From Oceanivirga salmonicida (lineage in GTDB: Bacteria; Fusobacteriota; Fusobacteriia; Fusobacteriales; Leptotrichiaceae): 50,520 nucleotides of DNA. The notes beneath the pieces were generated by a model that worked only from the letters and a program-made list of their open reading frames with translations, searched no databases and was not told where the DNA came from. Shown here piece by piece: positions 1 through 50,520 of the stretch. The stretch's first letter is position 1; each line of letters begins with the position of its first letter. A program made the position numbers and the translations under genes. The stretch lies in the NCBI RefSeq assembly GCF_001517915.1, contig NZ_LOQI01000004.1, positions 1-50,520 on the forward strand, read 5' to 3'.

Positions 1-29
1 TTAATGAACTTTTACGAAAAATTAAATGA
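1..29 (+). other. possible 3' tail of an upstream gene
   Basis: An open frame (NELLRKIK then TGA at 27-29) enters from the left edge and stops just before a hairpin terminator. A second open frame runs to TGA at 52-54, inside the hairpin. Either could be the end of a gene lying outside the window; too little is present to identify it. Confidence 0.2.
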
Positions 30-37
30 GCTATTAA

Positions 38-60
38 GGGCTCACTTTTGGTGAGCTTTC
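38..60 (+). terminator. intrinsic terminator of the upstream gene
   Basis: GCTCAC at 40-45 pairs perfectly with GTGAGC at 51-56 around a five-base loop and is followed by TTTC. It closes whatever is transcribed into the window from the left and isolates the tetR promoter. Confidence 0.55.
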
Positions 61-91
61 ACACTCCATATTTATTTTCTATTATCTAAAA

Positions 92-120
92 TTGACAAAT
101 TAGTTAAGACATGGTATGCT
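92..120 (+). promoter_or_regulatory. sigma-70 type promoter of tetR-hydrolase pair
   Basis: A perfect -35 box TTGACA (92-97) and a -10 box TATGCT (115-120) are separated by 17 bases. The start of transcription would fall near 127, just upstream of the palindrome at 134-149. Confidence 0.75.
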
Positions 121-133
121 TTAATTGAATATG

Positions 134-149
134 TTGACTGATTAGTCAA
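134..149 (+). promoter_or_regulatory. palindromic operator, probably bound by the TetR protein
   Basis: TTGACTGATTAGTCAA has perfect six-base arms around four central bases. It lies between the predicted transcription start and the ribosome binding site (154-160) of the TetR gene. TetR-family proteins usually bind a palindrome of this size beside their own gene, so autorepression is the natural reading; the binding itself is inferred. Confidence 0.6.
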
Positions 150-166
150 TTAAGGGAGGGAGCTTA

Positions 167-805
167 ATGGTTACTAAAAATTTTGAAAAAATTTCAGATG
201 ATAAAAAAGGGCGAATAATAGCTAAAGGAATTGAAATTTTTTCTAAATTTTCATTTGTAGAAGCACGTACTGATTTGATTGTTAATGAAGCTGGCATTTC
301 TAAAGGTTTGCTATTTTACTATTTTGGCAGTAAAAAGAATTTTTATTTGTATCTGCTTAATTATGCTGTTGATTTGTTGACACAAGATTTGAAATATGAA
401 GAAATTTATGATAATTTTTATGACATAATTTTTCATATGATGGATATGAAATATAATTTAATCACAAAATATCCAAATGAAACAAAGTTTTTAAATATGG
501 TTTCTAAAGAAACACACAAAGAAGTGAGTAAAGATGTTAGAAATATTTTTAACATATATCGTAAAAAATCAAGTGAAAAATCACGTGAAATTATTTTAAA
601 TGCTGTTAAAAAATTAAAACTAAGACAAGACATAGATATTCAAAAAATTGTTGAGAGTTTAAGCTTATATATTAATGCGATTGTAATGAAATATCTCCAT
701 TTGTATCAAGACAGTCCAATGGAGTTATTTGATAATTTTTATGAATTTAAAAAAGATGTGAAAGTATATCTTGATTTAATGATTTATGGAATTGTTATCA
801 AATAA
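167..805 (+). CDS. TetR/AcrR-family transcriptional regulator
   Basis: A 212-residue protein of usual family length. An N-terminal TetR helix-turn-helix lies at about residues 20-62, with the recognition region AGISKGLLFYYFGSKKNF (42-59) closely matching the family pattern. The C-terminal part is all-helical and varies with the ligand, which cannot be predicted here. A strong binding site (gggaggg, 154-160) fixes the ATG at 167. It is followed 33 bases later by an alpha/beta hydrolase, probably in the same transcript, so the regulator may respond to a substrate or toxicant handled by that enzyme. Several arginines use CGT or CGA, whereas the nucleoside operon nearby uses AGA almost exclusively, which suggests acquisition from another source. 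Confidence 0.9.
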   Translation: MVTKNFEKISDDKKGRIIAKGIEIFSKFSFVEARTDLIVNEAGISKGLLFYYFGSKKNFYLYLLNYAVDLLTQDLKYEEIYDNFYDIIFHMMDMKYNLITKYPNETKFLNMVSKETHKEVSKDVRNIFNIYRKKSSEKSREIILNAVKKLKLRQDIDIQKIVESLSLYINAIVMKYLHLYQDSPMELFDNFYEFKKDVKVYLDLMIYGIVIK

Positions 806-838
806 AGCTTTTAATATTATATTTAGGAGGAATATTGA

Positions 839-1873
839 ATGAATTATAAAAATCCGTACGAACACTTGTCTGGAAAGTTGAATAATAAAAAGCTGGTTAA
901 TGCTGGTTTTTCGGAAAAATCTTATGATACAGGAGATGTTAAACTGAACTATGTAGTTGGTCCTAATAATGGACCGAGTTTATTGTTGATTCCTGCTCAA
1001 ATAGGTATGTGGGAAAGTTATAAAAAAGTACTTTTAGCATTATCAAAAAATTTTCAAGTATATGCTATAGATATTAGAGGTCACGGAAAATCTTCTTGGA
1101 CACCAGGATATTATTCATGGGAAATTATTGGTGAAGATATAAAAATGTTTATAGAAAATGTAATAAAACAGAAAGTGATTATTAGTGGAAACTCATCAGG
1201 AGGTATTATTGCTCTATGGTGTGCTGCTAATATTCCTGAATATGTTTCTGGAATTATTCTTGAGGATGCACCTATTTTTTCTGCTGAAATGCCACGATTT
1301 AAAGAAAAAGATAAATTTGTATATAATGGGCTAAAACACCTTGTTAATCAAATCGGAAACATAAAAGATAGAGATTTGGCAAATTATTTTAAAGATATGG
1401 AAATGCCTGTCTCTGATAAGAGAATAAAAAAAATTCCAAATTGGTTTGTTAATTGGTTATCACGAAAGATAAAGAAGTTCCAAAATAAATATCCTTATAT
1501 CCCAGTTGAAGTTGGATTTCCAGATAGCTTGCGTTTATTAATTAAATCATTATCTATGTTTGACCCAGATTTTGCCAGAGCATTTGTAGATGGTAGATTT
1601 TATGACGGTATTATTCATGAAGAAGCTTTTAAGAAAACAAAATGTCCTATATTACTTATTCAAGCTGACTGGAAACGATATGAAAAATATGGACTTGTAG
1701 GAGCATTTGATGACGATGATGCTAAGCATGCTATTTCTTTAGCTCCACAAATAATATATAAAAAAGTTTCGGCTAATCATGTCATTCATGCTTTTAAACC
1801 TAAAAAGTATATTGAATTATTGTTAGAATTTGAGAAAATAGTATCTGATGGTTCTAACTATAATGGAAAATGA
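839..1873 (+). CDS. alpha/beta-hydrolase fold enzyme
   Basis: A 344-residue cytoplasmic protein with no signal peptide. The order is typical of the fold: a strand and oxyanion region (LLLIPAQIGMWES, about 48-60), the motif YAIDIRGHGKS (75-85), the nucleophile elbow GNSSGG (117-122, Ser119 as nucleophile), the strand CPILLIQADW before the acid residue, and a histidine near the end (NHVIH, His314 or His317). The substrate cannot be named; such enzymes include esterases, lipases and C-C hydrolases. The binding site aggagga at 823-829 supports the start. It probably forms a two-gene operon with the preceding TetR gene and shares its CGN arginine codons. Confidence 0.85.
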   Translation: MNYKNPYEHLSGKLNNKKLVNAGFSEKSYDTGDVKLNYVVGPNNGPSLLLIPAQIGMWESYKKVLLALSKNFQVYAIDIRGHGKSSWTPGYYSWEIIGEDIKMFIENVIKQKVIISGNSSGGIIALWCAANIPEYVSGIILEDAPIFSAEMPRFKEKDKFVYNGLKHLVNQIGNIKDRDLANYFKDMEMPVSDKRIKKIPNWFVNWLSRKIKKFQNKYPYIPVEVGFPDSLRLLIKSLSMFDPDFARAFVDGRFYDGIIHEEAFKKTKCPILLIQADWKRYEKYGLVGAFDDDDAKHAISLAPQIIYKKVSANHVIHAFKPKKYIELLLEFEKIVSDGSNYNGK

Positions 1874-1924
1874 TGAAGATGTTGCTAACAGAATGACAAC
1901 TGTGGCATAAAAAATATAAAATAA

Positions 1925-1979
1925 AAAAATAGACTGCTATAATAAGTAAATTTACTTATATTTAAAACAGTCTATTTTT
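1925..1979. terminator. bidirectional terminator between convergent genes
   Basis: A 12-base arm AAAAATAGACTG (1925-1936) pairs perfectly with CAGTCTATTTTT (1968-1979), and the loop itself contains a perfect 18-base palindrome (1942-1959). The A-run on one side and T-run on the other allow termination of the hydrolase transcript and of the convergent acetyltransferase, whose stop codon overlaps the hairpin. Confidence 0.85.
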
Positions 1980-2514
1980 AATATATAAATTCTTCTTTTA
2001 AAATAGAATAATATGCATCATCACAAATCCCGCTATTATTTATACCATTTTGTCTTAAAGTTCCCTCATATTTTATTTTACATTTTTTCATAACTAATCC
2101 TGAATTAATATTTCTTGTATCATGTCTAGCACGAATTAAAGTACAATCAGTATTAGTAAACATATAATTTATAACAGCATTTAGTGCTTCGGACATTATA
2201 CCTTTATTCCAATATTTTTTTGATAAACAATAACCTATTTCAGTAGATTTAAAAATGTCATTTAATTTTCCTGCTTGAATACTGCCTATAACCTTGTTAT
2301 CTACTTTTAAACATATTGCCCAAAGAAAATAGTCTCCATTTTCATAGTTTTTTACCCAAGTTTCTAATAAGGTCTTTGTTTCATTAATATTATTATGCGG
2401 TTTCCATGTTATATATTTTGTAACTTCTTCATCATTTGCATAATTTTCAAACATATCTTTTGCATCACTAACTTTAAATTTTCTTAATATTAGTCTGTCT
2501 GTTTCAATTTTCAT
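1978..2514 (-). CDS. GNAT-family N-acetyltransferase (RimJ/RimL-like)
   Basis: A 178-residue protein that begins ETDRLILRKFKVSDA, the typical opening of RimJ/RimL-type acetyltransferases. The acetyl-CoA motif region EIGYCLSKKYWNKGIMSEALNAVINYMF falls in the middle, followed by ARHDTRNINSGLVMKKC, the helix that completes the site. The family moves an acetyl group from acetyl-CoA to an amine: the N-terminus of a ribosomal protein, an antibiotic or a small metabolite; the target is not readable. A strong binding site (gtaaaggagg on the minus strand, about 2520-2529) fixes the start. It is convergent with the hydrolase and divergent from the nucleoside operon, and stands alone. Confidence 0.88.
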   Translation of the reverse strand: MKIETDRLILRKFKVSDAKDMFENYANDEEVTKYITWKPHNNINETKTLLETWVKNYENGDYFLWAICLKVDNKVIGSIQAGKLNDIFKSTEIGYCLSKKYWNKGIMSEALNAVINYMFTNTDCTLIRARHDTRNINSGLVMKKCKIKYEGTLRQNGINNSGICDDAYYSILKEEFIY

Positions 2515-2536
2515 AGAGAACCTCCTTTACATATAT

Positions 2537-2565
2537 ATTATATATATTTTAAATAATAAAAACAA
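2537..2565 (-). promoter_or_regulatory. promoter of the GNAT gene
   Basis: On the minus strand TTGTTT (2565-2560) and a perfect TATAAT (2542-2537) are separated by 17 bases. Transcription would start close to the ribosome binding site, giving a short leader. Confidence 0.55.
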
Positions 2566-2578
2566 TTTAATAATTTTA

Positions 2579-2606
2579 TTGCATTTTTTTGTTTTCAAGG
2601 TAAAAT
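2579..2606 (+). promoter_or_regulatory. promoter of the nucleoside salvage operon
   Basis: TTGCAT (2579-2584) and TAAAAT (2601-2606) are separated by 16 bases. The match is moderate, as expected for a regulated promoter. It directly abuts a LacI-type palindrome at 2608-2622, so a bound repressor would block start of transcription. Confidence 0.5.
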
Positions 2607-2607
2607 A

Positions 2608-2622
2608 TGGTATCGATTACAA
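2608..2622 (+). promoter_or_regulatory. LacI-family operator candidate
   Basis: TGGTATCGATTACAA is a partial palindrome centred on the CG dinucleotide of ATCGAT, the layout typical of LacI/GalR-family operators; five of the seven base pairs I compared are symmetric. The LacI-family gene that follows the operon (10329) is the obvious candidate to bind it. Confidence 0.5.
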
Positions 2623-2635
2623 AAGGAGAGGAGAA

Positions 2636-3553
2636 ATGATGAAAAAAGCTTTAATAGTCGGGAGTCTCAATATGGATATGACATTTCGTGTAGAAGAATT
2701 TGCTAAAAAAGGAGAAACAATATTTGCTACTAGCTATTATGAAAGCTGTGGTGGTAAGGGTGCTAATCAGGCAGTTGCTATAGCGAAATTAGGGCTAGAA
2801 ACAGAAATGTTAGGAATGGTTGGAAATGATTTAGAAGGGACTAAACTTATAAAAAATTTAGAAACTTTTAAAATTAAGTGTAGAATTTTAAAATCAGACT
2901 ATCCTAGTGGTAGAGCAGTAATAACAGTAGATAAAAACGGAGACAATAATATAATTGTGTTATCTGGTAGTAACTATATGATAAGAAAAGAAGATATAGA
3001 CAATAATATTGAATCAATAAAAAATAATGATATAGTAATACTTCAAAATGAAATACCAGAAGAAGTTATAGAATATACATTAGAAAGAGCAAAAGAATTT
3101 GAAAAGCTTACAATATTTAATCCTGCTCCTGCTAAAAAATTGACAGAAATTGAGTTGAAAAAAACTGATTATTTAATATTGAATGAAACTGAAATGGAAG
3201 AGATTTTTTCACAAAATGTTACCGATACCAATTTTAAAGAAAAAATATTAGTATTAAAAAAACAGAAAGAAATAAAAAATATATTATTAACATTAGGAGA
3301 AGACGGAGTAATATTATTTAATGAAAAAAATCAAATAAAAGAGTTTAATGCATATAAGGTTAATGCAATAGATACAACTGCTGCAGGAGATGCTTTTATA
3401 GGAGCATTTGCTTCTAAAGTCTTAAATGAAGGTGTGGATAAAGCTATAAAATATGCAACTGCAGTATCAGCAATAGTTGTAACAAGAAAAGGGGCTCAAG
3501 ATTCTATACCTAATGTTGATGAAATAGGTAAGTTTATAAAGGAGAGATTATGA
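2636..3553 (+). CDS. rbsK: ribokinase (PfkB family)
   Basis: Ribokinase phosphorylates D-ribose to ribose 5-phosphate with ATP. The 305-residue product has both PfkB signatures: GGKGANQAVAIAKLG near residues 39-53, and DTTAAGDAF at 246-254 with Asp252 as the catalytic base. I chose the ATG at 2636 (MMKKALIVGSLNMD) because it has the binding site aaaggagag just upstream; an in-frame TTG at 2579 lies inside the promoter and is unlikely. As first gene of the operon, it would use ribose released by the two nucleoside hydrolases at the other end. Its stop overlaps the next start by four bases (ATGA), so translation is coupled. Related PfkB sugar or nucleoside kinases are the alternative, but length and context favour ribokinase. 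Confidence 0.88.
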   Translation: MMKKALIVGSLNMDMTFRVEEFAKKGETIFATSYYESCGGKGANQAVAIAKLGLETEMLGMVGNDLEGTKLIKNLETFKIKCRILKSDYPSGRAVITVDKNGDNNIIVLSGSNYMIRKEDIDNNIESIKNNDIVILQNEIPEEVIEYTLERAKEFEKLTIFNPAPAKKLTEIELKKTDYLILNETEMEEIFSQNVTDTNFKEKILVLKKQKEIKNILLTLGEDGVILFNEKNQIKEFNAYKVNAIDTTAAGDAFIGAFASKVLNEGVDKAIKYATAVSAIVVTRKGAQDSIPNVDEIGKFIKERL

Positions 3554-5115
3554 TATCTAGTGGTGAATATGTTCTTGAAATGAGAGATATAGTTAAGGTA
3601 TATAATAATGGTTTTGTTGCTAATAATAATGTTAATTTACTGATTAAAAAAGGTGAGATTCATGCGTTAGTAGGGGAAAATGGAGCAGGGAAAAGTACTC
3701 TTATGAAGATGCTATTTGGTGTTGAAAAACCTACTAAAGGGAAAATATTATTAAATGGAAAAGAGATAAAAATTGACAATCCTTTGAATGCAATTAATTA
3801 TGGAATAGGTATGGTGCATCAACATTTTATGTTAGCCCCTTCATTAACTGTTATGGAAAATATGATAATGGGGATAGAACCTAAAAAAAATGGATTTATA
3901 GATTATCAAAAAGCAGAACAAATGGTTAAGCAAATATCTGAAAAATATAATTTGCCGATTAATCCATTAGATAAAGTTGAAGATTTACCAGTGGGAATAA
4001 AACAAAGAATTGAAATATTAAAAGCTCTATTAAGAGGTGCAGATATACTTATTTTAGATGAACCAACAGCTGTTTTAACACCACAAGAGACAGAAAAATT
4101 ATTTGTGCAATTGAAAAAATTAAAAGAAAATGGGCATACTATAATATTTATATCTCATAAATTGAAGGAAATAAAACAAATATGTGATAGATTAACTATA
4201 CTTAGACATGGAAAATCAGTAGGAGTTAAAATAGTAAAAGATGTTACAGAGCAAGAAATATCAAAATTAATGGTAGGAAGAGATGTAATATTAAAAGTTG
4301 AAAAAGAAGAAGCTTTTCCTACAAAAGTAGTAGCAAAAATAAGAAATTTAAAAATTAAAAATAAAATTGGAACAATTAAAGTTAAAGGAATAAATTTTGA
4401 TGTTAGAAAAGGAGAAATATTAGGGATTGCAGGTATAGAAGGAAATGGACAAACTGAGTTAGCTGAAGCAATAACTGGAATTAGTAATAATTATGATGGG
4501 GAAATTAAAATAAAAGATTTAGATATAAAAAAATATTCTATTAGAAAGATAAGAGAATTAGGGACAGCGCATGTCCCAGAAGATAGAATGACATATGGTA
4601 TTGTAGAAAATGGAAGTATCAAAGAAAATTTAATAGCATCTTCATATTATAAAAAAGATTATAATAAATTTTTCTTATTTAAAAAAGATAAAATAGAAAA
4701 AAAATCAGATCTATTAATAGAAAATTATAAAATAAAATGCGATGATAAGTTTCAACCAGTCAAAATGTTATCTGGTGGAAATATTCAAAAAGTTGTAGTT
4801 GCAAGAGAATTTTCTTCTAATCCAGAATTTATACTTATCAATCAACCTACAAGAGGAGTAGATGTTGGAGCAATAGAGTTTATTCATAAAAGAATAGTAG
4901 AATTAAGGGATAATGGGACAGCAGTATTATTGATTTCAGCAGATTTGAATGAGGTTTTAGAATTATCGGATAGTTTATTAGTTATGTGTGAAGGTAAGAT
5001 AGTGGCCTATTTTAAAGATACTTCATCAGTAACAGAAAAAGAATTGGGAGAATATTTATTAGGTTTGAAAAAAATGAATGAAGTAGAGATAGGTGGTGTA
5101 GTATATGAAAAATAA
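3550..5115 (+). CDS. nucleoside ABC transporter, double ATPase subunit
   Basis: A 521-residue protein with two fused ATPase domains, the layout of sugar and nucleoside importers of the RbsA/NupA/YufO group. Domain one has Walker A GENGAGKST (42-50), the signature PVGIKQRIEIL and Walker B ADILILDEPTAVLT. Domain two has a degenerate Walker A (GIEGNGQTEL, about 298), the signature LSGGNIQK and FILINQPTRGVDVG, where the usual Walker B acidic residues are replaced; this asymmetry is normal for the family, so domain one probably does most of the hydrolysis. It powers import through the two permeases encoded next. Binding site aaaggagaga precedes the ATG. Confidence 0.93.
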   Translation: MISSGEYVLEMRDIVKVYNNGFVANNNVNLLIKKGEIHALVGENGAGKSTLMKMLFGVEKPTKGKILLNGKEIKIDNPLNAINYGIGMVHQHFMLAPSLTVMENMIMGIEPKKNGFIDYQKAEQMVKQISEKYNLPINPLDKVEDLPVGIKQRIEILKALLRGADILILDEPTAVLTPQETEKLFVQLKKLKENGHTIIFISHKLKEIKQICDRLTILRHGKSVGVKIVKDVTEQEISKLMVGRDVILKVEKEEAFPTKVVAKIRNLKIKNKIGTIKVKGINFDVRKGEILGIAGIEGNGQTELAEAITGISNNYDGEIKIKDLDIKKYSIRKIRELGTAHVPEDRMTYGIVENGSIKENLIASSYYKKDYNKFFLFKKDKIEKKSDLLIENYKIKCDDKFQPVKMLSGGNIQKVVVAREFSSNPEFILINQPTRGVDVGAIEFIHKRIVELRDNGTAVLLISADLNEVLELSDSLLVMCEGKIVAYFKDTSSVTEKELGEYLLGLKKMNEVEIGGVVYEK

Positions 5116-6193
5116 AGTATCAAGTAGCAAATCTATAGAATTAAAATTTGATTTAATCAGAACATTACTGGCCATTTTTATATCTTTAATAATTGCATTT
5201 ATTTTTATATTTATAGTAAGTGAAGAACCTTATGAAGCTATAAAACGATTTTTTATAGGTCCAATAATGAATAAAAGAAATTTTGGAAATGTAATAGAAT
5301 TGACGATACCATTAATATTCGCAGGATTATCAATATCTGTAATGTTTCAAGCAAATCAATTTAATATGGCAGCAGAAGGAGCGTTTTTCTTAGGAGGTTT
5401 ATCATCTTCGATAATTGCAGTAGGAATTCAATTGCCTTTTGGAATACATCCAATGATTGCGATACTTTTTGGAGGAATAGTTGGAACATTTGTATGTTTA
5501 ATACCTGCGATTTTAAAGGTTGTTTGGAATGCTAATGAAATAGTTTCATCTTTAATGCTTAATTATATTATTTTATACTTAGGAACATATATATTACAGT
5601 ATTATTTATTGGATACAACAGCAGGTTATAGTGCTACTCATAAATTTTTAAAAAGTGCAAAATTACCAATTTTATTAAGTAAAACAAGAATACATTTTGG
5701 AATAATAATAGCATTAATATTAGTTGTAGTAACTTATATATTTGTATATAAAAATAAGTATGGTTATGAAATTAGAATATTAGGGCAAAATATTAATTTT
5801 GCTAAATATACAGGAATTAGTGTTGGTGGAACTATAATATTATCTCAAATTATAGGTGGATTTATTGCAGGAATTGGAGGAGCCATAGAAGTTTTAGGAA
5901 TGTACACAAGATTTTCTTGGGTAGCTTTACCTGGTTATGGATTCGATGGAATAATAATAGCAATACTTTCTAAAAATAATCCTTTATTTGTACCATTAGC
6001 AGCATTCTTTTTGGCATATTTGAGAATAGGTGCAGATATAATGTCTAGAAGAACAGATGTGGCTCCAGAAGTTGTATCAATAGTTCAGGCGATGATAATA
6101 TTATTAATAGCAGCAAAAATGTTTTTATCTAAATATAAAAATAGGAAAATTATAGAAAATTCACAATTAAAATTAAAAGAAGGTGATAAATAA
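5105..6193 (+). CDS. nucleoside ABC transporter permease (first subunit)
   Basis: A 362-residue multi-pass inner-membrane protein of the BPD_transp_2 family (YufP/NupB-like). The first membrane helix is at about residues 17-38, followed by a periplasmic loop containing the family phrase EPYEAIKRFFIGP and about eight further hydrophobic segments. The stretch FQANQFNMAAEGAFFLGG is the conserved permease motif seen in sugar and nucleoside importers. It pairs with the following permease to form the channel. The ATG overlaps the end of the ATPase gene and has aggtgg at about 5090; the last base overlaps the next start. Confidence 0.9.
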   Translation: MKNKVSSSKSIELKFDLIRTLLAIFISLIIAFIFIFIVSEEPYEAIKRFFIGPIMNKRNFGNVIELTIPLIFAGLSISVMFQANQFNMAAEGAFFLGGLSSSIIAVGIQLPFGIHPMIAILFGGIVGTFVCLIPAILKVVWNANEIVSSLMLNYIILYLGTYILQYYLLDTTAGYSATHKFLKSAKLPILLSKTRIHFGIIIALILVVVTYIFVYKNKYGYEIRILGQNINFAKYTGISVGGTIILSQIIGGFIAGIGGAIEVLGMYTRFSWVALPGYGFDGIIIAILSKNNPLFVPLAAFFLAYLRIGADIMSRRTDVAPEVVSIVQAMIILLIAAKMFLSKYKNRKIIENSQLKLKEGDK

Positions 6194-7143
6194 TGAATAA
6201 TTTAGTAAATGCAATTTTTTCTGCTGACTTTGTATATTCAATATTTAGGTTGACGACACCTATCTTATTAGCAGCACTAGCTGCATTAATAACTGATAGG
6301 GCAGGAGTTATGAATATAGGATTAGAAGGTATAATGTTATCATCTGCACTTATGGGAGTAATAGGAAGTGCATATTTAAAAAGTGCATTTTTAGGGTTAT
6401 TATGTGCAATAATAACAGGTATTATAATAGCTGTAATAATGGCATATTTTGCATTAAATTTAGATACAAATATAATATTAACGGGTATTGCCATTAATCT
6501 ATTAGCATCAGGTGGAACTGTGTTTTTGCTTTATTCTGTATCAGGAGATAAGGGAATATCAGCCTCATTAGCAAGTTTAACATTACCTACTGTTAGAATA
6601 CCTATAATAGATAGCATTCCTGTATTAGGTAGGATGTTATCTAACCATAATGTATTAACATATGTTTCACTTATATTAGTTTTAGTTATATGGTTAGTCT
6701 TGTATAGAACTTCATTAGGATTAAGAATAAGAATAGTAGGTGAAAATCCTGATGCAGCTAAAAGTGTAGGAATAAATGTTATAAAAATAAAATATTATGC
6801 ATTACTTATTAGTGGCTTTTTGGCATCATTAGGTGGAGCATATATGTCTATGGGGTATATTGATAAATTTGCAAGAGATATGACAGCAGGTCGTGGATTT
6901 ATAGCATTGGCAGCAGAAGCATTAGGAAGAGGGACTCCTTTTGGTACTTTAATATCTTCTATAATATTTGGAACTGCAGATGCTCTTGCTAGTAATTTAC
7001 AAATATTAAGTATACCAGCACAATTTATCCAGATGATACCATATATATTTACAATAGTAGGATTAATTGTTTATTCAATAAGTAAAAATAATAAAATAAA
7101 GTTATTAAAATTAGGAAATGATAAAAATGAGGAGGAAAAATGA
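6193..7143 (+). CDS. nucleoside ABC transporter permease (second subunit)
   Basis: A 316-residue multi-pass membrane protein of the same BPD_transp_2 family (YufQ/NupC-like). The motif DRAGVMNIGLEGIMLSSALMG (about 30-50) is the counterpart of the NMAAEGAFF motif in the first permease and is diagnostic for this subunit. Eight or more hydrophobic segments follow. It forms a heterodimeric channel with the product of the gene before it. Its stop overlaps the start of the binding-protein gene (ATGA at 7140), with a perfect aggagg site at 7130-7135 inside its own coding end. Confidence 0.9.
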   Translation: MNNLVNAIFSADFVYSIFRLTTPILLAALAALITDRAGVMNIGLEGIMLSSALMGVIGSAYLKSAFLGLLCAIITGIIIAVIMAYFALNLDTNIILTGIAINLLASGGTVFLLYSVSGDKGISASLASLTLPTVRIPIIDSIPVLGRMLSNHNVLTYVSLILVLVIWLVLYRTSLGLRIRIVGENPDAAKSVGINVIKIKYYALLISGFLASLGGAYMSMGYIDKFARDMTAGRGFIALAAEALGRGTPFGTLISSIIFGTADALASNLQILSIPAQFIQMIPYIFTIVGLIVYSISKNNKIKLLKLGNDKNEEEK

Positions 7144-8231
7144 AAGGGAAAATTATTAAAGTATTATCAACTATTATGTTTTTAGTTGTTTTTTTAGTTA
7201 GTTGTGGCGGTAGTGAGTCAACAAGTGAAGAGAAAAAAGATGGGAAATTAAATGTTGCAATATTATTAAATGGTACATTGGGAGATAAGGCATTTTTTGA
7301 TTCAGCAGCAAATGGTGGTAAAATGATTGAAGAAAAATTAGGTGCAAATGTAAAAATTGTTGAAATGACCGAAGATGAAACAAAATGGCTTCCAACATTA
7401 ACAGATTTTTCAGAAGATGAAGATACTGATATTATAATCGTTGGGACTTGGCAAATGAAAGAAAAATTAGAACAATTAGCACCAAATTATCCTGACAAGA
7501 AATATATAATTTTTGATACTTCAGTAAATTATAAAGAATTTGACTTGCCTAATGTGTATTCAATAGAATATAAACAAAATGAAGGATCTTTCTTAGCAGG
7601 AGCGGTAGCAGCATTAGAAACTAAAACAGGTTTAGTTGGTTTTGTTGGAGGAATGGAAATACAAGTAGTAAATGATTTTTTATTAGGATATATACAAGGT
7701 GTAAAATCAATAAATAAAGATATTAAAATGAATATATCATATATAGGAGATTTTAAAGATAGTGCGAAAGGAAAAGAATTAGCTTTAGCTCAAATAAATC
7801 AAGGTAGTGATATAATATTCCAAGTTGCAAGTACAGCAGGTTTAGGAGTTATAGATGCAGTAACTGAAAAAAATAAATTGTCTATTGGTGTAGATAGTGA
7901 TCAAGCTGTAGCATTTTTAGATAAAGATTCAGAAAAAGCCAACCATATTTTAACTTCTGCACTAAAAAGAATAGATATATCTTTATTCCGTGCCATAAAA
8001 TTAGCAAAAGAAGATAAATTACCATGGGGAGAAAGAGAAGTCTTAGGTATACAAGAAGAATGTATAGGAATAGCTAAAAATGATATATTTAATAATTTAG
8101 CATCTAAGGAAACTATAGAAAAGGTAAATAAACTAGAAAAAGAAATATTAGAAGGAAAAATTAAAGTAGATACAGCTTACGGAAAAACAACAGAACAAAT
8201 TGCAGAAATAAAAAATACTGTAAAACCATAA
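7140..8231 (+). CDS. BMP/PnrA-family nucleoside-binding lipoprotein
   Basis: The substrate-binding component of the importer, 363 residues. A lipoprotein signal peptide ends in the lipobox LVSC with Cys22 as the lipidated residue, so it would be anchored at the membrane facing the periplasm and processed by the LspA encoded in this window. The body matches the Bmp/Med/PnrA family: an opening strand (LNVAILLNGTLGDKAFFDSAANGG), DIIIVGTWQMK, GSFLAGAVAALETKTGLVGFVGGME, and GVDSDQA near the hinge. Known members bind purine nucleosides rather than sugars, which agrees with the hydrolases downstream. The last transport gene is followed after 27 bases by the hydrolases. Confidence 0.9.
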   Translation: MKGKIIKVLSTIMFLVVFLVSCGGSESTSEEKKDGKLNVAILLNGTLGDKAFFDSAANGGKMIEEKLGANVKIVEMTEDETKWLPTLTDFSEDEDTDIIIVGTWQMKEKLEQLAPNYPDKKYIIFDTSVNYKEFDLPNVYSIEYKQNEGSFLAGAVAALETKTGLVGFVGGMEIQVVNDFLLGYIQGVKSINKDIKMNISYIGDFKDSAKGKELALAQINQGSDIIFQVASTAGLGVIDAVTEKNKLSIGVDSDQAVAFLDKDSEKANHILTSALKRIDISLFRAIKLAKEDKLPWGEREVLGIQEECIGIAKNDIFNNLASKETIEKVNKLEKEILEGKIKVDTAYGKTTEQIAEIKNTVKP

Positions 8232-8258
8232 AATAAATAGATGGAGGATTAGAAAGAA

Positions 8259-9194
8259 ATGTCGAAAATACCCGTTATATTAGATTGTGATCCAGGTCAT
8301 GATGATGCAATTGCAATTATATTAGCTTGTGCATCTGACAAATTAGATGTTAAAGCTATTACAACCGTAGGTGGAAATCAAACAATAAGTAAAACAACTA
8401 ATAATGCATTAAGGATTTTAACTTTTATAAATAGAGATGATATACCAGTTGCCAAAGGAGCAGATAAACCTATGAGAAGAACCTTAGAAATTGCTCCAGA
8501 GGTTCATGGCGATTCAGGATTAGATGGACCAGAATTACCAGAACCTAATAAAATAGAACTAGATATAAATGCTTATGAATTGATGGCAAAAGTTATTGAA
8601 GAAAGTAAAGATAAGGTTACTTTGGTACCAACAGGACCTTTAACAAATATAGCTATATTTTTAATTTCATATCCTCATTTGCATAGTAAAATTGAAAAAA
8701 TTAGTTTAATGGGAGGGTCTGCTATAGGGGGCAATTGGACGGCTTCTGCTGAATTTAATATTTTAGTGGATCCAGAAGCATCAGATATAGTATTTAAATC
8801 AGGTATTCCTATTGTAATGTCTGGTTTAGATGTTACTCACAAAGCACAAATAAGAGAAAAAGAAATAGCCAAAATAAAGGCACAAGGAGGTAAAGTAGCA
8901 ATTTTGGTAGGAGAGTTGTTAGAATTTTTTATGAAATTTCATAAAGAAATTGTTGGATTTGATTTTGCACCACTGCATGATCCTTGTGCTGTAGCATATT
9001 TAATGAAACCTGAAATGTTTAAATCTAAAAAATTAAATGTTTGTATAGATATGGATGGTGAACATACTGTGGGTTGTACAGTTACAGACTTTAATGGTGT
9101 GACAGGAAAAAAACCTAATGTTGATGTTTTAGTAGATGTTGATATAAATAGTTATGTTGATTTGATTATAGATTCAGTAAATAAATATGAATAG
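8259..9194 (+). CDS. inosine/uridine-preferring nucleoside hydrolase (paralogue 1)
   Basis: Cleaves the N-glycosidic bond of ribonucleosides to give free base and ribose. The 311-residue protein carries the Ca-binding signature DCDPGHDD at 9-16, the substrate-ribose region GGNWTASAEFNILVDPEAS, GLDVTHKA, and the late histidine-aspartate pair in APLHDP. All catalytic positions that I can recognise are kept. No signal peptide, so it acts in the cytoplasm on imported nucleosides; the ribose goes to the ribokinase of the same operon. The binding site ggagg lies at 8242-8246. Base preference (purine or pyrimidine) cannot be read reliably. Confidence 0.92.
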   Translation: MSKIPVILDCDPGHDDAIAIILACASDKLDVKAITTVGGNQTISKTTNNALRILTFINRDDIPVAKGADKPMRRTLEIAPEVHGDSGLDGPELPEPNKIELDINAYELMAKVIEESKDKVTLVPTGPLTNIAIFLISYPHLHSKIEKISLMGGSAIGGNWTASAEFNILVDPEASDIVFKSGIPIVMSGLDVTHKAQIREKEIAKIKAQGGKVAILVGELLEFFMKFHKEIVGFDFAPLHDPCAVAYLMKPEMFKSKKLNVCIDMDGEHTVGCTVTDFNGVTGKKPNVDVLVDVDINSYVDLIIDSVNKYE

Positions 9195-9213
9195 AGCAGG
9201 GGGAAAATGTATT

Positions 9214-10146
9214 ATGAAAAAAAAGCAAATAATTATAGATTGTGATCCGGGGATAGATGATTTTCTTGCTTTAATGTTAGCCAAAAGTTCAAAAAATTTG
9301 AATATAATAGGGATAACAACAGTTGCTGGGAATCAAACATTAGATATAACTTCAAAAAATGCTAAAAATATAGCAAAATATATTAATATTGATACTAAGA
9401 TAGCTAAAGGAGCCAATAAACCTTTAATTGGAGAATTGAAAGTTGCAGATGAAGTTCATGGTGAAAATGGAATAGCAAATATAATTTTAGAAGAAAGTAA
9501 TCAAGAATTTGAAAAAGATTATGCTTGGGATTTGATATATAAAGAAGCAAGAACTTTAGGGAAAGAATTAGAAATAGTTGCATTAGGACCATTAACTAAT
9601 ATAGCAATTGCAATATTAAAGTACCCTGATATAGTTAATTATATAAAAAAAATAGTAATTATGGGTGGTTCAACAACTGTTGGAAATGTAACTCCATATG
9701 CTGAATTTAATATATGGATAGATCCTGTAGCAGCAGATATAGTATTTAAATCTGGAATTCCTTTATTTATGGTTGGACTAAATGTTACTATGAAATCTAG
9801 ATTAAATGAGTTTGAAATAAAAGAAATATCTAATTTATCTGGTAAATTTTCAGGGACTATAAGTACATTATTAAATAAAGTTTTAGATTTTTATAAATCT
9901 AGAGGATATGATAGTATTGCAGTACATGATGCATTAACTATTGCCTATTTAATAGATGAAACAATTTTAAAATTTAAAAAATATTATACTGCTATTGAAA
10001 CTTTAGGAAGATTAAATTATGGAAGAACAGTAGTTGATTTAGATAATTCTCATAGAGATAAAGTTAAAAATGTAGATGTTGCAATAGAGGTAGATTTTGA
10101 TAAATTTAAGGAAATGTTGAAAGACATGGCAAAATATTATGAATAA
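9214..10146 (+). CDS. nucleoside hydrolase (paralogue 2)
   Basis: A second enzyme of the same family, 310 residues, in tandem with the first. It keeps DCDPGIDD (9-16), NVTPYAEFNIWIDP and the AVHDA pair, but where paralogue 1 has GLDVTHKA this one has GLNVTMKSR, so the substrate pocket differs and the two probably divide substrates between them. I chose the ATG at 9214, which gives the same N-terminal spacing as paralogue 1 and has agggggg-like bases at 9198-9203; an ATG at 9187 overlaps the previous gene by eight bases and would add nine residues. It ends the operon; no strong terminator is visible after it. Confidence 0.9.
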   Translation: MKKKQIIIDCDPGIDDFLALMLAKSSKNLNIIGITTVAGNQTLDITSKNAKNIAKYINIDTKIAKGANKPLIGELKVADEVHGENGIANIILEESNQEFEKDYAWDLIYKEARTLGKELEIVALGPLTNIAIAILKYPDIVNYIKKIVIMGGSTTVGNVTPYAEFNIWIDPVAADIVFKSGIPLFMVGLNVTMKSRLNEFEIKEISNLSGKFSGTISTLLNKVLDFYKSRGYDSIAVHDALTIAYLIDETILKFKKYYTAIETLGRLNYGRTVVDLDNSHRDKVKNVDVAIEVDFDKFKEMLKDMAKYYE

Positions 10147-10182
10147 CTACAAACAATTTTTAAGATATGTAAGATTATGTTT

Positions 10183-10211
10183 TTTACAACTTTATATTTT
10201 TAAGGTATAAT
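10183..10211 (+). promoter_or_regulatory. promoter of the LacI-family regulator
   Basis: TTTACA (10183-10188) and a perfect TATAAT (10206-10211) are separated by exactly 17 bases. Transcription would begin near 10218, giving a leader of about 110 bases that contains a small open frame. Confidence 0.7.
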
Positions 10212-10227
10212 ATAAAGAATAATAGTT

Positions 10228-10308
10228 ATGGGAAATAAAAAATTAAAAATTGAAGAAAGAATATTAACTCCTAGAGAATTTGTGAAAGCATATTTGAAAA
10301 GAACTTAA
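10228..10308 (+). CDS. possible 26-residue leader peptide
   Basis: ATG at 10228 to TAA at 10306 encodes 26 mostly charged residues (starts MGNKKLKIEE, ends AYLKRT). It lies within the leader of the LacI-family transcript, 20 bases before that gene. No good ribosome binding site precedes it and I recognise no family. It may be a chance frame, a leader peptide or a gene remnant. Confidence 0.2.
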   Translation: MGNKKLKIEERILTPREFVKAYLKRT

Positions 10309-10328
10309 TAATATAAAAGGTTAAAAAA

Positions 10329-11285
10329 ATGAAAATTAAGGATATAGCAAAACTAGCTGGGGTTTCAACGACAACAGTATCGAGAGTTTTAAATGAAAGT
10401 AAAAATGTAAAAGAAAGTACTAGAATAAAGGTAAATAGTATCATAAAAGAACAAGGTTATTATCCTAATATGATAGCCAAAAATTTGTCTAGTAATAAAA
10501 ATGACACAATAGGTTTAATTGTGCCAGATATTAAAAATATATATTTTGCTAGAATTGTAAATAATATGGTTGTTAATGCAGAAAAAAAAGGTCTAAATGT
10601 AGTTTTGGGTTGTAGTGATGAGAATTTTGAAATACAAAAAAAATATATAGAACTTTTCATAAAACAAAGAGTAAAAGGAATAATTATAGCGGTTACAAAA
10701 AATTCATATAATGAAAGTAAATTTTTTGAAGAAATAAGCAAAAAAATTCCAATAATTTTTATAGATAGAAAAATACATTCTAGTATGCCAACTATATGTT
10801 TCGAAAATACAAATACAACAATAAAAGCTATAGAAAATCTTATACAAAAAGGAAATAAAAAAATAGCATTTTTATCAGGAGATTTAAGTATAAGTACGGC
10901 AGAAGAAAGACTGCATGCATATAAGCAAGCGCTAAAAAATAATAATATACCTTATGATGAAAAATTAGTATTTTATGGAGATTTTTCTATGGATAGTGGT
11001 TATATATTGGCAAAGGAAATATTTAAAACAGATGCAACTGCGGTGTATATATCTAATAATTTGATGATATTAGGATTTTTAAAAGCATTAAAAGAATTTG
11101 GAAAAAATGAAAATGAGTATACTATTTCTACATTTGAGTATAATGATATTGTGAACTTTATAAATAAAGATATATATTCATTTAAAATACCATTTGGGGA
11201 ATTAGCGAGAAAAAGTATAGGTTTGTTAGAAAAAATAGTTAATAAAGAAAAATATGATAAATTTTTGGAAATAAGACCTATGTAA
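10329..11285 (+). CDS. LacI/GalR-family transcriptional regulator
   Basis: A 318-residue repressor. The N-terminal helix-turn-helix IKDIAKLAGVSTTTVSRVLNES (3-24) and hinge region QGYYPNMIAKNL are textbook LacI family; the rest is a periplasmic-binding-protein-like ligand domain (TIGLIVPDIKN, RVKGIIIAV, IPIIFIDRK, KIAFLSGD). It is somewhat short at the C-terminus compared with 330-340 residues in most members, but reads through to a clean stop and terminator. Position right after the nucleoside operon and the LacI-type palindrome at that operon's promoter make ribose or nucleoside control the best guess. Binding site is weak (aaaagg). Confidence 0.9.
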   Translation: MKIKDIAKLAGVSTTTVSRVLNESKNVKESTRIKVNSIIKEQGYYPNMIAKNLSSNKNDTIGLIVPDIKNIYFARIVNNMVVNAEKKGLNVVLGCSDENFEIQKKYIELFIKQRVKGIIIAVTKNSYNESKFFEEISKKIPIIFIDRKIHSSMPTICFENTNTTIKAIENLIQKGNKKIAFLSGDLSISTAEERLHAYKQALKNNNIPYDEKLVFYGDFSMDSGYILAKEIFKTDATAVYISNNLMILGFLKALKEFGKNENEYTISTFEYNDIVNFINKDIYSFKIPFGELARKSIGLLEKIVNKEKYDKFLEIRPM

Positions 11286-11333
11286 AAAAAGAGTTAAGCG
11301 AAGAACAGTTTTTGTTCTGGCCTAACTCTTTTT
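11286..11333. terminator. bidirectional terminator after the LacI-family gene
   Basis: The outer arms AAAAAGAGTTA (from 11286) and TAACTCTTTTT (11323-11333) are perfectly complementary, and an inner stem AGAACA/TGTTCT (11302-11307, 11313-11318) completes the hairpin. The T-run follows on both strands. The stop of the truncated transposase frame on the minus strand lies inside it. Confidence 0.8.
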
Positions 11334-11600
11334 ATTTGTTAATAAGAAAAATGATTTTTTTAAGATTTCGTTATTATTTTTTAATTTAACTATTTCTTTT
11401 TTTAAATTTTTGATTAATTTATCATTATTTAAAACTTCTTCTGTAAAAACATTAGAATTTTTATTAAATGCCGTAATCCATTTTTCTACGGTTTTTAGGG
11501 GGATTTCAAATTGTTTTGCGGTTTGTGCTGTTGGTTTCTTTTCAACACAAATAAGTTGAGTTATCATATGTTTTAACTCTCTATCATATCTTTTTGTCAT
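11322..11600 (-). pseudogene. IS3-family transposase OrfA remnant
   Basis: A 92-residue frame that looks like OrfA of an IS3-family element: a helix-turn-helix (TAKQFEIPLKTVEKWITAFN, about 25-45) followed by a leucine-zipper-like coiled coil (DKLIKNLKKEIVKLKNNNEILKK). The start is well supported by GGAGGAAATT before the ATG. In an intact element a frame encoding the DDE integrase (OrfB) follows with a -1 frameshift; here the sequence runs straight into the terminator of the LacI-family gene and no OrfB is present. The last few residues (TNKKS) come from that junction. It could still make a DNA-binding protein, but not transpose. Confidence 0.75.
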
Positions 11601-11658
11601 TAATTTCCTCCGTTACTATCTTTACTATGAAAAAGGTATTCTACACTAAAAATAGACA
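11322..11658 (-). mobile_element. truncated IS3-family insertion sequence
   Basis: The remnant includes the left terminal inverted repeat, read on the minus strand as TGTCTATTTTTAGTGTAGAA starting at 11658, then the OrfA gene. The TGT start and the position about 55 bases before OrfA fit the IS150/IS3 group. The other end and OrfB are missing, so the element was cut by deletion next to the LacI-family gene. Confidence 0.65.
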
Positions 11659-12013
11659 CATGTAAAGCAATATTTTATAAAAACAAAATAAAAATAATTT
11701 TGTCTTGATTTATATGATGATTCTTTTTAAAGAATGTTAATTTATTTTAATCTATAAATTTGTTTTTTCATATAACGGAACTTAAAAACTTGTTTTGTGT
11801 TTTAAATTGGTGTGAAAAAAATATCTCCAAAATAAGCAAAAGTTAATTATGGAGGATATAAATTTTGGTTTTTAAAATAAATATTTTACGAGATTAACAT
11901 TATTTTTTTATTTAATTGAAAACTTTATATTATTTTTTAAAGCAAAACACCCTTTGTTTACAGGGGGTATTTTATTTCTAAAAATTATTTATAAAAAAAG
12001 CGAAATAAAATGT
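11659..12013. other. AT-rich intergenic stretch
   Basis: I see no gene here on either strand. The stretch holds a hairpin with a T-rich tail at 11947-11975 (listed separately) and a weak inverted repeat (atatctcc near 11820 against ggaggatat near 11852). It separates the IS remnant from the adhesin promoter. Confidence 0.5.
11947..11975 (+). terminator. orphan intrinsic terminator
   Basis: ACACCCT (11947-11953) pairs with AGGGGGT (11962-11968), with one mismatch, and is followed by ATTTTATTT. No gene on the plus strand feeds into it, so it may end a small RNA, or be left from a gene lost when the IS element was truncated. Confidence 0.4.
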
Positions 12014-12042
12014 TTGACAAAAACAATTCCCTGTGTTAGTAT
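12014..12042 (+). promoter_or_regulatory. strong promoter of the adhesin gene
   Basis: A perfect TTGACA (12014-12019) and TAGTAT (12037-12042) are 17 bases apart. Transcription would start near 12049, leaving a leader of about 90 bases before the chosen ATG at 12139. Confidence 0.75.
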
Positions 12043-12070
12043 TAACGAATGTTAAAAAATAATTTTAAAA

Positions 12071-12130
12071 TTATAGTTAAGAAATGACGGGTCAATCTAT
12101 AACTATTTTTTGAAATGAGTTATAGAGGAG
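12071..12130 (+). promoter_or_regulatory. leader with two mutually exclusive hairpins at the adhesin RBS
   Basis: Hairpin A: ATAGTTA (12073-12079) pairs with TAACTAT (12100-12106), with TGAC/GTCA nested in the loop and a T-run right after, like a weak terminator. Hairpin B: CTATAACT (12097-12104) pairs perfectly with AGTTATAG (12118-12125), which covers the first bases of the binding site AGAGGAG (12124-12130). The two share bases 12097-12106 and cannot form together, so the leader could switch or slow adhesin synthesis. The pairings are seen; the regulation is inferred. Confidence 0.45.
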
Positions 12131-12138
12131 AAAAAAAT

Positions 12139-15100
12139 ATGAATGATGAAAAAAGGGTAAAAAGTTTTTTGAAAAATAAAGTAAGCATGAATAAGGCGAC
12201 TTTAATAAAATTTTTAATGTTAGGGTTTTTAGGGTTGACTATATCAATGCCAATTTATGCACAAGATGGTGCACCGGCAGATTTGGATATGAAAACTAAA
12301 AAAATAGTTAACTTAGCAGAAGGTCAAGAAGGAACTGATGCAGTAACAGTAAAACAATTAGTGACGGTTCAAAAAACTTTAAAAAATATTATAGAAAGTT
12401 CTGTAGCTTTGTTTGGAGGGAATGCTGTAATTGGCAAAGATGATTCAACTCAAGGGAAAATAACTATGAGTAATATTGGTGGTACTGGGAAATCAAACTT
12501 TGAAGATGCAATTAAGGCATCACAAGAAGAAATTTACACATCAAAAGATTCTGGTGTATCTGTAACAATTGATAGAGAAAAGACGGGTGACGGAGCAAAA
12601 AAAATTAGAATTGAATTATCACAAAAAACAAAAGATAATTTAAATGCGTTAGAGACTAAAACAACAGCACTAGAAAAATCAGTGATTTTAGCAAAAGAAA
12701 GTGTTGTTGGAGGTGGAGGAGTTCAAGTTTTTGAAACACCAGCTACAAATGATAAAGGAGCGATTTATACTCTTTCTTTAAACGCGGCTAATACGGAAAA
12801 AATGGCAAAAATTGGAGCTGGGAAAATAGTCTCAGGAAATACTGGAACTATAACAGGTGGAGCGGTACATACAGCATTAGAAACAGCATTAGAAGAAGTA
12901 AAAACATCAATAGATGTAGCAAAAGCACTTATGATAAATCCAACAGTAATAGCGCTTAATAGTAACATAGAAGTTGTTAAAAGAACTAATGCATCAGGGG
13001 GTAATGAATTTGAATTAACAATTAATAAAGATTTAGTCAATATTGATAGTATAAGTGGGCAAGGTTCAAAACTTGAATTTGGTGCAAATAGTCTTACTTT
13101 ATCAGATCTTAGTGGTGCTATTAAATTAACTGGAATAAAATCAGGAACAGGTGAATTTGATGCAATAAATAAAAAACAATTAGATAGCGCAATCGCAACA
13201 ACAACAGAAAAATTAACAATGGGTACTGGAATTACAATATTAAAAACAGCAGCAACTGATGATAAAGGAGCCTCATTTAATATTTCTTTAAATCAAAGTA
13301 CTCAAGAAAATTTGGGCAGAATTGGAACTGGTGAAGTAAAATCAGGAAATGAAAAAACTGTAACAGGAGATGCTGTATATAATGCATTAAAAGAATCAAG
13401 CGATAAAATAACAACAGAAATTGGAGTTATAAAAACAAAAGCATTAGCAATGGATAAATCTTTAAAAAAAGCAAATGAAAGCGTAGTTGCAGGTAATGGA
13501 ATTGGAATAACTGAAACAGCATCAACAGATAATAAAGGAGTAGTTTATACAGTTGCTTTAAATCAAGCTAATATAGAAACAATGGCAAAAGTTGGAGCTG
13601 GTAAAATAGCGTCAGGTAATGCTAAAACTGTAACAGGTGGAGCTGTGTACGAGTCATTAGAAGAAATGAAAACTTCCATAGAAGCAGTAAAAGTAGCATC
13701 AGAAAAAGGTCTAGAGAAGTCAAAAGAAACAGTAACTGTGGGAACAGGAATGAGTTTAAAAACAACATCAGCAACAGATAGTAATGGTGCTTCATTTGAA
13801 ATTTCTTTTGATCAAGGTATCCAAGAAAAATTGGGCGGAATTGGAACTGGTGAAGTAAAATCAGGAAATACTAAAACTGTAACAGGAGAAACTGTATATA
13901 ACGCATTAAAAGAATCAAGCGATAAAATAACAACAGAAATTGTAGACATAAAAGCAAAAGCATTAGTAATGGATAAATCTTTAAAAGAAACAACTAAAAA
14001 TATGTATGCTCATATTAGCGATAATGCAGCAAATTTAAGTAAAGGAGTTGCATATAATTCAGAGCAAATAACTGAAATTATAAAAGAAATAGACCTTCAA
14101 ACTACACAATTAGATGATGTAGATGAGTATTTAGATGGGAGAATTACTTCTTTAAATGATGTTACAGAACTTTTAATAGAGACTGTTAAACAAAATGAAG
14201 ATATGACTAGAGATATACATAATAATGTTTTAGATAATACATTAGAAATAAGAAAAGTATCTAAAAAATCTTCTAAAGATGTAAAAAAATTAGAAGAAGG
14301 ATCTGAAAAAATTGGTAAAGATATAGAAAAATTAGAAAAAGTATCTAGAAAATTATATGATTATATTACTGATAATACAATAAGTATAAATAAAGGTTCT
14401 ATAGAAACTAAAGAATCAACTAGAAATATATATACCCATATCAGTGATAATGCAGCAAACTTAAGTAAAGGGGTTGCATATAATGTATCGGAAATAAATA
14501 AAAATGCTGACAAATTAAAAGAAGTAGCTAAAAATTTATATAGTCATATTGATAATGGTAAAGCAAACCTAAGTAAAGGAATTGCATATAATACATCAGA
14601 AATAAGTAAAATATCTGATAAGGTTGATAAAAATAAGGTTGAATTAACGGAAACTTCTGAAAATTTATATATTTATATTGATGAAAAAGCATTAGATATG
14701 AATAAAGAAATTGCGTCTAATGCATTAAAAATAGATAAAGTTGAAGAAAAAGTTGATAAAAATCATGGAAAATTAAAAGAAGTAGCTAGAAATTTATATA
14801 GTTATATTAGTAATGGGTTATCAAATCTAAGTAAAGGAGTTGCATATAATGCATCAAAAATTATGGAAATTGACCAAACAACTAAAAATCTTGAAAATAG
14901 CATTGAATCAAATACGAATGCAATAGAAAATTTATCTAAATTCACTGAAAATGGTATTTCTAATGCAACTTCAGGAGTAGCTTCTGCTATGGCTTCGGCT
15001 AATATACCACAAGTATCAGCAGATAAGTTATTTGGAATAGGATTAGGAGTTGCTTATTATGATAAACAAGGTGCTTTTGCATTAGGTATTTCGGGTCAAG

Positions 15101-15606
15101 ATAAAGATAAAACTGTAATATATAAGCTAAGTGCTGGAATAAATACTAAAAAACAATTTTCTATAGGAGCAGGATTAAACTATAATTTAGGTAATACTAG
15201 AATGAGTAAAAATATTGTAGATAATTTAAAACAAGAATTTGCTATGTTGAAAAAAGCAATAGAGCCTAAAAAATATGTGGTTTCAGAATATAAATCAAAT
15301 ATGTTTGAATTATCAGGAGAGCAATTAATTCAAATAGAAGATATAGTTAATGAATTAAATTTAAACTATAAAGATAGAGTAATAGATGTAACTGGTTATT
15401 CTGATACTAGTTTAGATGATAGTCATAACTTAGAATTAGGATTAAAAAGAGCTAATGTTATTGCGAAAGCATTAATAGATGCAGGATTAAATGAAAGTTT
15501 TGTTATTAGAAAAGTAAGTTCTAATGGTTATAATAATATCGTTTCGACAAATAAAGCAAGAAAAGGTAAAGCATTAAATAGACGTGTTGAAATAGATTTA
15601 AGATAA
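12139..15606 (+). CDS. YadA-like trimeric autotransporter adhesin with C-terminal OmpA domain
   Basis: A 1155-residue surface protein. A signal peptide with an extended charged start (hydrophobic core about residues 22-38, ending IYAQ) is followed by a YadA-type neck (KIVNLAEGQEGTDAVTVKQL), four head/stalk units of the form IGTGEVKSGN..TVTG (starting near residues 225, 395, 485, 568), a coiled-coil stalk with repeats ending ANLSKGVAYN (near 623, 765, 801, 887) and the YadA membrane anchor (about 945-1023: ANIPQVSADKLFGIGLGVAYY, QGAFALGISGQDKDKT). Unusually, a linker and an OmpA-type peptidoglycan-binding domain follow (about 1056-1155: DVTGYSDTS, LKRANVIAKALIDAGL, LNRRVEIDLR). I chose the ATG at 12139, which has AGAGGAG just before it; an in-frame ATG at 12115 has no binding site. 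It is a single-gene transcript and likely mediates host attachment. Confidence 0.88.
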   Translation: MNDEKRVKSFLKNKVSMNKATLIKFLMLGFLGLTISMPIYAQDGAPADLDMKTKKIVNLAEGQEGTDAVTVKQLVTVQKTLKNIIESSVALFGGNAVIGKDDSTQGKITMSNIGGTGKSNFEDAIKASQEEIYTSKDSGVSVTIDREKTGDGAKKIRIELSQKTKDNLNALETKTTALEKSVILAKESVVGGGGVQVFETPATNDKGAIYTLSLNAANTEKMAKIGAGKIVSGNTGTITGGAVHTALETALEEVKTSIDVAKALMINPTVIALNSNIEVVKRTNASGGNEFELTINKDLVNIDSISGQGSKLEFGANSLTLSDLSGAIKLTGIKSGTGEFDAINKKQLDSAIATTTEKLTMGTGITILKTAATDDKGASFNISLNQSTQENLGRIGTGEVKSGNEKTVTGDAVYNALKESSDKITTEIGVIKTKALAMDKSLKKANESVVAGNGIGITETASTDNKGVVYTVALNQANIETMAKVGAGKIASGNAKTVTGGAVYESLEEMKTSIEAVKVASEKGLEKSKETVTVGTGMSLKTTSATDSNGASFEISFDQGIQEKLGGIGTGEVKSGNTKTVTGETVYNALKESSDKITTEIVDIKAKALVMDKSLKETTKNMYAHISDNAANLSKGVAYNSEQITEIIKEIDLQTTQLDDVDEYLDGRITSLNDVTELLIETVKQNEDMTRDIHNNVLDNTLEIRKVSKKSSKDVKKLEEGSEKIGKDIEKLEKVSRKLYDYITDNTISINKGSIETKESTRNIYTHISDNAANLSKGVAYNVSEINKNADKLKEVAKNLYSHIDNGKANLSKGIAYNTSEISKISDKVDKNKVELTETSENLYIYIDEKALDMNKEIASNALKIDKVEEKVDKNHGKLKEVARNLYSYISNGLSNLSKGVAYNASKIMEIDQTTKNLENSIESNTNAIENLSKFTENGISNATSGVASAMASANIPQVSADKLFGIGLGVAYYDKQGAFALGISGQDKDKTVIYKLSAGINTKKQFSIGAGLNYNLGNTRMSKNIVDNLKQEFAMLKKAIEPKKYVVSEYKSNMFELSGEQLIQIEDIVNELNLNYKDRVIDVTGYSDTSLDDSHNLELGLKRANVIAKALIDAGLNESFVIRKVSSNGYNNIVSTNKARKGKALNRRVEIDLR
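13321..13467 (+). repeat. 147-bp direct repeat in adhesin stalk, copy 1
   Basis: Matches 13840-13986 at an offset of 519 bases (173 codons) with 11 differences by my count. It encodes IGTGEVKSGN through LAMDKSLK. Recombination between the copies would delete or duplicate a 173-residue unit in frame. Confidence 0.85.
13840..13986 (+). repeat. 147-bp direct repeat in adhesin stalk, copy 2
   Basis: Second copy of the repeat at 13321-13467. Weaker similarity extends about 120 bases upstream of both copies. Confidence 0.85.
14005..14058 (+). repeat. ANLSKGVAYN-type stalk repeat (first of several)
   Basis: This 54-base unit, encoding YAHISDNAANLSKGVAYN, recurs at 14431-14484, 14539-14592 and 14797-14850 with small changes, and in a diverged form near 14669-14722. 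Each unit is flanked by heptad-like coiled-coil sequence in the adhesin stalk. Confidence 0.8.
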
Positions 15607-15611
15607 TAAAT

Positions 15612-15652
15612 AAAAAAGATATTAGCTAATTAAAAAATGCTAATATTTTTTT
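15612..15652 (+). terminator. terminator of the adhesin gene
   Basis: ATATTAGC (15619-15626) pairs with GCTAATAT (15639-15646), extended by A/T pairing, and is followed by a run of T. It separates the adhesin from the tex operon. Confidence 0.8.
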
Positions 15653-15724
15653 GTTATTAAATTATAAAATGAAAAAACTAAAAGTTTATATATTTTTATT
15701 GACCTAAGCTATATTTTATCGGCT

Positions 15725-15753
15725 TTTACTTTTTTTTTGCATTATGGTATAAT
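15725..15753 (+). promoter_or_regulatory. promoter of the long tex-to-amaP operon
   Basis: TTTACT (15725-15730) and a perfect TATAAT (15748-15753) are 17 bases apart. This is the only convincing promoter I see before the run of co-directional genes that ends at the terminator near 39000. Confidence 0.65.
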
Positions 15754-15787
15754 AAAGATAAAAAAGTTAAGTATAAAAAGGGGGATT

Positions 15788-17968
15788 ATGGATAAGAATA
15801 TATCCTATGTATCAAAAGAGTTAGGCATAGATTACAAAAATGTAGAAAATACATACAAATTATATTTAGAAGGAGCTACTATAGCTTTTATTTCTCGTTA
15901 TAGAAAAGAAGTTACAGGTGGACTTGATGAAGAACAAATTAGAAATATAGTTGATAAAATGACTTATATGGAAAATTTAGAAAAAAGAAAAGAAGAAGTT
16001 TTACGTATTATTGAAGAGCAAGGTAAATTAACGGATGAACTTAAAAAAAGTATAGAAGAAGCAACTGTATTGCAAAAAGTAGAAGATTTATATTTACCAT
16101 ATAAGAAAAAGAAAAAAACTAAGGCTGATATAGCAGTAGAAAAAGGATTAGAGCCATTATCTAAAAAAGTCTTATTAGGTATCACAAAAGATGAATTACT
16201 TACTTTTGCAAAAGAGTATATAACAGAAGAAGTAACAACTATTGAAGAAGCTATAGAAGGAGCATATTTAATAATTGCCCAAAAAATATCAGAAGATATT
16301 AAAATTAGAGAATATCTAAGAGAAAGTCTTATGAAAAATGGAATACTTACTTCAACTCTTATAGAAAAAAATAAGAATTTAGATGAAAGATTTGTTTATC
16401 AGGATTACTATAATTTTACATCTAATGTAAATAAATTGTCTTCTTATAGAATATTGGCAGTTAATAGGGGAGAAAAAGAAAAAATACTTAAAGTAAGTAT
16501 TAATTTTGAAGATACAGATAAAGAAAAAGTATATAGATATATTTTAAACCATAGTTTCAAAAAAATATTAGATGATATGAAAGATGAGTTAATGACTATT
16601 GTAGATGATAGTTACAATAGATTATTATTCCCCTCAATAGAAAATGAAGTTAGAAATATTTTAACTGAAATTTCTGATAAAGATGCAATAAATGTATTTT
16701 CTAATAATTTAGAAAATCTTTTATTACAAGCACCACTTAATAAAAAGACTATACTAGGTTTAGATCCAGGTATTAGAACTGGTTGTAAATTAGCAGTAAT
16801 ATCAAAAGAAGGTTTTTATGTAACTTCTGATGTAATATATCCTGTAAAAGGAGCACATGGTGCTAGACAATTAGAAGAGTCTCGTAAAAAACTAATAGAC
16901 TATATTACAAAATATGATATAGATATTATAGCAATAGGTAATGGAACTGCCTCTCGTGAAACTGAAAGTTTTGTAGCTGAGAGTATTAAAGGACAAAAAT
17001 GTAAATATGTAATAGTAAATGAAGCAGGAGCTTCTGTATATTCAGCATCTAAATTAGCAGCGGAAGAATTTCCGAAATTAGATGTAACTGTAAGAGGAAC
17101 TATTTCAATTGCTAGAAGAATACAAGATCCTTTATCTGAGTTAGTTAAGATAGATCCTAAATCTATTGGTGTAGGAATGTACCAACATGATGTAAATCAA
17201 AAATTATTAAATCAAGAATTAGATGAAACAATAATAAAAATAGTTAATAGAGTTGGTGTTAATGCCAATACTGCATCTTATGCATTACTTAGTTTCGTAT
17301 CAGGAGTTAAGAAAAATATTGCTAAAAATATAGTAGATTACAGAAAAGAACATGGAGATTTTAAAGATAGAAAAGAATTGTTAAAAGTAAAAGGAGTAGG
17401 AGCAAAAGCATTTGAACAAATGGCAGGATTTATAGTTGTTCCTGATTCAAAAAATCCTTTTGATAATACTATAATTCACCCTGAGTCATATAAAATAGCA
17501 GAAGAAATACTTACAATAGTAAACTCTAATAGTAAAGAATTTAGAGAAAAATATGTTGAAATTAGAAAAAGATTAAATGAAATTGGAGAAAAGAAAATAG
17601 TTTCTGCGATGAAAGAAAAATCATATGGAGTAGAAACTGTTAAAGATATATATCAGGCGCTTATAAAAGATAGAAGAGATCCAAGAGAAGATTATTCTAC
17701 ACCAATATTAAAATCAGACATATTAACTATGGAAGATTTAGTTGATGGTATGGAATTAGAAGGTGTTGTTAGAAATGTTGCTAAATTTGGAGTATTCGTA
17801 GATATAGGGCTTAAAAATGATGCCATGATACATATTTCTGAATTATCAGATAAATTTGTAAAAGATCCAGCAGACTTATTAAAAGTTGGAGACATTATTA
17901 AAGTTAAAATATTTAATGTAGACAAAAATAGAAAAAGAGTAACACTTACAAGAAAGGGAGTAAATTAA
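15788..17968 (+). CDS. tex: Tex family RNA-binding transcription accessory protein
   Basis: A 726-residue cytoplasmic protein with the complete Tex architecture: an N-terminal helical part ([17 protein letters not shown]), a YqgF/RNase H-like domain starting near residue 320 ([17 protein letters not shown]), helix-hairpin-helix repeats ([35 protein letters not shown]) and a C-terminal S1 RNA-binding domain from about residue 655 ([16 protein letters not shown] ... RVTLTRK). Tex binds nucleic acids and influences transcription and toxin expression in several pathogens. I chose the ATG at 15788 behind AAAAGGGGG; an in-frame TTG at 15737 lies upstream of the -10 box and cannot be used. It opens the operon; ileS follows after four bases. 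Confidence 0.95.
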
Positions 17969-17972
17969 TATA

Positions 17973-20774
17973 ATGAAAATAGATTATGCAAAAACGCTAA
18001 ATTTACCTAAAACAAGTTTTAAAATGAAAGCCAATCTTCCACAAAAAGAAGGTCTTATGATAAGAGATTGGCAAAAATCAAAGTTATATGAAAAATCAAT
18101 AAGCGATAAGACAAAACCAGTATATTTTTTACATGATGGACCACCTTATGCTAATGGAGATATACATATAGGACATGCATTAAATAAAGTATTAAAGGAT
18201 ATAATATTAAAGTATAAGAGAATGCAAGGATTTCATGCACCATTTATACCAGGTTGGGACACACATGGATTACCTATTGAATGGAAAATAATTCAAGAAA
18301 AAGGCGAAAAAATAGCTAATATGACAGCCTTAGAATTAAGACAAGAATGTAAAAAATATGCATTAAAAGAAGTAGAAAAACAAAAAAAGGATTTTATAAA
18401 ATTAGGAATATTGGCTGATTGGGACAATCCATATATAACTTTAAATTCTGATTTTGAAGCAGAAGAGTTAAGAGTATTTAAGCAAATTTATGAAAATGGT
18501 TATGTATTTAAAGGATTAAAACCGGTTTATTGGTCTCCAACTACTGAAACAGCCTTAGCAGAAGCAGAAATAGAGTATAAAGATGTAACATCTTATGCTA
18601 TTTATGTAAAAATGCAACTAGATAAAGATGCCTTAGAAAAATTAAATATAGATGAAGCAAGTATAATAATATGGACAACAACTCCATGGACTATACCTGC
18701 TAATTTAGGTATAGCATTAAATGCTGAATTTGAATATGGAGTATATAAAACAAATAAAGGAAATGTTATAGTTGCAAAAGAATTAGCAAAAACAGCTTTT
18801 TCTAAAATGAATTTAGAATATGAACTAATAAAAGAATTTAAAGGAGATTTATTAGAAAAGACTCACTATTATCACCCTATATTTGATAGAAAAGGTTTAG
18901 TAATCTTAGGAGAGCATGTAACCTTAGAAGCAGGTACAGGTTGTGTTCATACAGCACCTGGGCATGGAGCAGATGACTTTATAGTTGGTAATAAATATGA
19001 ATTAGGTGTATTATCGCCTGTTGATAATAAAGGGCACATGACTTTTGAAGCAGGTAAATATGAAGGAATGTTTTATGCTAAGGCAAATAAAGAAATAATA
19101 AAAGATATGGAAGAAAGTGGACATATATTATTTACTGAACAAATTACTCACTCATACCCACATGATTGGAGAAGTAAAAAGCCTGTAATTTTTAGAGCAA
19201 CTGAACAATGGTTTATAAACATAACTGAAAGTGATATAAGACAAAATGCATTAAATGCACTTAAAGAAGTTAAATTTTACCCAGATTGGGGAAGAAATAG
19301 AATAAATGCAATGTTAGAAGGTAGACCTGATTGGACTATTTCTAGACAAAGAGTTTGGGGAGTACCTATACCTATATTTTATAATAAGAAAAACGAAGTA
19401 ATATATGAACCAGAAATTATGGATAAAGTAATAGAATTAGTTAAAAAAGAAGGAACTGATATTTGGTGGAAATATTCTGCTTCTGAAATAATAGGAGAAA
19501 AATTATTAGCTAAGTATAATCTTAAAGGAGAAGAACTAAGAAAAGAAAAAAGTATATTAGATGTTTGGTTTGATTCAGGTGTTACACATAGATCGGTAAT
19601 AATACCTCGTGAATATAATAGACCAGTAGATTTATACTTAGAAGGTTCAGATCAACATAGAGGTTGGTTCCAATCTTCATTATTAACTTCTATAAGTAGT
19701 ACAAAAGATGCACCATACAAAAAAATATTAACACATGGATTTGTAAATGATGCACAAGGTAGAAAAATGAGTAAATCAATTGGAAATACTATAGCACCAA
19801 AAGAAGTTATAGAAAAGTATGGAGCAGATATACTAAGATTATGGGCATCATCAGTAGATTATCGTGAAGATGTTAGATTATCTACTAATATTTTAGATAG
19901 AATGTCTGACTCATATAGAAAGATAAGAAATACTTCAAGATATTTATTAGGAAATATTTCAGACTTTAATTATGCTGATGATAAAGTGGCATATGAAGAT
20001 ATGTTAGAAATAGATAAATGGGCTATGAATAAATTAGAAAGATTAAAAGAAAAAGTTGAAAAACTTTATGATAACTTTGAATTTTATAGTTTATTCCAAG
20101 AAATAGTGTATTTTTGTATAGTAGATATGTCATCATTCTATTTAGATATAATAAAAGATAGACTATACTGTGAACATAAGACTTCATTAAAAAGAAGATC
20201 TGCTCAAACTGTATTAGTGGAAGTATTACAAGTATTAGTTAGGGTAACAGCACCAGTATTATCATTTACAGCAGAAGAAATATGGTCTAAATTACCTGAA
20301 GAGTTAAGAGAAACTGAGAGTGTGCATTTAGCTTCTTGGTTAGAAAAAAATCCAGAATATAAAGATGATAAATTAGAAGCAAAATGGGCTAAACTACATA
20401 ATTTGAGAAAAGAAGTAAACAAAAAAATAGAAGAAAAAAGACAAAACGGTGAAATTGGATTATCACTAGATGCTTTGGTTATATTAAATATAAAAAATAA
20501 AGATTATGAATTTGTTAAAGAGTATTCTGAGTGGGATATATCTGATATATTCTTAGTATCACAAGTAGAATATAGCGATGAACAATTAATTGAAACTGAA
20601 ATATCTGATATAAGTGTAAGAATTGAAAAAGCCAAAGGAGAAAAATGTGAGAGATGCTGGAAATATAGTGTTGATACGGGAAATTCTGAATTTGGAATGG
20701 TTACACCAAGAGACGCAGCAGTTTTAAAACTTATGAAAGAAAATGGAGAATTAGATGGAATCATTGAAGAATAA
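17973..20774 (+). CDS. ileS: isoleucyl-tRNA synthetase
   Basis: Class I synthetase that charges tRNA-Ile and edits misactivated valine; 933 residues, the usual bacterial length. It has HIGH at 65-68 ([10 protein letters not shown]), the [11 protein letters not shown] region, the editing domain ([29 protein letters not shown]), the DVWFDSG motif and KMSKS at 598-602. The C-terminal zinc-binding segment keeps its first cysteine pair (CERCW, 892-895), but the second pair, normally CxRC before VL, reads TPRD here, so the zinc site looks half lost. The gene lies between tex and lspA, and its last 20 bases overlap lspA. I saw no T-box leader. Confidence 0.97.
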
Positions 20775-21243
20775 GAGTTTAATTTATATAGTATTAATAT
20801 TTTTGTTAGTATCCATGGATCAATTATCTAAACAAGCAATGCTTTTATTATCTAATGGAGTTATAGGTTATTCTATGAAAATATTAGGAAACTTTTTTAG
20901 AATAACTTATGTAGAAAATCATGGTGGAGTATTTGGAGTATTTCAAGGACATATAAAAACTTTTACATTAATTAGTACAATTTTAATAATTTATATATAT
21001 TTTTCTGAACTTAAAAACTTCTCTAAATATGCACCTATAACTAAATTAGGAACAAGTTTCATAATAGCAGGAGCTGCTGGTAATATGATTGATAGATTTT
21101 TTAGGGGCTATGTAATAGATATGCTTGATTTTAGAGCAATATGGCATTATGTATTCAATGTGGCAGATGTATACATACATATAGGTATATATATATTAGT
21201 GATTTCTTATGTTATTAATTCATATATTAAAAAGGAGAAATAA
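20755..21243 (+). CDS. lspA: lipoprotein signal peptidase II
   Basis: Inner-membrane aspartyl protease that removes the signal peptide from lipid-modified prolipoproteins. The 162-residue protein has four membrane segments and both catalytic aspartate motifs: [17 protein letters not shown] and [22 protein letters not shown] replaces the more usual VxNxGAAFG but keeps the key asparagine and glycines. The ATG at 20755 lies within the end of ileS, with GGAG at 20745-20748, so the two are translationally coupled; ileS-lspA neighbours are common in bacteria. Clients in this window include the nucleoside-binding lipoprotein and the LytR_C lipoprotein. Confidence 0.95.
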
Positions 21244-21245
21244 TA

Positions 21246-22124
21246 ATGAATTTTCAAAGTATAATATTAACATTACAAGAATACTGGGGGAAACAAGGAT
21301 GTATAGTTTCTAACCCATATGATGTTGAAACAGGAGCAGGGACATTTAATCCTGATACATTTTTAATGTCATTAGGTCCAGAACCTTGGAAGGTTTGTTA
21401 TGTAGAACCTTCAAGAAGACCAAAAGATGGTAGATATGGAGAAAACCCTAATAGAGTTTATCAACACCATCAATTTCAAGTTATAATGAAACCTTCACCT
21501 GATAATATACAAGAACTATATATCAAAAGTTTAGAAGCATTAGGTATAGATATTAAAAATCATGATATAAGATTTGTAGAAGATAACTGGGAATCTCCAA
21601 CACTAGGTGCTTGGGGATTAGGTTGGGAAGTTTGGTTAGATGGTATGGAAGTTACTCAATTTACATATTTCCAACAAGTAGGCGGTCTTGAAGTAGATAT
21701 TACACCTGTTGAAATAACTTATGGACTTGAAAGAATAGCTCTATATCTACAAAATAAAGACAATATATATGATTTAGAGTGGGCAGATGGTGTTAAGTAT
21801 GGTGAAAGAAGAAAACAATATGAATATGAAATGACTAAATATAGTTTTGAAGTAAGTGATAGTAAGATGCATTTTACTTTATTTGATATGTATGAAAAAG
21901 AAGCAAATAATTGTATAGAGCATAAATTAGTTTTACCTGCTTATGATTATGTTTTAAAATGTTCACATGTATTTAATAATTTAGATGCAAGAGGGAGTAT
22001 AAGTACAACTGAAAGAATGTCATATATTTTAAGAGTAAGAGATTTAGCTAAAAAATGTGCTGAAGTTTTTGTTGAAAATAGAAAAGCATTGGGCTACCCA
22101 TTACTTAAAAAGGAGGAAAAATAA
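21246..22124 (+). CDS. glyQ: glycyl-tRNA synthetase alpha subunit
   Basis: Catalytic subunit of the heterotetrameric bacterial glycyl-tRNA synthetase (class II). At 292 residues it has the typical length and conserved sequence throughout: [25 protein letters not shown] at the start, [50 protein letters not shown] and TYGLERIA, which cover the class II active-site motifs. It has its own site (aaggagaaata) two bases after lspA and overlaps glyS by one base. Confidence 0.97.
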
Positions 22125-24103
22125 TGAGACTTTTATTTGAATTAGGAGTTGAAGAATTACCTTCAAGATATGTAGTAAAATCAGAAAAAGCACTACTTGA
22201 AAATACTAAAAAACTGTTATTAAATAATAGAATAGAAGTGTTTGGAACTAAAAGTTATAGTTCTCCTAGAAGATTAGCCATTGAAATTGAAATGAGTGAT
22301 ACTCAAAAAGATTTAGATGAAACTAAATTAGGACCAGCAATTAACATAGCATTAAAAGATGGGAAGCCAACTAAGGCATTACTAGGTTTTTTAGCATCTA
22401 ATGGTTTAAAAGAAAATGAATATAGCATTATTAAAACTCCTAAGGGAGAATATGTACAAATATCTAAGTTTGAAAAAGGAAAAGATACTAAGGAAATATT
22501 AGCCCAAATTTTAAAAACTGCTATTAACTCATTAGAATTTGAAAAAAGTATGAAATGGGGAAGTAGTCAATTTAGATTTATAAGACCTATAAAATGGATT
22601 TTAGCATTAGTAGATAATGAAGTTCTAGATTTTAGTATTGAAGGTATCAAGGCTAGTAATATAACTCGTGGTATGAGAGAGTTTGGAAGTCAAGAAATAT
22701 TAGTAAAAGATATGTCTAAATATAAAGAACTTTTATTAGAAAATTATGTTATAGCAGATAGAGAAAATAGAAAAGCCAAAATATTAGAAAATTTACCTAA
22801 AAATACTGAAGTAGATAACTCTTTATTAGAAGAAGTTACAGATTTAGTAGAATATCCATGTATAATAGTTGGAGAATTCAATAAAAATTATTTAAATTTA
22901 CCAGAGGAATTAATAACTATAACTATGAAAACTCATCAAAGATATTTCCCAGTAAGAAAAGAAGATGGTAAGTTATCTAACCAATTTGTAGTTGTTAGAA
23001 ATGCACCAGTTTATTCTGAATTGGTTAAATTAGGTAATGAAAAAGTAATAGAACCAAGATTAGCGGATTCTAAATTTTTCTTTGATGAAGATTTAAAAAT
23101 TAATTTATTTGATAATGTAGAAAAATTAAAAAATATTATGTTCCAAAAAGATATGGGAACTATATATGAAAAAATGTTAAGAGCAAAAGAAATAGCAAAA
23201 TATTTAGGAGCAGATGAAAATACTTTAAGAGCCATAGAATTATCTAAGGCTGATTTGGTTTCTAATGTAATAAATGAAAAAGAATTTACAAGTTTACAAG
23301 GTATGATGGGATCTATTTACGCTAAGAATAGCAAAGAAAATGATATAGTTTCTAATGCAATAGAAGAACATTATAGACCAAGATTTCAAGGAGATGATTT
23401 ACCTAAATCAATGGAAGGTGCAATAGCAGCAATATCAGATAAAGTTGATACTGGTATGGGAGCATTTTGTGTAGGACTAAAACCTACTAGTTCAAAAGAC
23501 CCTTATGCTATAAGACGGGCTATACAAGGTGTAACTTATATTGCACTAGATAAAAAATTAGATATATCTTATGTGGACTTATCTAAAAAAGCATATGAAA
23601 TATTTAGTAATGATAAAAAAGTAATATATTCTAATGCTTTGGGAGATTTTATACAATTTTTCAAACAAAGATTAGAAACAGTATTGTCTGAAACATATAG
23701 CAAAGACCTTATTTCTTATGTGATAAATATAGAAACTAACTTTAAAAATATTTTGGTAAAATTAAATAAATTAAATGAACTATCTAAAACAAGTGATTTT
23801 GCTAATTTAATAAATTTACTAAAAAGAATGAAAAATATGGTAAAAGATAATAGTAATAAAGGTATAGATTTAAGTTTAATTAAAGATGAAAATGAAAAAA
23901 ATATGATAAATTTAATAGAAAAATTAAATAATAATAAGAATAATTTTTCTGCTTCAATAGATACATTATTAGAAAATGCCAAAGTTATAAATTCATATTT
24001 TGATAATGTAAAAATTAATACAGATGATGAAAAAATAACTAATAATAGATATGCATTATTAAATAATGTTTTATTCGTGGTTGGAGATATTATAGAAATA
24101 TAA
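22124..24103 (+). CDS. glyS: glycyl-tRNA synthetase beta subunit
   Basis: The tRNA-binding partner of GlyQ, 659 residues. The N-terminus LLFELGVEELPSRYV and the segments ALLGFLASNGL, KWGSSQFRFIRPIKWILAL, TDLVEYPCIIVGEF and KTHQRYFPVRK are characteristic; DPYAIRRAIQGV is the conserved central motif, and the C-terminal third is the anticodon-binding DALR-type domain. It is slightly shorter than the roughly 690 residues common elsewhere, with no sign of a break. It starts at TAATG overlapping glyQ. A HipA-like gene follows after only 23 bases. Confidence 0.97.
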   Translation: MRLLFELGVEELPSRYVVKSEKALLENTKKLLLNNRIEVFGTKSYSSPRRLAIEIEMSDTQKDLDETKLGPAINIALKDGKPTKALLGFLASNGLKENEYSIIKTPKGEYVQISKFEKGKDTKEILAQILKTAINSLEFEKSMKWGSSQFRFIRPIKWILALVDNEVLDFSIEGIKASNITRGMREFGSQEILVKDMSKYKELLLENYVIADRENRKAKILENLPKNTEVDNSLLEEVTDLVEYPCIIVGEFNKNYLNLPEELITITMKTHQRYFPVRKEDGKLSNQFVVVRNAPVYSELVKLGNEKVIEPRLADSKFFFDEDLKINLFDNVEKLKNIMFQKDMGTIYEKMLRAKEIAKYLGADENTLRAIELSKADLVSNVINEKEFTSLQGMMGSIYAKNSKENDIVSNAIEEHYRPRFQGDDLPKSMEGAIAAISDKVDTGMGAFCVGLKPTSSKDPYAIRRAIQGVTYIALDKKLDISYVDLSKKAYEIFSNDKKVIYSNALGDFIQFFKQRLETVLSETYSKDLISYVINIETNFKNILVKLNKLNELSKTSDFANLINLLKRMKNMVKDNSNKGIDLSLIKDENEKNMINLIEKLNNNKNNFSASIDTLLENAKVINSYFDNVKINTDDEKITNNRYALLNNVLFVVGDIIEI

Positions 24104-24126
24104 GAAAAATTAAAAAGTGAGGGATT

Positions 24127-25323
24127 ATGGAAACTTTAAAATATATAAAAGAATATACTTTAAAAAGTAAAGATATTCCTTTGCTTGATTTTAGATTTTC
24201 TAGTTTTAAAAATGAAAATTTTAAAAATATAGAAAAACTAGAAATTTTAAAAATTTATAAAGATTTTTCTAAATTAAGACCATTAGATTTAGAAAATGAT
24301 ATAGATTCATTAGAAAAATTTATAAAAAATAGGAGAATACCTAATAATAGAGAAAATTTTGATAAGATTATAAACACTCTACCTTATGAAAATAGAAACT
24401 TATTAACAAGTTACATTGATATATCATTAGCATTATCATTAAATGATTCTTATTGGCTAGTGCCTAAAAATAGTAAGTTTTTATGGAAAGACTATAACTT
24501 ATATAACAATAACTTTTCAAAACTTATATCTGAAACTGCTTTTTTTGGAATAGAGCATAGCATTAAAATGCTTACAACTTCCCCTGAATATACAACAAAT
24601 GGAGCAATAAAAAAATGTTGGTATAGATATGACAATGGGAAAACTGTATTATTTAAGTCAAATAGTGTAGAATATGCTAATAGGGGTAAAGAAGCCTATA
24701 CCGAATTTTATACAGGTCAAGTTGCTAAATATTTTGATTTTGATTATGTGAAATATGATTTAGTTAATTATAAAGGAAATATAGTATCTGCTTGCGATAT
24801 TTTCACAAGTGAGAAAATTTCATATGTACCAATATTTAAGGTTTTAGATAAGAAAGATAATAATAATTTAGAAAAAATTAATGAAATTATGGGTTATGAT
24901 TTTATGGCAGACATGTTAGTATTTGATTCATTAATAGGTAATATAGATAGACATTTAGGAAATTTTGGGTTATTAAGAAATAATGACACAGGAGAAATTT
25001 TAAGACCAGCACCAATATTTGATAATGGTTTATCGTTTATAAATTTAATATCTAGTTTTGAATTAGACAGAAAGGATTTAAGCAAATACTATTTTTCTAA
25101 TTATAAGGATTCATTTTTAGAGGGCTTTGAGAGTATAGTATATAAATATGTAAATGAAAAGCACTTAAAAATATTTGAAAAATTAAAAGATTTTAAAATA
25201 GAAAAACATTCAAAGTATAATTTAGATGATAAATGGTTAAAAGCATTTGAAAATTTTGTTAGAGAAAATGCTAAAATGTTTATAAATATATATATGATAA
25301 AAAAGGAAAAATATGTTAAATAA
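24127..25323 (+). CDS. HipA-like serine/threonine kinase, putative toxin
   Basis: A 398-residue protein with a HipA-type kinase fold in its second half: the ATP-lysine strand TVLFKSNS, the helix EAYTEFYTGQVAKYF, the catalytic loop NIDRHLGNFG (Asp274, Asn279) and the metal motif FDNG (Asp299, the DFG equivalent). The N-terminal 140 residues, including a segment like IPNNRENFDKI and LSLNDSYWL, match a HipA-like group known from Clostridia as single proteins without a HipB partner. HipA kinases phosphorylate translation factors, notably glutamyl-tRNA synthetase; the target here is unknown. No HipB-type DNA-binding antitoxin is encoded nearby. It overlaps the first fic gene by 11 bases and follows glyS closely. 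Confidence 0.78.
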   Translation: METLKYIKEYTLKSKDIPLLDFRFSSFKNENFKNIEKLEILKIYKDFSKLRPLDLENDIDSLEKFIKNRRIPNNRENFDKIINTLPYENRNLLTSYIDISLALSLNDSYWLVPKNSKFLWKDYNLYNNNFSKLISETAFFGIEHSIKMLTTSPEYTTNGAIKKCWYRYDNGKTVLFKSNSVEYANRGKEAYTEFYTGQVAKYFDFDYVKYDLVNYKGNIVSACDIFTSEKISYVPIFKVLDKKDNNNLEKINEIMGYDFMADMLVFDSLIGNIDRHLGNFGLLRNNDTGEILRPAPIFDNGLSFINLISSFELDRKDLSKYYFSNYKDSFLEGFESIVYKYVNEKHLKIFEKLKDFKIEKHSKYNLDDKWLKAFENFVRENAKMFINIYMIKKEKYVK

Positions 25324-26044
25324 TATATTGCAAGAATTTTTACAAGAAAAGAAAATGAAATTAAAAGGTAGAATTTACCATTATACACAAATAAATTTTG
25401 CATATAATTCTAATCATATTGAGGGAAGTTCTTTAACAGAAGAAGAAACTAAATACATATATGAAACTAATTCTTTTATATCTGATAAAGAAAAAATTAC
25501 CAAAATTGATGATATAATAGAAGCCAAAAATCATTTTAAATGTTTTGACTATATCTTAGATACCATTAATGAGCCTTTAAGTGAAAAATTAATAAAAGAT
25601 TTACACAAAATTTTAAAAACTAACACTAATGATAGTGAAATAGACTGGTTTGCAGTTGGAGAATACAAGAAAAAACCTAATTTTATTAGTAATTTAAAAA
25701 CAACTAGTCCCAAACAAGTAAGATTTGAAATGAAAGCATTATTAGATAAATATAATGAGATACCAATTAAAAAAATAGAAAATATAATTGATTTTCATTA
25801 TAATTTTGAAACTATACACCCTTTTCAAGATGGAAATGGTAGAGTTGGTAGACTTATAATGTTTAGGCAGTGTTTGAAAAATAATATAGTACCATTTATT
25901 ATAAGTGAAGAATATAAGTTATTTTATTATAGGGGTTTGAAAAAATATAATGAAGATAAAGCATTTTTAATAGATACTTGTTTATCTTGCCAAGATAAAT
26001 ATAAAGAAATATTAAAAAAATTAAAAGTAGGAGACCAACTATAA
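25313..26044 (+). CDS. Fic family protein, class II (N-terminal inhibitory motif)
   Basis: A 243-residue Fic protein; such enzymes usually transfer AMP from ATP to a hydroxyl side chain of a target. The full catalytic motif HPFQDGNGRVGR sits at residues 169-180, with His169 as base. An N-terminal helix carries the inhibitory motif SNHIEG (Ser33-xxx-Glu37-Gly38), so by the usual scheme this is a class II Fic protein that holds itself inactive. It starts within the end of the HipA-like gene and its stop overlaps the next start, so the four-gene cluster is translationally coupled. The target is unknown. Its last codons contain the 19-bp repeat at 26016-26034. Confidence 0.9.
   Translation: MLNNILQEFLQEKKMKLKGRIYHYTQINFAYNSNHIEGSSLTEEETKYIYETNSFISDKEKITKIDDIIEAKNHFKCFDYILDTINEPLSEKLIKDLHKILKTNTNDSEIDWFAVGEYKKKPNFISNLKTTSPKQVRFEMKALLDKYNEIPIKKIENIIDFHYNFETIHPFQDGNGRVGRLIMFRQCLKNNIVPFIISEEYKLFYYRGLKKYNEDKAFLIDTCLSCQDKYKEILKKLKVGDQL
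26016..26034 (+). repeat. 19-bp direct repeat, left copy
   Basis: AAAAATTAAAAGTAGGAGA is identical to 27083-27101. After both copies the sequence continues to TATAATGA at a start codon, so the fic2 and ruvB starts have nearly the same upstream region. Confidence 0.75.
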
Positions 26045-26661
26045 TGACATTAAAAGATATTGAAAAATTCTATAATTCTATTGATAAAGATGAAGAAGAA
26101 AAATACAGTAAACTTAAATGTTATGATATTTATTCTAAAAAAATTAAATTTAAAAATAAAATTGGAACTATTGAAAACCTAATAGAAATACATAAATATA
26201 TTTTTGATAAAGTTTATGGGAATTTTGCTGGATTGGTAAGAGATAAACCTTTATACAAAGGCAATTTCATATTTTGTATGCCAATATACATTAATAGCAA
26301 TATAGAGCAAATAAATAATAATTTTGCCAAAACAATAGATGATATTATAGAAAAATATTGTGATGTAAATGTGTTACACCCTTTTTATGAAGGAAATGGT
26401 AGAAGTACAAGAATTTGGCTAGACTTGATATTAATTAAGAAATTTAAAGCAGCAATAGATTGGAATAAGGTAAATAAAAAAGATTATTTAGATGCTATGA
26501 AAAAAAGTATTGTTAATACTGATGATATAAAAGAGATTTTAAAAAATGCTATTACAACTAATATAGATGATAGAGAATTATTTATGAAAGGAATAGATGC
26601 ATCTTATGAAATTGAAAATATTAATAATTACAATACAAAAGATTTAGTAAAAGGAGAATAA
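26044..26661 (+). CDS. Fic family protein, class III (C-terminal inhibitory motif)
   Basis: A 205-residue single-domain Fic protein. The catalytic motif HPFYEGNGRSTR lies at residues 112-123 (His112; Glu116 in place of Asp, which is allowed). Near the C-terminus SYEIEN (Ser187-xxx-Glu191-Asn192) fits the inhibitory motif [S/T]xxxE[G/N], the place where class III Fic proteins such as the Neisseria enzyme carry it. It therefore probably regulates itself, perhaps through oligomer state as in that class; this is inferred from the motif. It is distinct in layout from the class II Fic just before it. It overlaps both neighbours by one base. Confidence 0.88.
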   Translation: MTLKDIEKFYNSIDKDEEEKYSKLKCYDIYSKKIKFKNKIGTIENLIEIHKYIFDKVYGNFAGLVRDKPLYKGNFIFCMPIYINSNIEQINNNFAKTIDDIIEKYCDVNVLHPFYEGNGRSTRIWLDLILIKKFKAAIDWNKVNKKDYLDAMKKSIVNTDDIKEILKNAITTNIDDRELFMKGIDASYEIENINNYNTKDLVKGE

Positions 26662-27083
26662 TGAAACCTAAAATAACGATTTTAAAAAATAGTACTGATT
26701 TATTTAATGTAGATATATTGAAAAATATACAAAAAAAATTACAAGATGATGATTTGGTATCTTTTAGAAAAAAAAATATAATTGATGATGATTATATTTT
26801 TGATAGAACTTCTTTTATAGAATCAAACTTAAAAGCATTAGGAGAATATAAAGAAAATTCAATTGATGATTTAATATTAAAAATTTCATACATGTATAGA
26901 ATAAGACCATTTGAGAAAAAAAACAAAGAATTTTTTAAAACTTGGTTAGACCTATATTTAGATAGAAAAATAAAAAAAAGAATAAATTGGAATAATATAG
27001 ACTATGAAATTTTTGAATTTATTTTAAAAAAAGATACAAATATGAATATTTTGAAAAAACTAATTGTTAATAATTTAATTTGA
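26661..27083 (+). CDS. degenerate Fic-like protein lacking the catalytic motif
   Basis: A 140-residue protein whose second half aligns with the preceding Fic: MYRIRPFEKKNKEFFKTWLDLYLDRKIKKRINWNNI corresponds to the neighbour's [33 protein letters not shown]. The catalytic His is Arg82, and the GNGRxxR loop has been replaced by lysines and phenylalanines, while the flanking helix (TWLDLYL) and the xINWN strand remain. It cannot be an active AMP transferase. The frame is fully open over 140 codons despite nine consecutive A at 26768-26776, which argues that the protein is made and kept. It could inhibit or dimerise with the preceding Fic protein, or be a decaying duplicate. Confidence 0.7.
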   Translation: MKPKITILKNSTDLFNVDILKNIQKKLQDDDLVSFRKKNIIDDDYIFDRTSFIESNLKALGEYKENSIDDLILKISYMYRIRPFEKKNKEFFKTWLDLYLDRKIKKRINWNNIDYEIFEFILKKDTNMNILKKLIVNNLI

Positions 27084-27101
27084 AAAATTAAAAGTAGGAG
27101 A
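27083..27101 (+). repeat. 19-bp direct repeat, right copy
   Basis: Identical to 26016-26034. It contains the ribosome binding site of ruvB. Together the copies bracket exactly the class III fic gene and the degenerate fic gene. Confidence 0.75.
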
Positions 27102-27108
27102 AAATATA

Positions 27109-28104
27109 ATGAGCGATAGATTTACTGACTTATCAGAACATATAGCAGAAGATAGTATAGGGAATAATTTAAGACCTAGAACTTTTGATGACTATATAGG
27201 TCAGGCTAAATTAAAGGAAGCAATGCAACTTTATATAAATGCAGCCAAAATGAGAAATGAAAATGTAGACCACATACTTTTATATGGTCCACCTGGTCTT
27301 GGTAAGACCTCATTAGCATATGTTGTTGCTAATGAAATGGGTAGAAGTATAAAAATAACTTCAGGGCCTGTTTTAGATAAGTCAGGAGATTTAGCTTCTA
27401 TATTATCTTCATTAGAAGATGGAGATGTATTATTTATTGATGAAATACATAGATTAAATACTAATGTTGAAGAAATACTTTACCCTGCTATGGAAGACGG
27501 GGAAATAGATATATTAATTGGTAAAGGACATGCTGCAAAAAGCATAAGAATAGAATTGCCTAGATTTACTTTAATAGGGGCAACAACTAATGCAGGAAAT
27601 TTATCAAGACCTTTAAGAGATAGATTTGGTGTTTCACATAGAATGGAATATTATACTGATGATGAATTAGGTTTAATAATTAAAAGAGGAGCTAGTATTT
27701 TAAATATTGCATATGAAGAAGATGCAATAGATATTATGGCTAAAAGAAGTAGGGGAACACCAAGACTTGCCAATAGACTATTAAAAAGAGCAAGAGATTA
27801 TGCAATGATCAAAGGAAATGGTATAATAGATGCAAAGTCGGTTTTAGGAATACTTGAAATGTTAGAAATAGATGAATATGGTTTAGATGCCATGGACAGA
27901 AGTATAATATATAAAATAATAGAAAACTATAATGGTGGACCTGTTGGACTTGAAACCTTATCTTTATTGTTAGGAGAAGATAAAAGAACGGTTGAAGAAG
28001 TTTATGAACCTTATTTAATTAAACAAGGTCTACTTAAAAGAACAAGTAGGGGTCGTGTAGTAACTGATAAAGCATATAGACACTTAGGTTTGGTGGCAGA
28101 CTAA
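27109..28104 (+). CDS. ruvB: Holliday junction branch migration DNA helicase RuvB
   Basis: AAA+ motor of the RuvAB branch-migration complex, 331 residues. The N-terminus LRPRTFDDYIGQ, Walker A GPPGLGKT (60-67), Walker B VLFIDEIHRLN, sensor 1 (TLIGATTNAGNLSRPLRDRFG) and the winged-helix end (RTSRGRVVTDKAYRHLG) are all typical. It has the binding site taggaga within the 19-bp repeat described above. ruvA and ruvC are not in the window. rsmE starts at its stop codon (TAATG). Confidence 0.97.
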   Translation: MSDRFTDLSEHIAEDSIGNNLRPRTFDDYIGQAKLKEAMQLYINAAKMRNENVDHILLYGPPGLGKTSLAYVVANEMGRSIKITSGPVLDKSGDLASILSSLEDGDVLFIDEIHRLNTNVEEILYPAMEDGEIDILIGKGHAAKSIRIELPRFTLIGATTNAGNLSRPLRDRFGVSHRMEYYTDDELGLIIKRGASILNIAYEEDAIDIMAKRSRGTPRLANRLLKRARDYAMIKGNGIIDAKSVLGILEMLEIDEYGLDAMDRSIIYKIIENYNGGPVGLETLSLLLGEDKRTVEEVYEPYLIKQGLLKRTSRGRVVTDKAYRHLGLVAD

Positions 28105-28814
28105 TGCTTAGTATAGTAATTGAAAAAGAAAATAAAATAGATGATAATATAATAATAAATAATGTAAGCGATATTAAACATATAGTTAATGTTTATAGAC
28201 TAAATGTAGGCGATGAAATAAGAGTTGTAGACAATGAATTTGAGTATTTAACTAATATAGTAAAAATTTCTAAAAAAGAAGTTTTACTTAAAGTTAAATC
28301 AAAAGATATTGATAAATATAGCCTAAATATAGATATAGATATTGCTATAGGAATAATAAAAAATGATAAAATGAAACTTCTTATAAAAAAATTAACTGAA
28401 ATAGGAGTTAATAATATAATACCACTTAAAACGGAAAGAGTAATTGTTAAAATCAATGAAAAAAAAGAAAAATGGGAAGAAGTAGTTAAAGAAGCCATGA
28501 AACAATGTAGAGCGGTTAAAAAAACTAATTTAACTGAGATACAAAGTTTAAGAGATTTAGACATAGATAAATATGATAAAATAGTGTTTATGTATGAGAA
28601 CTCTAATGAAAGTCTTAAATTACATGAAGCAGTAAGTTCAAAAGATAAAAAAGTTTTATGTATTATAGGACCAGAAGGTGGCTTTAGTCAAAAAGAAGTA
28701 GAATTTATGAAAAATAAAGGATTTTTAGAAATAAATTTAGGTAACAGAATATTAAGAGTAGAAACTGCTGCTATATTAGTAGCATCAGTACTAGCACATA
28801 ATTACGGTTATTAG
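28104..28814 (+). CDS. rsmE: 16S rRNA (uracil-1498-N3)-methyltransferase
   Basis: Methylates N3 of U1498 in 16S rRNA with S-adenosylmethionine. The 236-residue protein has an N-terminal PUA-like domain (VYRLNVGDEIRVVD) and the SPOUT methyltransferase end with the signatures IGPEGGFSQKEVEF and LGNRILRVETAAI, which form the knotted SAM site. Length is normal for RsmE. The start is coupled to ruvB by a one-base overlap. Confidence 0.95.
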   Translation: MLSIVIEKENKIDDNIIINNVSDIKHIVNVYRLNVGDEIRVVDNEFEYLTNIVKISKKEVLLKVKSKDIDKYSLNIDIDIAIGIIKNDKMKLLIKKLTEIGVNNIIPLKTERVIVKINEKKEKWEEVVKEAMKQCRAVKKTNLTEIQSLRDLDIDKYDKIVFMYENSNESLKLHEAVSSKDKKVLCIIGPEGGFSQKEVEFMKNKGFLEINLGNRILRVETAAILVASVLAHNYGY

Positions 28815-28835
28815 GAGTAAAAAAGGGGAAAAAGA

Positions 28836-29558
28836 GTGAAAAATTTAATGATACTTTTAATTATATTATTGCCATTATCTTTTATTCTCAAAGCCAAAAA
28901 AAATAACGATAATAAAAGTAATAATAACTTAAAAATTAAAGTAATTTCAACTAAAAAAGATGAGCCTGTTGATTTTGCATTTAAAATCTGGTGGATAGCA
29001 GTAAAGACAAATGATAAAAATGAAATAGCCAAAATATTAGAATTAAAAGATATACAAGCTTGTAATTGGGAAAGCGGAATAGAAAATGCATACGATGATA
29101 TGGTGTTTATAACACCGCAAATTGGAGAATGGACTATTGCCGTAGGAAGAGGTTTACTTCCTGGAGATAGTAAAGAAAGTATTGAAAAATTAGAAATTAT
29201 ATTAAATAAACTAAGTAGTAAATTTGGAGAAGCCCAATTTTTTGGCTCTCACAGAATTGTAGATTTTTATAATTGGATGAAGTCTACTAATGGTAAAATA
29301 GATAGAATTTATTCATATTCTGGGTATTATGGAGAAAATATAAAAATTTATGGAGAACCCACAGAAGTAGAAAAAAATTTAAAATTATATAATTCATTTT
29401 TAGAAGAAGCAAATACAGATGAGTATTTAGAACAAGAAGATTTGGTATATCCAGGTGAAGATCTTTTTTTAGAAATAGCTGAAAGTTGGAGTATAAATCC
29501 AAGTAAATTATCTGAAAGAGATGACATTAAAGATGAATTAGGAATAATAGGTAAATAA
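28836..29558 (+). CDS. exported or membrane-anchored protein of unknown function
   Basis: A 240-residue protein with an N-terminal hydrophobic segment (about residues 3-18), followed by a lysine- and asparagine-rich stretch; it is either a signal peptide or a single membrane anchor. The rest is soluble, with recurring aromatic motifs (DFAFKIWWIAV, GEWTIAVGRGLLPG, GSHRIVDFYNWMKS, YSYSGYYGENIKIYGEPTEVE) and an acidic tail (YPGEDLFLEIAESWSINPSKL). I do not recognise a named family with certainty. The start is GTG at 28836, seven bases after aaagggga; an ATG at 28848 would cut only four residues. It lies between rsmE and a lipoprotein gene. Confidence 0.7.
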   Translation: MKNLMILLIILLPLSFILKAKKNNDNKSNNNLKIKVISTKKDEPVDFAFKIWWIAVKTNDKNEIAKILELKDIQACNWESGIENAYDDMVFITPQIGEWTIAVGRGLLPGDSKESIEKLEIILNKLSSKFGEAQFFGSHRIVDFYNWMKSTNGKIDRIYSYSGYYGENIKIYGEPTEVEKNLKLYNSFLEEANTDEYLEQEDLVYPGEDLFLEIAESWSINPSKLSERDDIKDELGIIGK

Positions 29559-29583
29559 TTGAAAGTAAAAAAAGGAGAAAAAA

Positions 29584-30564
29584 ATGAGAAAAATTATTGG
29601 AATATTAATGTTAATGGGATTATTATCATGTGGAACTAATGATAAAATTCATGCAGATAGATTATCATTTTCTAATGATAAATATTATGTTTATTATAAC
29701 GAAGAAGTTATTGAAATACCAAAAGGTACATATATTACAAAGGATAATAAAATAGATGACTATTTCTTTAGTTTCTTTGGAAAACATGTTAAAGATGAAA
29801 AAAAATTATTATCAGATTTATCAAAATATTTTCCACATGGGATAAAAGCAATAGATACTTCTAATGAAGTACCTAGTACATCAGTTGAAATTCCTACTAT
29901 GAAATTAGAAGATAGAAATGTAATTGATAGTATAAGATTAGCAAATATATTGTCAGGTGGAGACGGTAAAGCCTTGATAGTAGTAGATCAAACTTCTGAT
30001 ATAGTTGACGTTAAAGAAACTGTAGCATTAGATCCTACTACATCATTAAAAGGAAAAAGTGTAACAATATTAAATGCTAATGGTTTAAATGGTTCTGCTA
30101 GTAAATTAGGAGAAAAATTAAAAACTGAATTAGAGATAATGTATAATGCTGAAAACTATAAAGAAAGAAGAAAAGCAACATACATACTTAATAATAAATT
30201 AACAGATGAAGAATTAGTTAAACTTATAAGTATATTAGGTATAAAATATGTAAGATTAGAAACAAAAGAAACTAATTTATACCCTGAATCTGACGCAGTT
30301 GTTATTTTAGGTGATGATAGAAAAGCTAATTTACCTATTAAAATATACTCAACTACTGGTGTTTCAGAATTAAAAGAAGCATTAAAGGCATATAATCCAA
30401 CAGTTTATAAAGCAAAATCAGGACAAGGAATAGTGGGGATAACTATAAAATATAGTCCAGAAGATATATTTATAGCTAATAAATTATCATCATTAATACC
30501 TGGTTCTAAACTAGAAAAAGATGAAAATTTAAAAAATAAAATAGAAATAACAACAAACAGATAG
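29584..30564 (+). CDS. lipoprotein with LytR C-terminal (LytR_C) domain
   Basis: A 326-residue lipoprotein: the signal peptide MRKIIGILMLMGLLSC ends in a lipobox with Cys16. The middle contains a segment like a LytR_C/LytR-associated domain: SVTILNANGLNGSASKLGEKLK followed by repeats of beta and alpha elements and AVVILGDD, the typical end of that domain. The rest is unassigned. The LytR_C domain is found in cell-envelope proteins, but its role is not defined. It has a strong site (aaaaggagaaa) and directly precedes rsfS, as is frequent in Fusobacteria by my recollection. Confidence 0.75.
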   Translation: MRKIIGILMLMGLLSCGTNDKIHADRLSFSNDKYYVYYNEEVIEIPKGTYITKDNKIDDYFFSFFGKHVKDEKKLLSDLSKYFPHGIKAIDTSNEVPSTSVEIPTMKLEDRNVIDSIRLANILSGGDGKALIVVDQTSDIVDVKETVALDPTTSLKGKSVTILNANGLNGSASKLGEKLKTELEIMYNAENYKERRKATYILNNKLTDEELVKLISILGIKYVRLETKETNLYPESDAVVILGDDRKANLPIKIYSTTGVSELKEALKAYNPTVYKAKSGQGIVGITIKYSPEDIFIANKLSSLIPGSKLEKDENLKNKIEITTNR

Positions 30565-30571
30565 GAGAAAA

Positions 30572-30886
30572 ATGTTAGATATAAAATTAAGAGTAGATAA
30601 AATAGTAGAAGTTATAGAAGGCAAAAAAGCACAAGATATAAAAGTATACAACATGATTAATAAAACGCCATATTATGACTATTCTATAATATGTACAGGA
30701 TCATCAAGTAGAAATGTTTTAGCAATATTAGATGCAGTAAAATCAGAAATAGATATTATAAAAAGTATAGAAGGACATAACGAAGGAGAATGGGTACTAG
30801 TAGATGGTGGAGATATAATAATTAATATTTTTACAAAAGATGCTAGGGAGTACTATCAATTAGATGAACTTTATGGAGAAATATAA
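30572..30886 (+). CDS. rsfS: ribosome silencing factor RsfS (Iojap/YbeB)
   Basis: Binds ribosomal protein uL14 and prevents joining of the subunits when nutrients run low. The 104-residue product has the family core: KAQDIKVYNM, YDYSIICTGSSSRNVLAI, EGEWVLVDGGDIIINIFTKDAREYYQLDELYGE. Length and conservation are typical. It lies four bases before mrdA and has the site aggagaaaa. Confidence 0.95.
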   Translation: MLDIKLRVDKIVEVIEGKKAQDIKVYNMINKTPYYDYSIICTGSSSRNVLAILDAVKSEIDIIKSIEGHNEGEWVLVDGGDIIINIFTKDAREYYQLDELYGEI

Positions 30887-30890
30887 ATAA

Positions 30891-32789
30891 ATGGAATTTA
30901 AAAGAGAAATTGATAAAGAGGATTATGGGAAAAGAAATGGCATCTTTTTAATAATAGTAGCGACTATCTTCTCTCTTTTGACTATTAGATTATATTATTT
31001 ACAAATAATAAAAGGTGATTACTATAAAGAAAAGGCTATAAGAAATAGTTTTAGAGAAAATATAGTAAAAGCTGCTAGGGGTAAAATATATGATATTAAT
31101 GGAGAACTTTTAGCTGAAAATTCTACTGGATATAAACTAATTCATAGATATACTAAACCTATAAGTTCTAGCGACAAAGAAATATTAATAAAACTACACG
31201 AAAAATCAGAAGAAGTATTAAGTAATATAAGTGAAACAAGAAGAAAGAAACTTTTAGATTTATATTTTGATATAAGTTATATGGCAAAAATTATGGAAAT
31301 AGATTATTTAGATCTTCTAGATACGTTTTATACAACTGTTCCATTAGGATTTGATCATGAAATCGTTGTAGATGAAGACATAGATATAGAAAAGGCATTG
31401 GTAGAAGTAGAAAAGTTACCTAATAATAGAATAGATATAGTAGAATATAACAAAAGAAAATATGTAGAAAAAGAATTAGCTTCGCATGTTATAGGTTATG
31501 TTAAACAAATAAATGGTAAAGAATATTCTGAGTTAAAAGATAAAGGATATAATATAGATGATTTAATAGGTAAAAAAGGTATAGAAAAACAATATGACTA
31601 TGAAATGAAAGGCATAGATGGTCGTGAATATGTAGAAGTTGATGTTAGAGGAAATGTTATAAAAAAATTAGATGAAGTTAAAGCAACAGCAGGAAATAAT
31701 GTATATCTTAGTATAAACGCAAGACTACAAAGATATATGACGCAATATATGAAAGATATTGTAGGAACTTTTATTGCAATAGATGTTAAAACGGGAAAAA
31801 TTTTAACTTTTGTAAGTTCACCCGAATTAGACTCTAACCTATTAAGTTCTAAAATTAATCAAAAAGAATGGAATGAAATAGTTAATTCTAAAAAAACACC
31901 TTTATTAAATAAAGGAATAGCAGGTCTTTATCCACCAGGTTCTACTTTTAAATCTGTAATGGGACTAGCAATATTAGAATCTGGAATAAGTCCTAGTTAT
32001 AAAATACATTCAACAGGTAAATTTGAGTATGGTAGAGCAGTTTTTAGAGATTCTCATTTGCATGGACATGGTTATGTAGATTTTTATAAATCAATAGAAG
32101 AATCAGTAAATACATATTACTATGCACTGGGACTTAAAATACCGAGAGAAAATATATATAAAGTTGCAACAAGTTTTGGTATAGGTCAAAAAACAGGCAT
32201 AGATATACCAGGAGAATTAGAAGGACTACTACCAACTCCTGAATGGAAAAAGAAAAAATATAAAAAATCTAGTAGAAAAAGATGGTTACCAGGAGATACT
32301 ATTAATTTATCAATAGGTCAGGGTTATTTATTAACTACACCTATTCAAATATTAATGGTTTATCAAGCAATAGCAAATAATGGAGTAAAATTAGAACCTA
32401 CATTAGTTGATAGATTTGTAAGTCAAACTGGAATGGTAACTATCAATGAAGCAAAAATAAAAAATAAAATAGATGTCAGTGATGAAAATCTTAAAATACT
32501 ACAAAAAGCACTAGAAATGGTGGTAAAAAACGATGGTGGAACAGCCAATATTTTAAGATTACCCTATGTGAATGTTTCTGCTAAAACAGGTACAGCACAA
32601 AATAGTGGTGGAGAAAATCATTCATGGATAGCGGGATATTTCCCGTCAGAAAATCCTAAAATAGCTTTTGTTTCATTTGTAGAAAATGGAGGTTATGGAG
32701 GAGTAGCAGCAGGAAGACAAGCAAGAGAATTTATAACACAATATTATAATAAAGGAGAAAAGAATATTGGAAAAGAAAATAAAAACTAA
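30891..32789 (+). CDS. mrdA: penicillin-binding protein 2
   Basis: Class B transpeptidase of the elongasome, which cross-links peptidoglycan during lateral growth; 632 residues. It has an N-terminal membrane anchor (about residues 17-38), a dimerisation/pedestal domain (KAARGKIYDINGELLAEN), and the transpeptidase domain with SxxK at 351-354 (STFK), SxN at 405-407 and KTG at 565-567. It supports rod shape together with RodA and MreB, none of which is in this window. It overlaps the RNase J gene by 23 bases. Confidence 0.95.
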   Translation: MEFKREIDKEDYGKRNGIFLIIVATIFSLLTIRLYYLQIIKGDYYKEKAIRNSFRENIVKAARGKIYDINGELLAENSTGYKLIHRYTKPISSSDKEILIKLHEKSEEVLSNISETRRKKLLDLYFDISYMAKIMEIDYLDLLDTFYTTVPLGFDHEIVVDEDIDIEKALVEVEKLPNNRIDIVEYNKRKYVEKELASHVIGYVKQINGKEYSELKDKGYNIDDLIGKKGIEKQYDYEMKGIDGREYVEVDVRGNVIKKLDEVKATAGNNVYLSINARLQRYMTQYMKDIVGTFIAIDVKTGKILTFVSSPELDSNLLSSKINQKEWNEIVNSKKTPLLNKGIAGLYPPGSTFKSVMGLAILESGISPSYKIHSTGKFEYGRAVFRDSHLHGHGYVDFYKSIEESVNTYYYALGLKIPRENIYKVATSFGIGQKTGIDIPGELEGLLPTPEWKKKKYKKSSRKRWLPGDTINLSIGQGYLLTTPIQILMVYQAIANNGVKLEPTLVDRFVSQTGMVTINEAKIKNKIDVSDENLKILQKALEMVVKNDGGTANILRLPYVNVSAKTGTAQNSGGENHSWIAGYFPSENPKIAFVSFVENGGYGGVAAGRQAREFITQYYNKGEKNIGKENKN

Positions 32790-34671
32790 AATTTCTAGTA
32801 AATTAGAAGAATTAACCAAAATGCCTAGTTTAGATACAAATAAGAAAAAAATAGTTAAAAATATGAATACAAATAATAAAAATAATAATAATAATAATAA
32901 TAATAATAGAAATAGTAACAACAACAATAGCAATACTAACAACAATAATAGTAGTAGCAATAGTAACAAAAATAATAATAAAAACAGTAATAACAATAAT
33001 AATGGTAATGAATTGGAAAAAACATATATAATACCATTAGGTGGTCTTGAAGAAGTTGGAAAGAACATGAATGTTATACAATATAAAGATGAAATGATAA
33101 TGGTTGATGCAGGATTAGCATTTCCATCAGATGAACATTTAGGTATAGATATAATAATACCTAATTTATCATTTTTAGAAAATAATGCAAATAAATTAAA
33201 GGCATTACTTTTAACACATGGACATGAAGATCATATAGGAGCAGTTCCATATGTATATCAAAAATTGGGAAATAAAATGGATTTATATGGAACTAAATTA
33301 ACAGTTGCATTTGCAAAAGCAAAATTTGAAAGAAAAGACATAAAAAAACCTAAATTTAAAGAAGTAAAAACAAGGCAAGTTATAAAACTTTCTAAATATT
33401 TTACTGCTGAATTTATAAGTGTAACACACAGTATAGCAGATTCTTGTGCCATATGTATAAAAACACCTAGTGCAACAATACTTCATACAGGAGATTATAA
33501 AATAGATTTAACACCAGTAAAAGGTGATGGATTTGACTTTTTAAGAATGGCACAATTAGGTGAAGAAGGTGTAGATTTATTAATGGCTGACAGTACAAAT
33601 TCATTAGTAAGTGGTTATACTCCATCTGAAAAAACTGTTGGTAAAAATATAGATGAAGAAGTTTCAAAAGCACAAGGGCGTGTAATAATTGCTGCATTTG
33701 CATCACATGTTCACAGAATACAACAAATAGTGGACGTAGCAGTAAAATATAATAGAAAAATAGCAGTTGATGGTAGAAGTATGTTGAAAAATTTTGATAT
33801 ATGTAAAAGATTAGGGTATTTAGATATTCCTAAAAACTTAATTATAAATATTGAAAAAAGTGAAAAAATGCAACCAAATAAAGTTATGATATTATGTACT
33901 GGAACACAAGGAGAGCCTTTAGCAGCATTATCAAAAATAGCAAATGGGACACATAAGTTTATAAATCTTAGAGAAAATGATACAGTAATAATTTCATCAA
34001 CACCTATACCAGGGAATGAAAAAGCAACTACGAAAAATGTAAATCAATTATTAAAAAGACAAGCAGATGTTGTATTTGAAAGATCTGTTGGAGTACACGT
34101 TTCAGGGCATGCAAGTCAAGATGAACAAAAACTTTTATTTAATTTAATTAAACCTAAATACTTTATGCCAGTACATGGTGAATATGCAATGTTAAAGAAA
34201 TATAAAGAAACTGCTATAATGACAGGAGTATTAGAAAAAAATGTAATATTAGCAGAAAACGGATTTAAAATAGGTATAGATAAAAATGGATGGAATTTAG
34301 CAGAAAAAGTTCCTTCTGGATTAACATTAATAGATGGTTCAAGAATGGGCGATGTAGGAAATTCAGTATTAAAAGATAGACAAAGTTTAGCAGATGATGG
34401 AATATTTGTTATGAATATACCTTTATATAAAAATGGTAAATATGGAGAACAAATAGAAATTGCAACTAGGGGATTTGTGTACATAAAAAATGCTGATGAA
34501 TTATTAATAGAAGCAAAAGAAATAATTAAATTAGAATTAAAAAATTTAGAAAGCCAAAAAGTGTATGAAATTTCTAAAATAAAACAAGTACTAAGAAGAA
34601 AAATATCTGATTATCTATACAAAAAAACAGGAAGGTCTCCTATGATTCTTCCGATAGTTATTGAAGTATAA
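32767..34671 (+). CDS. rnj: ribonuclease J with poly-asparagine N-terminal extension
   Basis: A metallo-beta-lactamase ribonuclease with endo- and 5'-exonuclease activity, central to mRNA turnover in bacteria without RNase E. Of 634 residues the core starts near residue 85 (TYIIPLGGLEEVGKNM) and includes the zinc motif HGHEDH (151-156) and HVSGHASQDEQ. Residues 32-80 are almost all Asn with some Ser and Lys, encoded partly by nine AAT triplets (32881-32907). The start is TTG at 32767 with GGAG seven bases upstream; the first ATG (32821) has no clear site. It overlaps mrdA by 23 bases. Confidence 0.92.
   Translation: MEKKIKTKISSKLEELTKMPSLDTNKKKIVKNMNTNNKNNNNNNNNNRNSNNNNSNTNNNNSSSNSNKNNNKNSNNNNNGNELEKTYIIPLGGLEEVGKNMNVIQYKDEMIMVDAGLAFPSDEHLGIDIIIPNLSFLENNANKLKALLLTHGHEDHIGAVPYVYQKLGNKMDLYGTKLTVAFAKAKFERKDIKKPKFKEVKTRQVIKLSKYFTAEFISVTHSIADSCAICIKTPSATILHTGDYKIDLTPVKGDGFDFLRMAQLGEEGVDLLMADSTNSLVSGYTPSEKTVGKNIDEEVSKAQGRVIIAAFASHVHRIQQIVDVAVKYNRKIAVDGRSMLKNFDICKRLGYLDIPKNLIINIEKSEKMQPNKVMILCTGTQGEPLAALSKIANGTHKFINLRENDTVIISSTPIPGNEKATTKNVNQLLKRQADVVFERSVGVHVSGHASQDEQKLLFNLIKPKYFMPVHGEYAMLKKYKETAIMTGVLEKNVILAENGFKIGIDKNGWNLAEKVPSGLTLIDGSRMGDVGNSVLKDRQSLADDGIFVMNIPLYKNGKYGEQIEIATRGFVYIKNADELLIEAKEIIKLELKNLESQKVYEISKIKQVLRRKISDYLYKKTGRSPMILPIVIEV
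32881..32907 (+). repeat. (AAT)9 microsatellite in the RNase J gene
   Basis: Nine perfect AAT triplets encode nine consecutive Asn. It forms the core of a longer Asn/Ser/Lys region from about 32862 to 33009. Slippage would change the number of residues but keep the frame. Confidence 0.9.
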
Positions 34672-34695
34672 AAATTAGGAGGATAAAAAAGAGCA

Positions 34696-37206
34696 ATGGG
34701 TATAAAATATATAGATGCAAAAAGGTTGCGTAGAGTTTTAATGGGTGGTGCTAAATGGGTGCAACAATACGAAGAATATTTAAATGAGTTAAATGTTTAC
34801 CCAGTACCAGATGGAGATACAGGAACTAACATGTGTATGACTCTACAATCTATGCTTAAAGAAATAGAAGAAAATAGTGATGATAAAACTAGCATGGAAG
34901 ATTTGACTGAACTTATAGAAGACGCAGTTTTAATAGGTGCAAGAGGAAATTCTGGAACTATATTATCACAAATTATAAATGGTTTTTTAAAGGGTATGGA
35001 AAATAAGAAAAAGTTATTACCTAGTGATATTGCTTTGGCACTTAAATCTGCCAAAGAATTAGCATATAATGTAGTAACTGATCCTGTTGAAGGTACTATT
35101 CTTACTGTTATAAGAAAAGTTTCTGAAAAAGCGGAAGAAATAAAAGATTATGAATATTTTAATGAATTTATAAATGAATTGGTAAAAGCGGCAGATGAAG
35201 CAGTAGAATCAACTCCTGATTTATTACCAAAATTAAAGGAAGCAGGAGTAGTAGATTCTGGTGGTAAAGGTTTATTTTATTTCTTAGAAGGTATAGGAAA
35301 AGTATTAACTGAAATAGAATTATTTGCTAATGCATCAGTTGTTGAAAGTGAATTTGATAGAACTATATTAGACATAGACCATAATTTAGGAGAAATTAAA
35401 CATAAATATTGTACAGAATTTATAATTACTAATATGAATTTTGATGTTGAAGAATTGAAAAAAGAGTTATTAGAAATGGGAGATTCAGCAGTATTTGCTA
35501 AATCAACTAAGAAATTTAAAACTCATATACACACTAATAATCCTGGGCTTGTAATAGAAATAGCAGCTAAAAGGGGAGACCTTAAAAATATTAAGATTGA
35601 AAATATGAAACTTCAAAATGAAGGTGTTCTTGAAAATGAAAAAGATTTAGCAAAAGTTTTTATAAACAAAAAAATAGATCCTATAAAAAAAGAAGCATAT
35701 ATAGTGTTATCTGATACTATAAGTCTTAAAGATGAATTTTTAGATATGGGAGCAGATGTTGTTATATTAGGTGGACAAAGTCAAAATCCTAGTGTTAGTG
35801 ATATATTAAATGCTATAAATAAAGTGTTAGATACTAATAAACATATATATATATTAGCAAATAATAAAAATGTAATAAGTACTGCTAATTTAGCAGTCGA
35901 AAAAGTAGATAGAACAGTAATTGTAGTTCCTACTAAAACTATGTTAGAAGGATTATTCTATATGAAATATCCTTATACTTCTCATAAAGAAAAAAATATA
36001 ATGAATAAATATAATTATTCTATTGAAATAACGAAAGCAGTTAGAGATACTAATGTTGACGGTATATCTATAAGTTCAGGAGATTATTTATTATTGGTTA
36101 ATTCAAAAATTGTTTATTCTGCCAAGATTATAGATGATTTATTGGTATATATTGAAAAAAACTATATTAATGACAATACCTTAGCATTAACAGTAGTTGA
36201 GGGTCTAAATAGACATGAAAATATAATTAAAAAAATAAAAAGTTTAAAATATAATTTTACGCAAGAAACAAAATATATAAGTACAAATAATGAAAATTAT
36301 GATTTCTATATTTTAATAGAAAATAAGAAACCTAATTTACCTAAGATTGCTATAATTACTGATTCTGCGTCAGATTTAACTAATAATATAGCTGAGAATT
36401 TAAATATATCAGTAATACCAATTAGATTAACTTGTGAAAATAAAGAGTATAAAGATGGAATTAATATACGAAAAGAAGAATTTTGGAATATGCTTATAAA
36501 TGAAGGTAAAAAATTCAAAACAGCACAACCATCTCCTAAGGAAATGGTTAACCTGTATTTAGAACTATTTAAAAAAGGTTATGAAAAAATATTAGCCATA
36601 CCTATATCTAGTAAGTTATCTGGTTCTTATCAAGTATTAAAATTGGCAAGAGAAATATCAAAAAGGGAAAGCGATATAACTATATTTGATTCTAAGGCAG
36701 TATCTATGTTACAGGCTTATTTAACAACAGAAGCAGCCAAAAAAGCAATTAAAGGCGAAAGTATAGAAAGAATAGTAAATCACTTAATTAAACTTAGAGA
36801 AAAATCTACTATGTATATATCAATAGATAATCTAAAATATTTACAAGAAGGTGGAAGAATTTCTAAAACAGCCCAAACAGTAGGAGATTTTTTAAATTTA
36901 AAACCTATAATAACTATGGTTGATGGAACTTTAAGTGTGGAGAAAAAAGTTTTAGGTGGAGATAATTCAGTAATTAAATATATAGATAAAGCTATATATA
37001 ACAAGTACCCAAATCAAAGTATGTATGTAGTTTCTGCTTATGGTGGTACTGAAAAACAATTAGAATTTACTAATAGACTTTTAAAAACTATATCTAGTAA
37101 TAATAGAAAGGCAACAATAATAAGACCTTCAATAGAAATAGGAGCAACAGTTGGAACACATGCTGGGCCTGTTTCAGCAATATTATTTGTTCCTAAGTTA
37201 TTGTAA
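34696..37206 (+). CDS. fused fatty acid kinase FakA-FakB (DAK2-DegV)
   Basis: An 836-residue fusion. Residues 1-200 are the DAK2 kinase domain of FakA/YloV: NVYPVPDGDTGTNM, LIGARGNSGTILSQIINGF and GVVDSGGKGLFYFLEG. Residues to about 540 match the FakA C-terminal part. From about residue 550 a full DegV/FakB domain follows: IAIITDSASDLT (Asp556), TAQPSP, IPISSKLSGSYQ, YLQEGGRI and GTHAGPVSAILFVPKLL. In Firmicutes FakB presents a bound fatty acid to FakA, which phosphorylates it for lipid synthesis; here kinase and carrier are one chain. The start follows aggagg at 34678-34683. It overlaps the next gene by one base. Confidence 0.88.
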   Translation: MGIKYIDAKRLRRVLMGGAKWVQQYEEYLNELNVYPVPDGDTGTNMCMTLQSMLKEIEENSDDKTSMEDLTELIEDAVLIGARGNSGTILSQIINGFLKGMENKKKLLPSDIALALKSAKELAYNVVTDPVEGTILTVIRKVSEKAEEIKDYEYFNEFINELVKAADEAVESTPDLLPKLKEAGVVDSGGKGLFYFLEGIGKVLTEIELFANASVVESEFDRTILDIDHNLGEIKHKYCTEFIITNMNFDVEELKKELLEMGDSAVFAKSTKKFKTHIHTNNPGLVIEIAAKRGDLKNIKIENMKLQNEGVLENEKDLAKVFINKKIDPIKKEAYIVLSDTISLKDEFLDMGADVVILGGQSQNPSVSDILNAINKVLDTNKHIYILANNKNVISTANLAVEKVDRTVIVVPTKTMLEGLFYMKYPYTSHKEKNIMNKYNYSIEITKAVRDTNVDGISISSGDYLLLVNSKIVYSAKIIDDLLVYIEKNYINDNTLALTVVEGLNRHENIIKKIKSLKYNFTQETKYISTNNENYDFYILIENKKPNLPKIAIITDSASDLTNNIAENLNISVIPIRLTCENKEYKDGINIRKEEFWNMLINEGKKFKTAQPSPKEMVNLYLELFKKGYEKILAIPISSKLSGSYQVLKLAREISKRESDITIFDSKAVSMLQAYLTTEAAKKAIKGESIERIVNHLIKLREKSTMYISIDNLKYLQEGGRISKTAQTVGDFLNLKPIITMVDGTLSVEKKVLGGDNSVIKYIDKAIYNKYPNQSMYVVSAYGGTEKQLEFTNRLLKTISSNNRKATIIRPSIEIGATVGTHAGPVSAILFVPKLL

Positions 37207-38039
37207 TGAGAGTATATAGATTAGATTCAAGTACACAAAGAATGAAAATATCTTTGTATTTAAGACAAGTGCAAGGGTATTCAGGTAGAAGTTTAAGAAG
37301 TATTAAAGTATTTTTAGATGGTAAACAAGTAAAAACTACTAAAAAATTGCCTTCTAGGGGAATATTAAAAGTATTGGAAAAGGAAAAAGGAACTAATATA
37401 GAGCCAATAAAAATGGATTTAGATATAGCTTTTGAAGATGATGATATATTAGTTGTTAATAAACCTTACGGAATAATAACGCATCCTACTTTAAAAAAGG
37501 TAGATATGACTTTGGCAAATGGGATAGTATATCATATAAATACAGTTCCAAGATTTTACAATAGATTAGACATGGATACAACAGGCCTTATAGTAGTCGC
37601 TAAAAATGCTTATACACAATCTTTTCTTCAAAACTTTGGAGATGTTAATAAAAAATACTTGGCAGTAGTAGAGGGTAAACTAGAAAAAGAAGAAATAGTT
37701 GTTGAAGAAAAAATATTTAGGGTTGAAAATGAATTGGCTCGTGTAATTGATGAAAAAGGACAAGAAGCTAAAACTAAAATAAAGGCTATAAAATATTTTG
37801 AAAAAAGTAATGTTAGTCTTATAGAATGTGAACTATATACAGGGAGAACACATCAAATAAGGGTACATACTAAACATATAGGGCACCCTATAATAGGAGA
37901 TAAACTATATAATCCTAATTCTGAGTTTAAATGTAGGCAAATGCTACATGCATATAAATTGTCTTTTATTCACCCTAGAACTAAAAAAAGAATAGATATA
38001 GAAATTAAACCATATAAAGATATGATAGAATGGAGTTGA
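37206..38039 (+). CDS. RluA/RluD-family rRNA pseudouridine synthase
   Basis: Converts uridine to pseudouridine in structured RNA, in this group usually 23S rRNA. The 277-residue protein has an N-terminal S4-like segment (SLRSIKVFLDGKQVKTTKKL) and the synthase domain with DILVVNKPYG, NRLDMDTTGLIVVAKN (catalytic Asp122) and the late GRTHQIRVHTKHIGHPIIGDKLY motif. TTG replaces the more usual TSG but the site looks complete. The exact RNA target (RluC, RluD or a relative) cannot be settled. It starts at a TAATG overlap with the preceding gene. Confidence 0.9.
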   Translation: MRVYRLDSSTQRMKISLYLRQVQGYSGRSLRSIKVFLDGKQVKTTKKLPSRGILKVLEKEKGTNIEPIKMDLDIAFEDDDILVVNKPYGIITHPTLKKVDMTLANGIVYHINTVPRFYNRLDMDTTGLIVVAKNAYTQSFLQNFGDVNKKYLAVVEGKLEKEEIVVEEKIFRVENELARVIDEKGQEAKTKIKAIKYFEKSNVSLIECELYTGRTHQIRVHTKHIGHPIIGDKLYNPNSEFKCRQMLHAYKLSFIHPRTKKRIDIEIKPYKDMIEWS

Positions 38040-38043
38040 TAAT

Positions 38044-38421
38044 ATGGGAATGTTAGGAAATATTACAGTTTCGCCTACTGTGATAAAACAAATAATTTTA
38101 GAAACTATAAAAGAAATACCAAATGTTATTGGTATAGCTAAGGAATCTAAAAATCAAATTAGTGGATTTTTTAAATCTGATGGACAAAAACACAAAGAAT
38201 TGGAAGTAGAAATGAGTGATACTGAGTGTGTTATAGATTTAAGTATTACTGTAGAATATGGTGCTAAACTTATGGAAGTTGCTGAAAATCTACAAGAAGT
38301 TATTGCTAAAAAAGTAGAAGAATTAAGTGGCTTAAGTGTAAAAGAAATTAATGTAGTAATTTCAAAAGTTGAAAAGAGAACTACAGAAAATGTACCGAAA
38401 GAGAGAGTGGAAAATGTTTAA
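38044..38421 (+). CDS. Asp23/Gls24 family envelope stress protein
   Basis: A 125-residue cytoplasmic protein with the Asp23/Gls24 core (GNITVSPTVIKQI, CVIDLSITVEYGAKLMEVAENLQE, VKEINVVISKVE). In Firmicutes such proteins polymerise at the membrane through AmaP and are linked to cell-wall stress. The gene overlaps the following membrane-anchor gene by eight bases, so the pair is most likely a complex. Presence in an organism with an outer membrane is consistent with Fusobacteria. Confidence 0.85.
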   Translation: MGMLGNITVSPTVIKQIILETIKEIPNVIGIAKESKNQISGFFKSDGQKHKELEVEMSDTECVIDLSITVEYGAKLMEVAENLQEVIAKKVEELSGLSVKEINVVISKVEKRTTENVPKERVENV

Positions 38422-38992
38422 AATATTAAGATTTATTATTCATACTGCTTTATTAGTAGTAGCAGGAGCATTATTAGTTTATTTAATAATCTCACCAGAA
38501 ACAGTTAAAGAAATATTAGGGTATATAGCATCTAAATTTGATGAAAAAGTATATCAATTAATAGCTATTATTGTATTAATATTATACTTTGTAATATTTG
38601 TATTTTCATATATGGAAACCCTATTTAGTAAGAAAAACTCAGTAACGGTAAAAACAACATCAGGTAAAATAGAAGTAAACTTTACAACTTTGGAATCTAT
38701 AACTAAAACATTTTTAGGAACAAAAGATATAGTTAAAAATGTTAAGGTCGCAATAGTACCTACATACAATACTCCTAAAATAGATGCAGATATAGAATGT
38801 TATAAAACTGAAAATTTAAATGAAAAATTAGAAATTGTTAAAAACGAATTAAAAGAACATATTACATCTATGGTAGGTTTAAAACCTAATAGTATAAACC
38901 TAAAAGTTGTTAAGATAGATACAGAAGTAGCAGTTGAAACTATTAAGGCGGAAGAATTTATAGGAGAAGAAGTAAAACAAGAACAAGAATAA
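38414..38992 (+). CDS. amaP: AmaP-like membrane anchor for the Asp23 protein
   Basis: A 192-residue protein with two membrane segments (about residues 4-27 and 45-70) and a cytoplasmic C-terminal Asp23-like domain (SGKIEVNFTTLESI, VKNVKVAIVPT, INLKVVKIDTEV). This is the layout of AmaP, which tethers Asp23 to the membrane. I chose the ATG at 38414, which begins with the membrane segment; an in-frame ATG at 38369 would add 15 charged residues from within the previous gene. It ends the long operon before a terminator. Confidence 0.8.
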   Translation: MFKILRFIIHTALLVVAGALLVYLIISPETVKEILGYIASKFDEKVYQLIAIIVLILYFVIFVFSYMETLFSKKNSVTVKTTSGKIEVNFTTLESITKTFLGTKDIVKNVKVAIVPTYNTPKIDADIECYKTENLNEKLEIVKNELKEHITSMVGLKPNSINLKVVKIDTEVAVETIKAEEFIGEEVKQEQE

Positions 38993-38997
38993 AATAT

Positions 38998-39035
38998 AAA
39001 AATAGTAATTACTAAATGTGGTTGCTATTTTTTTA
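38998..39035 (+). terminator. terminator of the tex-to-amaP operon
   Basis: AAAAATAGTAA (38998-39008) pairs with TTGCTATTTTT (39022-39032) with one G-T pair, and a T-run follows. It is the first convincing terminator after tex, some 23 kb upstream. Confidence 0.75.
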
Positions 39036-39101
39036 TTTATATTTTTTGCAATAAAGAGAAGTAATAATAAAATTAAATATTTTAAGATTTAGAAAATCTA
39101 T

Positions 39102-39129
39102 TTGACAAATTTTTTTAAAGGTGTATAAT
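39102..39129 (+). promoter_or_regulatory. promoter of the abiF RNA and abiF gene
   Basis: A perfect TTGACA (39102-39107) and a perfect TATAAT (39124-39129) are 16 bases apart, the strongest promoter in the window. Transcription would begin near 39136, just before the structured RNA. Confidence 0.8.
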
Positions 39130-39135
39130 ATTAAT

Positions 39136-39195
39136 AGGATGAAGATCACATCACACTTAGTTTATAGTGGAAAAGGGTGTGGTCGCTTTTTTATA
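39136..39195 (+). ncRNA. structured RNA upstream of abiF (abiF-RNA-like)
   Basis: A transcript from the promoter at 39102-39129 would fold GATCACATC (39144-39152) with GGTGTGGTC (39176-39184), nine pairs with two G-U, enclosing a second stem CACT/AGTG (39154-39157, 39166-39169) and ending in GCTTTTTT. A U-run at once after the stem can terminate transcription, giving an RNA of about 55-60 bases ahead of abiF. Conserved abiF RNA motifs of this kind are known next to Abi_2 genes and are proposed to act as RNA antitoxins. I cannot run a covariance search to prove membership. Confidence 0.6.
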
Positions 39196-39215
39196 ATCAT
39201 TAAAGGAGAAACATT

Positions 39216-40137
39216 ATGGAAGTAAGTGATATTGAAAATATAAGCAAAATGTTAAAACCCCCTTTAACGTTTGAGAAACAGCTTGAAAAATTGATTAATG
39301 AAAAGAACATTATAATAAAAAATAAAAAACTTGTATTAGATTTTTTAAAACATAATAATTATTATCAAATATCAGGTTATATACATTTATTTAGAAATGA
39401 AAAAATAGAATTTGAGTATATAAAAAATATAATGATATTTGATAGTAAGTTTAGTGAATTAATGATGTATATAATATCAATAATTGAAAAAAGTATAAAA
39501 ACAAATTTAGCATATTATTTTGCTCATAATTATGAATATAGGAATATTTCATATTTAGATAAAGAAACATTTATGCCACAAAAAAATATTAAAGAAACTA
39601 ATGAAGAATATAAAAATAAAAGAATTTTAATAGAAGAAAAACACAGTAAATTCATAAAAGAATTTGAAATAAGTAAAAAAAAGAAATGAAAAATTGCCAT
39701 ATATAAAACATCATAAATATAAATATAATGGTTATTTGCCTATTTGGGTGGGTGTAGAATTATTTACATTTGGCAATATAAAATATTTTTATTCAATGCT
39801 AAATACGAATGTAAAAAAAATGATTTCTAAAGAATATGATTTAAATGATTATATTTTTTATGATTGGTTAGAAAAACTAAGGCGTTTTAGAAATATGGTA
39901 GCACATAATCAAAGATTATATGGAGTGAGTATTTCAATACCTAAAAGTTCTAAAAAAATTAAATTGAGAAGTGGTAAAATTTTTGATTATATACTTATTT
40001 CTAAAAATTTTTTTAAAGATAATGAAAATTGGAATGGATATGTATTAAATGAAATGGAAAAAATAATAAAAGAACATAATATAGAAATAGATAAATTAGG
40101 TTTTACATATGATTGGAAAATGTTATTGAAAAAATAA
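39216..40137 (+). pseudogene. abiF: AbiF (Abi_2 family) abortive infection protein, split by a frameshift
   Basis: Two adjoining frames give one AbiF protein. Part one (39216-39689) has the Abi_2 opening PPLTFEKQLEKLINEKNI ... NNYYQISGYIHLFR. Part two, in the next frame up to 40137, has LPYIKHHKYKYNGYLPIWVGVELFTFG and the HEPN-type motif RNMVAH (Rx4H) typical of RNA-cleaving toxins. The break is at eight consecutive A (39675-39682): removing one A joins ISKK directly to RNEKLPYIKHH and gives 306 residues, the normal family length. AbiF proteins stop phage by shutting down the infected cell. As it stands only a truncated 157-residue N-terminal part would be made unless slippage occurs. Site aaaggagaaa precedes the ATG. 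Confidence 0.85.
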
Positions 40138-40146
40138 AAATAATTT

Positions 40147-40171
40147 AGAACTATTATAGTTCTTTTTTTTT
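40147..40171 (+). terminator. terminator after abiF
   Basis: AGAACTA (40147-40153) and TAGTTCT (40157-40163) form a perfect seven-pair stem with a three-base loop, followed by seven T. It ends the abiF module as a self-contained unit. Confidence 0.85.
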
Positions 40172-40197
40172 ATAAAAAATAGGATTAGTCGTATAAT
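40169..40197 (+). promoter_or_regulatory. promoter of nusB
   Basis: TTTATA (40169-40174) and a perfect TATAAT (40192-40197) are 17 bases apart, right after the abiF terminator. The leader to nusB is about 85 bases with no obvious structure. Confidence 0.5.
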
Positions 40198-40288
40198 AAA
40201 ATAGTAGTAAAAAAAATTTAAAAATGCTAAAATAAAAGAGTAAAAAACAATAAAAACAAAGGTAAACAAGAAATAGAATGGGAGAACA

Positions 40289-40687
40289 ATGGAACAGAGA
40301 GCGTTAAGAATAGAGATTTTTAAAATACTATTTGAATATGAAGTTATGAAAAACGATGTATATAACAAAAGAATAGAGAATTTTTTAAAAGAAAACAAAC
40401 TAAATAAATCAAAGACAGATTTTTTTATTTCATACATTAAAGATTGTATTGAAAAAGAAAATGACTTAATAGATTTAATTAAAATTAAGTTAAGTGGTTG
40501 GACTTATGAAAGGTTAGGAGTAGTTGAAAGAACTCTTTTAAAAATGTCGTTTTATGAAATTGAAATTAAGGATATAGGTTACGAGATAGTAATAAATGAA
40601 ACATTAGAAATAGCAAAAATATACGGAGATACAAAAACTAATAAATTTTTAAATGGAATATTAGCCGAATTAGTAAAAGGTAAATAA
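40289..40687 (+). CDS. nusB: transcription antitermination factor NusB
   Basis: NusB binds boxA RNA with NusE (S10) and supports rRNA transcription. The 132-residue helical protein has the family features: RALRIEIFKILFEYE at the start, WTYERLGVVERTLLKMSFYEI, and VINETLEIAKIYGDTKTNKFLNGILAEL at the end. Binding site tgggag precedes the ATG. It lies between two defence modules and is followed after two bases by a phosphatase gene. Confidence 0.93.
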   Translation: MEQRALRIEIFKILFEYEVMKNDVYNKRIENFLKENKLNKSKTDFFISYIKDCIEKENDLIDLIKIKLSGWTYERLGVVERTLLKMSFYEIEIKDIGYEIVINETLEIAKIYGDTKTNKFLNGILAELVKGK

Positions 40688-40689
40688 AA

Positions 40690-42087
40690 ATGGAAAAGAT
40701 AATAAAATTTGTGGATGAAAAAAAAACATACAAACAAATATTATTAACTCTTAGAGATAATGATACAATAATACTAGACCTTGGAGATACAAAATTACCT
40801 GTAATATTTTTAAATTATCTTTTAAAAATATATAGACTTTGTAAATCTAAAAATAAAGATATAGTTTTTTTATCTAAGAATGAAATAAATGGAGATTTAA
40901 AAAAATACTTTAGATTTTTTAAAGATTATGAAGAGTATAAAAATACTAGTATATATTTTAATTTTCAAGTAAAATTATATATTAATAATGACTCTACTAG
41001 AAATTTACTTAAAAATATATTTTCGGAAAATGGTTTTTTGACAAAAGAAAGAAAAGAATCTAATTTTTTAAATAAAAATCATGATTGTAGAATGAAAGAT
41101 ATTTATATAATTGATTATGATACATATAAAAAAGAAAAACTTATAGAAATAGAAAAAATAAAAAAACAAAATCCTGATACTGTGGTAATACTTTTAATAA
41201 GTTCTGAATCAAGAGAATCAGCACTTAAAATGGTTAATTTAGGTATTGATAGTATAATTGAAAAGCCTATAAATCAAGAGGAACTTTTGGCAATAGTAAA
41301 AAAATTAGCCAACGCCTCTAACTTAAAATTTGAAAATATTGAGTTAAATGCTAAAATTAGAAAACTATATGAAAATATTGAAAATGAAATAAGTTTAGCT
41401 AAAGATATACAACAAAGTTTTTTGCCTGAAAATAATATAAAGTTTAATGGTTATAATATTTCATATATATTTGAACCATCACAAGGTATAGGTGGAGATT
41501 TTTGTGATGTGGTAGAATTAAATGAAAATGAAATAGCAGTAGTGTTTGCAGATATATCAGGTCATGGTATACCATCATCATTATTATCATCTATGTTAAA
41601 AGTATTCATTAGAAATGAGATAAAACAATATGCTAATACAAGTAAATTTTTAGAAAATCTTAATGAAAAAGTCATTAATATATTTCCAAAAGGAAAGTTT
41701 GTTAGTATGTTTTATATGATTATTGATACAAAAAATAATGTAATGAAATATTCTAAGGCAGCCCAAGAACCAGCATTGTATTTATCTAAAAATAAAGTTA
41801 AAGAATTAGAAACAGATGGTCAAGTATTAGGGTTATTTTCTAAAAAAATGTTTCCTGATATGGTAGTTTTTGAGCAAAAAGAAATAGAATTTGAAAAAGA
41901 TGCTGTCCTTTTATTATATACTGATGGTATAACAGAAGCAGAAAAAGATAATGAAATGTATGGTATAGATAAATTGAAAGAAGAATTTTTAAAAAATGGT
42001 AGAAATATAGAAAATATAAAAGAAAGTTTATCAACTTACCTATTAGAAGATGATTTGACTTTACTAATTATATATAGAGATGAGTGA
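40690..42087 (+). CDS. SpoIIE/RsbU-type PP2C phosphatase with N-terminal STAS-like and receiver-like domains
   Basis: A 465-residue three-part protein. Residues 1-90 resemble a STAS-like domain (TIILDLGDTKLPVIFLNYLL). Residues about 92-210 look like a response-regulator receiver with a degenerate acidic pocket (DIYIIDYDTYKKE, VVILLISSESRESALKMVNLGIDSIIEKPINQEEL, the conserved Lys kept). A coiled coil then leads into a PP2C phosphatase with SLAKDIQQSFLP, GIGGDFCDVV, VVFADISGHGI, LLYTDGITEAE and DDLTLL, all metal-binding aspartates present. Such enzymes dephosphorylate anti-sigma antagonists in stress or partner-switching pathways; no partner is encoded nearby. It follows nusB by two bases. Confidence 0.85.
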   Translation: MEKIIKFVDEKKTYKQILLTLRDNDTIILDLGDTKLPVIFLNYLLKIYRLCKSKNKDIVFLSKNEINGDLKKYFRFFKDYEEYKNTSIYFNFQVKLYINNDSTRNLLKNIFSENGFLTKERKESNFLNKNHDCRMKDIYIIDYDTYKKEKLIEIEKIKKQNPDTVVILLISSESRESALKMVNLGIDSIIEKPINQEELLAIVKKLANASNLKFENIELNAKIRKLYENIENEISLAKDIQQSFLPENNIKFNGYNISYIFEPSQGIGGDFCDVVELNENEIAVVFADISGHGIPSSLLSSMLKVFIRNEIKQYANTSKFLENLNEKVINIFPKGKFVSMFYMIIDTKNNVMKYSKAAQEPALYLSKNKVKELETDGQVLGLFSKKMFPDMVVFEQKEIEFEKDAVLLLYTDGITEAEKDNEMYGIDKLKEEFLKNGRNIENIKESLSTYLLEDDLTLLIIYRDE

Positions 42088-42122
42088 TAAGACTGTAATT
42101 TTATTATGGTCTTTATTATTTT
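42088..42122 (+). terminator. weak terminator after the phosphatase gene
   Basis: AAGAC (42089-42093) pairs with GTCTT (42109-42113), followed by a T-rich stretch. The stem is short and the loop long, so it is only a candidate. Confidence 0.35.
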
Positions 42123-42132
42123 CTATTTTATG

Positions 42133-42161
42133 TTGCTTTTACACGTATTTAGAGTTATAAT
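42133..42161 (+). promoter_or_regulatory. promoter of the abiE pair
   Basis: TTGCTT (42133-42138) and a perfect TATAAT (42156-42161) are 17 bases apart. AbiEi-type antitoxins normally repress their own promoter; I see no clear inverted repeat here. Confidence 0.5.
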
Positions 42162-42196
42162 ATAAGTGTGAAAAGAACTAAGAAAGGAAAGTTTTT

Positions 42197-42781
42197 ATGA
42201 AATATAAAGAAAAAATAATAAATTATCTTGAAAAATCTGGGGGAATAATAACTAGCAAATATTGTGTATTAAATGAAATTCCTAGTGTATATTTAACAAG
42301 ATTAGTTAGAGATAATATATTAAAAAAAATATCGCAAGGAATATATGTTACTGAAAATGCGGATTTTGATGAGTTATATTTTTTTCAATTAAGATATAAA
42401 AAAACTATATTTTCATATTATACAGCACTTTATCTTTTAGGTTTGTCTGATAAAATTATACAAAACATAGATGTTACAGTAGAAAGTGGTTATAAATTTA
42501 ATGAAATAATGCCTAATGTGAATATAAAATATGTTAAAAAAAGTTTATTTAAATTAGGAGTAATAGAAGTTGAAACAATGTTTGGGAACAAAGTAAGAAC
42601 ATATTGCTTTGAAAGAATAATATGTGATTTTATAAAAAATAAAAATAATATTGATATAGAAATTTATGCTAAAATTATAAGAAAATATATAAATTATAAA
42701 AATAAAAATTTAGAGTTATTATATGAAATTGCAAGTAAAATGGGAATTTTAAAAGAAGTTATGGAGATATATTATGAATAA
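42197..42781 (+). CDS. AbiEi-type antitoxin
   Basis: Antitoxin of a type IV toxin-antitoxin and abortive-infection system, 194 residues. An N-terminal winged helix (GGIITSKYCVLNEIPSVYLTRLVRDNILKKISQGIYV) is followed by the AbiEi C-terminal domain (FSYYTALYLLGLSD, IDVTVESGYKFN, VRTYCFERIICDFIKNK). In this type the antitoxin does not bind the toxin and represses the operon through its winged helix. The site aagaaaggaaag precedes the ATG. The last eight bases overlap the toxin gene, the usual AbiE arrangement. Confidence 0.88.
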   Translation: MKYKEKIINYLEKSGGIITSKYCVLNEIPSVYLTRLVRDNILKKISQGIYVTENADFDELYFFQLRYKKTIFSYYTALYLLGLSDKIIQNIDVTVESGYKFNEIMPNVNIKYVKKSLFKLGVIEVETMFGNKVRTYCFERIICDFIKNKNNIDIEIYAKIIRKYINYKNKNLELLYEIASKMGILKEVMEIYYE

Positions 42782-43609
42782 GGTGAAATTGATAAATACT
42801 TGTCATAAAATAAAAGAAAAAACAAATTTATCTTTTAATTCAATAATAGCACATTATTTTTTGGAAAAAATTTTAGAGAAAATATCAAAAAGTATTTATG
42901 GTATGAATTTTATATTTAAGGGTGGTTTTGTTTTATCTAATTTTGTTGGAATAACTTCAAGAACAACATCTGATATAGATTTTCTTTTATATGGAATAGA
43001 ATTTACAAGAGAAAATGTACTAGGAATTCTTGAAACAGTTTTATATAAAAATAATGATGAAATAACATATAAAATTATAAGTATTGAAGAAATAAAAGAA
43101 CTAGATAGATATAGTGGGTATAGAGTAAAAATTTTATGTAAGCTTGAAAATATTAGACAAGTTATACCTTTGGATATAGCAATAGGGGATGTAGTTACAC
43201 CTAATCCTATAAGTTATAATTATAAAACTATTTTTTTGGATAAAGAAATAAATATCAAAGCATATACAATTGAAACTATGATTGCAGAAAAAATAGAAAC
43301 AATTTATAAAAAAAATATTTTTAATACAAGAAGTAAAGATTTTTATGATATATATATATATTATATAAAACTAGGAAAAAAGATATTGATATGAAAATAT
43401 TAAGAAAGGCGTGTGAAAATACTTTTAAATTTAGAGAAAGTGAATATGATATATTTAAGATAAAAAAATTAATTATAGAAATTTCGAAAAATCAATTATT
43501 TATTGATAGGTGGAATTTATATTTGAAAAATAATAGTTATGCAGAAGGAATAAGTTTTGAAAATGTTATTAATGTTATAATAGATGTAATAAATGAAATT
43601 GATAAATAA
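42774..43609 (+). pseudogene. AbiEii-type nucleotidyltransferase toxin, split by a frameshift
   Basis: Two overlapping frames give one toxin. Part one (42774-43394, 206 residues) has the nucleotidyltransferase motif FKGGFVLSN (48-56) and RTTSDIDF (63-70, Asp67 and Asp69). Part two (43391-43609, 72 residues) is the family C-terminus (KACENTFKFRE, WNLYLKNNSYAEGISFENVI). Adding one A to the six at 43376-43381 gives IKLGKKDIDMKILRK and a 278-residue protein of normal length. The tract with the next G is A-AAA-AAG in the correct phase, a canonical -1 frameshift site, so full-length toxin might still be made. Part two also has its own ATG overlapping the stop (ATGA). AbiEii-type enzymes block growth by modifying tRNA or another nucleotide acceptor. 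Confidence 0.85.
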
Positions 43610-43629
43610 AATTAAACAGGAGAAAGAAA

Positions 43630-45687
43630 ATGAATAAAAAAGTATACAAAGTAAGCAATATGACTTGTAGTTCTTGTGTAAATAAAATAGAAAAAACTTT
43701 AGAAGAAAAAGGCTATAATTCTAAGGTTAATTTACTTTCTGAAAAATTAGTTATTTATACGGATAATGAAGATAAAATTAAAGAAATTATGAATAGTATA
43801 GGTTACCCTATAAGTGAATTTAAAGATAATAAAGAAATAGAAAAAGAACAAGGATTTCTAAAAATTATTGTACTTTTGTTAATTGCAATATTTAGTATGA
43901 GTCCTATACCTGTTTATGCAAAGTGGGTTTTAGCAAGTATTTCAATGATACTTTGTTACCAACTTTTATTAGATGGATTTAGAAATACAATAAATTTATC
44001 ATTTAATATGAATTCTTTAATATTTATAGGTTCAATATCAGGTTATATATATAGTATATTTAATTTAGATAAGGTATATTTTTCTGGGATAACTGTAATA
44101 TTATTTACCATAAGTTTAGGTAAATTAATAGAACATAAATTAAAAATTAAAAGTAGGGGCTTAGTTGAAAAAATTAGTAACTTATTACCCAAAACTTGTA
44201 ATATATTAGAAGATAGTAATTTAAAATCAATAAATATAGAAAATCTTAAAGTAGGGGATATATTAGTAGTTAAAGAAGGAGAAATTATAGCTTCTGATGG
44301 TGAAGTTATAAAAGGTTATGCTAGTGTAGATGAAAATAGTATAACAGGAGAAAGTGCATATATATCTAAAAATGTAACAAACAAAGTAATAGGTTCAAGT
44401 ATAGTAGTTGAAGGGCAAATAAATGTAAAAGTTACAGAAATAGGAGACGATACTGTAATTTCTAAAATAGCCAATATAATGGAAATGACACAAGAAATAA
44501 AGCCTAATATTTCAAGAATAGCAGATAAAATAGCAAGTTATGTTATACCCGTTGTAATAGTAATAGCAATATTTACCGGTATAATTTGGTATATAGTAAC
44601 CAAAGATATGGCAAGGGCATTAAATAATTTTATGTCAGTTTTATTAATATCTTGCCCTTGTTCAATAGGACTTGCGACTCCTGCTTCAATTAGTATAGGA
44701 GTATCTTTATTAGCAAAACAAAATATATTAATAAAAGATGGTAAGGCTTTGGAAAAAGCATATAAAATAAGTGATATAGTAATGGATAAAACAGGGACTT
44801 TAACTAAGGGTAAACCCAAAGTAGTAGATATAAATCTTAGTGAAGAAGATATAGAATATGTATACAATATAGAAAAATATGTTCATCATCCATTATCTAA
44901 TGCAATAGTAAAATACTTAGAAAAAGAATATAAGCCTAAAAATATTGAATTAAGTGTTAGAAATTTTCAAGGTTTAGGTGTGTTTTCTAAACCATATAAT
45001 ATTGGGAACAAAGCATTGATGCTTAGAAAAAGAATAGATATATCTAATTACGAAAAAGATTATGAACATTTTACTTCTCAAGGTAAAACATACATATATG
45101 TAGCAAAAGAAGATAAAGTTGTAGGTTATATTTGCTTAATAGATGATGTTAGAAAAAGTAGTATTGAATTTATAAGTTCTTTAAAAGAAAAAAATATTAA
45201 ACCTTATATGTTAACAGGTGATAATGTAAGAACAGCAAACTATATTGCTAATAAATTAGGTATAGAAAATGTTAAAGCAGAAGTGTTACCTTATGAGAAA
45301 AGTCAGGAAATTGAAAAAATAAGTACTAAGGACAACTATGTAGCCATGGTAGGAGACGGTATAAATGATGCTGTGGCTCTGAAATCCGCTAATATAGGTA
45401 TTGCTGTGGGTAAAGGTTCTGATATCGCTCTATCAGCCTCTGATGTGATATTACTTAAAAATGATCTGAATGATATACATAAACTTATAAAAATAAGTAA
45501 ATATACTATGAAAAATATAAAAGAAAATTTATTCTTTGGATTTATTTATAATATGGTAGGTATAGTAATAGCAACAGGTATATTAGGAATAGAATTAAGT
45601 CCTATGTTAGCTTCACTATTTATGGTAATGAGTTCAATATCGGTATTACTTAATGCACTAAGACTTACGAGATTAAAGGTGGAATAA
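43630..45687 (+). CDS. copA: copper-type P1B heavy-metal transporting ATPase
   Basis: A 685-residue inner-membrane metal pump. One N-terminal heavy-metal-associated domain has CxxC (MTCSSC, Cys13 and Cys16). Membrane helices follow, with the transport motif CPC (342-344, SCPCSIGLATP), then the phosphorylation motif DKTGTLT (Asp386), the HHPLSNAIV motif of the nucleotide domain, and MVGDGINDAVAL. The CPC and single HMA domain point to Cu(I), with Ag(I) as an alternative. Site aggagaaag precedes the ATG. No metal regulator is encoded nearby and no separate promoter is evident after abiE. Confidence 0.9.
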   Translation: MNKKVYKVSNMTCSSCVNKIEKTLEEKGYNSKVNLLSEKLVIYTDNEDKIKEIMNSIGYPISEFKDNKEIEKEQGFLKIIVLLLIAIFSMSPIPVYAKWVLASISMILCYQLLLDGFRNTINLSFNMNSLIFIGSISGYIYSIFNLDKVYFSGITVILFTISLGKLIEHKLKIKSRGLVEKISNLLPKTCNILEDSNLKSINIENLKVGDILVVKEGEIIASDGEVIKGYASVDENSITGESAYISKNVTNKVIGSSIVVEGQINVKVTEIGDDTVISKIANIMEMTQEIKPNISRIADKIASYVIPVVIVIAIFTGIIWYIVTKDMARALNNFMSVLLISCPCSIGLATPASISIGVSLLAKQNILIKDGKALEKAYKISDIVMDKTGTLTKGKPKVVDINLSEEDIEYVYNIEKYVHHPLSNAIVKYLEKEYKPKNIELSVRNFQGLGVFSKPYNIGNKALMLRKRIDISNYEKDYEHFTSQGKTYIYVAKEDKVVGYICLIDDVRKSSIEFISSLKEKNIKPYMLTGDNVRTANYIANKLGIENVKAEVLPYEKSQEIEKISTKDNYVAMVGDGINDAVALKSANIGIAVGKGSDIALSASDVILLKNDLNDIHKLIKISKYTMKNIKENLFFGFIYNMVGIVIATGILGIELSPMLASLFMVMSSISVLLNALRLTRLKVE

Positions 45688-45784
45688 TGAAAAAATAAAT
45701 CTAGAATGTGTGAGAAATTTTATAGAAAAATATAAAGATAAAATGTCTAAACTTAGTATAAGAGAAGGTAGTAAATATATTTAA
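45687..45784 (+). pseudogene. short broken frame of unknown origin
   Basis: ATG at 45687 is followed by six A and an immediate TAA. One extra A would open a frame of 32 residues (MKKINLECVRNFIEKYKDKM and 12 more) to the TAA at 45782. I recognise no family. It could be the start or remnant of a gene displaced by the AAA ATPase module, or chance; the A-tract break resembles those in the three defence effectors. Confidence 0.25.
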
Positions 45785-45798
45785 TGTAATCTTGAAAT

Positions 45799-45827
45799 TT
45801 GCAAATTTCTAAAATAAATGGTATAAT
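45799..45827 (+). promoter_or_regulatory. promoter of the AAA ATPase-TOPRIM module
   Basis: TTGCAA (45799-45804) and a perfect TATAAT (45822-45827) are 17 bases apart, directly followed by a long inverted repeat. Confidence 0.6.
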
Positions 45828-45850
45828 TAGTTCTGAAAAGTAGAACTAAT
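45826..45850 (+). promoter_or_regulatory. 9-bp inverted repeat at the transcription start of the AAA module
   Basis: ATTAGTTCT (45826-45834) and AGAACTAAT (45842-45850) are perfectly complementary around GAAAAGT. The repeat begins in the -10 box and ends just before the ribosome binding site, so it is either an operator for a repressor or a 5' hairpin of the mRNA. There is no T-run, so it is not a terminator. Confidence 0.55.
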
Positions 45851-45867
45851 AGAGAGGTAGTGGTATT

Positions 45868-46947
45868 ATGATAATCATGAATATTGAATTAGATAATATA
45901 TATTCATTTAATGATTTTAAATTAAATTTTTCATACCCTAAAAAAATAGTAAATAATACAATTAGAAATGAATTTTTGGTTGATAAACCTAATTTTAGAT
46001 ATAAAAAGGTAAATATATTAATGGGGTCTAATGCTACTGGAAAATCAACATTAGGAAAGTCTATAATGAAAATTTTTAATTTTATTAATAAAAAAGAATT
46101 GTCTTTTTTAGAGGAATTTCATAATAATAAACAAAAAAAATTAAAATTTTCACTAGATTATATAAATAATTTTGATATAAATTATTTGTATAGAATTAAT
46201 TGTGAATATATAGATAAAGAAAATGTTAAATTAGAAATTTATAAGTCTAAAATAAATAAAACAGATTCTTATGAAAAATGTATAAAAAAATTTGAAAAGA
46301 TTTCAGATGATAATTTTGATTATTTAAATAATATAGAAAAAATAAAAATAGAAGGATGGAATTTTAGTTTTCCAGATTTTGATTTTATTGATACAGTTAA
46401 TTTAAATATATTTAATAAAATTTTAAAAACTTTAGATAATACTGTTAAAGAAGTAATTAAAAGCAAAGAAGTTAAAGATACATATATTATAAGTTTTAAA
46501 AATAGAAATGATAATGTTATCGTACAAAATGGCAAGGTTATTGATAGTTCTATTTTATCGACTGGAACTAAAAGTGGTATGGATATTGCTTCTATTTTGA
46601 CGGCTATTTATGAAAACAGAAATGGATTTTATTACTGTGATGAGAAATTTTCATTTATAAATAGTGAAATTGAAAAAACAATATTAAGTTTAATGATAGA
46701 ATTTTTACACGATAATACACAATTATTTTTTACAACACATAATATAGAAATTTTAGATATGGATTTGCCAATTCATTCATTTATATTTTTAAATAAAAGA
46801 GATAAAATTTCAGTAGTTAATCCAGAAAAATATATAAAGAAAAATGACGTTTCACTTAAAAATGCATTACAAAATGAAATGTTTGATTTTGAGCCTAATT
46901 TAGAATATTTATATATTTTAGAAGAGGAACTTAAAAATGAAAAGTAG
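45868..46947 (+). CDS. AAA/ABC-type ATPase of a two-gene defence module
   Basis: A 359-residue ATPase of the AAA_15/AAA_21 type. Walker A is GSNATGKST (53-61) after the N-terminal MNIELDNIYSFNDFKLNF pattern; the signature-like segment SSILSTGTKSGMDIASI and the degenerate Walker B FYYCDEKFSF follow, and then QLFFTTHNIEIL, the switch histidine region. Such ATPases pair with a nuclease in AbiL, PARIS, OLD/Gabija-like and related anti-phage systems. The downstream gene encodes a TOPRIM-like protein and overlaps by 11 bases. An alternative ATG is at 45877. Site agaggtag is moderate. Confidence 0.8.
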   Translation: MIIMNIELDNIYSFNDFKLNFSYPKKIVNNTIRNEFLVDKPNFRYKKVNILMGSNATGKSTLGKSIMKIFNFINKKELSFLEEFHNNKQKKLKFSLDYINNFDINYLYRINCEYIDKENVKLEIYKSKINKTDSYEKCIKKFEKISDDNFDYLNNIEKIKIEGWNFSFPDFDFIDTVNLNIFNKILKTLDNTVKEVIKSKEVKDTYIISFKNRNDNVIVQNGKVIDSSILSTGTKSGMDIASILTAIYENRNGFYYCDEKFSFINSEIEKTILSLMIEFLHDNTQLFFTTHNIEILDMDLPIHSFIFLNKRDKISVVNPEKYIKKNDVSLKNALQNEMFDFEPNLEYLYILEEELKNEK

Positions 46948-47439
46948 AAAATTATTGTATTATTTAGTTGAAGGGGATACAGAAAAAAACTAGTTGAAAG
47001 CATTAAAAATGAATATATACTTGCAGGTAGAATTAAAGTTCATAATGTTGTAAATCAAGAAATAACAGATACATTTTTAAGAACATTAAAACCAAAAACG
47101 ATAGTAATATTAATTTTTGATACCGATATAAAGAAATTAAAAATATTAGATAAAAATATTATGAAATTAAAAAAAAGTAAAAATGTAAATGATATAATTG
47201 CAATTACTCAAGTAAAATATTTTGAAGATGAAATTGTTTATTCTACGAATATAAATAATATAAAAGATTTATTAAATTCTAAATCAAACAAAGATTTCAA
47301 AAAAGACTTTATTAAGTGCAATAATGTTTTAACTAAATTAAAAGATAAAGATTTTTCAATTATTAAATTTTGGAGTAGAGAGGATTCTTATTTTGCAAAA
47401 TATAAGAATAGAGCAGAAGAAATAAAAATAATAAAATAA
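46937..47439 (+). pseudogene. TOPRIM-like nuclease partner of the AAA ATPase, split by a frameshift
   Basis: From the ATG at 46937 the frame stops after 18 codons (MKSRKLLYYLVEGDTEKN). The next frame continues as KLVESIKNEYIL ... IVILIFDTDI and runs to 47439. Adding one A to the seven at 46983-46989 joins LVEGDTEKKLVESI and gives 167 residues. LVEGDTE and IFDTDI fit the acidic motifs of TOPRIM/RloB-like nucleases. A-AAA-AAC (46984-46990) is in the correct phase for -1 frameshifting, and AAGGGGA about eight bases upstream resembles the ribosome-binding-like stimulator seen at known sites. An internal ATG at 47161 would give only a 92-residue C-terminal piece. Confidence 0.72.
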
Positions 47440-47470
47440 GTGAGCAATTTAAGGTTTTGCTCACTTTTAC
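47434..47470. terminator. bidirectional terminator between convergent genes
   Basis: AAGTGAGCAA (47438-47447) and TTGCTCACTT (47457-47466) form a perfect ten-pair stem with A-rich and T-rich flanks. It ends the TOPRIM-like gene from the left and the HAD gene from the right. Confidence 0.85.
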
Positions 47471-48144
47471 TAATTTATAATATCTAATATTTCTTTTAAG
47501 TCTTTAATTATATATGTTGGCTTTAATTCAGTTTCATTAGAGTTTGGATTAAACCAACAAGTATCTATTCCATAATTAATTCCTCCAATAATATCTGTCC
47601 TTAAAGAATCACCAATCATTAATATCTCATTTTTGTTAATATGAGAATAATTTTTTAAGCAAAAATCAAAAAAATTAGCATCTGGTTTTCCATGAGTTGC
47701 CTCTTCTGAGGTTACAACTAAATCAAAATATTTATTTAATTTAGTTACTAAAACTCTTGATTCTTGAACATATTTTATACCATTTGTTGCGACAACGATT
47801 TTTATTTTCTTATATATTTTTTCAAGTACTTGTATTGTGTCTTCTATAATATCATCTGCTTTGGCTAAATAGTCTAAGTACACTTTATTTGCATCTATAT
47901 CTATTTTAATGCCAATAGTTTCAAAGAAATCTTTAAATCTATTGTTTAATAGATATTGTTTAGTAATTTCTCCATTTTCAAATTTTTTCCAATAACTTCT
48001 ATTAATTTTATTATATATTTCTAAATATTCATTTTTAAATTCAATGTTTAAAAAATTAAAAAGTTTTTTCATACATTTAGGGTGTGATGCTTTGAAATCT
48101 AGAATAGTATCATCTAAATCTAATAATATTAGTTTATATTTCAT
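47470..48144 (-). CDS. HAD-family hydrolase, YjjG-like nucleotidase
   Basis: A 224-residue HAD phosphatase. Motif I is DLDDT (9-13, Asp9 nucleophile, Asp11 acid/base), motif II is VVATNGIKYVQ, and motifs III/IV are KPDANFFDF and MIGDSLRTDIIGGINYG. The cap after motif I and the overall length match the YjjG group of pyrimidine 5'-nucleotidases, which dephosphorylate non-canonical nucleotides; other HAD substrates remain possible. The binding site aaaaggaga on the minus strand (about 48150-48158) supports the start. It is the last gene of a minus-strand group, 15 bases after the next HAD gene. Confidence 0.85.
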   Translation of the reverse strand: MKYKLILLDLDDTILDFKASHPKCMKKLFNFLNIEFKNEYLEIYNKINRSYWKKFENGEITKQYLLNNRFKDFFETIGIKIDIDANKVYLDYLAKADDIIEDTIQVLEKIYKKIKIVVATNGIKYVQESRVLVTKLNKYFDLVVTSEEATHGKPDANFFDFCLKNYSHINKNEILMIGDSLRTDIIGGINYGIDTCWFNPNSNETELKPTYIIKDLKEILDIIN

Positions 48145-48159
48145 GTTTAATTCTCCTTT

Positions 48160-49110
48160 TTATATTGTTAAACTTTTATCTCCTTCAATGAATATTCCTT
48201 GATATTCATCTACTCTTTGTACCATATATCTATCATTTTCTTTATCTATTAATTTTTTAAAATCATCAGTTCTATTTCTATCTATTAAAAGTGATAATTT
48301 AGTGTCTTTATAGTTAGTTAGCATAGCTTCATCCCCCATACTATCACCGGCAACTATTAAAGGACCTTTATTATATAATGGATAAATATATTTATCTATG
48401 GTTTTAACTTTTTCTTTTCCCATAGGCTGTATAGCATTTGAATCAAAAAAACCTGTAAATTTATCATTTTCGATTTCTAAAGTCATACCATATATTTTAG
48501 TAATATATTTACTAATTGGTTTTAATACTTCTTCAACAATTATAGTTGCAGATGCTGAAACTACATAAATATCAATATTGTTTTCATACATGGATTTTAT
48601 AAGGCTTTTCATTTCCATACTAATGCTAAGTCCAGTTTTAAAATTTGATTTGTTATTATTATATTTAAATTCTTCAATATCAAAATTTAAACCTTTATGA
48701 TATGAAATTGCTCTTTTTGTAATTTCTAAAATTTCACTTATATCTTTATTAGACAGCATTATAAAGGTAATATCAACTTTATATTCTATATATAACATTC
48801 TTATCATGTATTCATAATTTGCTTGAAATTCTAACACTTCAAGACTTGTTAGTTCTTTATTAAAAGTTTTAGAGTATAGATTTATAAATTTTTCTATTTC
48901 TCTTTTTTGGCTTGAAAATCTAGGAAGTAATTTATTTCTTAATTCATCTATACTAATAGTAAATAACATATTTTTTAATATATAATGAGTAGTTGCAAAT
49001 TGAATATCATTCATCAATATGGTATTATCACAATCTAAAACTATGTAGTTTTTTCCGTTTTTTTCTTTTATAATTTCTTTTAATTTATTTGAAATTTTCT
49101 TATTGAACAT
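48160..49110 (-). CDS. HAD-family phosphatase, PSP-like
   Basis: A 316-residue HAD protein with motif I DCDNT (26-30), a long helical cap, motif II VVSASATIIVEEVLKPI and motif IV VAGDSMGDEAML. The SASA motif II and cap size place it near phosphoserine or phosphocholine phosphatases rather than YjjG. The N-terminus has no signal peptide, so it acts in the cytoplasm. The substrate cannot be named. Start at 49110 with aggg-type site on the minus strand; it is followed closely by the second HAD gene and preceded by a 76-base AT-rich gap. Confidence 0.82.
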   Translation of the reverse strand: MFNKKISNKLKEIIKEKNGKNYIVLDCDNTILMNDIQFATTHYILKNMLFTISIDELRNKLLPRFSSQKREIEKFINLYSKTFNKELTSLEVLEFQANYEYMIRMLYIEYKVDITFIMLSNKDISEILEITKRAISYHKGLNFDIEEFKYNNNKSNFKTGLSISMEMKSLIKSMYENNIDIYVVSASATIIVEEVLKPISKYITKIYGMTLEIENDKFTGFFDSNAIQPMGKEKVKTIDKYIYPLYNKGPLIVAGDSMGDEAMLTNYKDTKLSLLIDRNRTDDFKKLIDKENDRYMVQRVDEYQGIFIEGDKSLTI

Positions 49111-49186
49111 TTAATCACCCTAGTAACATTTTATAATATAGAGTATACGAAATCAAGAAAAATATTATAAACACTTATTTTATTAT

Positions 49187-50476
49187 TTATAAATTTGGTG
49201 AATCATTTGGTATACCTGATTTTTTTATTAAACTATTTTCTTTTCTTATCCATTCATACCAACCACCTGCATATACACCTATATTTTCATAACCTAGAGC
49301 TTTTGCTAAGTAATATGCTTCTGATGCTCTCCAACCTGTACCACAATGAAATGAGATTTTTTTATTTTTTGTTATTCCCCATTTTTCCCATCTGTCCTTA
49401 CATATTTCATAGTTGAATAATGTATTATCTATATTTCTGTAATCTTCCATGGCATATGGATTAGAACCTGAATGAGCAAATCTAGAGTTTTTAATATCGC
49501 CTAGTTTATCTATATAACTATAACCTGTTGTTTTCCCCATATATTCTGGAATACTTCTTACAGAAGCTATAACGGAATTTTCATCATTTATTAATTTTAA
49601 TTCTTCATCATAAGTTATAAGAATAGAATTTTTATTTTCTATAGTTCCGAAATTAGATTTAGATGATATATTAATTTTAGTTTCTAGTTTTCTATTTTCA
49701 AGTTTCCATAATTTTTTTCCGCCATTTATAACTTTTATATTTTTTACTCCTACATATTCCATAATAAATGCGGCTCTAAAACATGCTATCGTTGCTTTTT
49801 CAGTGCCATATAAAATTACAAGTGTATCTTTATCAATACCTAGATTTTCTAAAACTTCTTTTATTTTATTATTATCTGGTATTTGCCAAAATTTATCAGC
49901 TATAGAACTATCTATATTTGAGTATAAATCTAAATTTAATTCACCTGGATTATCATTTATATCATCTGATGATACATTAAGTGCAGTTTTTATATGTCCA
50001 GATGAATATTCATTTACTTCATTTGGAAGAGATACTTCAATAATTTTAAATGTTTTTCCGTTATATTTTTCAGGATTTTTATCATCTAATAGGGCTTGTA
50101 CCCAACGCGGAGATACATACATATCGTAGTTTTTAAGTTTATTTAGATTTTTATTTATTTTTACATAACTTTTAATACCATCATTTAATATATATAAATC
50201 TGTAAAACCAAGATTTATATATTTATTATATTCTTCTTTTGTTATTGATTCATCAGAATATATAACAGTTTTTTTATTTTTATCTATATTTTTTCTTTTT
50301 AACTCTAAATTAAGTTTATCTTTATCAAAATCTAACCAAGCAATAGGAAAATCTATAGCATTTGGTATATGACCACTTATACCAAAACTATTTTTCCAAC
50401 CTATATAATATTCTTCATCCCTTATGTCTATAATTTGAATATTATTATTTAAATTTTTTGAAAGTAGTTTTTTCAT
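49187..50476 (-). CDS. three-domain rhodanese-like sulfurtransferase
   Basis: A 429-residue protein made of three rhodanese-like domains: about 1-105 (IIDIRDEEYYIGW, GHIPNAIDFPIAW), 115-265 (GHIKTALNV, LVILYGTEKATIACFRAAFIMEYVGVKNIKVINGG) and 290-429. Only the third carries an active-site cysteine loop, FHCGTGWRA (Cys378), followed by SEAYYLAKALGYENIGVYAGGWYEWI, the standard end. The first two have lost the catalytic Cys (YSDES and YGTEK) and are probably structural or regulatory. Rhodaneses move sulfane sulfur from thiosulfate or a persulfide to an acceptor. No signal peptide. The site aaggggg on the minus strand (50485-50491) supports the ATG at 50476. Confidence 0.85.
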   Translation of the reverse strand: MKKLLSKNLNNNIQIIDIRDEEYYIGWKNSFGISGHIPNAIDFPIAWLDFDKDKLNLELKRKNIDKNKKTVIYSDESITKEEYNKYINLGFTDLYILNDGIKSYVKINKNLNKLKNYDMYVSPRWVQALLDDKNPEKYNGKTFKIIEVSLPNEVNEYSSGHIKTALNVSSDDINDNPGELNLDLYSNIDSSIADKFWQIPDNNKIKEVLENLGIDKDTLVILYGTEKATIACFRAAFIMEYVGVKNIKVINGGKKLWKLENRKLETKINISSKSNFGTIENKNSILITYDEELKLINDENSVIASVRSIPEYMGKTTGYSYIDKLGDIKNSRFAHSGSNPYAMEDYRNIDNTLFNYEICKDRWEKWGITKNKKISFHCGTGWRASEAYYLAKALGYENIGVYAGGWYEWIRKENSLIKKSGIPNDSPNL

Positions 50477-50520
50477 TTTACTAACCCCCTTGATATTGGC
50501 GGTACTGTAAAGTATACAGC

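Follow-up and report, generated by a model that had tools for sequence, protein, structure and literature searches.

The adhesin gene and its C-terminal tail

The window, i.e., the whole stretch of DNA that was analysed (50,520 nucleotides of contig NZ_LOQI01000004.1), comes from the fish-associated bacterium Oceanivirga salmonicida. It carries a trimeric autotransporter adhesin gene (12115–15606), which is one uninterrupted open reading frame of 1163 amino acids on the forward strand, as are all features given for it below. The N-terminus shows a basic stretch and then a hydrophobic stretch. Pfam places three domains above their cut-offs in the order stalk, anchor, OmpA: YadA_stalk, matched in two stretches (E 1.9e-9, 38.2 bits vs. 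a cut-off of 28.4), with a match in the passenger at residues 63–99 (12301–12411); the YadA-like membrane anchor PF03895, each chain's contribution to the β-barrel (residues 965–1024, 15007–15186; E 1.6e-8, 35 bits vs. 22.7); and, directly after it and at the extreme C-terminus of the same chain, the OmpA-type peptidoglycan-binding domain PF00691 (residues 1061–1156, 15292–15582; E 7.5e-9, 36.3 bits vs. 27.2). A pore-side linker helix, ENLSKFTENGISNATSGVASAMASA (14926–15000), is predicted to enter the barrel based on homology to YadA-type anchors. The barrel part matches the sequences of the solved Hia adhesin structures 2gr8 and 3emo, and the OmpA part those of YiaD (2k1s) and PA0833 (6jfw). 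As judged from these matches, the gene product is a trimeric autotransporter (type Vc) with a YadA anchor followed by an OmpA domain. This is in agreement with the preliminary description, which had located both domains correctly, and the domain search of the C-terminus that it proposed finds the two of them; the motifs it quoted, GYSDTS (1094–1099), RANVIAKAL (1112–1120) and NRRVEIDLR (1155–1163), are present, and its estimate of about 130 residues after the anchor compares with about 137–139 counted.

The last barrel strand, SIGAGLNYNLG (residues 1016–1026, 15160–15192, by alignment), is followed by a periplasmic linker of about 28 residues (15193–15273) with heptad positions V1035, L1038, F1042, L1045 and I1049 at 3-4-3-4 spacing, a pattern that is better than in shuffled linkers at p 0.037. 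The same holds at p<0.05 for 36 of 47 post-barrel segments of the family, which include near-copies and are not all independent. The linker helix is probably a three-stranded coiled coil. Within the OmpA domain, Asp1097 (codon 15403–15405) and Arg1112 (codon 15448–15450) are equivalent to Asp271 and Arg286 of Acinetobacter baumannii OmpA, which bind diaminopimelate (PMC5974059), and they are separated by the same 15 residues. None of the 41 adhesin tails and none of the 16 stand-alone OmpA proteins in the comparison lacks either ligand residue. With this key pair intact the earlier assignment of a putative wall-binding domain stands; a point against the tether proposed below is that the window domain has the weakest score (40 bits) among the nine OmpA domains of its own genome. 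Diaminopimelate epimerase was found in each of the seven genomes that bear the fusion, so the ligand can be made there.

The last strand is the presumed BAM (β) signal, and it does lie inside the chain, as had been pointed out; its internal position was, however, overstated as a special feature. OmpA itself has an internal barrel signal. Internal signals are ordinary in Fusobacteriota, because sampled OmpA-less adhesins of the phylum continue for about 30–70 residues beyond the barrel, and CbpF, which like other fusobacterial trimeric autotransporters shares with the window adhesin a C-terminal extension behind a YadA-type anchor but differs in having no OmpA domain, continues for about 48 residues (V378–L431 of 479), yet trimers form when it is made in E. 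coli (PMC12012533).

The gene after the adhesin is tex, and a simple scan found no intrinsic terminator downstream of the adhesin gene. A TpgA-like two-gene layout was rejected for the window, since the OmpA domain lies within the adhesin's own reading frame and the next gene is tex; the tail is also not TpgA by model NF047726 (26 bits vs. a cut-off of 350), the match being confined to the OmpA part. Chance pairing or a frame artefact was likewise rejected, because the Pfam cut-offs are passed and the in-frame pairing is repeated at five of the seven other anchors of the same genome and in six further genomes. Pfam gave no SLH match after the anchor at E 0.1, no Rfam RNA or tRNA was found in the window, and no relative was found in viral contigs. 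Upstream of the adhesin gene, a 92-residue open reading frame on the reverse strand (11322–11600) resembles a transposase helix-turn-helix fragment, and has no Pfam match at E 0.001.

Distribution of the fusion in Fusobacteriota

Counting the architecture across Fusobacteriota had been suggested in the preliminary description. Of 98 genomes of this phylum, 33 have YadA anchors, and the positions of anchors and OmpA domains were paired. The fusion is present in seven of these 33, spread over three genera, and accounts for 41 of the 89 anchors in those seven genomes, counts that are lower bounds as some assemblies are fragmented. Per anchor, it is found at six of eight in O. salmonicida, 10 of 12 in O. 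miroungae, all six in a genome of genus g2, and 3/15, 10/24, 2/9 and 4/15 in four genomes of genus g11 (presumed to be Streptobacillus). The remaining two anchors of O. salmonicida belong to tandem genes on contig C1; instead of OmpA, each has a coiled-coil tail at its end. Among the other 26 anchor-bearing genomes, no in-frame pair was found at any placed anchor, two anchors (one in G016 and one in G050) not being placed. A scan of genome contigs with the tail alignment returned only O. miroungae; its patterns came from the anchor alone, hence it is uninformative on other phyla.

The narrow distribution of the fusion within Fusobacteriota is new here. Streptobacillus moniliformis is the rat-bite-fever bacterium. 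Eight OmpA-tailed trimeric autotransporters of this species, from the same bacterial family as Oceanivirga, have been reported by Bechon et al. 2020, who suggested peptidoglycan binding (PMC7549365); the architecture as such is therefore known. Those proteins have the same YadA anchor followed by PF00691 at the extreme C-terminus, whereas the window protein belongs to another genus, and its linker of 28 residues is shorter than the 58–76 residues of most g11 tails.

Several loci depart from the common form. In two of the 41 cases, L062 of O. miroungae and L077 of g11, the OmpA part is out of frame with the anchor or forms a separate open reading frame downstream, owing to an assembly error or a decayed gene. 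Genome G094 has 10 anchor–OmpA pairs, two of which are short proteins with weak anchors. Short proteins of 334–373 residues from the Streptobacillus group (L083, 605–1705; also L087, L090 and L094) have hardly any passenger in front of their YadA anchor, which is divergent, and carry an OmpA tail; they are kept in at least three genomes. In G055, a separate OmpA-type porin gene lies about 700 bases past the anchor of a trimeric autotransporter gene (L111, C3 500–2700). In O. salmonicida itself (L024, C33 13500–17980), a large open reading frame comes directly after an OmpA-type porin gene; it exceeds 1165 residues, and its N-terminus is signal-like.

Probable exchange of tails between adhesins

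Barrels and tails of paralogous adhesins have diverged to very different degrees. The O. salmonicida copies C93 and C6 share 86% identity in the barrel and 34% in the OmpA domain; the corresponding values for L072 and L068 of g2 are 97 and 41%; and C45 has a barrel 79% identical with that of C1a, which lacks OmpA. In alignments the tails cease to match a few residues past the last strand; the linker and its OmpA domain travel together. These mismatched histories point to exchange of the linker and OmpA domain as one putative cassette, and the evidence for such cassette-like swapping of tails between adhesins is new here.

With respect to the source of the tails, the OmpA domains of two adhesins, C8 and C93, share 46–48% identity with the OmpA-type porin of their own genome vs. 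34–38% with the other adhesin tails, and they cluster with OmpA-type porins in two trees (support 94/90 or 88/79). Forcing every adhesin tail into a single clade gives a topology that the AU test does not reject, however (p=0.30 and 0.37); separate origins, hinted at by the trees, are accordingly not upheld, and a single origin is compatible with the data. Repeated capture of OmpA tails is possible. The window domain groups with the g11 tails on a long branch, and the anchor trees, which are based on 66 columns, are poorly resolved. We propose, as a tentative if plausible reading, that linker and OmpA domain form an exchangeable cassette, which recombines at a point immediately beneath the barrel and does so without depending on barrel or passenger, and that the own OmpA-type porin has supplied new content for it on at least one occasion. 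If this is true, the strength of wall tethering would be an evolvable trait of each adhesin.

A putative wall tether and its alternatives

We consider it likely that the product is a trimeric autotransporter adhesin whose wall tether is built in (in cis) and non-covalent, and infer its trimeric state, topology, wall binding and load bearing as follows. Three chains would form a single 12-stranded outer-membrane barrel, the passenger would be exported outward through this barrel, and below it each chain would continue through a short helix into an OmpA-type domain. The C-terminus of type Vc barrels is periplasmic by established topology, which agrees with the side on which the tail had been placed earlier, so the OmpA domains are expected to face the wall, where they would bind the diaminopimelate part of peptidoglycan non-covalently. 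A pull on the adhesin would then go to the wall, the membrane alone would no longer bear the load, and the cis form would provide three wall contacts per fibre. Joint action of the three domains and stiffer attachment under shear, both put forward earlier, may follow from such a design. A point against a tether is that two of the eight adhesins of the own genome, and most of those in Streptobacillus-group genomes, are without an OmpA part; adhesins can thus exist without it.

A trimeric adhesin barrel is coupled to an OmpA-type wall-binding domain also in the AtaA–TpgA system of Acinetobacter sp. Tol 5 (PDB code 9VNJ; PMC13082670; PMC8151025), however, TpgA is a separate protein whose N-terminal domain binds the barrel, whereas in the window adhesin OmpA is fused to each chain, with three copies per trimer. 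TpgA binds both AtaA and peptidoglycan and affects the surface amount of AtaA (PMC8151025), and in simulation it about doubles the force needed for AtaA extraction (PMC13082670). In Veillonella and other Negativicutes, some trimeric autotransporters likewise carry a fused wall-binding domain behind the YadA anchor, but it is SLH rather than OmpA and has a different wall ligand (PMC7549365). OmpA and OmpA-type porins combine an outer-membrane barrel, with internal β signal, and a periplasmic OmpA domain; unlike the window adhesin, they have an eight-stranded monomeric barrel and no exported passenger. In E. coli, OmpA links membrane and wall mechanically, and envelope strength requires both its barrel and its wall-binding domain (PMC11648852). 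By analogy, the parallel wall-binding designs (TpgA, SLH tails, and the type Va proteins with OmpA described below) argue for a tether. So do the domain order, the invariant ligand pair and its spacing, the heptad pattern of the linkers, the diaminopimelate epimerase of the fusion genomes and the occurrence of the in-frame fusion in three genera.

The tail might instead mainly aid assembly, with load bearing being secondary: by binding the wall, it could keep intermediates in the periplasm close to the outer membrane, or it could hold the three chains together during barrel folding. Loss of TpgA reduces surface AtaA (PMC8151025), as this explanation would have it, and all sampled OmpA-less adhesins of the family keep a coiled-coil tail, which would suit a trimerising helix. 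However, the similar barrels of C45 and C1a, one followed by OmpA and the other not, are encoded in one genome, so OmpA is probably not needed to fold that barrel type, and we regard a role mainly in assembly as unlikely.

Another explanation is that the adhesins serve as general tethers between outer membrane and wall in small genomes short of other OmpA proteins, the tail then not being for adhesion. There are indeed about 1–3 stand-alone OmpA domains in the fusion genomes compared with 5–9 in larger g6 genomes of the same family, but two g10 genomes have one OmpA protein and 15–20 adhesin anchors each and no fusion, so a reduced genome does not by itself require the fusion; moreover, the own genome still carries stand-alone OmpA-type porin and lipoprotein genes. 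This makes a general tether very unlikely. A tail without selected function, carried along neutrally as repeated envelope genes recombine, is hardly credible: while paralogues show mismatched tails, present in some and absent in others, and two tails are split or frame-broken (L062 and L077), the ligand residues are invariant in 41 domains that are otherwise down to about 35% identity, and the fusion has lasted in three genera.

If the adhesin is tethered in cis, the tying of adhesins to the wall would be a recurrent bacterial answer, achieved by fusion of OmpA here and of SLH in Negativicutes, and through a separate partner in Acinetobacter. The effect of wall-binding tails has been termed presently unknown (PMC7549365), and near-identical barrels with different tails or none in one genome provide ready-made comparisons for the effects of a tether on adhesion, surface amount and envelope stability.

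Related designs were met elsewhere. On Variovorax plasmid NZ_CP138497 (L117, 2–3771), an adhesin gene is followed 17 bases on by a gene that encodes BamE and OmpA domains and matches TpgA, though below the TpgA cut-off. It was rejected as a plasmid-borne fusion, since the sole plasmid match covering both parts is this TpgA-like gene beside the adhesin; by its predicted domains, the pair is a two-gene form of the same idea. Four proteins of a Fusobacteriaceae branch (family f2) have an OmpA domain behind the Autotransporter β-domain of a type Va autotransporter (L118, 1397–4000, L119, 1273–3999, and L120, 321–3500, on the reverse strand; L121, 2–2782, on the forward strand). In these, a putative wall tether is fused to a monomeric autotransporter barrel, and one of the four has a RadD-like barrel region.
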